Positions 1 through 64,000 of a DNA stretch of 64,000 nt are shown here, in pieces. Within the stretch, counting starts at the first letter, position 1. The number at the start of each line of letters is the position of its first letter. This DNA comes from Thermoplasmata archaeon. GTDB lineage: Archaea > Thermoplasmatota > Thermoplasmata > Lutacidiplasmatales > UBA184. The stretch spans positions 44,318 through 108,317 of the forward strand of contig JAKIWQ010000001.1 in assembly GCA_022749935.1 (NCBI GenBank). The letters are read 5' to 3'. The translations under genes and the position numbers were made by a program. Under the pieces are notes generated by a model. The model had not been told where the DNA came from. It was given only the letters and a program-made list of their open reading frames with translations, and did not search any database.

Positions 1-66
1 GGGGGCCGACTCGAACATCCGCCGGATGCCGGAGATCTCGACGCGGCGCGCGCGCTCGGCGACCAT
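1..66 (-). CDS. N-terminus of a PLP-dependent aminotransferase-like protein (partial, runs off window)
   Basis: Minus strand from ATG at 66 reads MVAERARRVEISGIRRMFESAP, resembling the N-terminus of archaeal class I aminotransferases; only 22 codons visible. Confidence 0.4.
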   Translation of the reverse strand, partial: MVAERARRVEISGIRRMFESAP

Positions 67-205
67 TCGCGCGGCGACGGAGGGACCCCTCTTTATCGTT
101 GCTTCCGCCGTGCTAGTGCGCGACGTCTCCGCCGGTGAGGAGGGGCCTCCGGCGCGGCCAAACGTTTAGGACCGGCCCCGGTCTATCGAGTGCGGAGGAC
201 CCCCC

Positions 206-2470
206 ATGGCCCGGATACTGATCGGCGTCGCCTGGCCGTACGCGAACGGGCCCTTCCACATCGGACACCTGGCCGGAGCCTACCTGCCCGGCGATATCTT
301 CGCCCGGTTCCACCGGCTTCGGGGCGATGAAGTGTTGATGGTCTCGGGATCTGACATGCACGGCACCCCCATCCTCGTGACCGCGGAGCGGGAGCACCGG
401 ACCCCCTCCGAGGTCTCCGAGCAGTACCACGAGGTCAACCGCGCGGCGTTCTCCCGCCTCGGGTTCACGTTCGATTGCTACACCACAACCCGCACGATCG
501 TCCACGAGAAGACCGTCCAAGAGGTCTTTCTCGCGCTGCTCGAGCACGGGTTCGTTTCCCGCCAGACCGAGGAGGGAGCGTTCTGCCCCCAGCACCGTCG
601 GTTCCTCCCCGACCGGTACCTGGTCGGGACGTGCCCGAATTGCGGGTTTGAGAGCGCTCGGGGCGACGAGTGCGACCGGTGTGGTCGGCCGCTCGAGCCC
701 CGGCAGCTCGGCCATCCCCGCTGTCTCCTCTGCAATACGCCAGCGGAGTTCCGGCCCAGCGAACACTTCTATCTCCGACTGGACCTACTCCAGCCCCAAC
801 TCACCGAGTACCTCTCCCGGCAACCGCACTGGCGTGCCGGGACCCGCCGCGTCGCGGAGAACTTCCTCACCGAAGGACTCCGTCCCACCCCGATCACTCG
901 GGACTTGGATTGGGGCGTCTCGATACCCCTCGACGGCTACCCCTCGAAGCGGTTCTACGTGTGGTTCGACGCCCTCATCGGGTACCTCTCGGCCTCCAAG
1001 GAGTGGGCCATCCGAGCAGGCCGCCCGGAGGCGTGGCGACGCTACTGGGACGAAGGGGAACCCGTCCGTTCGTACTACTTCATCGGCAAGGACAACAAGT
1101 TCCACCACTCGATCCTCTGGCCCGGGGTCCTGCTCGGCCACGGCGGCCTGTCCCTTCCGTTTGACGTCCCGGCGAACGAATGGCTCCTCATCGGAGGCAA
1201 AAAACCTTCGAAGTCCCGTCCCACCGAGGCTACGGCGTTCATTCCGTCGCTCCTGGAACACTTCTCGCCGGACGTCATCCGGTTCTACAGCGCCCTCCTC
1301 GCGCCCCAGAACCACGACACCGAGCTCGACTGGGATGAGGTCGGCAAGGTTCGGGACGAGGTCCTCGCCAACCAGTTCGGCAACCTCGTGCAACGGTCCC
1401 TGGTCCTCTGTCGAGACCGGTACTCGGGGCGCGTCCCGTCGCCCCCCGACTCCTGGAACGGGGAGGGCGCAGGTGGCGTCGGACTCCGACTCCGGGAGGC
1501 GCACGCCCAGATCACCGCGGAGTTTGAGGCGGTCCACCTGAAGGAAGCCCTCGACCGGACGTTGGATGAGGTGCGAGGGGCCAACCGGAGCTTCCACGAG
1601 GCGAAGCCTTGGCAACTCTCGGACCCGGAGAGAGCTCGAGTCGTGTACGAGACGGTCTGGACCCTTCGGGCCCTCGCCACGTGGCTCTCGCCGGTGATCC
1701 CGTTCGCGTGCGCGGACACCTTCCGCATGCTCGGGTTTGCGGACGGGCCCGGGGCCGGAGACTGGGACCGGGCGCTCGAGCCGGTCCCCGGAGGTCAGGC
1801 CCTGGGCGAGATCCGACCGCTCTTCCCGAAGCCCGAGTCGGCCCGCGCCCTGGGGTCCACCGCCCCCGTCGTTGCGGCCGATACGGTCGTTGTGGCTCCG
1901 CCATTGGCCGTGCGGTCGGGCGTCGTCCTTCGCGCCGCCCCCCACCCTTCCGCGGACCGTCTTCTCGTCCTCGAGGTCGATGCGGGCGAAGCGAACCCGC
2001 GGTCGATCGTCGCGGGCATCCGGGCCAACTACGGGCCCGACACGCTGGTCGGTCGACCGATCGTCTTCCTGTCGAATCTCGCCGCGCGGACGATCCGGGG
2101 GGTACCGTCGCAGGGGATGGTCCTCGCGGCAGACACGGGTGAGCGTCCGGTCCTCCTGTCACCGCCTCCGGGGGTCCGGCCGGGAGAGTTCGTGGAGGGC
2201 CGTTCGGCGTCGGACCGCACAATCACCCACGCGGAGTTCATGTCGTACGGACTGGTCGTCGCGAGGGTTCTAGGGGCTCCCGCCGCCGGTCGGTCGGTCG
2301 TGGAGAGCCGGGGAACTCCCGAAGAAGTCGACGGTGACTGGAACGAGGGGACTCAAGTGATCGTGGTCCGACGACCACCCGATGCGGTCGGGGCGAAGGT
2401 TCTCTCGTTCGGCCCCGGCCGGCCCGTCCGACCGAGCGAAGACATCGCGGTGGGGGCGGTGGTCCGATGA
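206..2470 (+). CDS. metG: Methionyl-tRNA synthetase with fused C-terminal EMAPII/Trbp111-like tRNA-binding domain
   Basis: HIGH motif (PFHIGHLAG), CPxH/CPNC/CDRC/CLLC zinc knuckles, KPSKS in place of KMSKS, C-terminal OB-fold-like VRSGVVLRAAPHPSADRLLVLEVDAG. Confidence 0.95.
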   Translation: MARILIGVAWPYANGPFHIGHLAGAYLPGDIFARFHRLRGDEVLMVSGSDMHGTPILVTAEREHRTPSEVSEQYHEVNRAAFSRLGFTFDCYTTTRTIVHEKTVQEVFLALLEHGFVSRQTEEGAFCPQHRRFLPDRYLVGTCPNCGFESARGDECDRCGRPLEPRQLGHPRCLLCNTPAEFRPSEHFYLRLDLLQPQLTEYLSRQPHWRAGTRRVAENFLTEGLRPTPITRDLDWGVSIPLDGYPSKRFYVWFDALIGYLSASKEWAIRAGRPEAWRRYWDEGEPVRSYYFIGKDNKFHHSILWPGVLLGHGGLSLPFDVPANEWLLIGGKKPSKSRPTEATAFIPSLLEHFSPDVIRFYSALLAPQNHDTELDWDEVGKVRDEVLANQFGNLVQRSLVLCRDRYSGRVPSPPDSWNGEGAGGVGLRLREAHAQITAEFEAVHLKEALDRTLDEVRGANRSFHEAKPWQLSDPERARVVYETVWTLRALATWLSPVIPFACADTFRMLGFADGPGAGDWDRALEPVPGGQALGEIRPLFPKPESARALGSTAPVVAADTVVVAPPLAVRSGVVLRAAPHPSADRLLVLEVDAGEANPRSIVAGIRANYGPDTLVGRPIVFLSNLAARTIRGVPSQGMVLAADTGERPVLLSPPPGVRPGEFVEGRSASDRTITHAEFMSYGLVVARVLGAPAAGRSVVESRGTPEEVDGDWNEGTQVIVVRRPPDAVGAKVLSFGPGRPVRPSEDIAVGAVVR

Positions 2471-3147
2471 GTGACGGCCCCCGACTCGACCTGCACGTGC
2501 ATTCCCGGTACTCCCCCGACTCCACGTTGAGGCTCGAGCAGTTGGTGGCGCGACTGCCGTACACCGGCCTGCGGGGATTCGCTCTCACGGACCACAACTC
2601 GGTAGGCGGACATGCGGAGCTGGCCGAGCTCCGACGAGCGCACCCCAGCTACGTATTCCTCCCGGGCGTGGAGGTCTCGACCCTCGAAGGACATCTCCTG
2701 GCGTACGGCGTAACCGAACGTCCTCCCTCACGCCGGCCTCTCGCCGAATCCATCGAATGGGTTCGGGCGCACGGGGGGGAGCCGGTACTCGCCCACCCGT
2801 TCCGACTCGTGCACGGGGTGGGTCGGCGCCTCGCCGAGACGGCTCCGGTGAGGGCCCTCGAAGCACGCAACGGACACAACTCGGAAGTGGCGAACGCAAA
2901 GGCGGAGTTGGTCGGGGCCCGACGTGGGATCGGTATGACGGGCGGGGGCGATGTGCACGCGCTCGCCGAGCTCGGCCGGGCGTACACCTTCTTTCCCGAG
3001 GGGGCCAGTAAGGTGGACGACCTCCTCGAGGCGCTGCGGCGAGGTCATACGCAGCCGGGCGGACGGTCCCTGGCCTGGCCGGGACGTGTCCGGCTGAGCC
3101 TTGCAACAGGCCTGAAGTTCTTCACGCGCGGACTTCGGCCCCTGTAG
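2467..3147 (+). CDS. PHP domain metal-dependent phosphoesterase
   Basis: DLHVHSRYSPDS ... ALTDHNSVGG ... PGVEVSTLEGHLLAYG; ATGA overlap with metG. Confidence 0.88.
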   Translation: MSDGPRLDLHVHSRYSPDSTLRLEQLVARLPYTGLRGFALTDHNSVGGHAELAELRRAHPSYVFLPGVEVSTLEGHLLAYGVTERPPSRRPLAESIEWVRAHGGEPVLAHPFRLVHGVGRRLAETAPVRALEARNGHNSEVANAKAELVGARRGIGMTGGGDVHALAELGRAYTFFPEGASKVDDLLEALRRGHTQPGGRSLAWPGRVRLSLATGLKFFTRGLRPL

Positions 3148-3200
3148 TCGACGGCACGCCTCCCTGAGGGCTTTAAGGGGAAGGTCCTTGGGCCCGCCGC

Positions 3201-3273
3201 GCCAAGGTGGCAGAATGGTTAATGCGACGGACTGCAGATCCGTTTCCTGGGGGTTCGATTCCCTCCCTTGGCT
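3201..3273 (+). tRNA. tRNA-Cys (anticodon GCA)
   Basis: Acceptor GCCAAGG/CCTTGGC, U73 discriminator, anticodon stem ACGGA/TCCGT with loop CTGCAGA, T-arm GGGGG-TTCGATT-CCCTC; upstream CTTTAAGG box. Confidence 0.95.
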
Positions 3274-3836
3274 CGCAGTCCTTGTACTTCCGGTAAGAGG
3301 GTAGGTTCCTTGACTCTGGTCGGCGGGACACCGTTCCTCGTGAGGTCCCGGCGCACCGCGGCGTGCGATGGTCTCCACCTACGGAAGAAGAGTCGGGCCC
3401 TTCGGGTGTCCGCCCTTTAGCGGAGCCCGGGTGGACGGGCCCGATTCCAGTCGGGTCGGCTTAGAATCCCGGACTCCCTAGATCCCGCTACAGATCGAGG
3501 GATCGAGATCGAACTGCGAGGCGGGCATGGACCTCGCCGCACGGCTGGAGTTTCCCTGCCGCGAGCTGCCGCAGCAACTGCCGAATCGTCGGCTCCCTGG
3601 TCCGGGAAAAATAGGGTGCTTGCTCCGGGACCGGGAAGGTCTGTTCCGAGTCTCGCGTTAGGAGTTCCCCTTAGGATCGGTCCGCCTCGGCTCGCACCGC
3701 CTCTGCGCAGCGCCGTACCTCCTCGAGGGGCGCGGCCGGCTCGGCACGGGGCCCGATTTCGTCGGGCGCGACCACGCAATAACTGCAACGTCGGAACCTT
3801 ATTTGTAGGATAACTCGTTCCGGGGCCGAGGCAACC

Positions 3837-6041
3837 TTGAGCGCCCGCGAGCACACAAAAACCCGTTTGGCCGTCCTCTCGGTAGTCGTTTTGGCCGGTC
3901 TGGTACTGAGCGGGGTCGCCATCGGTCCCAGTCAGGCCAGCAATCGTGGATCCTCGGCGCCCGCCGTCCCGGCGCCCCCCGTGAGCCCCCCGGGCTCGCT
4001 GGCCAGGGTCACCACCACCACCCTGCATGCCCAAGGGCCGACCTATGCCGGTCCGGCCAGTCGAGCGATCATCGGTCCCTTTCCAGGGACTCCCTCGGCT
4101 GCCAGCCCGGCGCTCACGAATGAAATGAACCGCCAGCTGATCAAGGCGCCGATCCCTCTTCCCACGCCACGAGAGAAGGCCCTGTCGAACTACCATGGGG
4201 CCATGGGGTCCATCTCGGGTTCGATCGCACTCCCCTCGGTGAGTTGCGTGCCCTTGGGAGCCGGTTGCGACTCCATCAGCACCAGCTCGGGGGGCGCCAC
4301 GGGCGTGAAGGGACTGAACGCGATCGACAGCAGCGGAATCTACGGGCTGACCGTCGAGCCCGCGGACCAGGGATTGTGTGCAGGCAACGGCTACGTGATG
4401 GAGGACAACAACATCGGAGAGCTCGAGGTGTTCCACTCGTCCTCGCTGAGCCATGCCTCCTCCGACATTTCGCTGGACAGTGTGATGGGCCTCCCCAACA
4501 TCCCGGCGAGCATGGGAGGGCCGTGGAGCAGCGGAGGGGACACCTCGTGCCTCTATGACTACAACGACGGCGGTCACTGGTTCATCACGGAGATCGTCTC
4601 GAACAGCTCCTGGGCCGTTGCCGGACCGTTCGGTGGTTGCTTTGCGGGCAAGGCTCTCGGCTGCTGGGAAGGGATCGCCGTGAGCACGAGCTCCAATCCC
4701 CTCGGTTCCTACAACGTGTATTTCATGAACGCCAACTACAATTCGTCCGAGCCCGGGTACCCGTACCTGCTCAACGATTTCGCCAAGATCGGGTCGACGC
4801 AGGACGCCTTCCTCGTGTTCTACGACGAATTCCCGCTTCTCTACCCGAGCGTCCCCGGGCTGGGCGGTGGGTTCCTGAACGGCGCCCAGGAGTTCGCGAT
4901 CAACAAGAAGGCGTTGGAGTTGGGTCTCCCGGTGACCACCTCGTTCGGTTCTCCGAACCCCTACTTCACGATGGCGATCGAGAACATGGGGCTCCTTGCG
5001 ACTCCCAACGGGTCGTGTGCGAGCACCGGGGGATTCTATTGCTGGTTCCAGGTGATACCGGCGCAATCGCCCGACCCGACGCAGTTCGACAACACCCACG
5101 GCGGCTCGGGGTTCATGCTCGAATCGTTCGACTTTGTCGGGCAGGGAGATAACCGGATCGCCATCTTTGACTGGACGGGGCTGAAGAATCTGAACAGCTA
5201 CGCGTGCGGTCAATGCACCAGCATTCACTTCGGCGGCCAGGAATTCGACAGAGTGAATCCGTACTTTGACCCCGGTGTGGTCGCTCCGCAGAAGGACGGC
5301 AAGATCCCCCTCGGTCACGCGTGCGTCGCCTACGGACTCAACAGTTCGAAGGTCTCCAAGTGTCCGGAGGGTGGAATCGCTTCCAACGGAGACGGGTTCA
5401 CCCAGGCGTCGTTCGCTGGAGATCACGTGTGGGGAGCCCAGAGCACCGAGATCGACCAAACCTTCGCCACCGGAAGCGGCTGCCCGTGCACGGAGACCCA
5501 CCTCGGGGTCGCCTACGACGTGATCGGAACGAAGAGCTTCGACAACCGCGGGGTGTTCAAACTCACGAACCAGGGATACATCTCTGGGGCGCACGAGGAG
5601 CTGGAATTCCCGGCGATGGCCGGCGAGGGCTCTTCGGCGGCTGACGGGGGTAACCTCGGCGCCCTGATCACCTTCGCATTGAACGGTGACGGCGGACCCT
5701 CTGGGGCAGACCACGGGGGATTCTTCCCGAGCACGGCGTACGGATGGCTGACCGCCTCCGGTACCGGTTTGACGGGGAAGGTCATTTACGTCGCCGACCT
5801 CGGCAAGGCGCCGCAGGACGGGTTCTCCGAGTACCAAGGATTCCCGGGGGCGACGCGACCTCGCTGGGGAGACTACAGCGAGGCAATTTTCGTGCCCAAC
5901 TCGGGCGGGGCGGTCTACTTCGCGACCAACTACATCCAATCCCCGAACTGCAGCGCGGCCACCTTCCTGGTGGACCCGTCGTGCGGTGGGACTCGGGACC
6001 CGTTTGCGAATTGGGGGACCTCAGTGAACTTCGCCACGTAA
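3837..6041 (+). CDS. Large secreted/cell-surface protein of unknown function
   Basis: TTG start, signal-peptide-like N-terminus (LAVLSVVVLAGLVLSGVAIG), 734 aa rich in G/S/N; no recognised catalytic motif. Confidence 0.8.
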   Translation: MSAREHTKTRLAVLSVVVLAGLVLSGVAIGPSQASNRGSSAPAVPAPPVSPPGSLARVTTTTLHAQGPTYAGPASRAIIGPFPGTPSAASPALTNEMNRQLIKAPIPLPTPREKALSNYHGAMGSISGSIALPSVSCVPLGAGCDSISTSSGGATGVKGLNAIDSSGIYGLTVEPADQGLCAGNGYVMEDNNIGELEVFHSSSLSHASSDISLDSVMGLPNIPASMGGPWSSGGDTSCLYDYNDGGHWFITEIVSNSSWAVAGPFGGCFAGKALGCWEGIAVSTSSNPLGSYNVYFMNANYNSSEPGYPYLLNDFAKIGSTQDAFLVFYDEFPLLYPSVPGLGGGFLNGAQEFAINKKALELGLPVTTSFGSPNPYFTMAIENMGLLATPNGSCASTGGFYCWFQVIPAQSPDPTQFDNTHGGSGFMLESFDFVGQGDNRIAIFDWTGLKNLNSYACGQCTSIHFGGQEFDRVNPYFDPGVVAPQKDGKIPLGHACVAYGLNSSKVSKCPEGGIASNGDGFTQASFAGDHVWGAQSTEIDQTFATGSGCPCTETHLGVAYDVIGTKSFDNRGVFKLTNQGYISGAHEELEFPAMAGEGSSAADGGNLGALITFALNGDGGPSGADHGGFFPSTAYGWLTASGTGLTGKVIYVADLGKAPQDGFSEYQGFPGATRPRWGDYSEAIFVPNSGGAVYFATNYIQSPNCSAATFLVDPSCGGTRDPFANWGTSVNFAT

Positions 6042-6052
6042 GCCACCCCTCC

Positions 6053-6075
6053 GCGGGTGACCCGGGGTCACCCGC
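6053..6075 (+). terminator. Hairpin downstream of the secreted protein gene
   Basis: Perfect 9-bp inverted repeat GCGGGTGAC-ccggg-GTCACCCGC starting 12 nt after the stop codon. Confidence 0.4.
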
Positions 6076-6287
6076 CCCCAACCCCTTCCTCTGCCCTTCG
6101 CCCGAATCCCGTGCGGGGTCGACCTGCTCGGTGGAGTGCCGCACGCGGTGACCTCTGGCCTTCCATGTCATCCCGATAGGGTCCCCGGAAAGGCCCCTGT
6201 CACCTCCGAGACGACCGGGGCGTGGGCGGCCGCCCGATCGACGGGCTCGGACGGCGCATTACTCGGGTGAAAGGGTGCGACGTGGGC

Positions 6288-6294
6288 CTTTATC
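6288..6294 (+). promoter_or_regulatory. TATA-like box for the cNMP-binding protein gene
   Basis: CTTTATC about 28-31 nt upstream of ATG 6319. Confidence 0.4.
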
Positions 6295-6318
6295 TCTGCC
6301 GTCCATGTCGGTGCTGAA

Positions 6319-6759
6319 ATGGCGAACCCCGAGCGGATTGCGATGGCCCGAACCCTCGACCTTCTGGGCGCGGTTCCCCTCTTCGCGAGCGTGAACAAGC
6401 GCCAGCTTCGCATGATCGCGGACACCGCCAAGGACCGGTCGATCCGGGCCGACGAAGTGATCGTGCGGGCCGGCGAGAAGGGAGTCGGATTGTTCGTGAT
6501 CTTGGAGGGCCAGGTCTCGGTGGAAAAATCGGGGAAGCAGGTCGCTCGCCTCGGACCGGGCAAGTTCTTCGGCGAGATGGCCCTCCTCGATGACGAACCG
6601 AGGACGGCGGATGTCCGCGCTGCGACGCCCGTGCGGTGCCTCGTCCTCTCCCGATGGGAGTTCTGGGGTGCCGTCTCGAAAGAGCCGGAAGTCATTCGGA
6701 ACCTACTGGTCGAAACGGTCCGCCGACTTCGTTCCACCTCGCCGGGCCTCACCGAGTAG
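6319..6759 (+). CDS. Stand-alone cyclic nucleotide-binding (CRP-type) domain protein
   Basis: 146 aa with LFVILEGQVSVEKSGKQVARLGPGKFFGEMALLDDEPRTADVRAATPVRCLVL (PBC-like FGEMALL...R); no HTH or other domain. Confidence 0.88.
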   Translation: MANPERIAMARTLDLLGAVPLFASVNKRQLRMIADTAKDRSIRADEVIVRAGEKGVGLFVILEGQVSVEKSGKQVARLGPGKFFGEMALLDDEPRTADVRAATPVRCLVLSRWEFWGAVSKEPEVIRNLLVETVRRLRSTSPGLTE

Positions 6760-6850
6760 ACGGGCGCCCTCGTTCCGCGCCCGTGCCTGAAGGCTCCACC
6801 CTCCGCGGATCACCGGTCGCGTACGTCCGCCGAAGTGAGTCCCACGGGGC

Positions 6851-7714
6851 CTAGCTGACCGGGACTCCGGATCTTCCGGGGAGCAGACCCGTGTGCGAGG
6901 ACGCGTTCGTCCCGTGGGTCGCCGCCGAGAAGACCAACTCGTACGCGACCTGACCTCGTGGGTACTCCTTCGTTCGGACGCTGCTACGTTCTACCCGGAT
7001 CCCCGCCTCCCCGAGGCGATCGCGTTCCCGCTCAAACTTCTCACCGAGGTACACGTTCACGAGCGTCTGGTGGGCCTTGGCCCCGGCGACCATCCGGGTC
7101 GCCCCGACGATCGGACTCCCCACTAGGGTGAGGTTGCCGCCCACGAGGACGAGCTCGCAAGGACCCGAATCAGCCCCGAGCGAGAGGCCCACGCCCACCG
7201 GGAAGTTGCGGGAGTTGCGTCGGAGGTTGGCGATCAGACTTTCCGCGGCGGGCAGCACCGACCGGCAGAACTCCGGCACTTCTCCGAGGTCGGGGTGGTC
7301 GGCTTCCGGTCGGACCCAGTACGCCACGAACCCGTCCCCCGTGAACCGGTCGAACCATCCTCCGCTATCGTTGGCGAGGCTCCTCACCGCCTCGGTAAAG
7401 CCGATGATGAACCGAGCGTAGAGGGACGTTTGGACCGCCTCCTTCAGTACCATCGCCGACATCCGGAGGTCCCCGACGACCACGTCGGCCTCCACCGGCG
7501 TGGAACCGCCGGTCAGGATGTTCGTGACCGCCACCTCGCCCAGCCGAACCCGGGCGTCGACGGGACCGTGCCGGGAAAGGACGGAGTCGAGCTCGGTTGC
7601 AGGTCCGGATTCACCCTCCCGGCTCATCCACTCAGGTGACCCTCTGGGTCCCGTTAAGGTACGTTCATGCGAACCCGGTCCGGCGAAGTACGTCGGTGAG
7701 AGGGAGGATTCCAT
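6851..7714 (-). CDS. Class III nucleotidyl cyclase-like protein
   Basis: VVVGDLRMSAMVLKEAV (first metal Asp), FTGDGFVAYW (second metal Asp), VGVGLSLGADSGPCELVLVGGNLTLVGSPIVGATRMVAGAKAHQTLVN. Confidence 0.68.
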   Translation of the reverse strand: MESSLSPTYFAGPGSHERTLTGPRGSPEWMSREGESGPATELDSVLSRHGPVDARVRLGEVAVTNILTGGSTPVEADVVVGDLRMSAMVLKEAVQTSLYARFIIGFTEAVRSLANDSGGWFDRFTGDGFVAYWVRPEADHPDLGEVPEFCRSVLPAAESLIANLRRNSRNFPVGVGLSLGADSGPCELVLVGGNLTLVGSPIVGATRMVAGAKAHQTLVNVYLGEKFERERDRLGEAGIRVERSSVRTKEYPRGQVAYELVFSAATHGTNASSHTGLLPGRSGVPVS

Positions 7715-7725
7715 TCCCCGTCGAC

Positions 7726-8271
7726 TTAGTTCCCACGCGAGCGCTTGGGGGGACGGACCGGGCGTCCCCGAGACGACCGTCTTGGTCCGGCACTGTTCGT
7801 CCGGGTCTTTCGGGAGAGGGTCCGGGGTTGTCGCGGAACCGGGAACAACGTCGGCAGGCTGCCCGGGCTAGAAGGACCGCAGGAACACAGCCCGATCCCG
7901 TCGGGGTCCTCCACGAAGAGGAGCTGGGCCGGACCGTCCACGAACCCCACCTTCGACTTGGCCCCGGCCCGGATCACGGATCGTAGCCACCGCCGGGGAT
8001 CGGAAACATAGAACCCAAAGTGGTCGAATTCCGTGCCCGGACGGAACCGTTCGTAAAACGCGGTCCCGGGCGGGTAGTAGTTGAGCTCGATACGATGGGG
8101 CGAGCCCGGGAAGACCAGATGGACCCACCTTCCCCCGTGGGAGAACCCCCCTCGCTTCACGACCCGGAATCCGAGACGACGGTAGAACCGGACCGAACGC
8201 TCGAGGTTCCGGACCCGAATGCCGGAGTACATGAACCGGACTTCGTACGACATCGAGGGGGGAGGGGGCAC
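7726..8271 (-). CDS. VOC/glyoxalase superfamily protein
   Basis: RFMYSGIRVRNLERSVRFYRRLGFRVV ... GTEFDHFGFYVSDP ... LLFVEDPDGIGLCSCGP. Confidence 0.85.
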   Translation of the reverse strand: MPPPPSMSYEVRFMYSGIRVRNLERSVRFYRRLGFRVVKRGGFSHGGRWVHLVFPGSPHRIELNYYPPGTAFYERFRPGTEFDHFGFYVSDPRRWLRSVIRAGAKSKVGFVDGPAQLLFVEDPDGIGLCSCGPSSPGSLPTLFPVPRQPRTLSRKTRTNSAGPRRSSRGRPVRPPKRSRGN

Positions 8272-8640
8272 CCCCGTTCATAGCTCTTGTACGGTGGATC
8301 CTGACGACCGAAGTCGATTCCTCGGGACGGCCCCCCGTCGCGCCGCCGCGAGGACCACGGCCCCGGGCCTTGGATTCGGTCGAAGGACGGTTCTTAATCC
8401 CTCATGATCGAGCCGATGATGTTAGACCGGAGTGAGTGCGAGCACGCGGGGAGTGCGACCTACTCACCAGGCTGATCGGATTGAATCGACCCGTTCGTTA
8501 AGAACTGCTGAAGGTATCAGTTCGCCCGAGGAGCAGGTACGGGGGGAGCGTCGCCCGTTCGGGCTCAGCTGGACGGCTGGTGGCCGAGAAATGCGGTCGT
8601 CCTGAAGACCCTGTTCCGTGTACTGTTCGGATTCATCTGG

Positions 8641-9087
8641 GTGATCGACGGGTCCCTCAAGTTCGCCCCCGGGTTTGTGGATGCCTTCAGCGGCAAGGTC
8701 TCGGGGGCCGGTCAGCCGGCGTGGCTCCAGGGTTGGTTTGCCTTCTGGAGCACGCAAGTGAACGGCAATCCCGCGTTCTGGGTCTACCTTACCGGATCGC
8801 TCGAACTCGCCCTCGGTCTGGCGCTGGTATTCGGCTTCATGCGGAAGGCCGCCTACGCCGGCGGTGCCCTCCTGAGCCTCTTCATCTGGGCCGTTCCCGA
8901 GGGTTTTGGGGGTCCGTACGGGCCAGGGTCGACGGACATCGGGACGGGCGCGATGTATGCCTTGCTCTTTCTCGCGCTCATCCTCATCAACGCTACCTAC
9001 GGACCCAGCCGTTGGAGCCTCGACTATCTGATCGAACGTCGGTTCCCTGCGTGGGCTCGCATCGCGGAATTCGTTCCCCGTACCTAA
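8641..9087 (+). CDS. DoxX family membrane protein (true start probably upstream)
   Basis: Hydrophobic DoxX-like TM pattern; in-frame TM1 sequence (VVLKTLFRVLFGFIW) continues upstream of the first GTG. Confidence 0.75.
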   Translation: MIDGSLKFAPGFVDAFSGKVSGAGQPAWLQGWFAFWSTQVNGNPAFWVYLTGSLELALGLALVFGFMRKAAYAGGALLSLFIWAVPEGFGGPYGPGSTDIGTGAMYALLFLALILINATYGPSRWSLDYLIERRFPAWARIAEFVPRT

Positions 9088-9234
9088 ATCGTGGAACCCG
9101 GGTAGGTCGTCCGTGGCGGTGGCGTACGCCCGGGCCACCCACTCGGTCGCGGCGGAGAACGCTCGACAGGGTTCGGTGCGCTCGGCGGAGACTCACGCCC
9201 GTCCCGGGAAGGGAGCCATCGCGGCCCGTCCGAC

Positions 9235-9241
9235 TTTATAT
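9235..9241 (+). promoter_or_regulatory. TATA-like box upstream of HTH_10 regulator
   Basis: TTTATAT in a noncoding stretch about 90 nt upstream of the ORF start. Confidence 0.35.
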
Positions 9242-9329
9242 CTGAACAAGCGGTCCACCGATGTCGCCGTCCGACCCGCACTGAACGACGGGGCCCGGAA
9301 ACGGCGGGAGGAGTTCCGCGTCCGAACGA

Positions 9330-10085
9330 GTGCCCCGACGGGCGGAGCGTCCGGTCGCTCCTCCGGCGGCGGAACGGTCCACGCGCGCCCGTCTCGAACG
9401 GTTGCGAACCTCCTCCGACGAACCCCGTGAGGACCGTCTCTTCCTCGCGACGCTTCGAATCCGTATCCCGAGAGACATCTGGACGGGCCCCTTTTCCTCG
9501 GCCCACCCTCACATCCGGCTTGAAGCGTTGAACCGGACCGACGTCACTCCGGGGCTCTCCGTCTCGGACTACTGGATCAGCGGTTCGCCTCCGGGAGTCT
9601 GGGCCCACGAGATCGGGGAGTTCCCGGATGTCGTGAAGGCGGAGAGCCTCGCCGAGGTCGGTGACGGATGTCTCTATCGTATCACGTACAAGAATCCCCC
9701 CATCATCTACCTCTACCGCAAGCTGCGACTTCCCCTCCAGTTCCCGCTCCGGCTCCAGGCGGGGTACATCGCCTGGGAGATCGTGGCCCGATACAGTGAG
9801 TTCCAGGAGATCATGGAGCACGCCAAGATGGCCGACCCGGCCGTGTCCATCGTGTCGATCCGTCGCCGCCCGCTTCGGAGCCACCTTCCGCTCCTCACGG
9901 ATGCCCAGCACCATCTGTTGGACCAGGCGATGGCCGCCGGCTATTTTGCGGTCCCCCGGGGGATCACCCTGACCGCGCTGGCCCGGAAGCTGGGACGGAG
10001 CAAATCGGGTCTTTCCGAGACCATCGCCCTCATCGAGAAGAAGCTGTTCGAGACGGCCCTTCGCCCGGACATGGCCCTCGCCTAG
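9330..10085 (+). CDS. HTH_10 (bacterio-opsin activator-like) transcriptional regulator
   Basis: C-terminal LLTDAQHHLLDQAMAAGYFAVPRGITLTALARKLGRSKSGLSETIALIEKKL. Confidence 0.82.
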   Translation: MPRRAERPVAPPAAERSTRARLERLRTSSDEPREDRLFLATLRIRIPRDIWTGPFSSAHPHIRLEALNRTDVTPGLSVSDYWISGSPPGVWAHEIGEFPDVVKAESLAEVGDGCLYRITYKNPPIIYLYRKLRLPLQFPLRLQAGYIAWEIVARYSEFQEIMEHAKMADPAVSIVSIRRRPLRSHLPLLTDAQHHLLDQAMAAGYFAVPRGITLTALARKLGRSKSGLSETIALIEKKLFETALRPDMALA

Positions 10086-10118
10086 CCGCCAACCCCCCCG
10101 GAAACCCCGGGCGCCCGA

Positions 10119-10150
10119 CCGAACCCGTTCGGTGGGCCGAACGAGTTCGG
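10119..10150. promoter_or_regulatory. Tandem perfect dyads CCGAACccGTTCGG-tggg-CCGAACgaGTTCGG
   Basis: Two 14-bp dyads with 6-bp arms (10119-10132 and 10137-10150), 18 bp centre to centre, between the HTH_10 gene and the next ORF. Confidence 0.5.
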
Positions 10151-10207
10151 CCTCGCCTCATCCCCTGAACGGCGGTAGAAGGTTTCGGAGCAGACCCGGC
10201 ATCGCAG

Positions 10208-10939
10208 ATGGGCGCCGTGAACACGTGCGGGGGGGTTCCGCCCCCGGTCGGCTCGATCTTGATCTCGGGGGTCGGCGAACGGTCGATCTCGATCCTCGTG
10301 GCCGCTCTCGCCCGGAGGGACCCGTACCCGTTCGGGTGGGCCGATTGTTCGCGGGCCGGCCAGGTGTGGGACGCCGTAGCGCAGCGGCTTCTCGCGGAGG
10401 GATCGGACCGGAGCCGAGAAGTCCCCATGGACCTGGACGAACTCCGTCCACCGCCGTCCCCCGAGGAGGCGCTCTCGCGACTCGTCGCGCCCGACCCCGC
10501 GCCCACCCCCCTAGAGTCCCGGCTCGCGGCCTTCCTTCGTCTCCCCGTGCTCTTCCAACGGCTGGCGTCGCGCACCGCAACCCCGAGCGGGAGGTCGGCG
10601 ATCGTCCTCACGAACGTGGACTCGCTTCCTGCGAACCTCATGGAAGCCGCCCTGGGGCCGCTCGAAATCCACGAGACGCTCCACGCGGAGGGAGTGACCC
10701 TCCTCGTCACATTCCGCGGAACGCCCCCCAGTCGGCTCGAGGGAGTGTTCGACCAAGGGTACCGCGTCGAAGCTCCCGTCGGCTCCGACTGGCAGGAGGC
10801 CCGTGTGGCCCGCGCCCGCGGGAATCCCGCCGACGGGTTACCCCCGAGCGGCCTGTTACGGGAGTGGCTCCCGTCGCTGGGGCTCACCGAACTGCACCTC
10901 GACCGATTGGGCGACTCGCCGGGTCCCCGTCCCCGTTAG
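10208..10939 (+). CDS. Hypothetical protein
   Basis: 243-aa ATG-initiated ORF between two well-supported genes; no recognised motif. Confidence 0.6.
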   Translation: MGAVNTCGGVPPPVGSILISGVGERSISILVAALARRDPYPFGWADCSRAGQVWDAVAQRLLAEGSDRSREVPMDLDELRPPPSPEEALSRLVAPDPAPTPLESRLAAFLRLPVLFQRLASRTATPSGRSAIVLTNVDSLPANLMEAALGPLEIHETLHAEGVTLLVTFRGTPPSRLEGVFDQGYRVEAPVGSDWQEARVARARGNPADGLPPSGLLREWLPSLGLTELHLDRLGDSPGPRPR

Positions 10940-11032
10940 GCTTCTCCCCGACCGGAGCCGGCTCCGCCCAGAGGAGACGTCGGCCCATCGCTCGCGCATC
11001 AAGTTGAATACCCCCCTTCAGTTCGGCCCGGC

Positions 11033-13543
11033 GTGAAGGTCCGGGAGTACGCCCTGGACCTCGAGGTCGAATCCGCCACAGGGGTGTTCCGGGGCGACCT
11101 GACCCTGAGTGGCTCCGACCTCCGGGGATTGGTCGAGCTCGACTCCGAGGACCTGGACGTCAGCTCGGCCAGTGTCGACGGAACCCCCGTCCCCTTCTCG
11201 GTTGATCCGACCCGCCAAAAGCTCATCGTGGACGCGGGGGACCGGGACGGCTCTCAACTCCGAGTGTTCTACACCGGGGCGGCCTCGCGCAAGAGCCTGT
11301 CCGGATTGTACTTCTCCTCCTCGGGCGAATTCCCCGTGCTGACCACTATGATGGAGCCGATCTCATGCCGTCGCCTGTTGCCGTGTCTCGACGTACCGGA
11401 TGCGAAGGCCGTTTTTCGGCTGAGCGTCACGACCGAAGTCGGGCTGACGGTGATCTCGAACGCCGACCTGGTCGGTGCCGAGCCCTCCGGGGGCCGACAG
11501 AAGTGGACGTTCGCTCGGACACCGCCGATGGCGACCTACCTGCTCTACCTGGGCATCGGGCCGTTCGAAACGATGGAGTGCGTCCACGACGGGGTTCGGA
11601 TCATCGCCGCCACCCTACCGGGCAAGGTAGCGCGTACGCGGGGCCTGCTGGAATCCGCGGGCCCGCTGCTTCAGGCCTACGGAGAGTACTACGGCCAGCG
11701 GTACCCCCTCTCGAAGTTGCACCTGGTCGGGGTCCCGGACCTGTGGGCCGGCGCGATGGAGAACTGGGGCGCGATCGCGTTTCCCGAGCTCGGGCTCCTC
11801 GTGGACGCGGCGACCAGTCCCGCGATCCGACGCTGGGCGATGGAGACGCTCGCGCACGAGATTGCGCACCAGTGGTTTGGAAACCTCGTGACCATGCGGT
11901 CGTTCAACGACCTCTGGTTGAACGAGAGTTTCGCGACGTTCGTGGCCGCGAAGATGGAGGCGCGACTCGGCATGCGGACGGATGCGTGGAGCGAGTTTCT
12001 CGTACGGATCAGCCCGGCCTACTTTGGAGATTCGCTCGCGAGCACGCATCCCATCCAGATGGACATTACCGACCCCAAGACCATCGCCGAAAGCACCGAT
12101 GAGATCACCTACTTCAAGGGTGCCAGCGTCGTCCGGATGATCGAGGCCTACCTCGGCGAGGACGTCTTCCGCCGAGGTGTAGCCGCCTACCTCGAGCGAT
12201 ACCAGTACGGGAATGCCCGGGGCGACGACCTGTGGGCGATCCTGGAATCGGTCTCGGGCGAACCCGTGACGGAGGTACTCCGTGCCTGGGTGGAGCGACC
12301 CGGGTTCCCGGTCGTACGGGCGAGTCTTCGAGGGGCTGCGCTGCAGCTGGAGCAATCGCGGTTCCGGTTCGGACCCGCCCGGCCCGAGGAGCCCCCCTGG
12401 CCCATTCCCCTGACGCTGACGGTAGGAGGTGTGACGCAGCGGCTGGTGCTCGGCTCCCACAAGACGGAGCTCCCGTACGATGGGTCGGCTAAGCTGCGCA
12501 TCAACCCCGGGCGCTCCGCGTTTGTCCGGGTCTGGTTCGCCTCCGAGCTCCGGGCGGGAATCCTGCGGGACCTTCCGACGATGGACGGGGCGGAGCGATG
12601 GGCCATCCTCAATGACGGGTGGGCGTTTCTCCTGTCCGGCGACTCGAGTCTCCCGGAAGTCCTCGAGCTGGTGCATGCCGCTCGGGCGTGTTCGGACTAT
12701 CCGAGCGTGTGGGAGCTGGCGCACTCCCTCGCCGCACTCGAGATGATCGCCGGGGAGGACGCCGCCTTCCGGGAGGCCGCCCTGACCTTTTACCGAACCC
12801 AGTTGGACCGCCTCACCCTCGACGAGCGTCCCGGCGAACCCGACACGGACCCGGTGCTCCGGGAACAATTGGCCCTGAACTTGGCCCGGCTCGATGAGGG
12901 ATTTGCCGAGGAGCTCGCCCATCGGTTCGACACGATCGATCGACTCGCAGCAGCCCTCCGGCCCGCGGTCGTGTACGCGTTCGCTCGGACGCGAGGGGAG
13001 GGGGCCTACGCCCCTCTCCTCGCACGGGCGCGCTCGACCGCCGATGAGGACGGGGCGTTGCAGAGCGGCGAAGCCCTCGGCGGCATGCCCACGGAGGAGC
13101 TGCTCGTGCGCGCGCTCGAGGCCTCCCTCGAACCGGGCATGCGGGCCACCGTGACCTACGAGATTATCACCGGTGTCGCACGAAATCGACGAGGCGGAAG
13201 CCTCGCCTGGGCCTGGTTGAAGAAAAACCTCCGGGAGATGGAGGACCGTGCGAGGGGGAGTTGGGCGCTCGCCCGCTTGCTCGAGCGAACGATTCCCCTC
13301 GTCGGGCTCGGACGGAGGGAGGAGGTGGAGCGCTACTTTGCCTCCGAAAGCTTCCCCGAGGCGGCGAACGGGATTCGAAAGTCGCTCGAAGTGCTCTCCC
13401 TCGAAACGCGTCTTGCTTCCCGGATCCTGACGGCGGGTCGGGCCCCCGCCATCGGAGCGGCCACGGAGCCCGGGGCCCCCCGCCCCGTCCTCGCGGCCGG
13501 TGTACGGGCCGGTGGACGCTTGGATCGGCGACCTAGCGGTTGA
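11033..13543 (+). CDS. M1 family aminopeptidase (tricorn interacting factor F2/F3-like)
   Basis: GAMENWG exopeptidase motif and HEIAHQWFGNLV zinc site; 836 aa. Confidence 0.95.
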   Translation: MKVREYALDLEVESATGVFRGDLTLSGSDLRGLVELDSEDLDVSSASVDGTPVPFSVDPTRQKLIVDAGDRDGSQLRVFYTGAASRKSLSGLYFSSSGEFPVLTTMMEPISCRRLLPCLDVPDAKAVFRLSVTTEVGLTVISNADLVGAEPSGGRQKWTFARTPPMATYLLYLGIGPFETMECVHDGVRIIAATLPGKVARTRGLLESAGPLLQAYGEYYGQRYPLSKLHLVGVPDLWAGAMENWGAIAFPELGLLVDAATSPAIRRWAMETLAHEIAHQWFGNLVTMRSFNDLWLNESFATFVAAKMEARLGMRTDAWSEFLVRISPAYFGDSLASTHPIQMDITDPKTIAESTDEITYFKGASVVRMIEAYLGEDVFRRGVAAYLERYQYGNARGDDLWAILESVSGEPVTEVLRAWVERPGFPVVRASLRGAALQLEQSRFRFGPARPEEPPWPIPLTLTVGGVTQRLVLGSHKTELPYDGSAKLRINPGRSAFVRVWFASELRAGILRDLPTMDGAERWAILNDGWAFLLSGDSSLPEVLELVHAARACSDYPSVWELAHSLAALEMIAGEDAAFREAALTFYRTQLDRLTLDERPGEPDTDPVLREQLALNLARLDEGFAEELAHRFDTIDRLAAALRPAVVYAFARTRGEGAYAPLLARARSTADEDGALQSGEALGGMPTEELLVRALEASLEPGMRATVTYEIITGVARNRRGGSLAWAWLKKNLREMEDRARGSWALARLLERTIPLVGLGRREEVERYFASESFPEAANGIRKSLEVLSLETRLASRILTAGRAPAIGAATEPGAPRPVLAAGVRAGGRLDRRPSG

Positions 13544-13722
13544 ACTCAGAGCCGAGCGAGTCGAGAGTGAGGCGCCCGCCGCGCCTCCGGCCCAGATGGT
13601 CGAGCCACGCACGGCCTCGGCGGGGTGTGGCCCGATCCGCCCCCTCGACGGGCTCAACGCCTATGTAGGCCAGTCTAGTGGACCGCCGAGTTCGTGCGGG
13701 CCGTCGCACGGGAGAGGTCAGG

Positions 13723-14400
13723 ATGGGAGAACCGGTCGTGGTCGGAGAAGAGGTCTGGAAGGTCTACGGCGCGGGGGACACGGAGGTGAACGCCCTCCAG
13801 GGACTCACGGTCGAGATCCAGCGCGGCGAGATGGTCGCCGTCATGGGACCGTCGGGATGCGGTAAGACGACCTTTCTCAATTGCTTCTCCGGGCTCGACG
13901 CGATCTCCCGGGGGCGAGTCCTCATCGGCGGGGTGGACGTGCACGCGATGCCGGACGCGAAGCGGAGTGAGTTTCGAGCGAAACGGACCGGCTTCGTGTT
14001 CCAGGCCTACAACCTCCTCCCCGTCCTCAGTGCGGTGGAGAACGTCGAGATGCCTCTGCTCATCTCCGGGTCGGGCGCGAAGGACGCCCGCCGGCAGGCG
14101 AGCGAGATCCTGAACCAGTTGGGGCTCGGGGACCGACTGGGGCACCGACCTTCCGAGCTCTCCGGCGGGCAGCAGCAGCGCGTCTCCCTTGCTCGTGCTT
14201 TGGTCTCCCATCCAGCGATCGTCTGGGCGGACGAACCCACCGGCAATCTCGACGACGAGGGGTCCCGTCAGGTGACCACGCTGCTGCGCAAGCTGAACCG
14301 GGACTACGGTCAGACGATGGTGGTCGTCACGCACGACGCGGAAGTGGCGGCGGGCTGCGACCGGACGCTCAAGATGCGCGACGGGCGATTCATCAGCTAG
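13723..14400 (+). CDS. ABC transporter ATP-binding protein (LolD/MacB type)
   Basis: Walker [18 protein letters not shown] signature, [12 protein letters not shown] Walker B. Confidence 0.95.
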
Positions 14401-14416
14401 GCGGGGGTCCTCCCGG

Positions 14417-17371
14417 ATGGTCGATTCCACCCTCGTGGTCGGCGCCCTCATCCTCGCCGTCGTGGGCGTCATCGCTCTCGTCTTCGCCCTCGGTCACCGC
14501 CTCGCCTTGCGCATCGCGCTGCGGAACGTCCGAAGGGGCCGCGCCCGGACGGTGCTCCTCATCCTCGGATTGCTCGTGGGCACGACCATCATTTCCGGGA
14601 GTTTGATCGTCGGCTCCACCGTCCAGGCGCTGAGCGTCCACTACACCTACCTCGGTGGTGGGTATGTGGACGAGTCGATCTACGCCCTCTCCCCTACCGG
14701 CGGGTACGCTCCCTTCTCCGTGGCGGCTTCCCACGATGTTGCTCTCGCCGCCCAGGGTCATCCCGGTATCGCAGGGGTGACTCCCATGATCATCGCGACC
14801 ACGCAAGCCTACGACCATACGACCGGGATTCCAGAGACCGCGCTGAACCTCATCGCTTCGAACTCCTCGGAGAGCGGGAATCTCGGCTCGTTCATGTCGA
14901 CCTCCGGAGGGATGCTCTCGGGGCCCAGCGCGGGTCAGGTGTTCCTGGACGATCAGACCGCCCAAGCCCTCGGGGCCTCGGTCGGAGATTCTCTCGAGCT
15001 CTACGGGCCGACCCCGATCGGTGTGACGGTCAGCGCCATCGTTCAGGAGAACCTCCGGGGGGGCTACCTCACGGCGGGTCTCGCTCCGGGGAACGTCTTC
15101 CTCGACCTCCCCACGGCCCAGACCCTGGAGAACCTTTCGGGGCACGTCAACTTCATCGCGATCACCAACGCCGGGTCCCAGCAGGACGGGATCGCCCTTT
15201 CGGACACCGTCAGCGGCTACCTCAACACGACCCTGGCGACGATCCCTTTGGCGGCGGGACTGACCGTGCACGAGCCGCTCAAGGACGGCATCGCCGCGGC
15301 CGATGTGTCGGGGTCCAGCATCCAGACGATCTTCCTCGTGCTCGGGTTGTTCTCGATCGTCGCGGGAGCGATGCTGATCGTCGGGATCTTCGTCATGCTC
15401 GCGGAAGAACGCAAGGGGGAGATGGGCATGCTCCGGGCCGTCGGGATGCGGCGGCGGGAGTTGGTGTTCGTCTACTATTTCGAAGGCCTCGTCTACGCCG
15501 TCGGGAGCGCTCTCGCGGGAACGTTGCTCGGCGTCCTGGTCGGGTACTTCCTCACCTACACGTTCAGTCTTCTCTTCTCCTCCGGCGGCCTCACGTCGGC
15601 GGCGATCCTCCAGTCGTTCAACGTCTCCACCGACGATCTCGTGATCAGTTACGTGACCGGCTTCCTGCTGACGGTCGTGACCGTGGCGATCGCCAGCTCT
15701 CGCGTCAGCCGGCTCAACATCGTCCAGGCCATCCGGGACCTCCCCTCGCCGCCCCCTCCGGTCCGGCTCTACACCACCCTGGGGTACGTGGGAGTGGCGC
15801 TGACGATCGTCGGCGCCCTCGTGCTCCTACCCAATGCCCAGGGAACCTCGGACATCTCCCTGCCGATCCTCGGCGGGGGCATGATGATCCTCGGGTTGGG
15901 GCTCATCGCCTCCCGGTTCGTCCGCAACCGGATCGCGTTCAGCCTGGTCGGAGTGGCCCTCCTGGTCTGGGCCGGAGCCGAGCCGTTGCACCGTGTCGTC
16001 CTCGGTCAGGCGCACACGGGAGGGATCTTCATCGTGTTCGTGGAAGGGATTCTGATGGTCTCGGGGGCGCTCCTCCTCTACGTATTCAATTCGAACACGC
16101 TCATCGCCGCGCTCTTGCGCGTCGCCGGACGCGGAGCCCGGGGCGCCCCGATCGCCCGGGTCGGCCTCGCCTACCCCGGCCGTCGACCGGCCCGAACGGC
16201 GATCAACCTCACCATCTTTGCGCTCGTGACGTTCACCATGGTCGCGATCGCCTGCTTCGGCGCCACGGTCCAGGCCAACCTGAACAACACGATCCAGAGC
16301 GAGACCGGAGGGTACACGTACTTTGGGGTCTCGACCCAGCCGATCCCTACCCTCCCGGAGCAGGTCGCCAACAACCCGACCTTGAACGGGGAATACGCGG
16401 TCACGGTGCCCCTGATTTCCGGGGCGATCCAAGTGAACATCACCGGGTCGACGCCGAACCCGTACACCGATTCGCTCTACTCGGCTCCGGGCAATCAGTC
16501 GAGCACGTCCAGTTTCTATGCGACGAGCCAGTTTCCGTTCACGGCGACCTGGGAGGGATGGTCGCCCTCGGCCGTACTGGCGGAGCTCGCGTCCAACCGA
16601 TCCGTGGCCCTCGTCGACCAGAACTACGCCCCCGCGACCTCCTCCGTCGGAGGAGGTCCGAGCGCGCCTCACCCCTCGATCGAGGTCGGCGGACTCATGG
16701 AACTCACCCCTCCGGGAAGTTCGAACCACCTCACCGTTCGGGTCATCGGAATCCTCTCCCAGAGCGTGCTCACGGGAGTCTGGATCAATCCCGGCGCCGC
16801 GGAAACGCTCGGTTACTCGAACGAGACCGCCTTTCTGCTGACGCTCCGGTCGGGGGTATCGACGACCCTGGCCTCCCAGGACGCGAAACGAGAGTTCTTC
16901 CGCGACGGGCTCGTCCTCTTCGAAATCGCCCAGATCCTGGAGACGTCCATCGCCTCCACGGAGGGGATCATCGGCCTCCTCGAGATCTTCGTCGGACTCG
17001 GTCTGGGGGTCGGGATCGCCGCGATGGGGATCCTCGCGCTCCGGGCGGTGGTCGAGCGCCGTCGCGAGATCGGGATGCTGCGCGCGATGGGATTCACCCA
17101 GCGGGCGATCTTGAAGACCTTCTTCATCGAGTACTCGTTCATCACGCTCCTGGGGCTCGGGATCGGGACGTCGCTCGGCATCCTCATCGTCTACAACCTG
17201 TCCACGAGTCCGAGCGCGGCGGCCTCGGGCGTCTCGTTCTTCGCGATTCCCGTCCTCAACATCGTGCTCATTCTGGTCGTGGCGTACGGGCTCGCCATGC
17301 TCGCGATCGCCGTCCCCTCGATCCGCGCGTCCCGGATCCCGCCGGCGGAAGCGGTCCGGGCCACCGAATAG
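14417..17371 (+). CDS. FtsX-like permease
   Basis: 984 aa with two FtsX-type membrane segments (EERKGEMGMLRAVGMRRRELVFVYYFEGLVYA; ERRREIGMLRAMGFTQRAILKTFFIEYSFI), directly after the ATPase gene. Confidence 0.92.
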   Translation: MVDSTLVVGALILAVVGVIALVFALGHRLALRIALRNVRRGRARTVLLILGLLVGTTIISGSLIVGSTVQALSVHYTYLGGGYVDESIYALSPTGGYAPFSVAASHDVALAAQGHPGIAGVTPMIIATTQAYDHTTGIPETALNLIASNSSESGNLGSFMSTSGGMLSGPSAGQVFLDDQTAQALGASVGDSLELYGPTPIGVTVSAIVQENLRGGYLTAGLAPGNVFLDLPTAQTLENLSGHVNFIAITNAGSQQDGIALSDTVSGYLNTTLATIPLAAGLTVHEPLKDGIAAADVSGSSIQTIFLVLGLFSIVAGAMLIVGIFVMLAEERKGEMGMLRAVGMRRRELVFVYYFEGLVYAVGSALAGTLLGVLVGYFLTYTFSLLFSSGGLTSAAILQSFNVSTDDLVISYVTGFLLTVVTVAIASSRVSRLNIVQAIRDLPSPPPPVRLYTTLGYVGVALTIVGALVLLPNAQGTSDISLPILGGGMMILGLGLIASRFVRNRIAFSLVGVALLVWAGAEPLHRVVLGQAHTGGIFIVFVEGILMVSGALLLYVFNSNTLIAALLRVAGRGARGAPIARVGLAYPGRRPARTAINLTIFALVTFTMVAIACFGATVQANLNNTIQSETGGYTYFGVSTQPIPTLPEQVANNPTLNGEYAVTVPLISGAIQVNITGSTPNPYTDSLYSAPGNQSSTSSFYATSQFPFTATWEGWSPSAVLAELASNRSVALVDQNYAPATSSVGGGPSAPHPSIEVGGLMELTPPGSSNHLTVRVIGILSQSVLTGVWINPGAAETLGYSNETAFLLTLRSGVSTTLASQDAKREFFRDGLVLFEIAQILETSIASTEGIIGLLEIFVGLGLGVGIAAMGILALRAVVERRREIGMLRAMGFTQRAILKTFFIEYSFITLLGLGIGTSLGILIVYNLSTSPSAAASGVSFFAIPVLNIVLILVVAYGLAMLAIAVPSIRASRIPPAEAVRATE

Positions 17372-17401
17372 CGCCGCCCCCGACCCCACGGCGGGTCCTC
17401 T

Positions 17402-17424
17402 GCCCTCGGGCCGGGCTCGAGGGC
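17402..17424 (+). terminator. Hairpin downstream of the FtsX gene
   Basis: 7-bp inverted repeat GCCCTCG-ggccgggct-CGAGGGC. Confidence 0.35.
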
Positions 17425-17469
17425 GAGGGCCGCCCGTCGGGTTCAAGTACCCAACCACTCTGCTCGGGC

Positions 17470-18480
17470 GTGGCCGGCCCCTCGAACCCTTCGTCGGCGG
17501 GCGGGGTTCTCCTTCGCGAACTCCGGCGATCCGACCGCGATTCGTTTCTCGAGGTGATGAGTGGGAACTACGGTCCGTTCGAAGCGATGCTCGGATTCCG
17601 TTCCGAAGGCGCTTCGGAGTTCCGCGGGCTCTTCGGTCCGGGGACCTGGTTCCTACTTCGGTTCCTGAACTTGCTCGGGCGGCCTCCCCTGAGATTCCTG
17701 GTGGCGGCCCAGGAAGGTAGGATCGTCGGCACGACGCTGATCGTGCCCTGGGAAAGATCGGGGTACGTCCTCGGGGTGGGGGTTCGTCCCTCCCATCGCC
17801 GACAGGGCCTGGCGGGTCGGCTGGTCGCCTGGGCGGAGGAGCTCGCCCTCCAGCGCGGGAAGGAGTGGGCGGTCCTGGATGTGGAGGAGGACAATCTCCC
17901 TGCGGTGACGTTGTACCTCGCCCGCCAGTACGGGACCATCCAGAAGACCCTCTGGTTCCGTTGCGCCCCGCCGGCGGGGCAGGCCGGTGCGGATCCTCCC
18001 TCCGCCCAGGTGGAGGTCGTCGGGAAGGCCGGTAGGAAGGGGGCCGCGCTCTGGTGCGCGCGGCAGGTCCCCGCCACCGTCACCTCGGTGCTTCCGCCCT
18101 CCGCAGCGCGTCTTTCGCATCTCGAGTCGCTCGGTCAGTTCCCGGGAGTCACCCGAGAGACGTGGGCGGCCGGCCCGCACGACGCCCGAGTCGGTTACCT
18201 CGCAGCGTATTGGAGAGGGAAGGAACGACCCGGGGTTCTCTTCCTTCCCGCGCTGGGTGCGCAGGCTACCCGGGCGGATGTCCTGCGACTCGTTCAGGAG
18301 GGAGTCGCCTGGCTGCGCTCTCGCGGAAGTCCCGAGGTCCTCCTGGCCGTGCCGGACCCGGCGAGGAGCGCCTTACCCTTTCTCGCGGAACAGGGATTCT
18401 CCCCTCAGCTCACGACCCTGACCATGGCACGGCGCCTGCGCGGCGCCGGGTCGCCCGCGCCGGCACCAAAGCGTCCGTGA
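17470..18480 (+). CDS. GNAT family N-acetyltransferase
   Basis: LGVGVRPSHRRQGLAGRLVAWAEELALQRG acetyl-CoA motif; GTG start at 17470, TTCAAGTACC about 28 nt upstream. Confidence 0.85.
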   Translation: MAGPSNPSSAGGVLLRELRRSDRDSFLEVMSGNYGPFEAMLGFRSEGASEFRGLFGPGTWFLLRFLNLLGRPPLRFLVAAQEGRIVGTTLIVPWERSGYVLGVGVRPSHRRQGLAGRLVAWAEELALQRGKEWAVLDVEEDNLPAVTLYLARQYGTIQKTLWFRCAPPAGQAGADPPSAQVEVVGKAGRKGAALWCARQVPATVTSVLPPSAARLSHLESLGQFPGVTRETWAAGPHDARVGYLAAYWRGKERPGVLFLPALGAQATRADVLRLVQEGVAWLRSRGSPEVLLAVPDPARSALPFLAEQGFSPQLTTLTMARRLRGAGSPAPAPKRP

Positions 18481-18835
18481 GACGATGGGTGTCCCACACC
18501 CCCTGTCGTGTTTGGAGGACGAGGACCGAGCCTTGGGTTGACCGCCTCCCCGCCCGGGCCGGCGCGGCGCCCCTCCGCGAAGGCGGAATCGAGTGGGTGC
18601 TCGCGGACCCCCGAGTCCGTGCCCAAGGTCCCGGCTCCTCTCCTCCGGCGAACCACCTCCGCGACCGGGACAACACCCCGGCCGTGCCGTGGCTCGGGAC
18701 CCGGTTGGGCCTCGGCGCGACGGACACCGAGCCCCTCCCTTTTTCCGCCCCAACGGCGGTTGTCGAACGGCCTCCTTGGGCCCCGTACGGCCCTTCATGT
18801 AGGTCCAACGGGGTCGGCCCGCGAGTGGGTTTCCC

Positions 18836-19240
18836 ATGGCAGATATCACGGACGCACAGGCGTGGAGCGCGATCGAACACGCGACGAAGAAGGCGAAAGA
18901 TCTCGGAACCAAGATGGACATCGCCGTCGTGGACGCCGGGGCGAACCTGAAGGCGTTCCTTCGGATGGACGATGCGTGGTTGGGGAGCATCGACATCTCG
19001 ATCAAGAAGGCCCGGACCGCGCGGTTCTTCAACATGAACACCGGCGAGATCGGGAAGCTCTCGCAACCGGGCGGCCCTCTCTACAACATCGAGCATTCGA
19101 ACGGGGGCTTGATCTCGTTCCCGGGGGGGATCCCCCTCAAGAACGCGAAGGGCGAGGTCGTCGGGGCGATCGGAGTCAGCGGGAGTACGGTCGAGCACGA
19201 CCACGAGGTCGCGGCCGCCGGCGCGAAGGCCGTCGCCTAA
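18836..19240 (+). CDS. GlcG/HbpS family protein
   Basis: [36 protein letters not shown] ... [22 protein letters not shown]. Confidence 0.88.
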
Positions 19241-19273
19241 CGACCCGGGCGATACGACCGCACGGAGGTCCCG

Positions 19274-20419
19274 ATGAAAGCGAATGTCTACCTCGGCCCG
19301 TACAAACTCGCCATCCAGGACAAGCCGAAGCCCAAGATCGAGAAGCCGACCGACGTCATACTCAAGATCACCGCGACGTGCATTTGTGGCTCGGACCTCC
19401 ATCTCTATCACGGCCTCATCAGCCCGGACCTACCGGGGCAGACGCTTGGGCACGAGAACGTCGGGGTGGTGGACGAGGTCGGCTCCGCCGTCCAGCGGGT
19501 CAAGAAGGGGGACCGAGTGGTCGTCCCGTTCAACATCAGCTGCGGGGCGTGTCAATTCTGCAACAACGGCCTCTGGTCGATGTGCGACAACGCCAACCCG
19601 TTCAACCCCAAAGGTCCGGGCGCGGCGTTCGGCTACGCGAAGCTCCTCGGCGGGTACGACGGGGGCCAGGCCGAGTTCCTCCGGGTGCCCTGGGGGGACA
19701 CGATGTGCCTCCAGATCCCGGACAACGTCCGGGACGACCAGGCGGTCCTGCTGGCGGACATCTTCCCGACGGGGTACTTCGGGTGTGACATAGCGGGAGT
19801 GAGACCGGGTCACATCGTCGTGGTCGGCGGATGCGGACCGGTCGGCCTCATGGCTCAGATGAGCGCACTTCTCCGTGGAGCCGCCCGGGTCTACGCCACC
19901 GATCGTATTCCCGAGCGTCTCGCCCTGGCCAAGAAGATCGGAGCGATCCCGATCAACGTGGACAAGGAAGACCCGGTCACCCGGATCATGGACGAGACCG
20001 ACGGATGGGGCGCCGACGCATGCGTCGAGGCGGTGGGGTACGAGGCCACGGGGAAGGGCGTGATGGCGCCGGGCCCGAAGGTGGAGGCCAAGCCCGTCGC
20101 GGTCCTCGAGACGCTCATGAAGGTCGCCAAGAAGGGTGCCATCATCGGCATGCCCGGCCTCTTCGCTCCCACGCCGGCCGACCCGGACGGTCGGGTCAGC
20201 TTCCCTCTCGGGGCGGCGTTCACGAAGGAGCTAGGGTTCCGAATGGGGCAGTGCAACGTGAAAAATTACAATCGGTACCTGATGCAGGTCATCGCCGACA
20301 AGCGAGTCGACCCATCCATCGTGATCACCCACCGGGAACCGTTGGAAAGGGCTCCGAAGCTCTACGAGCAGTTCGACCGGCGGGAGGGCGGGATCATCAA
20401 GGTGGTCCTCAAGCCCTGA
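19274..20419 (+). CDS. Zinc-dependent alcohol dehydrogenase, formaldehyde dehydrogenase-like subgroup
   Basis: CICGSDLHLYHG and GHE catalytic zinc ligands, CGACQFCNNGLWSMC structural zinc site, VVVGGCGPVGLMA Rossmann motif. Confidence 0.9.
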   Translation: MKANVYLGPYKLAIQDKPKPKIEKPTDVILKITATCICGSDLHLYHGLISPDLPGQTLGHENVGVVDEVGSAVQRVKKGDRVVVPFNISCGACQFCNNGLWSMCDNANPFNPKGPGAAFGYAKLLGGYDGGQAEFLRVPWGDTMCLQIPDNVRDDQAVLLADIFPTGYFGCDIAGVRPGHIVVVGGCGPVGLMAQMSALLRGAARVYATDRIPERLALAKKIGAIPINVDKEDPVTRIMDETDGWGADACVEAVGYEATGKGVMAPGPKVEAKPVAVLETLMKVAKKGAIIGMPGLFAPTPADPDGRVSFPLGAAFTKELGFRMGQCNVKNYNRYLMQVIADKRVDPSIVITHREPLERAPKLYEQFDRREGGIIKVVLKP

Positions 20420-20593
20420 GTCAGCGGATGCGCAATGGTGGGGTCCCGTCCTAGGTAGGAGGCCCGGCCGAGTTTCTGCGCGTGACACCGGGGGGTCGCG
20501 AGGTATTGGCCTCGTCTGGCCGTATTGCCACCCCCGATAGGCCCCGGCAGAACTGCAGATTGATGAAACTAAATCAGAAAGTCAAGAGGAAAC

Positions 20594-21067
20594 TCAGGGC
20601 ATCGGCGCCTGATAGGTCCCGACGTACGTCACATTCTGGCTCTCGACCGTCCCGCCATAATTCACCGCAGAGAATTCATACACGCCGGCGACCGATAGGA
20701 ACCAACAGGTCCCGTTCGAAACTCCGATCCACCTACAGTGGTCCGGTATTGCGCCGCTCGGCTCCCATACGGTAAAGCGGACCAATCCCCCGGTGAGGTC
20801 GACCCAGTGGAGGCTCACGTTCTTCCGGTCCAGAAGGGACTGGGCTTGCGACGGCGGCGGCACCGGACAGAATGCACCCCCCTCGCATCGGCTGAGGGTA
20901 GCAATCTGTCCCGAGAAGGACGCGGGGGGCGGGGGAGACCCGGGAGCCAAGAGAAATCCTGCAGCCGTCACGACGAGCAGACCGACTGCCAGCGAGGCCG
21001 TCGGCACGAGCCACCCCCGGCGGTATGGAGCCAAACCTCGTCCATTTGTGGCCACAGCAGCCTCCAT
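20594..21067 (-). CDS. Hypothetical membrane-anchored extracytoplasmic protein
   Basis: 157 aa, one N-terminal TM helix (WLVPTASLAVGLLVVTAAGFLLA), Ser/Gly/aromatic-rich remainder. Confidence 0.6.
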   Translation of the reverse strand: MEAAVATNGRGLAPYRRGWLVPTASLAVGLLVVTAAGFLLAPGSPPPPASFSGQIATLSRCEGGAFCPVPPPSQAQSLLDRKNVSLHWVDLTGGLVRFTVWEPSGAIPDHCRWIGVSNGTCWFLSVAGVYEFSAVNYGGTVESQNVTYVGTYQAPMP

Positions 21068-21543
21068 CGCCCCGGGGATCGACCCGCGCTCACGCTAGAG
21101 CGTCGGGGATGGGATAAGGGCCAAGCCCGCGAATGGTTAGACGGGCTAGACCGGCAGGACGAAATCGAGGGTGTCGGAAACGTGACAGGTCCAACGGGGC
21201 TAGCGATCCCGCCATCACGCTCCGGGAACCTCTGAAGAATCCATTGACGCCGTCCGACAAACGAAGTACATCGGTCGGACAATCTCGTCGCACGACGGGT
21301 CGTCACCCTGCCATTCTAACACGAAAACGACCCCCCGGCTTCCCCCAGCCGGGCGCCGTTATGTAGTTCACGGGGGCTGGAATCGGCCGTGTCCATGACC
21401 GAGGAGGGAGAGGATGCTGCCGGAGCAGATCGGACGAGACCGGGCGGCGCGCCTCCTCCCCGGGAGTGCGAGCGTTAGGGAGTTCGCGAATAGCGAGTTC
21501 CCGCGCGAGGACTACCACTGGGTGGTGTCCCTGACCCGCCTTA

Positions 21544-21563
21544 CCTCGCCCGTTAGGGCGGGG
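21544..21563. repeat. Hairpin resembling an IS200/IS605-type terminal hairpin
   Basis: CCTCGCCC-gtta-GGGCGGGG, 8-bp stem with one GU pair and 4-nt loop, in a roughly 750 bp segment without a convincing ORF. Confidence 0.3.
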
Positions 21564-21833
21564 GCTGGCGGGATCTGGGCTCGCCTGACCTGGGTCCTTC
21601 GCACTCCGGAGAGCGAGACGGAGGCCGACGCGGCCTCCGAGCCCGTCCCCGCGTGAGCGGGAACCTGCCCCACGCCGGGCCTACATCCGCCAGGATGGGC
21701 GGCCCGGCGAACCATTTCTAGAGGTCCCGAATCTTCAACACTTCCCGGGCGCCGGACCAACGACCCTACCTTCCGTGCGGGCGGGATCTGAGTCCGGCGT
21801 ACCCAGCCTGGGACCGCACGTAGGGTCCGCTGG

Positions 21834-23435
21834 ATGGGCATTAAGTGTCTCCGGTCGGTGGCGCCCGAGGGGGTTTTCTTGGTCAAGTTCGACGTGGCCA
21901 TCGTGGGCGGGGGTCACAACGCGCTCGTCCATGCGGGATACCTCGCCAAAGCTGGCGCGCGGGTGGTCGTCCTCGAGCGGCGACCGATCCTGGGAGGCGC
22001 CTGCGTCACCGAAGAACCGTGGCCCGGATACCGGATCAACACCTACGCCTACGTCGCCGGCCTCCTTCGCCCCAATATCGCGGAAGAGCTCGAGCTGTCC
22101 AAGTTCGGGTATTCGCCCATCCTGTACGACCCACAGGCGTTCTGCCCCTTCCCGGACGGTCGTTCTCTCTCGCTGTGGAACGACACCGACAAGACCGTGA
22201 AGGAGATCGCCAAGTTCTCCAAGAAGGACGCGGCCGCCTACCCCAAGTACGAGGAGTTCTGGGACAACGTCCTCGACCTAGTGGAACCCCTCATGCTGGC
22301 CCCTCCGGTCCCGCTGGCGGACCTGGTCTCCCAGTTCCCCGGGGCCGAGGCGGAGGAGCTGGTCCGAAGCCTTTTCCTCCTGAGTGCCCAGGATTTTCTG
22401 GACGAGTGGTTCGAGAGCGACCACGTCAAGGTCGCCTTCGCGACCAACGCGGTCATCGGGGAGATGGCCGGTCCACGGACGCCCGGGACGGCCTACGTCC
22501 TCGCCCACCACAACATCGGAGTCCTCGAAGGTTCGCGGAAGGTGTGGGGATTCTCCAAGGGCGGCATGGGCCGGATCACCGAGGCGATGGCCAAGTCGGC
22601 GCAACACCACGGGGCGGTCTTGCGTACCGGAGTCACCGTCAAGGAAATCCTGGTGCACGGCGGGCGTGCCGTCGGGGTCGAACTCGAAGGAGGAGAGCGG
22701 ATCGAGGCCCGGGCGGTCTCGTCGTCGGTGGACGCGAAGCAGACCTTCCTGCATCTCGTCCCACGCGAGCACCTCTCGAGCGACGTGGTTCGGGAGGTCG
22801 AACGGATCAAGAGCCGGGGTGCGGCGCTCAAGTTCAACGCCGCCCTGAGCGGTCTTCCCAAGTTCACGGTCGCCCCCGAAACCCCGGGCCCTCACCATCG
22901 GGGAGCCATCGAGCTCTGCCCCTCCATGGAGTACCTCGAAAAGGCGTACGACGACGGCAAGTATGGTCGCTTCTCCGAGCATCCGTTCATCGACTGCGAA
23001 CTCCAGAGCGTTCTCGACCCGTCCATGGCGCCGCCGGGGCGGCACGTGATGACCTGCTTCGTCCAGTACGCCCCCTACGAGCTCCGTGGGACGACGTGGG
23101 ACGAGTTCAAACCGAAAGCCGCCGAGCGGATCCTCGACACGTACGCCGAGTACGCGCCCAACATCCGGGACGTGGTCGAACACTGGCAGGTCATCTCCCC
23201 CCTCGACATCGAGCGGACGCTCGGTCTCACGGGGGGGAACATCTTCCAGGGGGACATCACGCCCGACCAGATCTTCTCCTTCCGCCCGATACTGGGCTGG
23301 TCGGGCTACCGGACCCCCGTCACGGGACTCTACCTCTGTGGCTCTGCGGCGCACCCGGGCGGAGGCGTAACCGGTGCCCCGGGACACAATGCGGCCCAGG
23401 TGGTCCTCGAGGACCTCCCCACCCTTCCCGCGTAG
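21834..23435 (+). CDS. FAD-dependent oxidoreductase, phytoene desaturase/PYROXD2-like (paralog A)
   Basis: FDVAIVGGGHNALVHAGYLAKAGARVVVLERRPILGGACVTEE; C-terminal GLYLCGSAAHPGGGVTGAPGHNAA. Confidence 0.9.
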   Translation: MGIKCLRSVAPEGVFLVKFDVAIVGGGHNALVHAGYLAKAGARVVVLERRPILGGACVTEEPWPGYRINTYAYVAGLLRPNIAEELELSKFGYSPILYDPQAFCPFPDGRSLSLWNDTDKTVKEIAKFSKKDAAAYPKYEEFWDNVLDLVEPLMLAPPVPLADLVSQFPGAEAEELVRSLFLLSAQDFLDEWFESDHVKVAFATNAVIGEMAGPRTPGTAYVLAHHNIGVLEGSRKVWGFSKGGMGRITEAMAKSAQHHGAVLRTGVTVKEILVHGGRAVGVELEGGERIEARAVSSSVDAKQTFLHLVPREHLSSDVVREVERIKSRGAALKFNAALSGLPKFTVAPETPGPHHRGAIELCPSMEYLEKAYDDGKYGRFSEHPFIDCELQSVLDPSMAPPGRHVMTCFVQYAPYELRGTTWDEFKPKAAERILDTYAEYAPNIRDVVEHWQVISPLDIERTLGLTGGNIFQGDITPDQIFSFRPILGWSGYRTPVTGLYLCGSAAHPGGGVTGAPGHNAAQVVLEDLPTLPA

Positions 23436-23475
23436 ATGGTAGAGGACCCGCCATCGTCGGTACGGGGGGACGGCG

Positions 23476-24810
23476 TTGAAGACCGCTCGTAAGAAACCAC
23501 CCTCCCCGTCAGGGGCCGAGCTGTGGGCGCGGTACCGAAAGCTGTTCCCGAAGTACTTCTGGGGAGAAGAGACCCGGCTCGCGAGTGTCGTCATCTCTCG
23601 GGCGCACGGATCGACCCTCGTCGACGCGGACGGCCGCGAGTACATCGACCTCACGAGCCAGTGGGCGACCAACAACCTCGGCCACGTCCACCCGGACGTG
23701 CTGCGGGCGACGACCGCGGCGCTCGAGCGGTACGGGTTTCTGATCTACTTCATGAACCCCCATCTGCCGATGCTCGAGTTGGCCGAGAAGCTCCTCGAGG
23801 TCCGACCCTCGCCGAACCTCTCCCGGGTCTTCCTCGAACTGTCGGGGACCGGAGCCGTCGAGGGGGCGATCAAGTATGCGGTCGAGGTCCGGGAACGACC
23901 CGTCATCCTCGGGTTCATGGGCCAGTACCACGGGCTGAGCATCGGCACGGGCATGGTCGGCGCCTTGAGTTCTCACGAACGGCGGCACTGGGAGGCCTAT
24001 GGGGGCGGAGTCGTGCACGCCCCCTATCCCGCGGGGTCGCGCCGGCCTGTGGGGATGGGCGACGAGGAGTACGGCGGCTTCGTCCTCGACTACATTCGGG
24101 ACCAACTCTTGCGCCACGTGGTGGCTCCGGACCGGATTGCGGGAACCATCCTCGAGCCGGTCGCCTGCGAGGCCGGAATCTGGATCCCGCCAAAGTCCTT
24201 CGTCCGCGGTCTCCGAAAGCTCTGCGACGAGTTCGGTTGGGTCTTCATCGACGACGAGGTCGAGGCCGGGGTCGGACGGACCGGGCGCATGTGGTCGATC
24301 GAGCACTTCGGTGTGGCGCCGGACCTGGTCGCGATAGGAAAGGGGATCAGCGGGGGCCTCATGCCGATCGCGGCCGTTCTCGGAACGGACGAACTGATGG
24401 CGGAACGGGACGTCGCCGCCGGGACGACCTTCGGTGGGCACCCGGCGGCGTGCGTCGCCGCCTCCACCACGCTCGACGTGATGGCCCGGGACCGGCTGGT
24501 GGAACGGTCGGCCAAGCTCGGCCGGGCCGCGCTCCGTCGCATGGGAGAGTGGACTGGGTACGACACCGTCCTCGACACCCGCGGGCTCGGGTTGTGTCTC
24601 GGAGTCGAAGTGGGGACCCGCGCGAGCCGAACGCCCTCCCCCGAGACCGCGCGTCGGATTTTCTTCGACTGCGTGGACCACGGGGTCGTCCCGTTGTACA
24701 ACTATGGGGACACCGTGATCCGGGTCCAGCCTCCGCTCACGATCACCGAACCCGAACTGGAGGGCGCGCTCGACGTGCTCGAAGCGGCCCTCCGCCGCGC
24801 GGCGACCTAG
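23476..24810 (+). CDS. Class III PLP-dependent aminotransferase
   Basis: FIDDEVEAGVGRTGRMWSIEHFGVAPDLVAIGKGISGGLMPIAAV; TTG start. Confidence 0.92.
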   Translation: MKTARKKPPSPSGAELWARYRKLFPKYFWGEETRLASVVISRAHGSTLVDADGREYIDLTSQWATNNLGHVHPDVLRATTAALERYGFLIYFMNPHLPMLELAEKLLEVRPSPNLSRVFLELSGTGAVEGAIKYAVEVRERPVILGFMGQYHGLSIGTGMVGALSSHERRHWEAYGGGVVHAPYPAGSRRPVGMGDEEYGGFVLDYIRDQLLRHVVAPDRIAGTILEPVACEAGIWIPPKSFVRGLRKLCDEFGWVFIDDEVEAGVGRTGRMWSIEHFGVAPDLVAIGKGISGGLMPIAAVLGTDELMAERDVAAGTTFGGHPAACVAASTTLDVMARDRLVERSAKLGRAALRRMGEWTGYDTVLDTRGLGLCLGVEVGTRASRTPSPETARRIFFDCVDHGVVPLYNYGDTVIRVQPPLTITEPELEGALDVLEAALRRAAT

Positions 24811-26042
24811 GTCGTGGGATCGAGCCCGCGTTCGCGGGTCTCGCGCACCGTCACGTGGATCCCCCGCTGGGCGAGGAGAGGGAAGAACGGCACCGGGTCG
24901 AGGGCCTCCGGCGGGAGCAGCCCGTGGGCGGAGATCTGGCCCGAGAGCAGTTGGAGGACGGCGACGGCGGCCGGAGTCCCGGTCAGGTGGGCCGTGGCGG
25001 TCGCGTGATGTCGGTCGAAGGCCTGACGGTGGCTCAGCTGGGCGCAGAGGGTCTCCGACGTAAGAACGCCCTTTCGCTCGCCCCTGGTGTCCACGACGAG
25101 GCACGCGAACCCGTCCACCGTGCCCGTGAGGTCCGCGGGCTTCGGGAGGGCCTGGAGCACCGCCCGCCGCGGGCCGGGCGCTTCCGGGGTCCCCTTCTCG
25201 AGAAGGTGGAGGTCCCGGAGCATCTGGAGGATCCTCACCGTGGCGTCGTCCAACGCGAGCTTGAAGTCGACGTACTGGATCCCCTTTCCGATGAACCGGG
25301 GGAGGCTGTCGACCTCCTCGTGGTCGACGGAGTAGACCTTCTGGGGGCCGACCGGGGGAGGGAAGTCGTAGACCTCCCCCTCCCCGAAGGGGGGCACGTC
25401 GCGGTACTGACCTCCGTCCCAGATCCGTGAGGCGTGCAGGGTCTCCTCGATGAACGTCTCCGGACTGAAGAGCGGAAGGAAGGGGAGGTCGGGGTGGCTC
25501 GCGGTATCCCCGTCCCGGACCCGGATCGAGTCGACTCGGTCCAACTGGTCCGCCCCGAACCGTGCCATGAGGTTGCTCAGGCCCGGATCCTCTCCCATGC
25601 CGACGACCGCCGTCAATCCCCGGCGACTCCATTCGCCCGATCGCACGTAGGGGTCGTTCGACTCGCACGCGAGGTCGAGATAGCTCGCTCCGACGGCGAG
25701 CGCCGCATCCTGGATCCCGAGGTTGAACCGAGGTAGGGAGGCTTGGACGACGACCTGGACCCCTTCGAGGGCCCTCTCCACGGCCGACCGATCCGAGGCG
25801 TCTAGTCCGAGGCTCCGCACCCGAGCACCGGTCGGGAGTCGCCGGAGGAGGTTCTTCGCGAACCTCTCGTCGACGTCCGCGAGGACGAGTTCCTTCACGG
25901 ACGCGTCGGCGGCCAGATGGCCGGCGATGACCGACCCGATCGCCCCGCAACCTAGCAGGAGCACGCGGCCGGTGGTCGTGGAACTAATGGTGTCGACCCT
26001 CGCGGACCTCCGCACCCAGGACGGGATGATAAACTCGCCCAC
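24807..26042 (-). CDS. Saccharopine dehydrogenase-like NAD(P)-binding protein
   Basis: VLLLGCGAIGSVIAGHLAADASVKELVLADVD ... VVVQASLPRFNLGIQDAALAVGASYLDLACE; 4-bp convergent overlap with the aminotransferase gene. Confidence 0.88.
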   Translation of the reverse strand: MGEFIIPSWVRRSARVDTISSTTTGRVLLLGCGAIGSVIAGHLAADASVKELVLADVDERFAKNLLRRLPTGARVRSLGLDASDRSAVERALEGVQVVVQASLPRFNLGIQDAALAVGASYLDLACESNDPYVRSGEWSRRGLTAVVGMGEDPGLSNLMARFGADQLDRVDSIRVRDGDTASHPDLPFLPLFSPETFIEETLHASRIWDGGQYRDVPPFGEGEVYDFPPPVGPQKVYSVDHEEVDSLPRFIGKGIQYVDFKLALDDATVRILQMLRDLHLLEKGTPEAPGPRRAVLQALPKPADLTGTVDGFACLVVDTRGERKGVLTSETLCAQLSHRQAFDRHHATATAHLTGTPAAVAVLQLLSGQISAHGLLPPEALDPVPFFPLLAQRGIHVTVRETRERGLDPTT

Positions 26043-26066
26043 ACCGCCAGCAGCGGGGGTCGTACC

Positions 26067-27950
26067 TTACGACGCGTGGATCGTATTCCAGCCCATGGTG
26101 GAGAGTTCGGTGCTCCCCATGGGGGTCTGATACTGGACGAACCCGGTCAGGTCCGGGTTGTAGACAGCAAAGAGGTCAGGGACCGCGAACCAGGCGTTCG
26201 TGTAGTTCGCGTACATGAGCTGGGTCAGGAGCGTATAGTTCTGGGTCAGGAGCGCCGGGTCGCTCGTCCCCGCCGTCGAGAGCACGAGGTCGTCCAACGT
26301 GGCGTTGTACCCCCCCGAAGCCCCGCTGTTGTAATTGGAGTTGCAGATGTTCGCGCTCCCGTAGCTCAGGAAATTCTCTTGGGTCCAGTCGTCCGGCGCG
26401 ATGTAGTCCGACGAGTAGAAGTCCTGACCGATGTAGAACGGCCCGACGCCCCCCGTGGACGTTTCGGACGAGGTGCACTGACCGGTACTCTGGTCGATGG
26501 TCTGCTCGATGTAGAACTGCGAGAGCGTGACGCCCTCGATGTTGAGCGTGATGTTGATCGCAGCGAGGTTCGACGCGATGGTCGTCGCAGCGTCGAACCA
26601 GTCGTTACTCGTGCTGAGATACTCATAGTTGAACACCATCCCCTTGCAGGCGCCGTTCGCGCAAGGCGAGTTCTGGATCTCCTGCTGCGCGAGCGGGAGG
26701 TTGAACTGGTACGGAGTCAGGTTGGCGGGATTGTAGTAGGGCGAACCCGGCGGGACCGGTCCGACCCAGGGGAACGCCAGCCCGTTGAATGCGTTCTGGA
26801 TCACCTCGGGATAGTTGATGGCGTGGGTGATGGCGGCGCGCACCGAGAGGTTGTTGAAGGGGAAGACGCTCTGATTCATGAACACCCACCACGAGCCGCC
26901 CGCCCCGCTGAATCCGGTGGAAAGGGTTTGGACGGTCACGCACGAGGCGCCCCGCGCGGATTGGATCGCCTGCGGGCCCAGGTAGGCGAAGGAGGCCGTG
27001 GCCACCGAGCCGCTCTTCAGGTCCGCGATGTTGACGGCGGGACTGTCCTGGAAGGTGACCTCCACGCCCACTTGCGCCGGCTGAAGGTTGTTGTTCCACG
27101 GCTCCTGATTGGCGAGCTGGGTTCCCCAGTAGTTCGGACTGGGGGAGATACTGTAGCCCTGTTGCAGGTTGTAATTGGTGAGCACGTACGGTCCGGTGCC
27201 CATCGCGTGGTCGGACATCCACGGGTTGGTGCCGCTGGCGACTCCGCCATTCGCGGTGATCACGATGGGGTCGACAGCCGCGGCTCCCGGCGTCGAGAGC
27301 TCGGCCAGAAGATAGGAGTACCGGACCGGCGGGCCGTAGGTAAACGTCGTTCCGTTGTAGAGCTGGTTGTATCCGAATCCGACGTTCACCTGCAGCGTGT
27401 CCGGTCCGAGGACCCGGAACGATTGATTGTCGGCCCCCATGGTCGCGATCTCGGAGGCGGTGGGGGTGCTGAAATCAAAGGTGTTGAGGTCCGTCGTCAG
27501 GTTCTGTAGGGAATTGCTGACTTGGGTCGCGTTTGAGTAGTAGTTCACTCCCGGATACCAGAAGTTCTCGGCCAGGAGGTACTGGTCGATCCCTTGGAGC
27601 GCGAGGAGACGGTAGAGACTGTACCACATGACGTAGGCGTTGAACGGGTCCCCGTTCGAAAAGTGGACGCCGGTGTTGAGCGTGAAGTTCCAGTGAAATC
27701 GGTCGGCCGAGATGGTCCAGTTGTGGGCGAGGACGCCGGTGAAGTTCACGAGGCTCGACTGGTTGTACATGATCAGCGTCTGGTAGATCTGCTGAACGAG
27801 GCCCCAGTCCGGGGTCGAGTAGGCGACCTGAGGGTCGGCCGTATCGGTCGCTTCGGCCTGGTCGACCAGGAGCGGGCTCTTCGAGGAGAGGCCGCATCCT
27901 TGAGCCCGGGTGACGTAGAAGTAGATCCCGATTCCCGAAATGACCACCAC
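26067..27950 (-). CDS. ABC transporter substrate-binding protein, peptide/nickel family 5 (true start probably upstream)
   Basis: N-terminal hydrophobic segment and SBP_bac_5-like sequence (WNFTLNTGVHFSNGDPFNAYVMWYSLYR; NNLSVRAAITHAINYPEVIQNAFNGLA). Confidence 0.9.
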   Translation of the reverse strand: MVVISGIGIYFYVTRAQGCGLSSKSPLLVDQAEATDTADPQVAYSTPDWGLVQQIYQTLIMYNQSSLVNFTGVLAHNWTISADRFHWNFTLNTGVHFSNGDPFNAYVMWYSLYRLLALQGIDQYLLAENFWYPGVNYYSNATQVSNSLQNLTTDLNTFDFSTPTASEIATMGADNQSFRVLGPDTLQVNVGFGYNQLYNGTTFTYGPPVRYSYLLAELSTPGAAAVDPIVITANGGVASGTNPWMSDHAMGTGPYVLTNYNLQQGYSISPSPNYWGTQLANQEPWNNNLQPAQVGVEVTFQDSPAVNIADLKSGSVATASFAYLGPQAIQSARGASCVTVQTLSTGFSGAGGSWWVFMNQSVFPFNNLSVRAAITHAINYPEVIQNAFNGLAFPWVGPVPPGSPYYNPANLTPYQFNLPLAQQEIQNSPCANGACKGMVFNYEYLSTSNDWFDAATTIASNLAAINITLNIEGVTLSQFYIEQTIDQSTGQCTSSETSTGGVGPFYIGQDFYSSDYIAPDDWTQENFLSYGSANICNSNYNSGASGGYNATLDDLVLSTAGTSDPALLTQNYTLLTQLMYANYTNAWFAVPDLFAVYNPDLTGFVQYQTPMGSTELSTMGWNTIHAS

Positions 27951-28103
27951 GACGGCAAGGACGATGGCGATAATTCGGACGTTGCGAGGGTTCAGTCAGC
28001 TCACCCGGACCCCTTGCACCCCCGGGAGGTTGATAAGGTCTAGCACGGGGGAGGTCGTTTCCTCATTTGCGAAACCAATTTACCGAGGGAACGGTCCCGA
28101 GAA

Positions 28104-29273
28104 GTGATGCCAGCGACCGCGGGAGCTCGACCGCCCGACGGGGCCGTACGCGAACCCACCTTTCATCTCACCGGCACGACGCCCGCCGGTAGGCTGTACT
28201 GGGACCCGGACGTCCTCCGCACCGAGCTCGAACGATTCTACTACCGCCATTGGCTCTGTATTGGTCGGGAGGACCGGATCCCAGCGCCCGGTGACTTTTT
28301 CACCACCCGCGTCGGCCCCGAAAGCATCCTACTCGTCCGCGACGGAAAGGGTCGCATCGGTGCGTTCTACAACCTGTGCCGCCACCGAGGGACCCGGGTC
28401 GCCCTCGAGGAGGGCGGCCGGGGGGCCCACTCGTTCGTCTGCCCGTACCATAGCTGGACCTACTCCCTCGATGGCCGGCTCACCGGTGCTCCCCACACCA
28501 AGACGATCGAAAAATTCGACCGTGCGGAATTCGGCCTCTGGCCAGTTCGCGTCGAGACCTGGGGTGGGTTCATCTGGATCAATTTGGAGCCCAAAGGCCC
28601 CTCGCTAAAGGAGGAACTCGGTACCTTCCTCCACCGGTTCGACGCGACCCCGCTCGATGGGCTCAAGCTGGGGGGCGGAAAGATCTACGAGGTCGAAGCG
28701 AACTGGAAGATCATCGTCGAAAATTTTTCGGAATGCTATCACTGTGCGCCGGTCCACCCGAGTCTGAATCGTCTGACGCCGTACATGACCGGGGATAACG
28801 ACGCGTACTTCCACGAACCGGGGGGTCGCTCCCTATACTCGGGCGGGTACATGGAATTCGCGAAGGACTACACGTCCATGACCCGTACCGGCTACACGAA
28901 GCGCCCCGTACTCCCAGGGACCACTCCCGAGGATAGCAAGCGGGTCCGGTACTACACGGTCTTTCCGAACATGTTCTTCAGTCTGCACCCGGACTTTCTC
29001 ATGACCCACCGGGTGTGGCCCACGTCCCCCTCGCACTGCCGGATCGAGAACGAATTCTATTTCTCCCCCGAGGCGGCCGCCGCACCCGACTTCGACCCCA
29101 GCGACGCGATCGAGCTGTGGGACGAGATCAACCTGCAGGACTGGCGGGTCTGCGCCCTGGCTCAGGAAGGGGTGGCGTCGCGCGCCTGGAAGGGCGGGCG
29201 CTACAGCGAGCAGGAGGCCCTTACCGCGGACTTCGACGCGTTCGTGACCGAAGAGCTCGCTCACAAGAAGTAG
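28104..29273 (+). CDS. Rieske [2Fe-2S] non-heme iron oxygenase alpha subunit (paralog A)
   Basis: Rieske CRHRGTRVALEEGGRGAHSFVCPYHSW; mononuclear iron NFSECYHCAPVHPSL; C-terminal INLQDWRVC. Confidence 0.95.
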   Translation: MMPATAGARPPDGAVREPTFHLTGTTPAGRLYWDPDVLRTELERFYYRHWLCIGREDRIPAPGDFFTTRVGPESILLVRDGKGRIGAFYNLCRHRGTRVALEEGGRGAHSFVCPYHSWTYSLDGRLTGAPHTKTIEKFDRAEFGLWPVRVETWGGFIWINLEPKGPSLKEELGTFLHRFDATPLDGLKLGGGKIYEVEANWKIIVENFSECYHCAPVHPSLNRLTPYMTGDNDAYFHEPGGRSLYSGGYMEFAKDYTSMTRTGYTKRPVLPGTTPEDSKRVRYYTVFPNMFFSLHPDFLMTHRVWPTSPSHCRIENEFYFSPEAAAAPDFDPSDAIELWDEINLQDWRVCALAQEGVASRAWKGGRYSEQEALTADFDAFVTEELAHKK

Positions 29274-29306
29274 ACGTTCGGGCCTCGTCGAAGAGTGGGC
29301 CGCGGT

Positions 29307-30476
29307 CTAGCCCTTTGGCCCCAGCCAACCCATGCGGCCGAGGTAGTACTGGTCCACGAGGTGGACGACTTCCTCTTCGGTGCTGTACCTCCCCTGAGTG
29401 TAGGCGGAAGTCTTCGACCCGAGGTGGGCCATCTCGCAGATGTGCCAGTCCTGACGGTTCGTCGTCTCCCAGAATCCCATCGCGTCGTCGGCCGAATGGG
29501 CTTCGTCCCGGTCGACATAGACATCGAAGACGAGGCGAGTCCGGTCCGGGCTCACGGGGATGAACCAGTCCAGGGTCACGTAATCGGGTAGCAGGCTTAG
29601 GAAGTTGGAAGGGTACAGCACGTAGTAGTAGACACGACGGAGGTCCGTCGCGGAGAGCCCCGGGAAGGTGGCTCGCGCGGTCTTCCCGTCCGGGGACAAG
29701 GTCCGAACTCCGTCGACGAAGTCCATCCACCCCCCGAAGACCGGTCCCGTCCGAAGGTCCTCCTCGCCCGAACGGTAGGGCGTGAGCTTGACGAGTTGCG
29801 GGTGGACGCCGGGACAATGGTAGCACTCGTTGGCATTCTGAACGATCAGCTTCCAATTCGCCGCGATCTCGTACTCCACACGATGGGTGCGGCGCAACCG
29901 CTCCAGGGGGTAGGAGCGGGCGCGAGCCGGAAACCCTCCGAGGCTCCGCTCCAGCGGTTCCGGGCGGGGAGAAACATTGACGAACAGGAACCCTCTCCAC
30001 GTCGCGACGGCGACCGGGTGCAGACCGGAGTCCTTCCGGTCGAATTCTTCGACCCCCCCCATGTGGGGGGCCCCGCGAAGATGGCCGTCGAGGTCGTACG
30101 ACCAGGCATGATAGGGACACACAATCCCCCGCAGCCCGTCTCCGGCGGTCGCTTCGACGAGCCGTGTGCCTCGGTGGCGACAGACATTGTGATAGGCTTT
30201 CAACTCGCCGGAGGCGTTTCGGAGGACCACGACGCCCGATCCAGCGATCTCCACGGTCCGGAAGGAACCGGGGCGGGCGAGCTCGTCCTCCCGTCCGATA
30301 CACTGCCACGTGCGACGGAAGAGGCGGTCCCGCTCCTGCTCGAAGACCCCCGGGTCACTGAACAAGGGGCCGGGAAGGGTTCGCGCTCGGAGGAGGGGTC
30401 GACCGACGGCTCGCAAGGACGCAGCCGACACCGGGGGTCGGCCGGCGGTGATTCGGGTCGTCGCTCCGCCGGCCAT
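29307..30476 (-). CDS. Rieske [2Fe-2S] non-heme iron oxygenase alpha subunit (paralog B)
   Basis: Rieske CRHRGTRLVEATAGDGLRGIVCPYHAW; mononuclear iron NANECYHCPGVHPQL; C-terminal TNRQDWHIC. Confidence 0.95.
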   Translation of the reverse strand: MAGGATTRITAGRPPVSAASLRAVGRPLLRARTLPGPLFSDPGVFEQERDRLFRRTWQCIGREDELARPGSFRTVEIAGSGVVVLRNASGELKAYHNVCRHRGTRLVEATAGDGLRGIVCPYHAWSYDLDGHLRGAPHMGGVEEFDRKDSGLHPVAVATWRGFLFVNVSPRPEPLERSLGGFPARARSYPLERLRRTHRVEYEIAANWKLIVQNANECYHCPGVHPQLVKLTPYRSGEEDLRTGPVFGGWMDFVDGVRTLSPDGKTARATFPGLSATDLRRVYYYVLYPSNFLSLLPDYVTLDWFIPVSPDRTRLVFDVYVDRDEAHSADDAMGFWETTNRQDWHICEMAHLGSKTSAYTQGRYSTEEEVVHLVDQYYLGRMGWLGPKG

Positions 30477-30555
30477 TCTCCCTCCTTTCCAGAGGGAGAC
30501 CGATTTTTCTTTAAGCCTTCGCCGGCGGACGCCGGACCTCGTCGCCGACCGAGGG

Positions 30556-30563
30556 ATTTATCC
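30556..30563 (+). promoter_or_regulatory. TATA-like box for PYROXD2-like paralog B
   Basis: ATTTATCC about 31 nt upstream of ATG 30587. Confidence 0.4.
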
Positions 30564-30586
30564 GCTCCCCTCGGTCCCTCGGCGCG

Positions 30587-32191
30587 ATGACCGACTGGGA
30601 CCTCATCGTCATCGGCGGCGGTCATAATGGTCTCATCACCGCAGCCTACGTCGCCAAGGCCGGTGGTCGGGTGCTCGTCCTCGAACGGAGACCGATCGTC
30701 GGTGGGGCCTGCATTACCGAAGAACCGTGGCCGGGCTTCAGGATCAACACCTTCGCGTACGCGAGCGGGCTGCTCCGGCCCAAGATCGTGTCGGAGCTCG
30801 AGCTGGGCCGGTTCGGCTACGACCCGATCCTCTCCGACCCCCAGGGATTCTCACCCCTCCCCGACGGCCGCCATCTGACCTTCTGGCTCGACGAACTCCG
30901 AGAACAGAAGGAGATCGCGAAATTCTCGAAGGCCGACGCCGCCGCCTATCCTGAGTACGTCCGCTTCTGGGATCACGCGCTCGACCTGATCGAGCCGGCC
31001 ATGATGGCGCCGCCGATGCCGCTCTCGGAGTTCATCGGGACGCTTCCGGAGGGCGAAGCCGAACGGATGCTTCGGGACCTCTTCCTCCGGAGCGCGAAGG
31101 ACTTCCTGGATGATTGGTTCGAGAGTCCGGAGCTGAAAGGAGCCCTCGCCGCGTCCGCCGTCATCGGAACGTTCGCGGGACCGTATACGCCGGGGACGGC
31201 CTACATCCTCGGCCATCACAATATCGGCCGACTCGGAGAACATCGAAGGGTCTGGGGCCATTCCCGCGGGGGCATGGGCCAGATTACCCAATCGATGGCC
31301 CGGGCGGCGATTGAGTTCGGAGCCACCATCCGGACTTCGGTCGGAGTTCGTCAGGTCCTCGTCGAGAGGGGCCGGGCGGTCGGCGTCGAGACCGAGACGG
31401 GTGAAAGGCTCCGGGCCCGTGCCGTGGCGTCCTCGATCGACGCCCGGCAGACCCTTCTCGACCTCACTCCCCCCGACACGATCGATCGCGCCATCGCGGA
31501 TCGTCTCCGGAAGATCCGGGCTCAAGGGGCCTGTCTCAAGTTCAATGCGGCCCTGGAGGGAATCCCGAAGTTCACCGCCGCCCCGGACCCGGGCCACCTC
31601 GTCGGGGCGGTCGATATCGCTCCGTCGATGGAGTACATCGAACGGGCGTACGACGACGCCAAGTACGGGACCTTCTCCCGCGCGCCGATCATCGACGCCT
31701 ACTTTCAGACCCTGGTCGACCCGTCCATGGCGCCGCCCGGAAAGCACACGATGACGTGCTTCGTCCAATACTCGCCGACCTCCCTCCGGTCCGGACCTTG
31801 GTCGGAGGCCAAGGAGGCCGTCGCCGACACGGTCCTCACGACGCTCGAAGGGTACGCTCCGGGGATCCGGAAGCTCGTCTCCCACTGGCAGGTGATGACG
31901 CCCCAGGACATCGAGAACATCCTCGGAATGCCTGGCGGAAACATCGATCAGGGCGACATCACGCCGGACCAGATCTTTTCTCTGCGGCCGATCCCGGGCT
32001 GGGCCAATTATCGGACCCCGCTCGCGGGGCTGTACTTGTGCGGATCCGCGGCGCACCCGGGCGGAGGCGTCATCGGAGCCCCGGGGCACAACGCCGCGGG
32101 AGTCCTCCTCTCCGACCTTCATCTCGGTCTCGGCCGCAGCGGCGGAGCGGATCCGACCGCCTCCGAGGCCGACGCGCTCCCGGTGAACTAG
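30587..32191 (+). CDS. FAD-dependent oxidoreductase, phytoene desaturase/PYROXD2-like (paralog B)
   Basis: DLIVIGGGHNGLITAAYVAKAGGRVLVLERRPIVGGACITEE; collinear with the product of 21834-23435. Confidence 0.92.
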   Translation: MTDWDLIVIGGGHNGLITAAYVAKAGGRVLVLERRPIVGGACITEEPWPGFRINTFAYASGLLRPKIVSELELGRFGYDPILSDPQGFSPLPDGRHLTFWLDELREQKEIAKFSKADAAAYPEYVRFWDHALDLIEPAMMAPPMPLSEFIGTLPEGEAERMLRDLFLRSAKDFLDDWFESPELKGALAASAVIGTFAGPYTPGTAYILGHHNIGRLGEHRRVWGHSRGGMGQITQSMARAAIEFGATIRTSVGVRQVLVERGRAVGVETETGERLRARAVASSIDARQTLLDLTPPDTIDRAIADRLRKIRAQGACLKFNAALEGIPKFTAAPDPGHLVGAVDIAPSMEYIERAYDDAKYGTFSRAPIIDAYFQTLVDPSMAPPGKHTMTCFVQYSPTSLRSGPWSEAKEAVADTVLTTLEGYAPGIRKLVSHWQVMTPQDIENILGMPGGNIDQGDITPDQIFSLRPIPGWANYRTPLAGLYLCGSAAHPGGGVIGAPGHNAAGVLLSDLHLGLGRSGGADPTASEADALPVN

Positions 32192-32193
32192 CC

Positions 32194-32640
32194 ATGCCCG
32201 AGGCGTCCATCCAGTTCCGCGCCGGCGCCGGCGTCGAGCGTCTTCGTGCCCTCCTCGCTGACCCAACGTTCGTCGCATCGCAGATCCCGCAGGTCATCGC
32301 CGTCGAGCGCACCTCGGCCACCACCGCACGGTGGACGGTGGAGATCAAGCTCGGCCCGATGCACCGGACCAGCGTGTACGAGGGAGAGCTCGTAGAACAG
32401 TCCGTGTCGGGGGTTCGATTCCGGGCGAAAGGACCCGAGTCAACGATCGAGGGGTACCTCGCGTTCGCCCCCGAGTCTCCGGACGCCACCCTCGTGAGTC
32501 TTACCCTCACGTTGAAGGGCCAGGGACCCTTGCGTGCTATCGTCGACGCCTATTTGGCCAAGCGGGTGAAGGATGATGCGGCGCAGTTCGCCCGGGCACT
32601 TTCCGAGCATTTGACACCGCCCTCGACGGCCTCCCCATAG
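32194..32640 (+). CDS. SRPBCC/CoxG-like protein
   Basis: ASIQFRAGAGVERLRALLADPTFVASQIPQVIAVER ... YLAFAPESPDATLVSLTLTLKGQGPLRAIVDAYLAKRVKDDAAQFARALSEHL. Confidence 0.75.
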   Translation: MPEASIQFRAGAGVERLRALLADPTFVASQIPQVIAVERTSATTARWTVEIKLGPMHRTSVYEGELVEQSVSGVRFRAKGPESTIEGYLAFAPESPDATLVSLTLTLKGQGPLRAIVDAYLAKRVKDDAAQFARALSEHLTPPSTASP

Positions 32641-32746
32641 TGGCCCTTCGGCGGAGTTATTAGCCGGTCCCCGGTGGCCGGACGTCGTGTCCGTTCGTCC
32701 CGAGGTCGGGCCGCCCTCCGTCCGCCGACGGGAACGGTGAGGACGG

Positions 32747-33766
32747 TTGGGGCGGAGCTTCTCGGACCTCGCCTGGTTCATCGGGGCCCGCCTCCTCCAA
32801 CTCATCCCGGTCCTCTTCGGGGTCATCCTCCTCACGTTCCTCCTCTCCCACGTGGCCGTCAAGAATCCATGCGAGGCGTGGAACCCGCACGCCAAGCGGA
32901 ACGTGATCCTGGCCTGCCAGCACTTCTGGGGATTCAACCAGCCCCTCCCCGTTCAATTTGAGAAGTACCTGAGCCTCCTCCTGCAGGGGAACTGGGGGAC
33001 CGACCCCTCCGGCAGCCCCGTCCTCCCGGCCATCCTCGCGGGCGTCCCCGAGACGCTCGAGCTCGTCCTCGCCTCGTTGTTCCTCATGATCGTCATCGGG
33101 ATCACCCTAGGCGTGGTCGCCGCCCGGTATGCCGGGCGATGGCCCGACCACCTCGTCCGCATCTTCTACCTCAGCGGGTGGGCGGCCCCCACCTATCTCG
33201 CGGCCATCCTACTTTCGATCGTCGTGGCGCCGGCCATAGGGTTCCCCACGGAGAATGCGTTCACGTACAACCCTCCGCCGTTCCCGCAACCGACGCACAT
33301 GTCGGTCCTCGATGCGATGCTCGCCGGCAGCGGGTCCGGGACGCTCGACGCCCTGAAGCATCTCGCGCTCCCATCCATCGCGCTCGCGTTCCTCAACCTC
33401 GGGATCATCACGCGGATGACCCGGGGTTCCATGCTCGATATCCTTCCCCTGGATTTCATCAAGGGCGCCCGGATGAAGGGGTTGTCCGAGGAGCGGGTCC
33501 TCTTCCGGCACGCCCTGCGCAATTCCCTCATCACGACCACTACGGTGTTAGGGTTCACGGCCAGCGGGCTCCTCGCGGGTACGATCGTCGTCGAGGAGGT
33601 GTTCGCTTGGCCGGGGATCGGGCGCTACTCGTTCAACGCCATCCTCGGGTACAATTTCGCGGGCACGATCGGCGTGGTGGTGGTCTTCGCGATCGCGGTC
33701 GTGGTCGCGAACCTGCTCGCGGACATCGCCTACGGCTTCCTGGATCCCCGGGTGGAGTGGAGGTAG
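32747..33766 (+). CDS. Peptide-type ABC transporter permease (DppB-like)
   Basis: LLQLIPVLFGVILLTFLLSHVA ... DILPLDFIKGARMKGLSEERVLFRHALRNSLI. Confidence 0.93.
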   Translation: MGRSFSDLAWFIGARLLQLIPVLFGVILLTFLLSHVAVKNPCEAWNPHAKRNVILACQHFWGFNQPLPVQFEKYLSLLLQGNWGTDPSGSPVLPAILAGVPETLELVLASLFLMIVIGITLGVVAARYAGRWPDHLVRIFYLSGWAAPTYLAAILLSIVVAPAIGFPTENAFTYNPPPFPQPTHMSVLDAMLAGSGSGTLDALKHLALPSIALAFLNLGIITRMTRGSMLDILPLDFIKGARMKGLSEERVLFRHALRNSLITTTTVLGFTASGLLAGTIVVEEVFAWPGIGRYSFNAILGYNFAGTIGVVVVFAIAVVVANLLADIAYGFLDPRVEWR

Positions 33767-34789
33767 ATGGAGGGGCCGCCCCGCCCCAGCCCCCCCGGGA
33801 TCGGGGTCACGCTCCCGAAGGAGCCCGGTCTCGGAGAAACGCTCTCGGAAGCTCTGCAGACCCTGCGGGCCAATCTGCTCACCCTCGTCGGGTTCGTCCT
33901 GGTCGTACTGATCCTCGGGCTCGCGCTGCTGGTCTGGGCCGTTCCGGTCGTGACCGGGCTCTTCGGTCCCGCCCTGTCGATCCTTCCGTACGACCCCAAC
34001 GCGCTGAATCCGAACGCGAGCTATCTGCCGCCCGGGCCCCACCACTGGTTCGGGACCGATGAGGACGGCCGGGACCTGTTCGCCCGCGTCCTCACCGCCC
34101 TGCCGCTCGACATGGGCATCGCCGTGGTCATCGTCGGCGCGGCCGTGATGATCGGGGGTGGACTCGGACTGGTCTCCGGGTTCTGGGAGACGAGCCGCAC
34201 GGCCCGAGTCGTCTCGGCGACCATCCTGCGGGTCACCGACATCTTCCTCGCGTTCCCGACGCTCGTGCTCGCGCTCGCCATTGCGGCCCTTCTCGGCCGG
34301 GACCTCACCTCGACCCTCATCGCCTTGATCGCGACCTGGTGGCCTTACTACGTCCGGCTCGTCCGGGGCGAAGTCCTTACCATCAAGCACCAAGGGTACA
34401 TCCCGGCGGCCCGCGCCCTCGGGGTGCGGGAGCCCACGATCCTGTTCCGCCACGTGCTGAGGAACCTGCTCGAACCCCTGGTGGTCTACATGACGCTCGA
34501 CATCGGGACGGTCCTCGTGACGTTCTCGACCATCGCCTTCGTTGCGATTCCCCTCCCTCCGAATCAGCCGGAGTGGGGGAGCATGATCGCGAACTATCAG
34601 GGGTATCTGCCGCAATTCCTTTGGATGGTCCTCGCCCCCGGCGCGGCCATCTTCGTCTCGGTGCTCTCGTTTAGCCTGCTCGGGGACGGAATGCGGGACG
34701 TCCTCGACCCACGCACCCGACGGGCCTTCGCGCGCGTTCGGGCGAACCTCGCATCGCCCGAGCCCGTCCCCGGGAGTGCCGAGGCGTGA
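33767..34789 (+). CDS. Peptide-type ABC transporter permease (DppC-like)
   Basis: HHWFGTDEDGRDLFARVLTALPLDM ... YIPAARALGVREPTILFRHVLRNLLEPLVV. Confidence 0.93.
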   Translation: MEGPPRPSPPGIGVTLPKEPGLGETLSEALQTLRANLLTLVGFVLVVLILGLALLVWAVPVVTGLFGPALSILPYDPNALNPNASYLPPGPHHWFGTDEDGRDLFARVLTALPLDMGIAVVIVGAAVMIGGGLGLVSGFWETSRTARVVSATILRVTDIFLAFPTLVLALAIAALLGRDLTSTLIALIATWWPYYVRLVRGEVLTIKHQGYIPAARALGVREPTILFRHVLRNLLEPLVVYMTLDIGTVLVTFSTIAFVAIPLPPNQPEWGSMIANYQGYLPQFLWMVLAPGAAIFVSVLSFSLLGDGMRDVLDPRTRRAFARVRANLASPEPVPGSAEA

Positions 34790-36182
34790 GTCCCCTCGCG
34801 AGCCGCCGGTAGAGGGGACCGTGCCTTCGTACGATGCGCTGGTAGTGGGAGCCGGGTTCGCGGGCCTTTCGGCCGCGCTCGCGCTCGAGGAGGCCGGCCT
34901 CCGCACCCTCGTCCTCGAGGCCGGTCCCCGCCCGGGAGGTCGTGCGCGGACCGACTACACGCTCCGGCACGGAGGGCCGGCGGAGCTCGGCGCCCAGATG
35001 ATCCACGGCCGCGACGCCGTGACGCATCGATGGGCCCGGAAGTGGGGTCTCCACGTCCGTCGGTATCCGGTCCTGCCCCGGAGCCGGATGGTCGTCGACC
35101 GCCGCATCGGGCGGTACCCCTGGTTCGTCCTCCCGTTTCACCCGGTGATCGGATTCCGGTCGGCGATCGCCGCGCGATACACCATCCCTTCCCAGCTCGA
35201 AGCGTATGCGGGTCCGGACATGTCGCTCGAGGAGTACCTCACGACCCACCCGGCCCGCCCCGGGGCACGGCGCGTGGTCGAGCTCCTTCACGCCCACGTC
35301 TACGGAGCGGACCTTGACGCGGTCGGAGTGAAGGGGCCCGCCGAGGAGGAGAAGGCGTGTAGCGAAGACCTCGGCTACACCAACTTCCAAGTGACCGAAG
35401 GATACTCCGCCCTCGCCGATCGGGTGTCTGAATCCCTCGGGGAGCGGATTCGGTTCGGTCGAGCGGTCGTGGCGATCGACCGGACGAGCGACGGGGTCCG
35501 GGTCCGAGCTCAGACGGTCGAGTCGGGCCGAGAGGAGGAATACCGTGCCCCCGCGGTCGTGATCACCGTCCCGCTCGGGGTGTTGAAGTCGGCCTTCATC
35601 GCCTTCGACCCCCCGCTTCCCGAATCCAAGCGACGGGCGATCGGGCGGATCGCCTTCGCCGATGCGTTTGCGCTCCATCTCCGGGTCTCGGGGGGAACCT
35701 TGCGGAAGACGCTCGGCGATTTCGCGATGCTTTGGGGAGGGACCCCCTCGTCGTTCTACCGGCCGAGTGTCGGAATTCCGACACCGCCCGAAGTGGTCAC
35801 CGCCTTCACCGTGGGACGGGAGGCGCGACGCCGCGCGGCGCTCGACCTTCCCGAGATCATCGACGCGACCTGCCGCGAGTGGGAGGGGGTCGTGCCCTCG
35901 GGGATCTCCTGGGGGGACGTCGAGGACGCCCGCGTGCACCTCTGGACCCGGGACCCCTGGTTTCGAGGCGCCTACTCCTACCTTCCCCCCGGGGTCGGAT
36001 TGGCCGACCGTGCCGAGCTGGCCGCTCCCGTCGACCGGTGCCTGTTCTTCGCGGGGGAGGCCACCGACCTCCACGGGCAGTCCGCGACGGTCGCTGGTGC
36101 CATCGGTTCTGGCCAGCGGGTCGCCGGAGAAGTACGGTCCGCCTTGTCGACTCACCCGAGTCCGGGAGCCGGGAGCCGCTAA
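34776..36182 (+). CDS. Flavin-containing amine oxidase
   Basis: DALVVGAGFAGLSAALALEEAGLRTLVLEAGPRPGGRARTD; C-terminal LFFAGEATDLHGQSATVAGAIGSG. Confidence 0.9.
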   Translation: MPRRESPREPPVEGTVPSYDALVVGAGFAGLSAALALEEAGLRTLVLEAGPRPGGRARTDYTLRHGGPAELGAQMIHGRDAVTHRWARKWGLHVRRYPVLPRSRMVVDRRIGRYPWFVLPFHPVIGFRSAIAARYTIPSQLEAYAGPDMSLEEYLTTHPARPGARRVVELLHAHVYGADLDAVGVKGPAEEEKACSEDLGYTNFQVTEGYSALADRVSESLGERIRFGRAVVAIDRTSDGVRVRAQTVESGREEEYRAPAVVITVPLGVLKSAFIAFDPPLPESKRRAIGRIAFADAFALHLRVSGGTLRKTLGDFAMLWGGTPSSFYRPSVGIPTPPEVVTAFTVGREARRRAALDLPEIIDATCREWEGVVPSGISWGDVEDARVHLWTRDPWFRGAYSYLPPGVGLADRAELAAPVDRCLFFAGEATDLHGQSATVAGAIGSGQRVAGEVRSALSTHPSPGAGSR

Positions 36183-36217
36183 GTGGACGACGCGGCTCGG
36201 GACTCCCGCAAGGCCCC

Positions 36218-36538
36218 ATGGACGCGATCGGTGCGCTGGCGAACGTCGCCCGTCGGTCGACCGAACGGTACCACGAGTTCCTGCGAGTCCCAGCGATGTC
36301 CGTGGGCGTTTACGTGCTGCCGGCCGGCGCGACCGACGGTCAATCCCCCCACGGGGAGGACGAGATCTACTACGTGGTCCAGGGGAAGGCGCGCTTCCTC
36401 CATGGCGCCCTCGACCAGCCGGTGGCCCCCGGCGATGTCCTGTTCGTACCGGCCCACGACGAGCACCGGTTCCACTCGGTGGAGGAGGAACTCGTGGTGC
36501 TCGTCGTCTTCGCCCCCGCCGAGCAGGCGCCCGGATAG
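36218..36538 (+). CDS. Cupin domain protein
   Basis: QSPHGEDEIYYVVQGKARFLHGALDQPVAPGDVLFVPAHDEHRFHSVEEEL. Confidence 0.88.
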   Translation: MDAIGALANVARRSTERYHEFLRVPAMSVGVYVLPAGATDGQSPHGEDEIYYVVQGKARFLHGALDQPVAPGDVLFVPAHDEHRFHSVEEELVVLVVFAPAEQAPG

Positions 36539-36575
36539 CGGGGACGCACCGGGCGGCACCGAATCGGCGGCACGG

Positions 36576-36591
36576 GAGGGGCTGGCCCCTC
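36576..36591 (+). terminator. Short hairpin followed by an AT-rich tract between cupin and DppD genes
   Basis: GAGGGG-ctgg-CCCCTC followed by tatttgta; may be terminator and/or promoter. Confidence 0.3.
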
Positions 36592-36712
36592 TATTTGTAC
36601 AGGGCCCCGGTGCGACGGGCGTGCGGCCCCCCGGCGCGCCCGTGTCGGGAGATACGGCGGGTCGTGCCCTCGGGCTCCGGTCCGTTTCCCCCGACCCGGA
36701 GAGGGGCCGAGC

Positions 36713-37879
36713 ATGACCGAGCCCATCCTCGCGGTCGAACACCTCTCCGTCGACTATGTCGTCGGTTCGGGGACGTTCCACGCCCTGCGGGACGTCTCGT
36801 TCGAGATGCGTCCCGGTCGGGTGGTCGGGATCGTCGGAGAGACCGGATGCGGAAAGAGCACGCTCGCCCACGCGATCCCACGGCTACTTCCCGAGCCCCC
36901 GGCCCGAGTCCTCTCGGGACGGGTCGTGTTCCAGGGGACCGACCTCCTGGAGGTCCCTCGATGGCAGTTGCCGATGGTCCGGGGGACCGGGATCGGCATG
37001 ATCTTCCAAGAGCCGATCAACTCTCTCGATCCGGCCTACCGGGTCTTCTACCAGGTCGCCGAGGCGATCCGAGTCCGGCGGCGGCGCGACGCCGGGCTCG
37101 CGCCGCAATTCCACCCCGGCCCGCAACCGTTCGACTATTCCCGACCCGCCCGCAAGAGCACCGCGGAGGCGACGACCCATGCCTTCCTCCCGAGCGCCCC
37201 TACTTCGTTCGGCGGTGTCCCGATGGGAGGACCGGCGGGGCCGTTCACCGATGGGCGCACCCTCCGCGCCGAGGTCCTCGATTGCCTCCGTCTGGTGCGC
37301 ATCAATGACCCCGAGACGATCCTCAACCTCTACCCGCACGAACTCTCGGGAGGGATGCGGCAGCGCGTGATGATCGCGATCGCCCTGTCGGCCCGTCCGA
37401 CCCTCCTGATCGCCGATGAACCGACGAGCGCGTTGGACGTAACGATCCAGGCCCAGGTGCTGACCCTCATGAAGGAGCTGATGGACGAGGTGAAAACGTC
37501 GATCCTGTTCATCAGCCATGACCTCGGCGTGATCGCCGAGACCGCCGACGACGTCGGGGTGATGTACGCGGGTCACTTGGTCGAATTCGGCCCGGTCGCC
37601 GACGTGTTCGAACGACCGCGCCACCCGTACACGAAGGCGCTCCTTCGTTCGATCCCTACGGGCTATCAGGACGAAGGACCGCTTCCCTCGCTGGCCGGAT
37701 CGGTCCCGAACCTCTCTCGGCTGCCGGCGGGGTGCACGTTCGCTCCCCGGTGCGTCCTCGCTCGACCCGTCTGTCGACAAGACCCCGGGCCGCCCCTCGC
37801 CGCCGGGTCGGGCCCCGGGGCCGACGCGACCCATCGTTCCGCCTGTCACTTCGCGGAGGAGGTCGACTCTCTCCCGTGA
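36713..37879 (+). CDS. Peptide-type ABC transporter ATP-binding protein (DppD-like)
   Basis: [12 protein letters not shown] Walker [10 protein letters not shown] signature, [14 protein letters not shown] Walker B, C-terminal oligopeptide ATPase extension. Confidence 0.95.
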
Positions 37880-38940
37880 CAGCGTCGCCCCCCTTGTTGG
37901 AGGTTCGCGACCTCGTGAAGCACTTCCCGCTGAATCGCGGGTTCGCGGAGTACCTTCGCGGAGAACCGATCCGGGCCGTCCACGCCGTCGACGGCGTCTC
38001 CCTCACCGTGGGACGCGGTGAGACCCTCGGTCTCATCGGAGAATCCGGTTCGGGCAAGACGACCCTCGGCTGGGTGATCGCGAAATTGCACGAGCCGAGT
38101 TCGGGGCAGATCCTGTTCGACGGGATCGACGTGACGGTCGCCCAGGGGGCCCGGCTCAAGGCCTGGCGCCGTCGGGTCCAGATCGTCTTCCAGGATCCGG
38201 TGGGCTCGCTCGACCCCCGCCTTCGGGCGTGGCAGGTGGTGGGGGAAGCCCTCCAGGGGCAGCGAAGGATCTCCCGGGCCGAGATCCGCCGGCGGGTGTT
38301 CGAGATGCTCCCGACCGTCGGACTCCCTCCGGATTGCCTCGACCAGTACCCCCACGAATTTTCGGGCGGTGGGCGCCAGCGTCTCTCGCTCGCCCGCGCC
38401 CTGATCCTTCAACCGGAGCTGATCGTGCTGGACGAGCCGACCAGTGCGCTGGACGTGGCGGTCCAGGCCCAGATCCTGAACCGTCTCGTGAGCCTGCAGC
38501 GGGAGCGGGGGTACTCCTACATCCTCATCACGCACAACGTCGCCGCCGTCCGGTACGCCTCCCATCGGGTGGCGGTGATGTACCTCGGCGAGATCGTCGA
38601 GGTGGGCCCGGTCCGTGCGGTCCTCGAGAAACCGGTCCACCCCTACACGAAGGCGTTGATCGCCGCGTTGCCGGTCCCGGACGCGCGACGTCGCCGGACC
38701 CGGTACCGGATCAGTGGAGAGATCCCGACCCTCGTCCGGCCGCCGCCGGGGTGCCGGTTCGCGTCCCGTTGTCCCTTCGTCATCGATCGGTGCCGAGTGG
38801 AGTCGCCGAAGCTGCGGGAGATCCCCGCCCATCCGGGTCAGCGGGTCGCCTGTCACCGCGCGGAAGAGGTAGCGGACATCTCGCCGCTCACGATGGTGGT
38901 GCCGCCCCCGGTGTCGAGCGCGACCCCGGCCCCGGCGTAA
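37876..38940 (+). CDS. Peptide-type ABC transporter ATP-binding protein (DppF-like)
   Basis: [47 protein letters not shown] overlap with DppD stop. Confidence 0.95.
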
Positions 38941-38949
38941 CCCGTGCCC

Positions 38950-39834
38950 TTACGCGTCCGCGCCCGTGCGCGGAACGGGAGTGGAGGCGAGGAAGGTGGA
39001 GAACCGGGTCATGTGCAGGCCCCACCGCTTCTCGAGGGACTCGATCGACCGTTCGATCTCTCGGCGTTCCGCCTCGGGGTCGCTGACGGCGGGGAACACG
39101 CCGAACCGCTCCGTGGACTCCGGGTCGACCTCCGGCTCGAACCGGACGGACCGGCCGATCCACGACCCGAGCATTCGGGCCATCTCCTGGAGGGTCTGGG
39201 AGTCCCCGGTCAGGTCGATGGTCGCTCCGAACGACCTCGGCCCTTGCTCGAACGCGGCGGCGGCGGCCTCTCCGATGTCGCCGACCGCGACGAGCTCCAT
39301 CCGGGTTTCCGGGGGCGCAGGAAACGACAAGACCCCGGCGCGGAGCGACTCGAGCCCCCACGCCGACGTGAAGTTGTCCATGAAGGTCGCAGGGCGAAGG
39401 AGGGTGGCCGGGAGGGCGAGTTCGACCAACAGCCGTTCGTTGGCCGCCTTGGACTCGAAGAGGGACGCCCCCGAATCGCCCGTCGCCGCGGTCGCCGAGC
39501 TGAGGATGACGTGCGGCGTACCCGCCGTCTTCGCAGCACGGAGCGCGGTGCGACCCTGTCGCTTCTCGCTCTCGAAGTCCGGCGCGTCGTACCCCTTGTC
39601 GTACGGCGTCGTGAGGACGAAGAACCCCTCGGCTCCCTTGAGCGCCTCGGGGAGACCCTTGCCGGTACGCAGGTCCCCCTCCACCACGTCGGCGCCGAGG
39701 GTTCGGAGATTCGAGGCCTTCGCGGCGTCGCGGGTGAGCGCCCGCACCGCGTGGCCGCGCTTCAACAGGCTGCGGGCCACGGCCCCGCCCTGCTTTCCGG
39801 TGGCTCCCGACACGAGGAAGACCCGCCGCGCCAT
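38950..39834 (-). CDS. NmrA-like NAD(P)-binding protein
   Basis: MARRVFLVSGATGKQGGAVARSLLKRGHAVRALTRD ... LVELALPATLLRPATFMDNF. Confidence 0.88.
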   Translation of the reverse strand: MARRVFLVSGATGKQGGAVARSLLKRGHAVRALTRDAAKASNLRTLGADVVEGDLRTGKGLPEALKGAEGFFVLTTPYDKGYDAPDFESEKRQGRTALRAAKTAGTPHVILSSATAATGDSGASLFESKAANERLLVELALPATLLRPATFMDNFTSAWGLESLRAGVLSFPAPPETRMELVAVGDIGEAAAAAFEQGPRSFGATIDLTGDSQTLQEMARMLGSWIGRSVRFEPEVDPESTERFGVFPAVSDPEAERREIERSIESLEKRWGLHMTRFSTFLASTPVPRTGADA

Positions 39835-39925
39835 CGACCCACGTCGAGCGCCCGACATACCCCAAGGATAGGAGGTCTTCGGGCCCCGGAGACCCCCTGG
39901 GGGCGGGGTCGAGGGACCCCAACGC

Positions 39926-39933
39926 ATAGATAA
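39926..39933 (+). promoter_or_regulatory. TATA-like box for the CADD-family gene
   Basis: ATAGATAA about 28 nt upstream of the GTG/ATG start at 39954/39957. Confidence 0.35.
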
Positions 39934-39953
39934 GCCGGAAATCTTCCCGACGA

Positions 39954-40616
39954 GTGATGAAGGCCCTCCAGGAGATCGACGCCGCGATCGAACGACGCCA
40001 CCTGCTGAAGCACCCCTTCTACACGGCCTGGTCGGCGGGGGAGCTCCCGATGGACACTCTTCGCCAGTACGCCGGTCAGTACTACCATTTCGAGGCGAAC
40101 TTCCCCCGCTACGTCGCCGGGGCGTACGCCCGTTTGACCCGGCCCGAGGACCGACGGGTCCTCCTCGAGAATCTCATGGACGAGGAGGGTCGGCCCCCCA
40201 CGCACCCCGAACTCTGGGTGGACTTCGCCCGAGGGGTCGGAGCGCGGTGGAGTGCCCGGCGGCCCCCGCCTCCCCGACCCGCGGCCCTCGGACTCTGCCG
40301 GACCTACGAGGCGCTCACCTTGGGGAAGGGGTCGCCCGCTCAGGCCCTTGGCGCGCTCTACGCGTACGAGCGCCAGTTCGCGGCCGTCGCCGCCGAAAAG
40401 TCGCGGGGACTCCGTGCGCACTACGGCATCCGCTCACGGGCCACCCATGAGTTCTTCCGAGTTCATTCCGAAGCCGACGTCGCCCACTCGGCGGCGGAAC
40501 GGCAGATTCTCGATCGGGAACTCCGGGCCGAAGCCCCGGGCGACGGGGGTGCGACCGAGTCGGTCGAGAAGACCCTCGGTGCGTGGTGGGCCTTCCTCGA
40601 TTCGTTCGGGATCTAG
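39954..40616 (+). CDS. TenA/PqqC-superfamily protein, CADD-like putative folate-metabolism protein
   Basis: LLKHPFYTAWSAGELPMDTLRQYAGQYYHFEANFPRYVAGAYARL ... NLMDEEGRPPTHPELWVDFARGVG. Confidence 0.8.
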   Translation: MMKALQEIDAAIERRHLLKHPFYTAWSAGELPMDTLRQYAGQYYHFEANFPRYVAGAYARLTRPEDRRVLLENLMDEEGRPPTHPELWVDFARGVGARWSARRPPPPRPAALGLCRTYEALTLGKGSPAQALGALYAYERQFAAVAAEKSRGLRAHYGIRSRATHEFFRVHSEADVAHSAAERQILDRELRAEAPGDGGATESVEKTLGAWWAFLDSFGI

Positions 40617-40633
40617 CGTCCCGCGCTTCGAGC

Positions 40634-42196
40634 TCACGCCGACGACGGCGGCCGTAGCGCCGCGAGGAGCCGGGCTCCGTCGGGAGTGCCCCACCCGGTG
40701 CACGGGTCCCATCCCGGGCCGGCCGAGTACGCCCCGTTCGTCCCGACCGTCACATCGTGAAATCCGCTCTCGACCGCCGGCTGGTAGAGCTTCGGGTTCA
40801 CGAATCCGACCGCGCTACCGAGCGACTGGTTGAGCCGGGCCAGTAAACCGGCCCAGAGCGGTGCGACCGCGCTCGTCCCACCGTACGTGGCGGCCACGCC
40901 GTCGACGCGGACCGAGTAGCCCGTCGCGGGGTCCGCGTTCCCCGCCACATCCGGCACCCCCCGTCCCGCAAACCCATTCGGAGCGGTCGGCACGGGCGGC
41001 GAAGCCTGGTACGAAGGGCGGGCGAACGCCTCGCTCACCCCACCCCCCGTGGCGCCCCCGCCGGTCCCCCGGTCGTCCCACACCACTTCCGATGTGATCG
41101 CCCCGCCCTCGAGGACGAGGGTCGTTCCGCCGCATCCGAGGGCGAACGGACTGGACGCCGGAAAGTCGACCACGGGGTGCGGGCCGCCGGTCCCGTCGTC
41201 CGCGCCGCCGTCCCCGGCGGCCACGAGGACCGTGACGCCTATGGTCGCGGCATCCTCGAACGCCGTGTTGAGCGCGGCCCGTGCCTGAACGGTCCAACTA
41301 CTCTCCGGCCCACCCCAGCTAATCGACAAGAGCGACGGGCGGTGGGTCGTGTCGTGCACGGCGGCCGCCACGCCGTCCAAGAATCCCGCGTCCGTGTTCG
41401 GAGCGAAGTAGACCACGAACGAGGCACCGGGGGCGACCGAGCCGGCGACCTCGAGGTCGAGCTGCACTTCCCCGTCGGGGCCGGAGGGGTCCCCCGTCGG
41501 TGCGTTCTTGGCGCCGTCCACGGAGACGTCGGTCACCGACGGGGACGCCAGCCCCTGGCTCTGGAAGTAGCTCTGGAGGTCCGAGGGGGAGAAACCCCCG
41601 CCCAGTTCGAGGATCGCGATCGTCTGACCGGCGCCGTCCGTGCCCGTCGGAAAGTCGTACGCCTCCGCGACTTGCGTGGGCGTGTAGACGTGGTCCCCGG
41701 CCGCGGGCGTCGCCCGGCGGCGAAAGTGCGTCCGGGCCTGCGGTCGGTCGTCCAGACCGAACACACCCTGGACGATGCCCTCGAGCTCGGTCGGGATCTG
41801 GACCGGCCCGGTCCGACCCCGATAGGCCCCTCCCTCGAAGGCCCAACGTTCCAGGGAGACCCCGAAGGTTCGTTCGAATGACTCGACCGTCCCGGCGAGT
41901 CGAACGAGTCGGGGGCCGATCGACTCGGATCTGACCTCGAGGCCGTTCGCCTGCGCGAATTCCCGGACCCGAGCCAGGTCGTCCGGGAGGGCTCCGTGCC
42001 GTTGAGCGAACTCTTCTCGGCTGAGGTAGAGGCGCCCGGTGTCGGCGGCCGGTCCGGGCTCTAACGGGTCCGGGTACGGAGGGGTGTCGGTCCGGCGCCG
42101 GAGCAGGAGGGTTACGGTGAGTCGGCCCTCCGCCCGCACTTGGCCGACCGAACGGGCTCCCGTCATCGGGGAGCGTTCGCTCCCTGGAAGATCCAT
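40634..42196 (-). CDS. Sedolisin (S53) family serine-carboxyl peptidase with pro-kumamolisin domain
   Basis: DGEVQLDLEV (E-x3-D), AAGDGGADDG, YGGTSAVAPLWAGLLA catalytic Ser, GWDPCTGWGTP Ca-binding region. Confidence 0.92.
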   Translation of the reverse strand: MDLPGSERSPMTGARSVGQVRAEGRLTVTLLLRRRTDTPPYPDPLEPGPAADTGRLYLSREEFAQRHGALPDDLARVREFAQANGLEVRSESIGPRLVRLAGTVESFERTFGVSLERWAFEGGAYRGRTGPVQIPTELEGIVQGVFGLDDRPQARTHFRRRATPAAGDHVYTPTQVAEAYDFPTGTDGAGQTIAILELGGGFSPSDLQSYFQSQGLASPSVTDVSVDGAKNAPTGDPSGPDGEVQLDLEVAGSVAPGASFVVYFAPNTDAGFLDGVAAAVHDTTHRPSLLSISWGGPESSWTVQARAALNTAFEDAATIGVTVLVAAGDGGADDGTGGPHPVVDFPASSPFALGCGGTTLVLEGGAITSEVVWDDRGTGGGATGGGVSEAFARPSYQASPPVPTAPNGFAGRGVPDVAGNADPATGYSVRVDGVAATYGGTSAVAPLWAGLLARLNQSLGSAVGFVNPKLYQPAVESGFHDVTVGTNGAYSAGPGWDPCTGWGTPDGARLLAALRPPSSA

Positions 42197-42223
42197 GGTG
42201 CGGGCAGGGGCCTCGGAGCGTTT

Positions 42224-43498
42224 CTAGGTGGCGGTGTCGTTCGTACTGGTCGACAGGACCCCACCCTGGACCCGGGAGATCAGATGGATCGTCACGAGGG
42301 AGAGGGCGAACACCGTCGCAAACACGACCACGATCCCGAGGACCTCCACACCGAGCTGGTGCACCGCCGCCATCCCTCCGCCGAAGAGCAGGCCATTCGC
42401 GAGCGGAGAGGAGAGGGAGCCCGCGGCAAACGTACTCTGGGCGAAGAACGCGATCATGAGAACGCCGAAGAGGCCACCCACGAGGTGGCCGGGGAGCAGG
42501 CCGACCGGGTCGGCGAACCAGCTGCGCTTGCTGAAGTAGATCTCCGCGCCGAGGAACAGCGGGCCTCCGAAGAGCCCCAGCACGAGCGCGCTCCCCGGGC
42601 TGACGAATCCCGCGAGGGGAGTGATGATGATGAGGCCCATCAGGATGCCGTTCACGGCCGTCAAGAGCGGCGAACCCGGGATTTTGAAAAGATAGGAACA
42701 CCCGAGCAGGCTGAGGCACGAGGCGGCGGCGGCCAGGAAGGTCGTGAGGACCACGACCACGGCCTCGTCGTTGAACTGCAGCACACTCCCCGGATTGAAC
42801 CCGAACCACCCCACCCAGAGGAGAAGGATGGCGAGCGTCAGCCATCCCGGACTGATCCGGATCGGTGTCTGGGGGCTCGAGACATCGCCCCGCTTCTTCT
42901 CCTCGTGCCAGATCTGGACGAGGACGGCGAGGCCGGCCGCGCCGGCGGCGCCGTGGACGACGAGACCGCCCGCGAAGTCGACCATCCCGAGCTGGGCCAG
43001 CCATCCCGAGGGGTTCCAGATCCACGCGGCCGGAAGATTCCATATCAGGACGAAGTACACGACCGAGAACCCGGCGATCGCGGAGAACTTGAGCTTCCGC
43101 AGGAACACGACCCCGACGAGCGCGAGGGTGACGGCCGCGAAGGCGGTCTCGAAGAGGAAGTAGGTCCCGGTCGTGAGCCCGGTACTCGTCTGGGACCACC
43201 AGGTGTCGACGATCGGGTTGGCGGAGGAGCTGGAGAACCCGCCGAGGAACAGCCCCGGTTGGTAGAACGGGTCCCCGATCACGCCGCCCCAGGTCGGTGC
43301 GAACGCCGTGTTGTAGCCGATGGCGCCCATGACCACGACCGCGAGACCGGTCATGAGGACCGTCTTGAGGAGACTGAACGACAGGGATTCCCCGAGTTCG
43401 CCGACCTCGAGGAGCCCCACGGCGATGGTCATCGTGAAGACGAGGAGCGCGGCGAGGAGGACCCAGAGGTTGTTGACGAGCGGGTCGGGGATGATCAC
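42224..43498 (-). CDS. amt: Ammonium transporter (Amt/Mep/Rh family)
   Basis: GGLVVHGAAGAAGLAVLVQIW, LLLWVGWFGFNPGSVLQFN, HLVGGLFGVLMIAFFAQ. Confidence 0.93.
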   Translation of the reverse strand: MIIPDPLVNNLWVLLAALLVFTMTIAVGLLEVGELGESLSFSLLKTVLMTGLAVVVMGAIGYNTAFAPTWGGVIGDPFYQPGLFLGGFSSSSANPIVDTWWSQTSTGLTTGTYFLFETAFAAVTLALVGVVFLRKLKFSAIAGFSVVYFVLIWNLPAAWIWNPSGWLAQLGMVDFAGGLVVHGAAGAAGLAVLVQIWHEEKKRGDVSSPQTPIRISPGWLTLAILLLWVGWFGFNPGSVLQFNDEAVVVVLTTFLAAAASCLSLLGCSYLFKIPGSPLLTAVNGILMGLIIITPLAGFVSPGSALVLGLFGGPLFLGAEIYFSKRSWFADPVGLLPGHLVGGLFGVLMIAFFAQSTFAAGSLSSPLANGLLFGGGMAAVHQLGVEVLGIVVVFATVFALSLVTIHLISRVQGGVLSTSTNDTAT

Positions 43499-43666
43499 GG
43501 GGAGTGGGTCCTCTCCGGTCGGTAGACGGCGGGTTCGGCTCCTCGAAGCACCGCCGAGAACTGGGCCCGGAGGGGGTACTTAGTCGTTGACTTCGAACCG
43601 AAGGGAAGACGGCGAGAACACGGCGCTCGGGCGGGTGCGCGGAGAACGCATATCGTCCGAGATCGC

Positions 43667-44884
43667 TTGGGGTTCCCCGTGGGGGCTCCCGTGAACGCAC
43701 CGACCGAGCGACCGGTGGTGATCCTCGGCGCGGGGTACGCGGGGCTGACCGTCGCTCGGGAGGTCGCCCGCCGTTCTAGGAGCCATCTCCCGATCGTCCT
43801 CGTCGATCGGAGTCCGGTCCACGTGCTGCGGACCGAACTCTACGAGATCGGAAAGATCGCCGAAGCGGCCGGTGACGTCCGCCCATGGACCGTTCCGCTC
43901 GCGAACGTCCTCGAGCGGACGTCGAGTTCGTTCCGCCAAGGGGCGGTGGGCGCGATCGACCTGGCGAACCGCATCGTTCACTTGGAGGGTGGGGAGGCGA
44001 TCCCGTTCGGGTCGCTGGCCGTCTGTCTCGGGAGCGTGGCCGCCTACTACGGGGTGCCGGGAGCCGCCGACCACACCTTCAGCGTCTACCGACTCTCGGG
44101 CGCCCTTCGGCTCGCGAAAGCGCTCCGTGATGTCGAGACGGCCTCCGGTTCCACGACGGGCGAACGTCGACCCCGGGTCGTGATCGTCGGAGGCGGGTCG
44201 ACCGGAACGGAGCTCGCCGCCGAGATCGCCACCACGGATTGGACCCGAGTGGCCGGGCCACGGGCCCGTCCGCCGGAGGTGATCCTCCTCTCCGGCGCTC
44301 TGCCGTTCCTCGTCGGGTTGCCCCCGAAGTTGGTGGCGCACGCGCGCGAGTTGTTGCAGCGGGCCGGGGTTTGGGTCCTCCATGGGGTGAACGTCGTGCG
44401 GGTGGACGAGGGGGCCGTGCACCTCGAGGACGGTTCGATCCTGAAGTGCGACGTGACGGTGTGGTGCGCGGGACTCGAAGCTCCAGCGCAGGTCAAGTCG
44501 CTCGACGCCCCTCACGGGAAAGGGGGGCGTCTCGCCGTCGCGCCCACGCTCGAACTCCCCGGTCACCCCGGGGTATTCGCGGTCGGAGACGTCTCCGAGG
44601 TCCGGGACCCCACGACCGGGATGCTGGTACCGGCCACGGCCCAGGCGGCGCGGGCCGAAGCCCGGGTCGCAGCGGCCAACCTCGTCGCCCGACGGGAGGG
44701 TCGTCCCCTCGAGCCGTTCCGATATCAGGAGAAAGGGGTGGTCGTGGCCCTCGGCCTCGGCAAGGCCGCTGGGACGATCCGAGGGCTGACGCTCTGGGGG
44801 AGTCCGGCCGCGCTGCTGAAACGGGTCGCCGAGAAGGAGTACTCCCGCACGGCCGAGAAGGGCGAGGACACCTCGCTCGTCTAG
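43667..44884 (+). CDS. NADH dehydrogenase-like (NDH-2) FAD/NAD(P) oxidoreductase
   Basis: VVILGAGYAGLTVAREVARR, VVIVGGGSTGTELAAEIA, GVFAVGDVSEVRDPTTG. Confidence 0.88.
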   Translation: MGFPVGAPVNAPTERPVVILGAGYAGLTVAREVARRSRSHLPIVLVDRSPVHVLRTELYEIGKIAEAAGDVRPWTVPLANVLERTSSSFRQGAVGAIDLANRIVHLEGGEAIPFGSLAVCLGSVAAYYGVPGAADHTFSVYRLSGALRLAKALRDVETASGSTTGERRPRVVIVGGGSTGTELAAEIATTDWTRVAGPRARPPEVILLSGALPFLVGLPPKLVAHARELLQRAGVWVLHGVNVVRVDEGAVHLEDGSILKCDVTVWCAGLEAPAQVKSLDAPHGKGGRLAVAPTLELPGHPGVFAVGDVSEVRDPTTGMLVPATAQAARAEARVAAANLVARREGRPLEPFRYQEKGVVVALGLGKAAGTIRGLTLWGSPAALLKRVAEKEYSRTAEKGEDTSLV

Positions 44885-44942
44885 CTTCCTCGTCGCGGCC
44901 CCGAGCGGAGGAGATATGCCGCCCCCCGGGTTGGTGGGTCGC

Positions 44943-45917
44943 GTGAAAGCCCTCGTGCTCATCGGAGGGTTCGGAACCCGCCTCCGTCCGATCACGTACA
45001 CGGTCCCGAAGCAACTCATTCCGATCGCCGGCAAGCCGGTCCTCTACCACGTGTTCGACCTGATCCCTCCCGACATCGAGGAGGTGGTTCTCGCCACCGG
45101 GTACAAGTCCGAAGTGATCGAGGCGTACGTCCGAAGCCACCCTCCTCCCTGGCCGGTGCGGCTCGTGGCGGAGTCTGAGCCGCTGGGCACGGGAGGGGGC
45201 ATGAAGAACGCGGGGGCCGGAATGTCCGACCCGTTCTACCTCCTCAATTCCGACGTGATCGCCGCCGCGGACCTCGGTGCGCTCCGGGCGCTCCACGAGC
45301 ATCGGGGCGGCGTCGGAACGATGGCGCTCGCCGAGGTGGAGGATACGCGACCCTACGGAGTGGCCGCGTTGGGGCCAGACGACCGCATCGAAGCGTTCGT
45401 GGAGAAACCCGAACCGGCCGACGCGCCCTCCCACTGGATCAACGCAGGGTTTGCGATATGGGCCGCATCCGTCCTGGAGCGGGTCCCTGGGGGCCGGCCC
45501 GTCAGCTTCGAGCGCGAGGTCGTACCGGGGTTGCTCTCGGAAGGGCTCTTCGGGTTCCGCCTCTCCCGGTACTGGGACGACGCCGGTACTCCAGAACGCA
45601 TCCTTCGTTCCCAACAACTTCTCTTCGATGATGCGCGTGGCGGACGGGCCGGACTCCCCGCGGGGGCCCTCGGCTCGGGACCGGTGGCGGCGGCGAAGGG
45701 CGTTCGGGCGCGGGGCGCCTCGTTCGGAAAGTACGTCACCCTCGGGGAGGACGTGACGGTGGAGCCCGGCGCCCACATCGAGAACTCGATCCTGATGGAC
45801 GGAGTCTACGTCGAGAAGGAGGCAATGGTGCTCTCCAGCATCCTCGGTCCCCGGGTCCGGGTACGAACGGGCCACCGCGTGGCGGGACAAACGCTCGGGG
45901 AAGCCGTCGAGGCCTGA
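44943..45917 (+). CDS. Sugar-phosphate nucleotidyltransferase with C-terminal left-handed beta-helix
   Basis: ALVLIGGFGTRLRPITYTVPKQLIPIAGKPVLYHVFDLI; C-terminal hexapeptide-like GKYVTLGEDVTVEPGAHIENSILMDGVYV. Confidence 0.9.
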   Translation: MKALVLIGGFGTRLRPITYTVPKQLIPIAGKPVLYHVFDLIPPDIEEVVLATGYKSEVIEAYVRSHPPPWPVRLVAESEPLGTGGGMKNAGAGMSDPFYLLNSDVIAAADLGALRALHEHRGGVGTMALAEVEDTRPYGVAALGPDDRIEAFVEKPEPADAPSHWINAGFAIWAASVLERVPGGRPVSFEREVVPGLLSEGLFGFRLSRYWDDAGTPERILRSQQLLFDDARGGRAGLPAGALGSGPVAAAKGVRARGASFGKYVTLGEDVTVEPGAHIENSILMDGVYVEKEAMVLSSILGPRVRVRTGHRVAGQTLGEAVEA

Positions 45918-45922
45918 ACCCC

Positions 45923-46960
45923 TTAGAACGCCGGACCCGTGACCGCGACCTTCACGGCCACGTCGGGCTGCCCCGCGAGCCGAAACGCTTCCTCCAGCCG
46001 TTCGAGGGGGATCCGATGGGAGACCAGGTCGGAGATGGTGAGCGTCCCCGACGCGACCCGCCGATGGACTTCCGCGATGTCGGGTTCCGTGGTCGCGTAC
46101 GAGGGCACGAGACGGACGCCTCGAAGGTAGAGGTCCTGAAGGTCGGCGTCCAGGCGGCTACCGGCCTCGGGGAGCCCGAAGAGGTTCACCGTGCCGCCCC
46201 GGCGCACGAACGTCGTTGCGTCCCGGAGGACGTCGGGATGTCCGGTCGCGACGACCGCGAGGTCGACGCCACGACCGTCGGTCGCGTGGTCGATCGCGGC
46301 CCGGACCGCGCCGACCTCTCTCGGGTCGACGGTCGTACTGATCCCGCCCCGTTCGGCCGCCCGACGTCGGAGTGGAGCCACCTCGCTCCCGCCGACCCAT
46401 TTCGCCCCGAGGGAACGTAACAGACGCGCGTACAGGATGCCCACGGGACCCAGCCCGAGGACGAACGCGGTGGCCTGCTCGGGCAGACCGAGTCGCCGGA
46501 GGGCCGTGAGAGCACACCCGGCCGGTTCGAGCAACGTGCCCGACTCCCAATCGACGTTGGCCGCGAGCGGAAGGATGGCCTTCCGACCGACGTTCTCCGC
46601 CGGCACCCGAAACGACTCCGCAAACCCCCCCGGGTCGAGGTTCGTTTGGGAGTAGCGGGCGCAGAAGGTGTAGTCCCCGCGGGCACAGACCGGGCAGGCA
46701 TAGCAGGGAACGTGGTGATGGACGAAGACCCGGTCCCCGAGGGCGAGCTCCGGGACCCCCTCCCCGAGTTGGGTCACCCGACCGACCGGTTCGTGGCCGA
46801 TGACGCCCACGGTCCGGTAGTTCCCCCGGAGTTTCTCGAGGTCGGTGCCGCACACGCCGCAGGCGGCGAGCGAGACGATGACCTCCCCCGGCCCGGCCGT
46901 GGGCTCGGGTCGGTCGGTGACGAGGACCTGACCGGGCCCGGCGAGATGGCCGAACTTCAT
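45923..46960 (-). CDS. Zinc-dependent medium-chain alcohol/sorbitol dehydrogenase
   Basis: CGVCGTDLEKLRGNY, GHEPVGRV, CYACPVCARGDYTFC. Confidence 0.9.
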   Translation of the reverse strand: MKFGHLAGPGQVLVTDRPEPTAGPGEVIVSLAACGVCGTDLEKLRGNYRTVGVIGHEPVGRVTQLGEGVPELALGDRVFVHHHVPCYACPVCARGDYTFCARYSQTNLDPGGFAESFRVPAENVGRKAILPLAANVDWESGTLLEPAGCALTALRRLGLPEQATAFVLGLGPVGILYARLLRSLGAKWVGGSEVAPLRRRAAERGGISTTVDPREVGAVRAAIDHATDGRGVDLAVVATGHPDVLRDATTFVRRGGTVNLFGLPEAGSRLDADLQDLYLRGVRLVPSYATTEPDIAEVHRRVASGTLTISDLVSHRIPLERLEEAFRLAGQPDVAVKVAVTGPAF

Positions 46961-48366
46961 GCGCCCGCGTGGGCGGCGGAGATCGCAGCATCCACGATCT
47001 CGACCGCTTCATCGATCTCTTCCCTCCGGACGATGAGGGGAGGGATGTACCGGATCGACGATCGACCGCATCCCAACAGGATCAACCCCCGGCGATACGC
47101 CTCGACCAGGACCTGATCCCGGAACTTCACGGCCGGTTCCTTCGTGGTCCGGTCGGTGACGAACTCGGTCGCGACCATGAGACCGAGGCCTCGTACGTCG
47201 CCGATCTCGTCGTGTCGGGACTGGAGCTCGCGCAACCGTTGGAGGAGGTACCCCCCTTGGGTGGTCGCGTTCTGAAGGAGGTTTTCCCTCTCCATCACCC
47301 CGATGGTCGCGAGCGAAGCCGCCGAGGCGAGGAGGTTCCCGCCGAAGGTGTTCGAATGGGCGCCCGTCGTGAGGTCGAGGTCCGCCCGCATGGCCACCGC
47401 GCCCATCGGAACGCCCCCTCCGACCGCTTTGGCCATGGTGAGGATGTCCGGAACCACCCCGGTGTGTTCGATGGCGAACCACTTCCCGGTGCGTCCCATT
47501 CCGGATTGGACCTCGTCGTCGATGAACAAGATCCCGTGTTCGTCGAGCGTGGATTTGATCACTTGGTGCCAGCCCTTGGGCGGGATCACGTAGCCTCCTT
47601 CTCCCATCACCGCCTCGGAAATGAACGCGGCCACGTCGTCCGGCGGGATGGACGTCTCGAAATAGAGCTCCTTCAGGATCTTCGCGCAGTACAGGTCGCA
47701 GCTGGGGTACTCGAGCTTGTACGGGCAACGGTAGCACGTCGGGGCTGGGATGTGGTGCCCGCCGTTGACGAACGGAGCGTACCGGGCCCGCTGGACCGGC
47801 TTCGAAGTGGTCATCGAGAGGGAGCCCATCGACCGTCCATGGAAGGCACCGAGGAGGCCCACGGTGATCGGTCGCCGCCGGTTCCAGCGGGCGATCTTGA
47901 GCGCGGCCTCGGCGCTCTCCGTGCCGCTGTTGGTGAAAAAGATCTTCTTGGCGAACGTCCCGGGCGTGATCTTCGTCAGCTTCTCGGCGAGACGAACCTG
48001 CAGGTCGTAGTAGAAATCGGTGCCGGCAAAGTGCTGTAAGACCCCCGCCTGGTCCCGGATCGCTCGGACGACGTCCGGGTGGCTGTGGCCGACGTTCAGG
48101 ACGCTGATCCCCGCCGCGAAATCCAGCAGGCGGTTCCCATCGACGTCGGTGATCCAGACCCCACTGCCGGAGGCGGCCACGATCGGAGACGCCTTGGTGA
48201 CCGTCATGAGGTACTGCTGGTCCCGGGCGATGATCTTCTGGGCCTCGGGGCCCGGGATGGGGGTGCGCAGGAACACCCCGCGCGCCGGAGGGGTCCCGGT
48301 CGGCGGAGCGGTGGACGGTGAGGAGGACGCCAGCGGGGTTTCGCTCATGGGGTATCGTTCGTCCAC
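46957..48366 (-). CDS. Class III aminotransferase, 4-aminobutyrate aminotransferase-like
   Basis: GVWITDVDGNRLLDFAAGISVLNVGHSHPDVV, LFIDDEVQSGMGRTGKWFAIEH, LTMAKAVGGGVPMGAV. Confidence 0.92.
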   Translation of the reverse strand: MDERYPMSETPLASSSPSTAPPTGTPPARGVFLRTPIPGPEAQKIIARDQQYLMTVTKASPIVAASGSGVWITDVDGNRLLDFAAGISVLNVGHSHPDVVRAIRDQAGVLQHFAGTDFYYDLQVRLAEKLTKITPGTFAKKIFFTNSGTESAEAALKIARWNRRRPITVGLLGAFHGRSMGSLSMTTSKPVQRARYAPFVNGGHHIPAPTCYRCPYKLEYPSCDLYCAKILKELYFETSIPPDDVAAFISEAVMGEGGYVIPPKGWHQVIKSTLDEHGILFIDDEVQSGMGRTGKWFAIEHTGVVPDILTMAKAVGGGVPMGAVAMRADLDLTTGAHSNTFGGNLLASAASLATIGVMERENLLQNATTQGGYLLQRLRELQSRHDEIGDVRGLGLMVATEFVTDRTTKEPAVKFRDQVLVEAYRRGLILLGCGRSSIRYIPPLIVRREEIDEAVEIVDAAISAAHAGA

Positions 48367-48464
48367 GGCCGCACGGGGCCATTATGTTCTCGGTCCTGGA
48401 GGGACCCCCACGTCTCGTCCACCGCCTTCCTTTAAGGCGCACCCGCCGGCTCGGAGCCGCACGG

Positions 48465-48755
48465 ATGGGCGCACCGGCGGGCCAGGGACGTTCGCGAGAA
48501 GCGGACGAAAAGACGCTGGAGGAGGTCGTCCCGCGGCGGGCCGTCCTCACGGAGCTCGCTCGGGGATTCCTGCTCGTGCACGAGTCGAACCCCGACCGGG
48601 CCCGAGCGTTCGCCAAGACGTTTCTCCAAGAGCGCGAGGGGTCCACGCTCCCGGCGCGGACCGAGAATGTGAACAAAGTCACGCTCGCGCGCCTCGGGCT
48701 GGGGAAGTACCCGAGGGGGGCCGTCGAACCGTTGCCGTCGCGGATGCCGCGCTAG
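48465..48755 (+). CDS. Small hypothetical protein
   Basis: 96-aa ORF from ATG 48465 with CCTTTAAGG at 48429-48437 (about 34 nt upstream); charged helical sequence. Confidence 0.5.
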   Translation: MGAPAGQGRSREADEKTLEEVVPRRAVLTELARGFLLVHESNPDRARAFAKTFLQEREGSTLPARTENVNKVTLARLGLGKYPRGAVEPLPSRMPR

Positions 48756-49780
48756 GCTCCCGAGCGGCCCGTCGCGGAGTTCCGCACCCGCAGGTAGGCG
48801 GCGAAGTCCGCAGGGAAGGTCCGTCGGGTAAGGGAGAGCCGAACGCCCCCCCGGGCCCCGAAGAACCGGCCGGGGCACACGAGTATGGACGCCCGCAAGC
48901 AACGTCGGGCGAGTCGATCCCCATCGGCCACTCGGTCGAAAAATACCGGTGCCCGGACGGCCCTCCCTGGTGGGAGGGCGCTCGAGAGGACACGACGGTT
49001 CCGCTCGAAGAGTTCCCGGACCCGCCGGGCGAGGTCGACCCGGTCCTCGAGGATGCGCACGGCCGCGGCCACCGAGTAGGGCGGCAACTCGTCCGTCACC
49101 ACGCCATGGAATCGTGCAAACCGGGCCGACTCCTCCGGGGGCGCCACGACGTAGCCCACCCGCACATCGTCCGCGGCGAAGAATTTGGTGAACGTGCCGG
49201 TCACCCAGAGGCCCGGCCGGCCCGCCGTCGACCGGGATCCGGCCCCGGAAAACTCCCGGAACGTCTCGTCCACCAGCAGCGACTTCGCTCCCGAGGCCCA
49301 CGTCTCGAACTCGGCGTCCGACCATTGGACCCCCTCGGGGTTCCGGGGAAGCGACACGAGCCCAAGGGCGGCCGAGGCGTTCGGAGTTCCCGCTCGAAAT
49401 CCGGCCCACGTGGCCACGTCGGACAGCGGGGGGTACTCGGGGTGCTGGACCCGGAATTTGGGGGCAGCTCCCCCCTCTGCCCGCCGTCGGAACCAGGTGA
49501 CGAGAGAGTTCGCCTCCGTCGCCCCGTGCGTGAGGAACACACGACGAGGGTCAACGCGAATCCCGAGCGCGAGGGCTTCGGTCAGTCGCTCGGGGGAAGC
49601 CGTGCCGACCTCACGGGCGTTCGGGCGGGGGTGGGCGATCGAGCCCCGCATCCCGCTGCTACCGAGATTGTGGCGGCAGTCGAGGTGCTCGTCAATCCAA
49701 TCCGCGAGCGGGAACCGCACGCTCCGACCAATCGGCCGGGGAGTTAGCGCTGGCGCCCGTCCTTCATTCGCCTCGTCCAC
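48752..49780 (-). CDS. PLP-dependent class I/II aminotransferase-like protein
   Basis: VFLTHGATEANSLVTWF, SLLVDETFREFSG, VTGTFTKFFAADDVRVGYVVAP; likely GTG start at 49780. Confidence 0.82.
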   Translation of the reverse strand: MDEANEGRAPALTPRPIGRSVRFPLADWIDEHLDCRHNLGSSGMRGSIAHPRPNAREVGTASPERLTEALALGIRVDPRRVFLTHGATEANSLVTWFRRRAEGGAAPKFRVQHPEYPPLSDVATWAGFRAGTPNASAALGLVSLPRNPEGVQWSDAEFETWASGAKSLLVDETFREFSGAGSRSTAGRPGLWVTGTFTKFFAADDVRVGYVVAPPEESARFARFHGVVTDELPPYSVAAAVRILEDRVDLARRVRELFERNRRVLSSALPPGRAVRAPVFFDRVADGDRLARRCLRASILVCPGRFFGARGGVRLSLTRRTFPADFAAYLRVRNSATGRSGA

Positions 49781-49795
49781 TCCACGCGAAGTCTC

Positions 49796-50323
49796 TTGAC
49801 CGAGCCGGGTCGAACGAACTCCATGGCCCGCCGTGCCCCCGCCCCCCCTTCGGTCCGGATCGGTCCCAACGGGCGGATTCTCGCCCTCTCCGTGGCGTGG
49901 TTCTCCGACGGGGCTCGCCGGCGGCAAGAAGCGCGGAGGGGGGCCCGATGCGTCGAGTGCGGGCGACCCCTCCCCACCCACCGGACCCCGTACTGCTCGC
50001 GAACGTGCCAATGGAAATTCCACGGGCACTATTTTTGGGACTCGGCGCGCACGTACGTCATGTTCCGCGACCGGTATCGATGCCAGATCTGCGGACTCCG
50101 CCGTCGGGCTCGGGAGCTCGAGGTCGACCACATCGTCGAGATCGTCCGCGGCGGGGCGGCCCTGGAGTACTCGAATCTTCAGACGCTCTGCCGCGCTTGC
50201 CATCGCCGCAAGACCCACGACTTTCTGGTGGAGGCTCGTCGCGTCCCGCGAGCCCCGGACCTCGAAGGTGGTCTCCCGGGCATCACCGCGACACCGGCTG
50301 CGGACCGGGCGTCGGCCCCGTGA
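49796..50323 (+). CDS. HNH endonuclease domain protein with N-terminal Cys4 motif
   Basis: CVECGRPLPTHRTPYCSRTC then YRCQICGLRRRARELEVDHIVEIVRGGAALEYSNLQTLCRACHRRKT. Confidence 0.9.
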   Translation: MTEPGRTNSMARRAPAPPSVRIGPNGRILALSVAWFSDGARRRQEARRGARCVECGRPLPTHRTPYCSRTCQWKFHGHYFWDSARTYVMFRDRYRCQICGLRRRARELEVDHIVEIVRGGAALEYSNLQTLCRACHRRKTHDFLVEARRVPRAPDLEGGLPGITATPAADRASAP

Positions 50324-50414
50324 ACCGGCGACGAGCCCGAGACGCGCGAGGCACAACGCACATGAACCCGCACGCTTCGGTTCCGACGGGGGAACTCCTA
50401 CGACCGTACGCGTC

Positions 50415-51740
50415 GTGATCGGGGCCCAGTTCGGGGACGAGGCCAAGGGCAAGATCTCGGACTTCCTCGCGGCCGACGCCCGCTATGTGGTCCGCTCCGC
50501 GGGGGGGCCGAACACGGGCCACACGATCCACCTCCCCGAGGGGAACGTCGTGCTGCACCAGGTCGCGTGTGGTGTCCTACGCCATGGGTGCGTCGGGGTC
50601 AGTGGCCCCGGTATGGTCCTTCAGCCGATGAAGCTCGAAGAGGAAGTCCTCGAGTTGCAACGCCGCGGGTTGCTTCGCGGGGAACTGGTCGTTTCCGAGC
50701 GCGCCCACGTCCTTCTTCCGGTCCACGAGATCGAGGACGCGTGGCAGGACGACCTCCGGGCCGTCAAGAACCCGGGGGCGCAACTCGGCACGACGCGTCG
50801 GGGGATCGGACCCGCGTACGAAGATCGGTACGGGCGATGGGGGATCCGGATGGGCGACCTGTCCCGACCGGCGGTCGTCCGTGAACGACTCGAACTCCTC
50901 TACGCGGTCAAAGCCCATCTTCCCGGACTGCCCCCGATCGACCCGCTCGCGGCCCAGCTCGTCGAGACCGGGGCCCGGCTGGCTCCGTACGTCCGTCCGA
51001 CGGAAACGATGCTCTGGGACGCGGTCGCCCGCGGCGATTCCGTGCTCCTCGAGGGCGCACAGAGCACGTTGCTCGACGTCGACTTCGGCACCTACCCGTA
51101 CGTCACGAGTTCCCATCCGACAAGCGCCGGAGCGATGATGGGCAGCGGGATCCCGCCGACCGAGCTCGACACCGTGGTGGGAGTGGCCAAAGCCTACTGT
51201 ACCCGAGTGGGAGCGGGGCCGTTCCCCACGGAGGATTCCGGGCCGCGAGGCGAGTTCCTTCGCCGGGTCGGCGGCGAACGGGGGGCCACGACCGGTCGGG
51301 AGCGCCGGACCGGTTGGCTCGACCTCGTCCTGCTGCGGTACGCGGCGCGCTTGAACGGGTTCACGTCCCTGGCGATCACGAAAGTAGACGTCCTCGGTGG
51401 CGAGGACACCGTCCCGGTCTGCGTGCAGTACGTCCTCCCGGACGGAACCACCGTCCGTGACGGACTTCCGCTGGACGCGTCCGATCTCGCGAAAGTTCAA
51501 CCGGTTTACGAACGGCTGGACGGGTGGCCACTTTTCCACGAGCGACTCAAGGAGCGCGTCCGGCGGGAGGGGGCCTCTGCCCTCCCGGTGCCGCTGCGCC
51601 AGTTCCTGGAGTTCATCGCCCAGGAGACCGGCGTTCCGGTCGAGTATGTGGGGTACGGGCCGGGTCGGGAGGAAACAGTCTGGCTCGGCCCCCCGGCCCC
51701 TCCGGGTCGACCGCGGGCGATGACGGCCTGGTCGGGCTAG
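50415..51740 (+). CDS. purA: Adenylosuccinate synthetase (start uncertain)
   Basis: VRVVIGAQFGDEAKGK P-loop-like motif, GPNTGHTIHLPEG, GTTRRGIGPAYEDRYGR, LLEGAQSTLLDVDFGTYPYVTSS. Confidence 0.92.
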   Translation: MIGAQFGDEAKGKISDFLAADARYVVRSAGGPNTGHTIHLPEGNVVLHQVACGVLRHGCVGVSGPGMVLQPMKLEEEVLELQRRGLLRGELVVSERAHVLLPVHEIEDAWQDDLRAVKNPGAQLGTTRRGIGPAYEDRYGRWGIRMGDLSRPAVVRERLELLYAVKAHLPGLPPIDPLAAQLVETGARLAPYVRPTETMLWDAVARGDSVLLEGAQSTLLDVDFGTYPYVTSSHPTSAGAMMGSGIPPTELDTVVGVAKAYCTRVGAGPFPTEDSGPRGEFLRRVGGERGATTGRERRTGWLDLVLLRYAARLNGFTSLAITKVDVLGGEDTVPVCVQYVLPDGTTVRDGLPLDASDLAKVQPVYERLDGWPLFHERLKERVRREGASALPVPLRQFLEFIAQETGVPVEYVGYGPGREETVWLGPPAPPGRPRAMTAWSG

Positions 51741-51747
51741 CCGTCCT

Positions 51748-52617
51748 GTGGAGTTCGATCCGTACCTCTACGTCGCCTTCCTCGCGGGACTGGTCGCGGG
51801 GTGGGTGGTCCGGCCCCGTTCCGCCTGGGTCGGCCGGGCCACCCTCGCGACCGTGGGAGCCCTCGTGGGTCTGCTGGGTGCGTCTCTGAGCGGGATCCCG
51901 GCGGGTTCTCTCCTCGCGACCGTCCCGCTCGCCTTGGCGTATGCGTCGCTCATCCTGCTCCTCACGGCTCTCGTCTACTTCGTCCTCGCCCGCCGAAGGG
52001 TTCCTGGGTCGACGCCGCCGGCGGGGACCACGAAGCCCGACGGGCGGGTCCCGCTGAGCCTCCTCCTACTGGGCGCGCTCCTCGCGGGCTACGGCCTGGG
52101 CCACGTCCTGGCCGTGCCTACGGCGGAAGCCATCCCGTGGGCCCTGTACGCCCTCCTCGCCCTCGTCGCTTTCGATCTGCGGCTCCGGACCCGTGCGCTC
52201 GGTCGCCTCTGGGTACCCCTCCTGGCGGCGGTCGGGGGGGCGCTCGGAGCGGCCACGGTCTTCATCGTCCTCGGCGAGTTCTCCGCTCCGATCGCGCTTG
52301 CGACGGCGCTCGCGTTCGGCTGGTACACTCTCGCGGGGCCGTTGGTCGGAGCGCGGGCGGGCGCGCTGCTCGGGCTCATGGCGTTCTTGACCAACTTCCT
52401 CCGGGAGGATCTGACCATGTTGCTGGCGCCGGTCTTCGGCCGTCGGCTCCAGGGCGAAGGGATGAGCGCGCTCGGGGGCGCCACGTCCATGGACACGACC
52501 CTTTACTTCGTGACCCGGTACGGGGACGCCGAGGCGGGAAGCCTCGCGCTGGCCAGCGGTCTCGTCCTGACGGTGGCGGCGAGCCTCCTCCTGCCCATCG
52601 TTCTCGCCCTGCCCTAG
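51748..52617 (+). CDS. LysO (DUF340/YbjE)-family exporter-like membrane protein
   Basis: FGWYTLAGPLVGARAGALLGLMAFLTNFLREDLTMLLAPVFGRRLQGEGMSALGGATSMDTTLYFV. Confidence 0.82.
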   Translation: MEFDPYLYVAFLAGLVAGWVVRPRSAWVGRATLATVGALVGLLGASLSGIPAGSLLATVPLALAYASLILLLTALVYFVLARRRVPGSTPPAGTTKPDGRVPLSLLLLGALLAGYGLGHVLAVPTAEAIPWALYALLALVAFDLRLRTRALGRLWVPLLAAVGGALGAATVFIVLGEFSAPIALATALAFGWYTLAGPLVGARAGALLGLMAFLTNFLREDLTMLLAPVFGRRLQGEGMSALGGATSMDTTLYFVTRYGDAEAGSLALASGLVLTVAASLLLPIVLALP

Positions 52618-52656
52618 CGACGCCTTAAACGGTCCGGGCGCTCGCTTTCGGATCAC

Positions 52657-52729
52657 GGGCTCGTGGTCCAGCGGTTACGACGTCGCTCTCACACAGCGAA
52701 GACCGCCGGTTCGAATCCGGCCGAGCCCA
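52657..52729 (+). tRNA. tRNA-Val (anticodon CAC)
   Basis: Acceptor GGGCTCG/CGAGCCC, A73, anticodon stem TCGCT/AGCGA with loop CTCACAC, T-arm GCCGG-TTCGAAT-CCGGC; upstream CCTTAAAC. Confidence 0.95.
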
Positions 52730-52773
52730 TCTTCGGGTCGGGGGCATCCGGGTCTTGGTGAGGGGGATGCCCC
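52726..52773. repeat. Repeat copy 1 (modules A then B) at the tRNA-Val 3' end
   Basis: A = CCCATCTTCGGGTCGGGGGCAT (52726-52747), B = TCCGGGTCTTGGTGAGGGGGATGCCCC (52747-52773); contains hairpin GGGGCATCC...GGATGCCCC. Confidence 0.8.
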
Positions 52774-52905
52774 GCGATCCCTTAGCGGCGCCCGTGGTAA
52801 CCTATTCCGCGAGCCTCTCACAAAAGGTGGGTTTCCGGAGGACGCGTCGACCTCCACGTGGCCCATCGGGCTAATCGCGGTCCGGTCATCGGTCGGGCGC
52901 GTCCC

Positions 52906-53367
52906 TCATTCTCGGCGCAAGGAAAGATACGCCCACAAGCTCGATGCGATCACGAGGAATCCCAGGGTGGCATAGATGACCGTGACCACGATCGGAAGTC
53001 CTCCCCCGACCTCCAACTGGGGTTGAGTGTTCACGATCAGCCGAAGTCCCACCCCCAGTGCACCAAGGATAGCGGCCCCGGCGAAGCTCCATCGCCGGCC
53101 TCGGCTCTCGAAGTACAGGAGGAGCAGGGTCAGGGCGATGATCGGACTCACCTGGGACTCAGCGATCAGTCGAACGGCGGGCGCCACTGAAGACAAAGTG
53201 ATGGCCAGGGCGACAACGATGGCGACAAGGAACGGGAGAAGCAGTGTAATCGCAACGCGCTGTGTTACGAGGGCGTTTCTGCTGAGGCGAGGTTCCGTCG
53301 CGTTTGATTCCGGGAGGTCGCGGAATCTCCCCTCGTCCGCGCTCATCGCGGTCCCGTCATCGGACAC
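52906..53367 (-). CDS. Hypothetical 4-TM membrane protein
   Basis: 153 aa with four hydrophobic segments (VAITLLLPFLVAIVVALAITL; PIIALTLLLLYF; GAAILGALGVGLRLIV; VIYATLGFLVIASSLWAYLSL). Confidence 0.6.
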   Translation of the reverse strand: MSDDGTAMSADEGRFRDLPESNATEPRLSRNALVTQRVAITLLLPFLVAIVVALAITLSSVAPAVRLIAESQVSPIIALTLLLLYFESRGRRWSFAGAAILGALGVGLRLIVNTQPQLEVGGGLPIVVTVIYATLGFLVIASSLWAYLSLRRE

Positions 53368-53460
53368 GCGCTTTCCCCATCAAGCCGGCGGTGGCCCGCT
53401 CGTACTTCGCGTCCGGAAAGGGGTCGGTTGCGTAACAAGACCGGGGCGGATCTCACAGCG

Positions 53461-53787
53461 TTAGGCGAGCTTCATGTGTTCCAACAGTGCTTCGAATCTC
53501 GAGTCCTGGCGAACGAGTGCGAGCCTCGGGCTGAGGCGGAAGTTGGCCAGATTGACAGAATGACGCTCGACCCCGATTTCCAACCATCGGAAACAACCAT
53601 CGAGGTCGCCGAGCTCGGCGTGGATCCGAGCCAGCTGCCATATGAACCATGGCGCCACGGGAGGGGCCTCGATGCGTTCCAAGATGGCGCGAGATTGTTC
53701 CCTTTCCCCGGCGAGTGCGTGCACGTAGGCCTGGGAAACCGGCCCGTCGCCGGGATCCTGGTTGAACTCCCGGCTGCCGCGTGCCAA
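53461..53787 (-). pseudogene. C-terminal TPR-like fragment
   Basis: QAYVHALAGEREQSRAILERIEAPPVAPWFIWQLARIHAELGDLDGCFRWLEIGVERHSVNLANFRLSPRLALVRQDSRFEALLEHMKL resembles the last repeats of a larger TPR protein; frame is open upstream without a good start. Confidence 0.5.
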
Positions 53788-53906
53788 GCGACCGCAGGTC
53801 GTCAGCGGCAGGGTTTGGAATGGGCACTCTGTGTGACAGGGGCCCGACCCCCCGTGAGCTCGAAGTTAAGCGGCTCGCCAGCCTCGGTAGGCGAAGGGAG
53901 TGTTCG

Positions 53907-54548
53907 ATGGGTTCATCTCCACCGCGAGGGAACACCCGTGACATTACGAATCTACCACCCGAAGAATACGTTCATCACATTGGCCAAAGGTATGTCGTCG
54001 GGGACACGCCGTGGGACTCGGGGAAACCCAATGCCGAACTGATTCGCCAGATCGAAGCCGGGAACCTCCCCGGCAAGACGGTCCTCGAGATGGGATGCGG
54101 TACCGGTACGAACGCCGTCGAGCTCGCCCGACGCGGGTATCGCGTGACCGCAGTCGACCTCACGCCGCTTGCGATAGAACGGGCTCGAGAGAAGGCGACG
54201 AAAGCCGGTGCGTCAATCAACTTCCGGGCGGGTGACCTCACCCGCCTGGATCTGGGAGGACCGTACGATTGTCTGCTCGATATCGGTCTGTATCACGGAA
54301 TCCGTAACCGCGACCTGGAAGGGTTCCAATCCACGCTCCAACGGGTTTCCCGGCCCGGCACGCGCTGGCTGTCCTTGGCCGGGAACCCCAAGGAGATTTC
54401 CCCGGAGGGTCCTCCGGTAGTCCGCGAGGAGGAGATTCGCTCCGAGCTGGGCCCGTTGTTCAAGATCCTTGAGCTTCACGAGATCCGGTTCGATCTCCGT
54501 CCGGACTTCCAGCCTCTCGCTTGGTCGATTCTGATGGAACGCCGCTGA
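53907..54548 (+). CDS. SAM-dependent methyltransferase
   Basis: GKTVLEMGCGTGTNAVELARRGYRVTAVDLTPLAIERAREKATKAGASINFRAGDLTRLDLGGPYDCLLDIGLYHGI. Confidence 0.88.
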   Translation: MGSSPPRGNTRDITNLPPEEYVHHIGQRYVVGDTPWDSGKPNAELIRQIEAGNLPGKTVLEMGCGTGTNAVELARRGYRVTAVDLTPLAIERAREKATKAGASINFRAGDLTRLDLGGPYDCLLDIGLYHGIRNRDLEGFQSTLQRVSRPGTRWLSLAGNPKEISPEGPPVVREEEIRSELGPLFKILELHEIRFDLRPDFQPLAWSILMERR

Positions 54549-54567
54549 GGGTAGGGAGAGCCTCAGC
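54544..54567 (+). terminator. Hairpin overlapping the methyltransferase stop codon
   Basis: GCTGAGG-gtagggagag-CCTCAGC. Confidence 0.35.
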
Positions 54568-55207
54568 AGGGTACGTGTCATCGGTGGACCGTCGGCGACG
54601 CGAGGACTGCACGCTCCTGCTCGACCCAAGATGCACGGATGCCTGACGCTGACGGTGTGCGCACAATTGCCATTGAACCGACACCGTGGCATCCGTAGAC
54701 AAGGCGTGGGATTCCTGCCGGGGAACCACCGACCCAGCGTCGGCGCTGGAGGGGATTCGTGCGTTCTAAGAAATCCCGCATGGGGATCCGCCGGTGACCC
54801 GTGTCGGGCGATCGCTGCGTCGACCCGGACCCGTTCGAGCTGCGCGAGAAGGAACTAGAAGACCGATTGGGCTCGAACTGTAGAACGTTGCTTATCCACC
54901 ACCGAAGGTCGCAAACAAGGACGAAAGTAGGTAACGGATACTGGCTTTCGCCAGACGGCGGCGAGAAGAGACCGACTGCAGTAGCACCTTCCTCCGCGAC
55001 TCCCTCTGCAGCTCCTGTCGGCCGTCGACACCAATATTGGCAATTTCGGTGTGGTCGGGCACGCACCTAAGGTCGCGAAAGGAGCCGCCCGCACGTTGGG
55101 TCTGCGGTGTCCTGCGTCGGCCGGGCTGGGCTGTTCGGTTAGGTTCGGTTGACGGGGGATCGTCCAACCGCCCCCACCGAGCGCCATCGAGATCGAGCCG
55201 AACCAAG

Positions 55208-55262
55208 GGGGCGTCCGGGTCTTGGTGAGGGGGATGCCCCCCCATCTTCGGGTCGGGGGCAT
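55208..55262. repeat. Repeat copy 2 (modules B then A)
   Basis: B perfect at 55214-55240 (27 bp) followed directly by A perfect at 55241-55262 (22 bp); order reversed relative to copy 1. Confidence 0.8.
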
Positions 55263-55692
55263 TCCCTGTCACCCGAACCCACGTAGGGGAGGGCCACGGG
55301 GGGAGAAACCTCGGACCGAACCCTCGTGGCTGCCCAGTTCCCGCGGGAACTGAAGCCGCAGATCAACGGGCTGGGCCATTCGGATACACCGTGCGGGGCG
55401 GCGAACTTCTTCGTCGAGCACCTCGGGTGCGAGGTCGACCGAAGGAGTTCGAGCGGGTCCCCAGCGGTCTCGCATCGCGGTCGAGGGGGTCGGGGCTCCG
55501 GCGTATTTCGTGATGTCCAGGGGTTCGCCCGAAGGGCGCCGCACCCTCGGCCCCTCGCGTCCGATAGCGGACAACCGGCCCCCACGTTCGAAATCGGCGA
55601 TCGTCACCTGGCAGCGCCGCCCGAGAGGGAGAGGGCGACCCCTCCCGGGGTCGGTCCCCCCTGGCTCCGAGCCGGACCCCCCGTGTCGCTCG

Positions 55693-56448
55693 TCAGGACA
55701 CGGTAATCGAAGAGAGGACGGCGTGCTTGCCGGAAGTGCTCATGTTGATCGAGCCGCTCGCCGACGACCCGCCCGTCGACACCGAGGTATCGACCAACGA
55801 GATCAGCTCGGTCACCACATAGTAGGTGTGACCCGCGGTGAACGTGCCGTTGACGAAGGCTTCCATCCTCAACGAAGTGAACGTCTTCATGAGGCTCCCG
55901 CTCGAAACGGAGTTGCCCTGAGAGGAATGGAACGATGAGGACAAGTAGGAACTGCTGGTCTGATCGTACACGTACGTGTAGATGTACACCTCGGATTCCG
56001 CGTACGCGAACTGGGGGTAGGGACCCGGCGTGGCCACCAAGTCGACAAAGAACGTCACGCTCCATTTCTCCTTGACCGAATGGTGCCCGCTCGCGACGCT
56101 GAAGGTAGAGCTGGACAGCCCGACGAAGGAGACGGCCTCCGTCGTCGCACTCACGCTCCCACAAGACACCTGCGTGGCCTTGGTATTGGTGACGGCGTGA
56201 CCGTTCACGAGGTTAAAGCTCGGTGAGGTGCTCCACGACGCGTTTCCTCCGCACCCGGTGAAACCGGCGCTGATCGATTGGTCCGCCGTTCCTCCGTACG
56301 GCGCCGTCAGTGTGAGGGCCGGGTGCGCCGAAGCGGCCGGGGCGAGGACCATCAGTAGTGCCAGACCCACCGTCATCACGCTTCCGAACCCGACCGTTCG
56401 TCCCTTGGTCCGCAGAAATGGCGTCTGTTCTCCGACGTTCCTCTTCAT
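55693..56448 (-). CDS. Secreted/surface hypothetical protein with signal peptide
   Basis: MKRNVGEQTPFLRTKGRTVGFGSVMTVGLALLMVLAPAASAHPALT..., Ser/Thr/Tyr-rich mature part. Confidence 0.7.
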   Translation of the reverse strand: MKRNVGEQTPFLRTKGRTVGFGSVMTVGLALLMVLAPAASAHPALTLTAPYGGTADQSISAGFTGCGGNASWSTSPSFNLVNGHAVTNTKATQVSCGSVSATTEAVSFVGLSSSTFSVASGHHSVKEKWSVTFFVDLVATPGPYPQFAYAESEVYIYTYVYDQTSSSYLSSSFHSSQGNSVSSGSLMKTFTSLRMEAFVNGTFTAGHTYYVVTELISLVDTSVSTGGSSASGSINMSTSGKHAVLSSITVS

Positions 56449-56591
56449 TCGTCCCACGTCCCCGTTCCCGCCGGAGGCAGGACCCCCTGCTCGCCGACGT
56501 GCGCGGAAGTCCGGGTAGGACTCTCCGGTACTTAGACCTCGGTAGTCCCTAGGGGACGCCACCCTTCGGGGGGCCTCCACGTCGGGGGGAG

Positions 56592-56999
56592 ATGTCGGAC
56601 GCGCCGCGGCGAGCGCCTCCTCCATCCCCGCCGGGAAGGGTAGACGGGAAGTGTGTACGAGCCTCCGGGCGTCAGGGTATCCTCGTGGAGCACCCACGAA
56701 TCGTAGTTGGGACGCCTCGCGAGTACGCGTACTGGATCGCGCGGCTCCGCAGGTTCCTGGCGGAACGGGGTGCGAGTGCGGACGACCTGGAGCAACTCGA
56801 CGCCCGCATCAACTACAAGGGGAATCGGATCACGCTCTACCGACTGAGCAATCCCGCTGAGGACGGGTCGGTCGCCGAAACGATCTCGCATGAGGTCCTC
56901 CACGCCCTCTTCTACCAGATGGGCGAGTACCGGGCCGCCCGAGAGATCGACCTGGTCGCCAAGCCGGCGCGGAGTACCGAGAGAATCGGCGGGATCTGA
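56592..56999 (+). CDS. Small HEXXH-containing putative metalloprotease-like protein
   Basis: ETISHEVLHALFYQMGEYRAAREID in a 135-aa ORF; start uncertain. Confidence 0.6.
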   Translation: MSDAPRRAPPPSPPGRVDGKCVRASGRQGILVEHPRIVVGTPREYAYWIARLRRFLAERGASADDLEQLDARINYKGNRITLYRLSNPAEDGSVAETISHEVLHALFYQMGEYRAAREIDLVAKPARSTERIGGI

Positions 57000-57038
57000 C
57001 CCTCGCCCGGTCGGGACCGAGGGATTCGGCCCCGGGAC

Positions 57039-58289
57039 TCAACCGGGGGTCTCCAGGTGGCGCCTGGACTCGTCACGGGGAAGGGCGTCTCGCAACCGCG
57101 CGCTCGAGAAACCGAGGCCGCTGCCCGTATTGTAGAGCAGGACGGTCTCCCCCGGCCGAAGGAGCCGGTGCCGCGTCAAGCTCTCCAGCGCGGCGTAGGG
57201 AGCCGCCCCCTCGGGGGAAGCCGAGATTCCATGTCGCTGGGCTAGCCGGTCCATGGCGTCGAGGAGCGAGGAGTCCGACACGGTGTCCCCCGATCCACCG
57301 CTGCCCCGGACCGCCTCGAGGACCCGCTCTGAGGCGAACGGAGCGGGGACGAGCAGGCCCGGGGCGACCGTCGTAGGGTCCTCCCATGGACGGACCGCCG
57401 CGGCCCCGTCGCGCAACGCCCGGACGACCGGCGCGCAACCTTCCGCCTGGATGGCATAGAGCCTTGGAATCCGTTCGAGGAGCCCGAGCTCACGGAGTTC
57501 CGTGAAGGCCTTGTACATCCCCACGAGGCCCGTGCCCCCACCGGTGGGGTAGACGATCGCGTCGGGAAGCTCGGCCCCGGGGGACTGCTCGAAGATCTCG
57601 AACCCCATGGTCTTCTTTCCTTCCACACGGTATGGCTCGCGGAGGGTCGACATGTCGAACGAGGGGAGGGTTTTTTCCGCGGTCCGGGCCGCGGCGCCGG
57701 CTTCCCGGATGGTCCCCGCGACCCCCACGACCTCGGCCCCGTAGGCTCGACACGCCTCCCGTATCGATTCGGAGGTTTTCGTCGGAAGATACACGCGCAC
57801 CCGAACGCCTGCACGGGCCCCGTACGCGGCGAGGGCGACCCCCGCGTTGCCTGCGCTGGGGACGAACAACTGGTGCAGGCCGAGCTCGCGCGCCCGCCCG
57901 ACGGCGACCGACATCCCGCGGGCCTTGAACGAGCCGGTGGGGAGCAGCCCGTCGTCCTTCAAGACGACGCGAACCCCCGGAGCCTCCGGGACGTCCGAGA
58001 GGGGGAGTACCGGGGTGAATCCCTCCCCGAGCGTCACGATCGACTCCTGGCGCTGGATCGGAAGCAGTTCCCGGTACCGCCAAAGACTCGGCGTACGGCT
58101 CGAGAGCCCCGCCTTCCAAGAGCGCGCGTCCAGTTTGGATAGGGCGTAGACGGCGAGTAACGCGTGACCGCAGGTCGGACAAACTCCCGCGGGTCGGTGA
58201 GGGTCCACTTCCGTGCAGCAGGCACGACACTCCAGCGACTGCAGAAGGGAACCGGTCTCCGTCACGGTCGGGTCTCGGGAAGTGGACAC
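57039..58289 (-). CDS. thrC: Threonine synthase
   Basis: SIVTLGEGFTPVLPLSDV, DDGLLPTGSFKARGMSVAVGRARELG, PSAGNAGVALAAYGARAG, VYPTGGGTGLVGMYKAF; N-terminal C-x2-C...C-x2-C. Confidence 0.9.
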   Translation of the reverse strand: MSTSRDPTVTETGSLLQSLECRACCTEVDPHRPAGVCPTCGHALLAVYALSKLDARSWKAGLSSRTPSLWRYRELLPIQRQESIVTLGEGFTPVLPLSDVPEAPGVRVVLKDDGLLPTGSFKARGMSVAVGRARELGLHQLFVPSAGNAGVALAAYGARAGVRVRVYLPTKTSESIREACRAYGAEVVGVAGTIREAGAAARTAEKTLPSFDMSTLREPYRVEGKKTMGFEIFEQSPGAELPDAIVYPTGGGTGLVGMYKAFTELRELGLLERIPRLYAIQAEGCAPVVRALRDGAAAVRPWEDPTTVAPGLLVPAPFASERVLEAVRGSGGSGDTVSDSSLLDAMDRLAQRHGISASPEGAAPYAALESLTRHRLLRPGETVLLYNTGSGLGFSSARLRDALPRDESRRHLETPG

Positions 58290-58642
58290 CCCGCATCGAA
58301 TCGATTCCCGCCGAACGGTCCCACGCGAAGCGACCCGCCGGAGGGACGGGACGGCGTGATCGACGTGCGGGCGGTCACTTCAGGGTCCCACGCGGTCGGC
58401 ACGGTCACCCGATTCCAGGGGTTGGGAAGCTATGAACCAGCCCCCCCGTTCGACCTCCGAGCGGCCGAACCTCCATGGCCCTGCCGCTGGGTGGCCGCTC
58501 GGACGGGTGGCCCCGCCCAGGGTCGTGGGTAGTCGCGGGCCGCGACCCCGCCTCGCCGGTGCGGAGCTTCGGGCAGCCCGCTCCACGAAGCCTCCTTAAC
58601 CCCCTCGGGCCATCGGCCGGAGCCCCCTCCATAGATTCTCCG

Positions 58643-59137
58643 ATGGCTCGATTGAAAGTTCCGCTCCTTGGACGTCGGCCCCCCCCGCCTCCCGAGCCCC
58701 CGACCGTGGCGCCTTCCGAGGTGGAGATTCCCGTGCTCGCGGAGGTCGCGACCACCCTCTCCAAGGGTGACTTCGCCGGGGCGGTGAGCCACGCCTACCA
58801 CCGGGTGATCCTCGACCTCCAGCGAGCCTACGGACTCTCGCTCCCCGCCCAGTGGACCCATCGGGAGTTCCTCCGAAAGTACCTCCGGCGCGATATGGGG
58901 CCCCTCCCGGCGCTGGTCGGGCGGTTCTATGGGCTCTACGAGCCGGTCCGATACGGGACGGAGGCGGACTGGGTGCGGTCCGACCTGCAGGAATTGTTGG
59001 CCCAGATCTACACCGAGCCCCCCCTCCGAGGACTCTACACGGCTCGAGTACCCGTTCCGCCGACCGATACCGGAGACTCCACCGAGAGCCCCTCCCGGCC
59101 CGACGACGTCGCCTCCGGCCCGACGCGGGTCGAGTAA
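58643..59137 (+). CDS. DUF4129-like protein in MoxR operon
   Basis: FAGAVSHAYHRVILDLQRAYGLSLPAQWTHREFLRKYL ... LPALVGRFYGLYEPVRYG, typical of DUF4129 C-termini; first gene of the cluster. Confidence 0.65.
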   Translation: MARLKVPLLGRRPPPPPEPPTVAPSEVEIPVLAEVATTLSKGDFAGAVSHAYHRVILDLQRAYGLSLPAQWTHREFLRKYLRRDMGPLPALVGRFYGLYEPVRYGTEADWVRSDLQELLAQIYTEPPLRGLYTARVPVPPTDTGDSTESPSRPDDVASGPTRVE

Positions 59138-59158
59138 CGGGGAGTCGGGAGGCACCAC

Positions 59159-59665
59159 GTGGCATCCATTCCTTTCGGATGGGACGTCTCCTACGGACTC
59201 CCCCTCCTGATCCTCGGCGGGGCTGCGATCGGATGGTGGCTCACCACGCGGGTCGCGCTACCTCCCCGACTCACTCCATCCGCTCCGTATCGTTCCTGGA
59301 GAGAAAGTCCCCGCTCGGCGGCCTACGCCGCCCTCCAGGGCGAGCAGTACCTCCTTGCCTCGTACCTCCTTCGAGAACGGCTCCTCGAATCCGCTGCGGT
59401 CCGACTCGGCGTCTTGCCCGAAGAGGTCGAAGGGCGGGGTCGGCGACCGGTCGAAGTACCCCTCCCCCGGCCGCTGTCGTTTCGGCGAACCCTGCGGCAC
59501 CTCGCGACCGCGTACCGTTCGGCCTACCTCGCCGAAGGGATCTCCCCCTGGGTCGGGTTCGGGGAATGGACCATGCCCCGCCGGCGGCGGGTCGCCGAAC
59601 GTGATTTCACGCGGGCCGCCGAGGAAGTCGAATCCGTCGTTCGCGCCCTGGAGGCACCGGCATGA
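59159..59665 (+). CDS. Membrane-anchored hypothetical protein in MoxR operon
   Basis: 168 aa, N-terminal TM (YGLPLLILGGAAIGWWLTT), overlaps the moxR start by 4 bp. Confidence 0.65.
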   Translation: MASIPFGWDVSYGLPLLILGGAAIGWWLTTRVALPPRLTPSAPYRSWRESPRSAAYAALQGEQYLLASYLLRERLLESAAVRLGVLPEEVEGRGRRPVEVPLPRPLSFRRTLRHLATAYRSAYLAEGISPWVGFGEWTMPRRRRVAERDFTRAAEEVESVVRALEAPA

Positions 59666-60693
59666 CGAAGCCGGCTCCCAATCCCTCGGCGCCCGCTTCC
59701 TCCGCCTCCCCCCGGGAGCCGTCGACGGCCACCCTGGCCCCGGAGGTCCTGCAGCGACTCCAAACGGCCATCGGCCGGGAAGTGATCGGATACGCCCCGG
59801 TCGTGCGGGCCCTCACCGTCGCCCTTCTCGCCGAAGGGCACGTCCTTCTCGAGGGGGTCCCCGGTCTCGCGAAGACGTACCTCGTTCGGTCGTTCGCCCG
59901 GTCGCTCGACCTGACGTTCCGACGGATCCAGTTTACGCCCGACATGCTCCCGGCCGACATCCTCGGCGCCACGGTGATCAACCCGAAGGACCAGTCGTTC
60001 GAGTTCCGGCCCGGCCCGATCTTTGCGCATGTAATCCTCGCCGACGAGATCAACCGGGCCCCTCCCAAGGTCCAGTCGGCGCTGCTCGAGGCGATGCAAG
60101 AACGTCAGGTCACGATCGAGGGGCAGAGCCACCCGCTCCCCCGTCCGTTCATGGTCATCGCGACGCAGAACCCGATCGAGCAGGAAGGGACGTACCCCCT
60201 GCCCGAGGCCGAGCTGGATCGATTCCTGTTCCGGTGGGTCCTTGATTACCCGACCGCCACGGACGAGGTCACGATCCTGCGGACGCGAGGAGACGTCCCG
60301 GAGAATGGGGGTCGTCCGCCCGTGGTCACGGGAGAGGAGCTCGAGGCGCTTCGTACCCTGCCGACCGGGATCCACGTCTCGGAGGATCTCTTGCTCTACA
60401 TCACCCAGGTCGTGCGGGAGACCCGTAAGGACCCTCGGATCATGGTGGGGGCGTCGCCCCGGGCCAGCGTGCACTTCCTGAACGCGGCCAAGGCCGCTGC
60501 GATCCTGGACGGCCGGGCCTACGTGATCCCGGACGACGTCCGAGACTTCGCCTTCGCGGTCCTGAGCCACCGGGTGATCGTTCGTCCCGAGGCGCTCTCC
60601 CTCGCGGGTGGTCAGGGGGAGGTCGGACGGATCGCCCAATCCGTACGGGGGATCCTGGACGACGACCTCAGCCACGTCGACGTGCCGCGCTGA
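59662..60693 (+). CDS. MoxR family AAA+ ATPase
   Basis: GHVLLEGVPGLAKTYLVRSFARSLDLTFRRIQFTPDMLPADILG, ILADEINRAPPKVQSALLEAMQERQVTIEG, MVIATQNPIEQEGTYPLPEAELDRF. Confidence 0.96.
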   Translation: MTKPAPNPSAPASSASPREPSTATLAPEVLQRLQTAIGREVIGYAPVVRALTVALLAEGHVLLEGVPGLAKTYLVRSFARSLDLTFRRIQFTPDMLPADILGATVINPKDQSFEFRPGPIFAHVILADEINRAPPKVQSALLEAMQERQVTIEGQSHPLPRPFMVIATQNPIEQEGTYPLPEAELDRFLFRWVLDYPTATDEVTILRTRGDVPENGGRPPVVTGEELEALRTLPTGIHVSEDLLLYITQVVRETRKDPRIMVGASPRASVHFLNAAKAAAILDGRAYVIPDDVRDFAFAVLSHRVIVRPEALSLAGGQGEVGRIAQSVRGILDDDLSHVDVPR

Positions 60694-60717
60694 GCTACCT
60701 CCGAGGCAACGAGGGCC

Positions 60718-62040
60718 ATGGCGCGGGTCGTGCTGACCACCGTGGGGGGCGCGCTGTTGGCCGCCGGCCTCGGCACCCTGCTCCTCGCCTTCTACGCTCT
60801 CAGCCTCATCCTGTTCGTCTTCGCGACCTTTTTGCTCGCGTTCGTAGGCGGCGAGGTCCTGACGTTCGCGTACGTGATCCGGGGGTTCGGTCCGGAGTCG
60901 TTCGACGCTCGGCGGGTCGAGTGTAGTTCGTTCGTGCCGGTCCGCGGCGCGGCGTTCGTGGGGGTCCGAATCGCGCCCCGGATCGCCACCGGGTTCTACG
61001 CGGAAGTGTTCGACTCCCACCCGGACCGATTGGAGACGGTGGGAGGTTCCTCCCGCCTCCTGACCTGGTGGGCTCCCGGGAGTGTGAAGACCCTCGCCTA
61101 CATCACCACGCCGAGCGTCCGGGGCCGGTTCGAGCTCGGTCCGACCGTGGTCGTGGCCCACGACACGTTCGGGTTCGCCTTCTGCGCGGCTGCGCTTCCC
61201 ACCCCTTGGACCCTCGAGTCGATCCCCCGATACCCGTCCGTACGGATCCGAAGGGCCGAACGGTTCTCCACGCCGGTGTTCGGACAGAGTCCAGACCCGG
61301 CGCGCGGGGCGGGCATGGATTTCCACTCTCTGCGAGAGTACGCGACGACGGACGACCCGCGTCGGATCGCCTGGACCCATTCCGGCAAGGGAACGCTCTA
61401 CGTCCGGGAGTTTCAACGGGAGAGCCAGGAGGAGGTGCTCGTCCTCCTCGATGTGGGTCGGGCGATGGCCGCCGGTCCGGTCGTCGCCGACGCGCTCGAG
61501 AAGGCGGTGGACGCCGCCGGATTGGCGGCCCAGTACTCGTTCGATGAGGACATCCGGTTTGGGCTCGTCCTGTTCTCGGACCGGATCGTGAGCCACCTGC
61601 CCCCGGGTCGGGGACCGGACCACGAGTTTGCGGTCGCGCGGGCGCTCGCGGGGGTCGCCGTCGATTCCCACTCCTCCTCCCTCACCGCGGCCCTCGAGTA
61701 TCTGTCACCCCGACTCAAGACCCCCGCCCATCTACTCGCCTTCTCCACCGCCCAAGGGGAAGCGGAAGAACTGGCCCGGGTGTGGGGAGCGCTCCGCCGA
61801 TCGGGGCACCGCCTGAACCTGTTCGTCCCCGACTTGCGGACGATCTACCCCGGCCTCCCGTCGGCCACGAGCCAACGGGCGTTCGACCTGCTCCTAGGAC
61901 CCGAGATCGTGCGCGTGGACCGGCAGGCGGAGGTGCTCCGGCGGCTCGGCGTGCCCGTGGCCCGGTACGGGCCCGGCGGAGCCGCGGCGGACGTGGGGCT
62001 GATCTTCGCTCCGGTCCGGGGACGGAGGGTCGCCGCATGA
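60718..62040 (+). CDS. DUF58 domain protein
   Basis: FHSLREYATTDDPRRIAWTHSGKGTLYVREFQRESQEEVLVLLDVGRAM (vWA-like MIDAS segment). Confidence 0.92.
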   Translation: MARVVLTTVGGALLAAGLGTLLLAFYALSLILFVFATFLLAFVGGEVLTFAYVIRGFGPESFDARRVECSSFVPVRGAAFVGVRIAPRIATGFYAEVFDSHPDRLETVGGSSRLLTWWAPGSVKTLAYITTPSVRGRFELGPTVVVAHDTFGFAFCAAALPTPWTLESIPRYPSVRIRRAERFSTPVFGQSPDPARGAGMDFHSLREYATTDDPRRIAWTHSGKGTLYVREFQRESQEEVLVLLDVGRAMAAGPVVADALEKAVDAAGLAAQYSFDEDIRFGLVLFSDRIVSHLPPGRGPDHEFAVARALAGVAVDSHSSSLTAALEYLSPRLKTPAHLLAFSTAQGEAEELARVWGALRRSGHRLNLFVPDLRTIYPGLPSATSQRAFDLLLGPEIVRVDRQAEVLRRLGVPVARYGPGGAAADVGLIFAPVRGRRVAA

Positions 62041-63068
62041 ACGAGCGGACGCTGGCGACCGGGTTGTTCCTCTTGCCGTTCCTCTACGTGGCGGCCCGAG
62101 TCGTTTCCCTCTTCCCGGCCTCCGCCCTGGGCGTCTACTTCGCCGTCGGACTCTCCCTCGCGATCGCGCTCATGCTCGCGCGCCCCGAGCCCTCGTGGCA
62201 GATGGTGGCGGTCTCGCTGGACATTACCCTCGCCGTGCTCGTGGCCGTCTCGCTGTTGGAGTCGAAGGTCGTCGGGGACCTCGCAAGCCAGCTCACAGTC
62301 GGCGTGCTGATCGGCCTCCCCTTCCTCGTCTCCGCTCTTGCCTGGAGGGAACGGTCGGGACCGGCCCATCGGGCGCTCGCCCTCGCGTTCGCCATCGTGA
62401 TCGGGACGGCGCTGCTGGCGACCCGGGAAGGGGGAGTGGCGACCGTCCACGGAGACCTGCCGACCAATTTTGTCGAAGCGTTCTTCGCGGCGAACGTGAA
62501 CCAGATCCAAGGACTCGCGGACCTGGTCGCCGGCGTCGCGAACCCCAACCTTCCGCTGCGCGCCGTCTTCGATGGGACGTTCGCCGCCCTCTGCGCGCTG
62601 GCGGTCGCCGGGGTCATTCTGGTCGCACTTCGCCCACGATCCGGTCTCGATGAGCCGTTGCCCGTCGCCGCCCGGATGCCGGTCCCCTCCGCCCGAGGCC
62701 GAGTCGACCGGTTGGTACCGTTCTCGTCGGCCCAGCGGGCCGTGTTCGAGAGCCGCTCTCCGGACGAACCCCCGACGGGGGCGTGGGCCCCCGGCCTCGC
62801 TTCGATCGTGTTCGGAGCGATGGTGGCCGGTGGATTCATCGCCGTGGCCTTCGCCACTCCCCTCTACACTCCGCTCATCGTGGCGCTGGGGGTGACGGCA
62901 GAACTCGAGCTGATGCTCATCGCGATCAGCCGGCCGAGAGATCCCGCCCGGATCGAGGTGACGAGCGCGTCCTCCACGGCCGGTGGGGCGGCCCCTTCCG
63001 CGGGCCCGACGGCCGGAGGGGCGTCCCAGTCCGAGCCACCCACCGGTTCCGAGGGGCTGAGCACCTAG
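62037..63068 (+). CDS. Multi-pass membrane protein in MoxR operon
   Basis: 343 aa with multiple hydrophobic segments; ATGA overlap with the DUF58 gene. Confidence 0.75.
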   Translation: MNERTLATGLFLLPFLYVAARVVSLFPASALGVYFAVGLSLAIALMLARPEPSWQMVAVSLDITLAVLVAVSLLESKVVGDLASQLTVGVLIGLPFLVSALAWRERSGPAHRALALAFAIVIGTALLATREGGVATVHGDLPTNFVEAFFAANVNQIQGLADLVAGVANPNLPLRAVFDGTFAALCALAVAGVILVALRPRSGLDEPLPVAARMPVPSARGRVDRLVPFSSAQRAVFESRSPDEPPTGAWAPGLASIVFGAMVAGGFIAVAFATPLYTPLIVALGVTAELELMLIAISRPRDPARIEVTSASSTAGGAAPSAGPTAGGASQSEPPTGSEGLST

Positions 63069-63121
63069 TGGGCCCGGCCCCCCCGTACGGGCCCGGTCCG
63101 AACAGGTCTCCGGTCGCTCCC

Positions 63122-64000
63122 CTAGGATCCTTTCCCGCCGGGCGATGATACCGGAGGGTCGGTCTTCACGCGCCGAGTCGAACGGTGTCGACGGGAGGTG
63201 GGCGCCGGCGCGCCCCGCCCGGAGACCGCGAGCGGTGCGGTCGGGACTCGAAGCAAGGTCAGGTACACGATCGCGGCGAACAACGCCCCGAGAGGTAGGA
63301 GCAGGAGGGGCCAGACGGACTGGGCGTCGGGCGGCAGGAGCGCCTGATTGGTCTGACCCCCGGGGACGGGATTGGACGGCGAGCGGGTCAGGTTGATCGA
63401 GAATCGGTGGACCATCTCCCCGCTGACGAGGAAGACGCTCGTCTCGTTGGGAAAGTAACCGGAGGCGGTGGCCTGGATCGGATAGTCTCCGGGAGCCAGA
63501 CCCGAGAAGTTCGCCCAACCGGCCCGGTCGGAGACGACGGAGGGCCCGGTGGCGATGGTGACGTTGGCGCCTCCGATCGGTTGGTGGGAGGAACTGTCGA
63601 GGATGATTGTGTCGAGGACCCCGAGGGGCCGGGGGGTGAGGAGGATCGTGACCAGGGTGACCTGGCCGGGTTGCAACCACTGCACCGGAACGGAATCGTT
63701 CTCCTCGTACCCCGGCGCCCACGCCCTCACGGTGTAGTTCCCTGCCGCGAGCGAGAGGACCAAGATACCGAACGTGGTCTGGCGGGAGAAGTTGGCCACT
63801 CCCGAGGGCAGGGGACCCGCCGAGGAGAAGTTGATCTGGGCGACCGGGACGGTCTGGTGGGACGAGGAATCGAGAACCGTGACATCGATCGTGGCCGCGG
63901 GGGCCGACGTCAGCCGGACGGTGAGGTGAACCACGCCCGTCCCCGGCAACGCGACGATCGTCGAGTTCGATTCAAAGTACGGCGCGCTCGCGCCGATGGA
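63122..64000 (-). CDS. Surface protein with carboxypeptidase-regulatory-like/PEGA-type repeats and C-terminal TM (partial, 5' end outside window)
   Basis: Frame open to the window edge; repeats VTVLDSSSHQTVPVAQINF and TIILDSSSHQPIGGANVTI; C-terminal WPLLLLPLGALFAAIVYLTLL. Confidence 0.75.
   Translation of the reverse strand, partial: SIGASAPYFESNSTIVALPGTGVVHLTVRLTSAPAATIDVTVLDSSSHQTVPVAQINFSSAGPLPSGVANFSRQTTFGILVLSLAAGNYTVRAWAPGYEENDSVPVQWLQPGQVTLVTILLTPRPLGVLDTIILDSSSHQPIGGANVTIATGPSVVSDRAGWANFSGLAPGDYPIQATASGYFPNETSVFLVSGEMVHRFSINLTRSPSNPVPGGQTNQALLPPDAQSVWPLLLLPLGALFAAIVYLTLLRVPTAPLAVSGRGAPAPTSRRHRSTRRVKTDPPVSSPGGKGS

Follow-up and report, generated by a model that had tools for sequence, protein, structure and literature searches.

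A 2.5-kb segment behind an intact tRNA gene

The analyzed window is a 64,000-nt stretch of contig JAKIWQ010000001.1 from a soil Thermoplasmata archaeon of the same genus as Ca. Lutacidiplasma silvani and Thermoplasmata archaeon JOPF123. In it, an intact tRNA-Val(CAC) gene is followed by a 2.5-kb segment delimited by repeated sequences (Table 1). Its gene content was roughly as proposed in a first-pass annotation made from the sequence alone, which had listed a membrane protein, a TPR fragment, a methyltransferase and about 0.65 kb lacking a convincing open reading frame (ORF): the methyltransferase is intact and the last stretch holds no recognizable gene, while the TPR fragment scores just under the curated cut-off and the 153-aa ORF has no family match. 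Homologues of the methyltransferase with 59–71% identity occur in five congeners, the closest ones being free of internal stops. In a partial check of those homologues, one lies ~1.3 kb behind tRNA-Cys in G032, with no recognizable terminal inverted repeat (TIR).

Table 1 Features of the tRNA-Val locus and the adjoining elements.
Feature	Coordinates	Strand	Evidence or remark
tRNA-Val(CAC), intact, insertion target	52657..52729	+	ARAGORN and Rfam
T-loop motif TCGAATC, 8 nt ahead of target duplication	52711..52717	+	Sequence; corresponds to leader motif TCAAATC of the A. boonei casposase
Target-site duplication, tRNA-side copy, CCCATCTTCGGGTCG, 15 bp	52726..52740	+	15/15 identical to 55241-55255
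Left TIR, 33-bp near-palindrome, flipped orientation	52741..52773	+	Versus right TIR 21/33 as is, 32/33 re-inverted
153-aa ORF, putative membrane protein, cargo	52906..53367	-	ORF list; no Pfam or NCBIfam match
TPR-like fragment, probably 3′ end of a broken gene	53461..53787	-	Pfam TPR_4, E 7e-6, slightly below cut-off; L123 and L044 match in part
SAM-dependent methyltransferase, intact, cargo	53907..54548	+	Pfam Methyltransf_25, E 8e-18
Region without recognizable gene (~0.66 kb)	54549..55207	.	No cas1 or polB trace
Right TIR, 33 bp, inward reading GGGGCATCCCCCTCACCAAGACCCGGACGCCCC	55208..55240	-	23 of first 24 bases agree with G024 casposon TIR
Target-site duplication, distal copy, CCCATCTTCGGGTCG	55241..55255	+	Sequence
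Left TIR of second element, second TIR type, GGGGCATTCCCTGTCACCCGAACCC	55256..55280	+	Same type behind tRNA genes in G007, G016, G061, G074

Two repeats mark the segment. Repeat A (CCCATCTTCGGGTCGGGGGCAT), a perfect 22-mer, occurs at 52726-52747 and 55241-55262, and repeat B, a perfect 27-mer, at 52747-52773 and 55214-55240, embedded in a 40-nt match of 93%; each B copy is part of a 33-bp near-palindrome. Both are exact, as initially annotated, and follow the order A-B at the tRNA end and B-A 2.5 kb later. Because the tRNA ends at 52729, A opens with its final four bases, CCCA, in agreement with the earlier placement of its start within the tRNA. In 20 dinucleotide-shuffled versions of the complete window, exact direct repeats reached at most 15–18 bp, which places the 22-bp and 27-bp repeats beyond chance. 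In the assembled genome (1.79 Mb, 97 contigs, 95% complete), A and the 24-bp core of B occur in these two copies only, with up to three mismatches allowed, ruling out a dispersed intergenic family, and a looser TIR pattern remained at chance level (16 hits versus 11 for the reversed control). Viral contigs gave no TIR match. The window holds two more pairs of exact direct repeats (≥22 bp), at 23014/31716 and 23346/32048; the copies are 8702 bp apart in both pairs, which suggests duplicated genes.

A complete casposon and reduced relatives in the genus

We read the tRNA-Val locus in 28 congeners. The DNA behind the tRNA varies widely between genomes, and in some of them it opens with a variant of B in reverse complement, GGGGYATCCCCCTCACCAAGACCC. 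In Thermoplasmata archaeon JOPF123 (G024, JASHSI010000056.1), a sequence of this type lies directly behind the same tRNA gene as in the window and recurs in inverted orientation 15 kb away, each copy being bordered by CCCACTCTCGCCCGG. The enclosed DNA encodes a casposase Cas1, PolB, an HNH nuclease, a type I restriction–modification (R–M) system (HsdM/HsdS) and queuosine-type genes. The closest solved structure to this Cas1 (Pfam E 4e-43) is the Methanosarcina mazei casposase 6OPM (E 3e-48, with the alignment running through its C-terminal part), compared to 3e-21 for the best CRISPR Cas1. The G024 element is a complete family-2-like casposon. Its TIR matches that of the window at 23 of 24 terminal positions, and its duplication has the same length (15 bp) and place. 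The comparison with relatives that the first-pass annotation had suggested thus uncovered casposon ends at the same tRNA; for the window, we infer insertion from the duplication. Repeats at non-tRNA positions, named there as a refuting outcome, did not occur among the relatives, in which they sit at tRNA 3′ ends.

Shorter elements carry remnants of the casposon core. Ca. L. silvani (G061) contains a 3.3-kb element between the same TIRs with a perfect 15/15 duplication and a 181-aa C-terminal cas1 fragment that is 75% identical to the G024 casposase; reading outward from tRNA-Val, the duplication is followed by this element, an identical duplication, a second element and a third TIR. In G079, a 3.0-kb element at tRNA-Pro is flanked by a 12/15 duplication and carries a polB fragment 66% identical to G024 PolB. 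A polB fragment also lies ~1.6 kb behind the TIR at tRNA-Val(TAC) in G074. The G061 and G079 elements are intermediates that link the short elements to casposons. Both resemble the window element in size (3.0–3.3 kb), TIR type, 15-bp duplication, lack of an intact cas1 and presence of cargo, and G061 shares the tandem arrangement, but they differ in their retained cas1 or polB fragment and in the nature of the cargo. In G061 (L112, 8120-10516), the cargo is a 798-aa PKD-like secreted protein, and in G079 (L113, 2292-3567) a two-gene cassette, AbiEi/AbiEii-like by eye and without NCBIfam match.

These relatives also bear on a conventional DDE insertion sequence or miniature element (MITE) that landed behind the tRNA by chance. 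TIRs and small size would suit such an element, but the relatives examined hold cas1 or polB between ends of this kind and no DDE transposase, and we regard this origin as extremely improbable. DDE elements also do not usually produce 15-bp duplications whose place is the same in each of five different tRNA genes.

Ends of the element and the flipped left TIR

With the casposon of G024 as reference, the repeats resolve into other units. Repeat A consists of a 15-bp target-site duplication plus 7 bp of TIR, these last bases being the first of whichever left TIR comes after each A copy, and repeat B belongs to the TIR. The element is thus bounded by 33-bp TIRs that agree at 32 of 33 positions with the left one re-inverted and that match those of G024. 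The duplication, identical at 15 of 15 positions, overlaps the tRNA 3′ end; its length presumes a four-G TIR start as in G024 and the window, as adjacent G/C runs also permit 13 or 11 bp. Casposon ends surround DNA without a casposase, as in a non-autonomous derivative. The first-pass annotation had read the repeats as fitting att-like direct repeats, an assignment that does not survive the finding of such ends on a casposase-encoding element in a congener.

Inversion of the palindromic left TIR at its own position accounts for the seemingly permuted A-B...B-A order and leaves the terminal GGGGCATCC unaltered. The interior would have been flipped after insertion, probably by template switching or recombination at the 9-bp inverted arms. 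A left end made of two element ends fused by deletion was also considered; it is disfavored since other TIRs of the same type are natural palindromes and no target duplication follows position 52773 (GCGATCCCTTAGCGG versus CCCATCTTCGGGTCG, only 7/15). Like the right TIR of the window element, the TIRs in G079 and G072 are near-palindromes.

Both B copies can fold into hairpins, as would fit REP-like repeats flanking the tRNA on its 3′ side, or repeats with a role in transcription. DNA folding was, however, not clearly better than for shuffled sequences (z −1.0 and −1.5), the genome holds only two copies and the motif is missing behind tRNA-Val in most congeners. For an assembly artefact, the flipped left-TIR junction would have to be accounted for; as it is unique sequence, a simple repeat-driven misassembly probably does not explain it. 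We give such hairpin or artefact explanations next to no weight.

A fixed integration spacing at several tRNA genes

Ten junctions in eight genomes share one layout, consisting of TC(G/A)AAT(C/T), 8 nt, CC, 13 further nt (a 15-nt spacing) and a G-rich (GGGG-type) TIR start. The tRNAs concerned are of five kinds: Val(CAC), Val(GAC), Val(TAC), Pro(GGG) and Gln(TTG). The duplicated sequence (the 13 nt after CC) varies between junctions, while the spacing stays fixed. A pattern search based on this ruler gave seven matches across six genomes, and the reversed control gave zero; some two-mismatch hits may stem from another element family or chance.

This layout parallels published casposase specificity. 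For the Aciduliprofundum boonei casposase, the leader TCAAATC 8 bp upstream, a CC border and a 14–15-bp duplication have been described, along with a palindromic TIR of which only about five terminal bases are needed (PMC6614799). In M. mazei, the duplication includes the final 4 bp of the tRNA (PMC6977970). The window follows both sets of rules, with TCGAATC, 8 nt and CC and thus one base changed in the leader motif.

An element integrated by a tyrosine recombinase, either a satellite or a decayed provirus or plasmid with A as attL/attR, had to be weighed against this picture. Such elements favor tRNA 3′ ends, and A is a direct repeat that begins in the tRNA. The repeat, however, holds only four tRNA nucleotides, so that crossover would not rebuild the tRNA. 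TIRs, absent from att elements, are present, and the same ends flank the cas1-carrying casposon in G024. The repeat length is constant at 15 while its sequence differs between tRNA genes. Furthermore, neither the ORFs nor the family matches of the segment include an integrase, in line with the earlier annotation, and an att repeat restoring the 3′ part of the tRNA is likewise missing. We rejected the att-site assignment because TIRs are present and the spacing holds at 15 bp from one tRNA gene to the next, and a recombinase origin appears very unlikely.

A probable casposon derivative lacking a casposase

A Pfam PF01867 search with working controls and tblastn revealed no casposase (Cas1-solo) in the window element or elsewhere in its genome (G000). 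No family B DNA polymerase gene was detected in the element or assembly, a weaker negative that comes from a single-query search without working controls. Concerning decayed cas1 or polB, tblastn gave no significant hit in 54549-55207 or behind 55256; tblastx hits consisted of scattered short pieces pooled by sum statistics and were discounted.

Taken together, we assign a probability of about 0.9 to the 2.5-kb segment being a casposon-type element without its own casposase at the tRNA-Val end, as read from its ends, duplication and relatives. Because a casposase of its own, a defining feature of casposons (Krupovic et al. 2014), was sought and not found, we file it as a casposon derivative and not as a casposon. 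It is most likely a non-autonomous or decayed derivative, which bears out the initial suggestion that an integrated element, satellite or decayed, occupies the 3′ end of the tRNA. Family 2 casposons, that is, AciBoo-C1 of A. boonei at tRNA-Pro and the M. mazei casposons at tRNA-Leu, share several features with it: they lie at the 3′ end of a tRNA whose final nucleotides fall inside a 14–15-bp duplication, have the CC border with a T-loop leader 8 bp upstream (A. boonei), and insert in tandem; a C-rich TIR 3′ end and a palindromic TIR, both known from casposons, are further common features. In contrast to these ~6–16-kb elements, the window element measures 2.5 kb, lacks cas1, polB and HNH genes and has a flipped left TIR. 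It likewise differs from the G024 casposon, which at 15 kb is complete with Cas1, PolB, HNH, R–M and queuosine-type genes.

Within this assignment, the element could be a pure fossil, that is, a complete casposon that inserted, lost its core by internal deletion and never moved without its own casposase. This is a sub-case and not an exclusive alternative, and we consider the odds on it to be about even. The TPR fragment and the 0.65-kb geneless stretch suggest decay, the left TIR is flipped, and G061 and G079 demonstrate casposons cut down to fragments. Against a fossil stand, though not decisively, the still perfect 15/15 duplication, the intact methyltransferase and the lack of any cas1 or polB trace; moreover, about five terminal TIR bases suffice by the known rules, and both window ends keep them.

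A second element in tandem

A different TIR begins at 55256, directly after the second target duplication, which supports the tandem arrangement considered in the first-pass annotation. By their sequence, two elements stand in tandem behind tRNA-Val, the second putatively the older one. Tandem casposons are known from Methanosarcina and Thaumarchaeota. A pattern search for the second TIR type matched seven genomes, with one hit for the reversed control. In five of the seven (the window, G007, G016, G061 and G074), the match lies behind a tRNA gene or in tandem there; those in G001 and G025 look like chance. No right end of the second element was found within the window, which ends with the contig. 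Downstream of the second TIR, the stretch up to the threonine synthase gene (55281-57040) is not shared with the closest relative, G035, and contains an SprT-like gene present in only 12 of 78 congeners. This DNA could be accessory, or could belong to the cargo of that element.

Proposed integration route and significance

The observed layout suggests the following route. A family-2-like Cas1 integrase would have read the tRNA T-loop as a leader and attacked the DNA at the CC of the acceptor-stem end, using the TIR 3′ end (...GCCCC). The other strand would have been cut 15 bp away, and repair would have duplicated those 15 bp. As the tRNA is left intact, more elements could insert beside it, with the newest insertion presumably adjoining the tRNA, much like the latest spacer in a CRISPR array. 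The element may have been moved by a casposase in trans or may have shed its cas1/polB core after insertion. Excision would be expected to yield the tRNA followed by one CCCATCTTCGGGTCG and GGGGCATTCCC. CRISPR arrays built by Cas1–Cas2 plausibly resemble this arrangement in their leader-proximal insertion and in the fixed-length repeat duplicated by a Cas1 integrase. The inserts in the window differ in being transposon units with TIRs, and no CRISPR array or cas genes occur here. More tentatively, and at less than even odds, casposons in Ca. Lutacidiplasma and relatives might sustain a class of small elements without Cas1. These would be mobilized in trans, bring cargo genes along and pile up at several tRNA genes in CRISPR-like order, with the youngest copy adjoining the tRNA ‘leader’.

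Casposons are proposed ancestors of CRISPR adaptation, and few have been characterized. Here, a single genus combines an entire casposon with shortened derivatives and with elements stacked in tandem behind several of its tRNA genes. This set makes the 15-bp casposase ruler and the leader rule legible from genomes and supplies natural minimal substrates. In the open literature searched, we found neither natural cas1-less casposon derivatives nor a casposon report for Lutacidiplasmatales, which is a weak hint of novelty, and the paper describing Lutacidiplasmatales makes no mention of casposons or mobile elements.

Additional elements were encountered in the genus. A contig of G007 (L116, C141) encodes at ~7300-13700 a 1125-aa PolB, an HNH-like protein and a 398-aa Cas1 that is ~40% identical to the G024 casposase; this locus is a second casposon type in the genus. 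In G015 (L033, ~3650-3720), tRNA-Val(CAC) is followed by an insert of ~46 bp, hardly more than two facing TIRs, and then by a sequence resembling the target duplication at 11 of 15 positions, together constituting a near-empty mini-element. Lastly, an unrelated third palindromic end of the GGGTAGTACCAATTCGCCGAAACTTGCACTACCC type lies ~13–15 nt behind the CCC of tRNA-Val(CAC) in four genomes (L025 in G001, L042 in G025, L045 in G029 and L127 in G070) and perhaps belongs to another casposon family with the same target.
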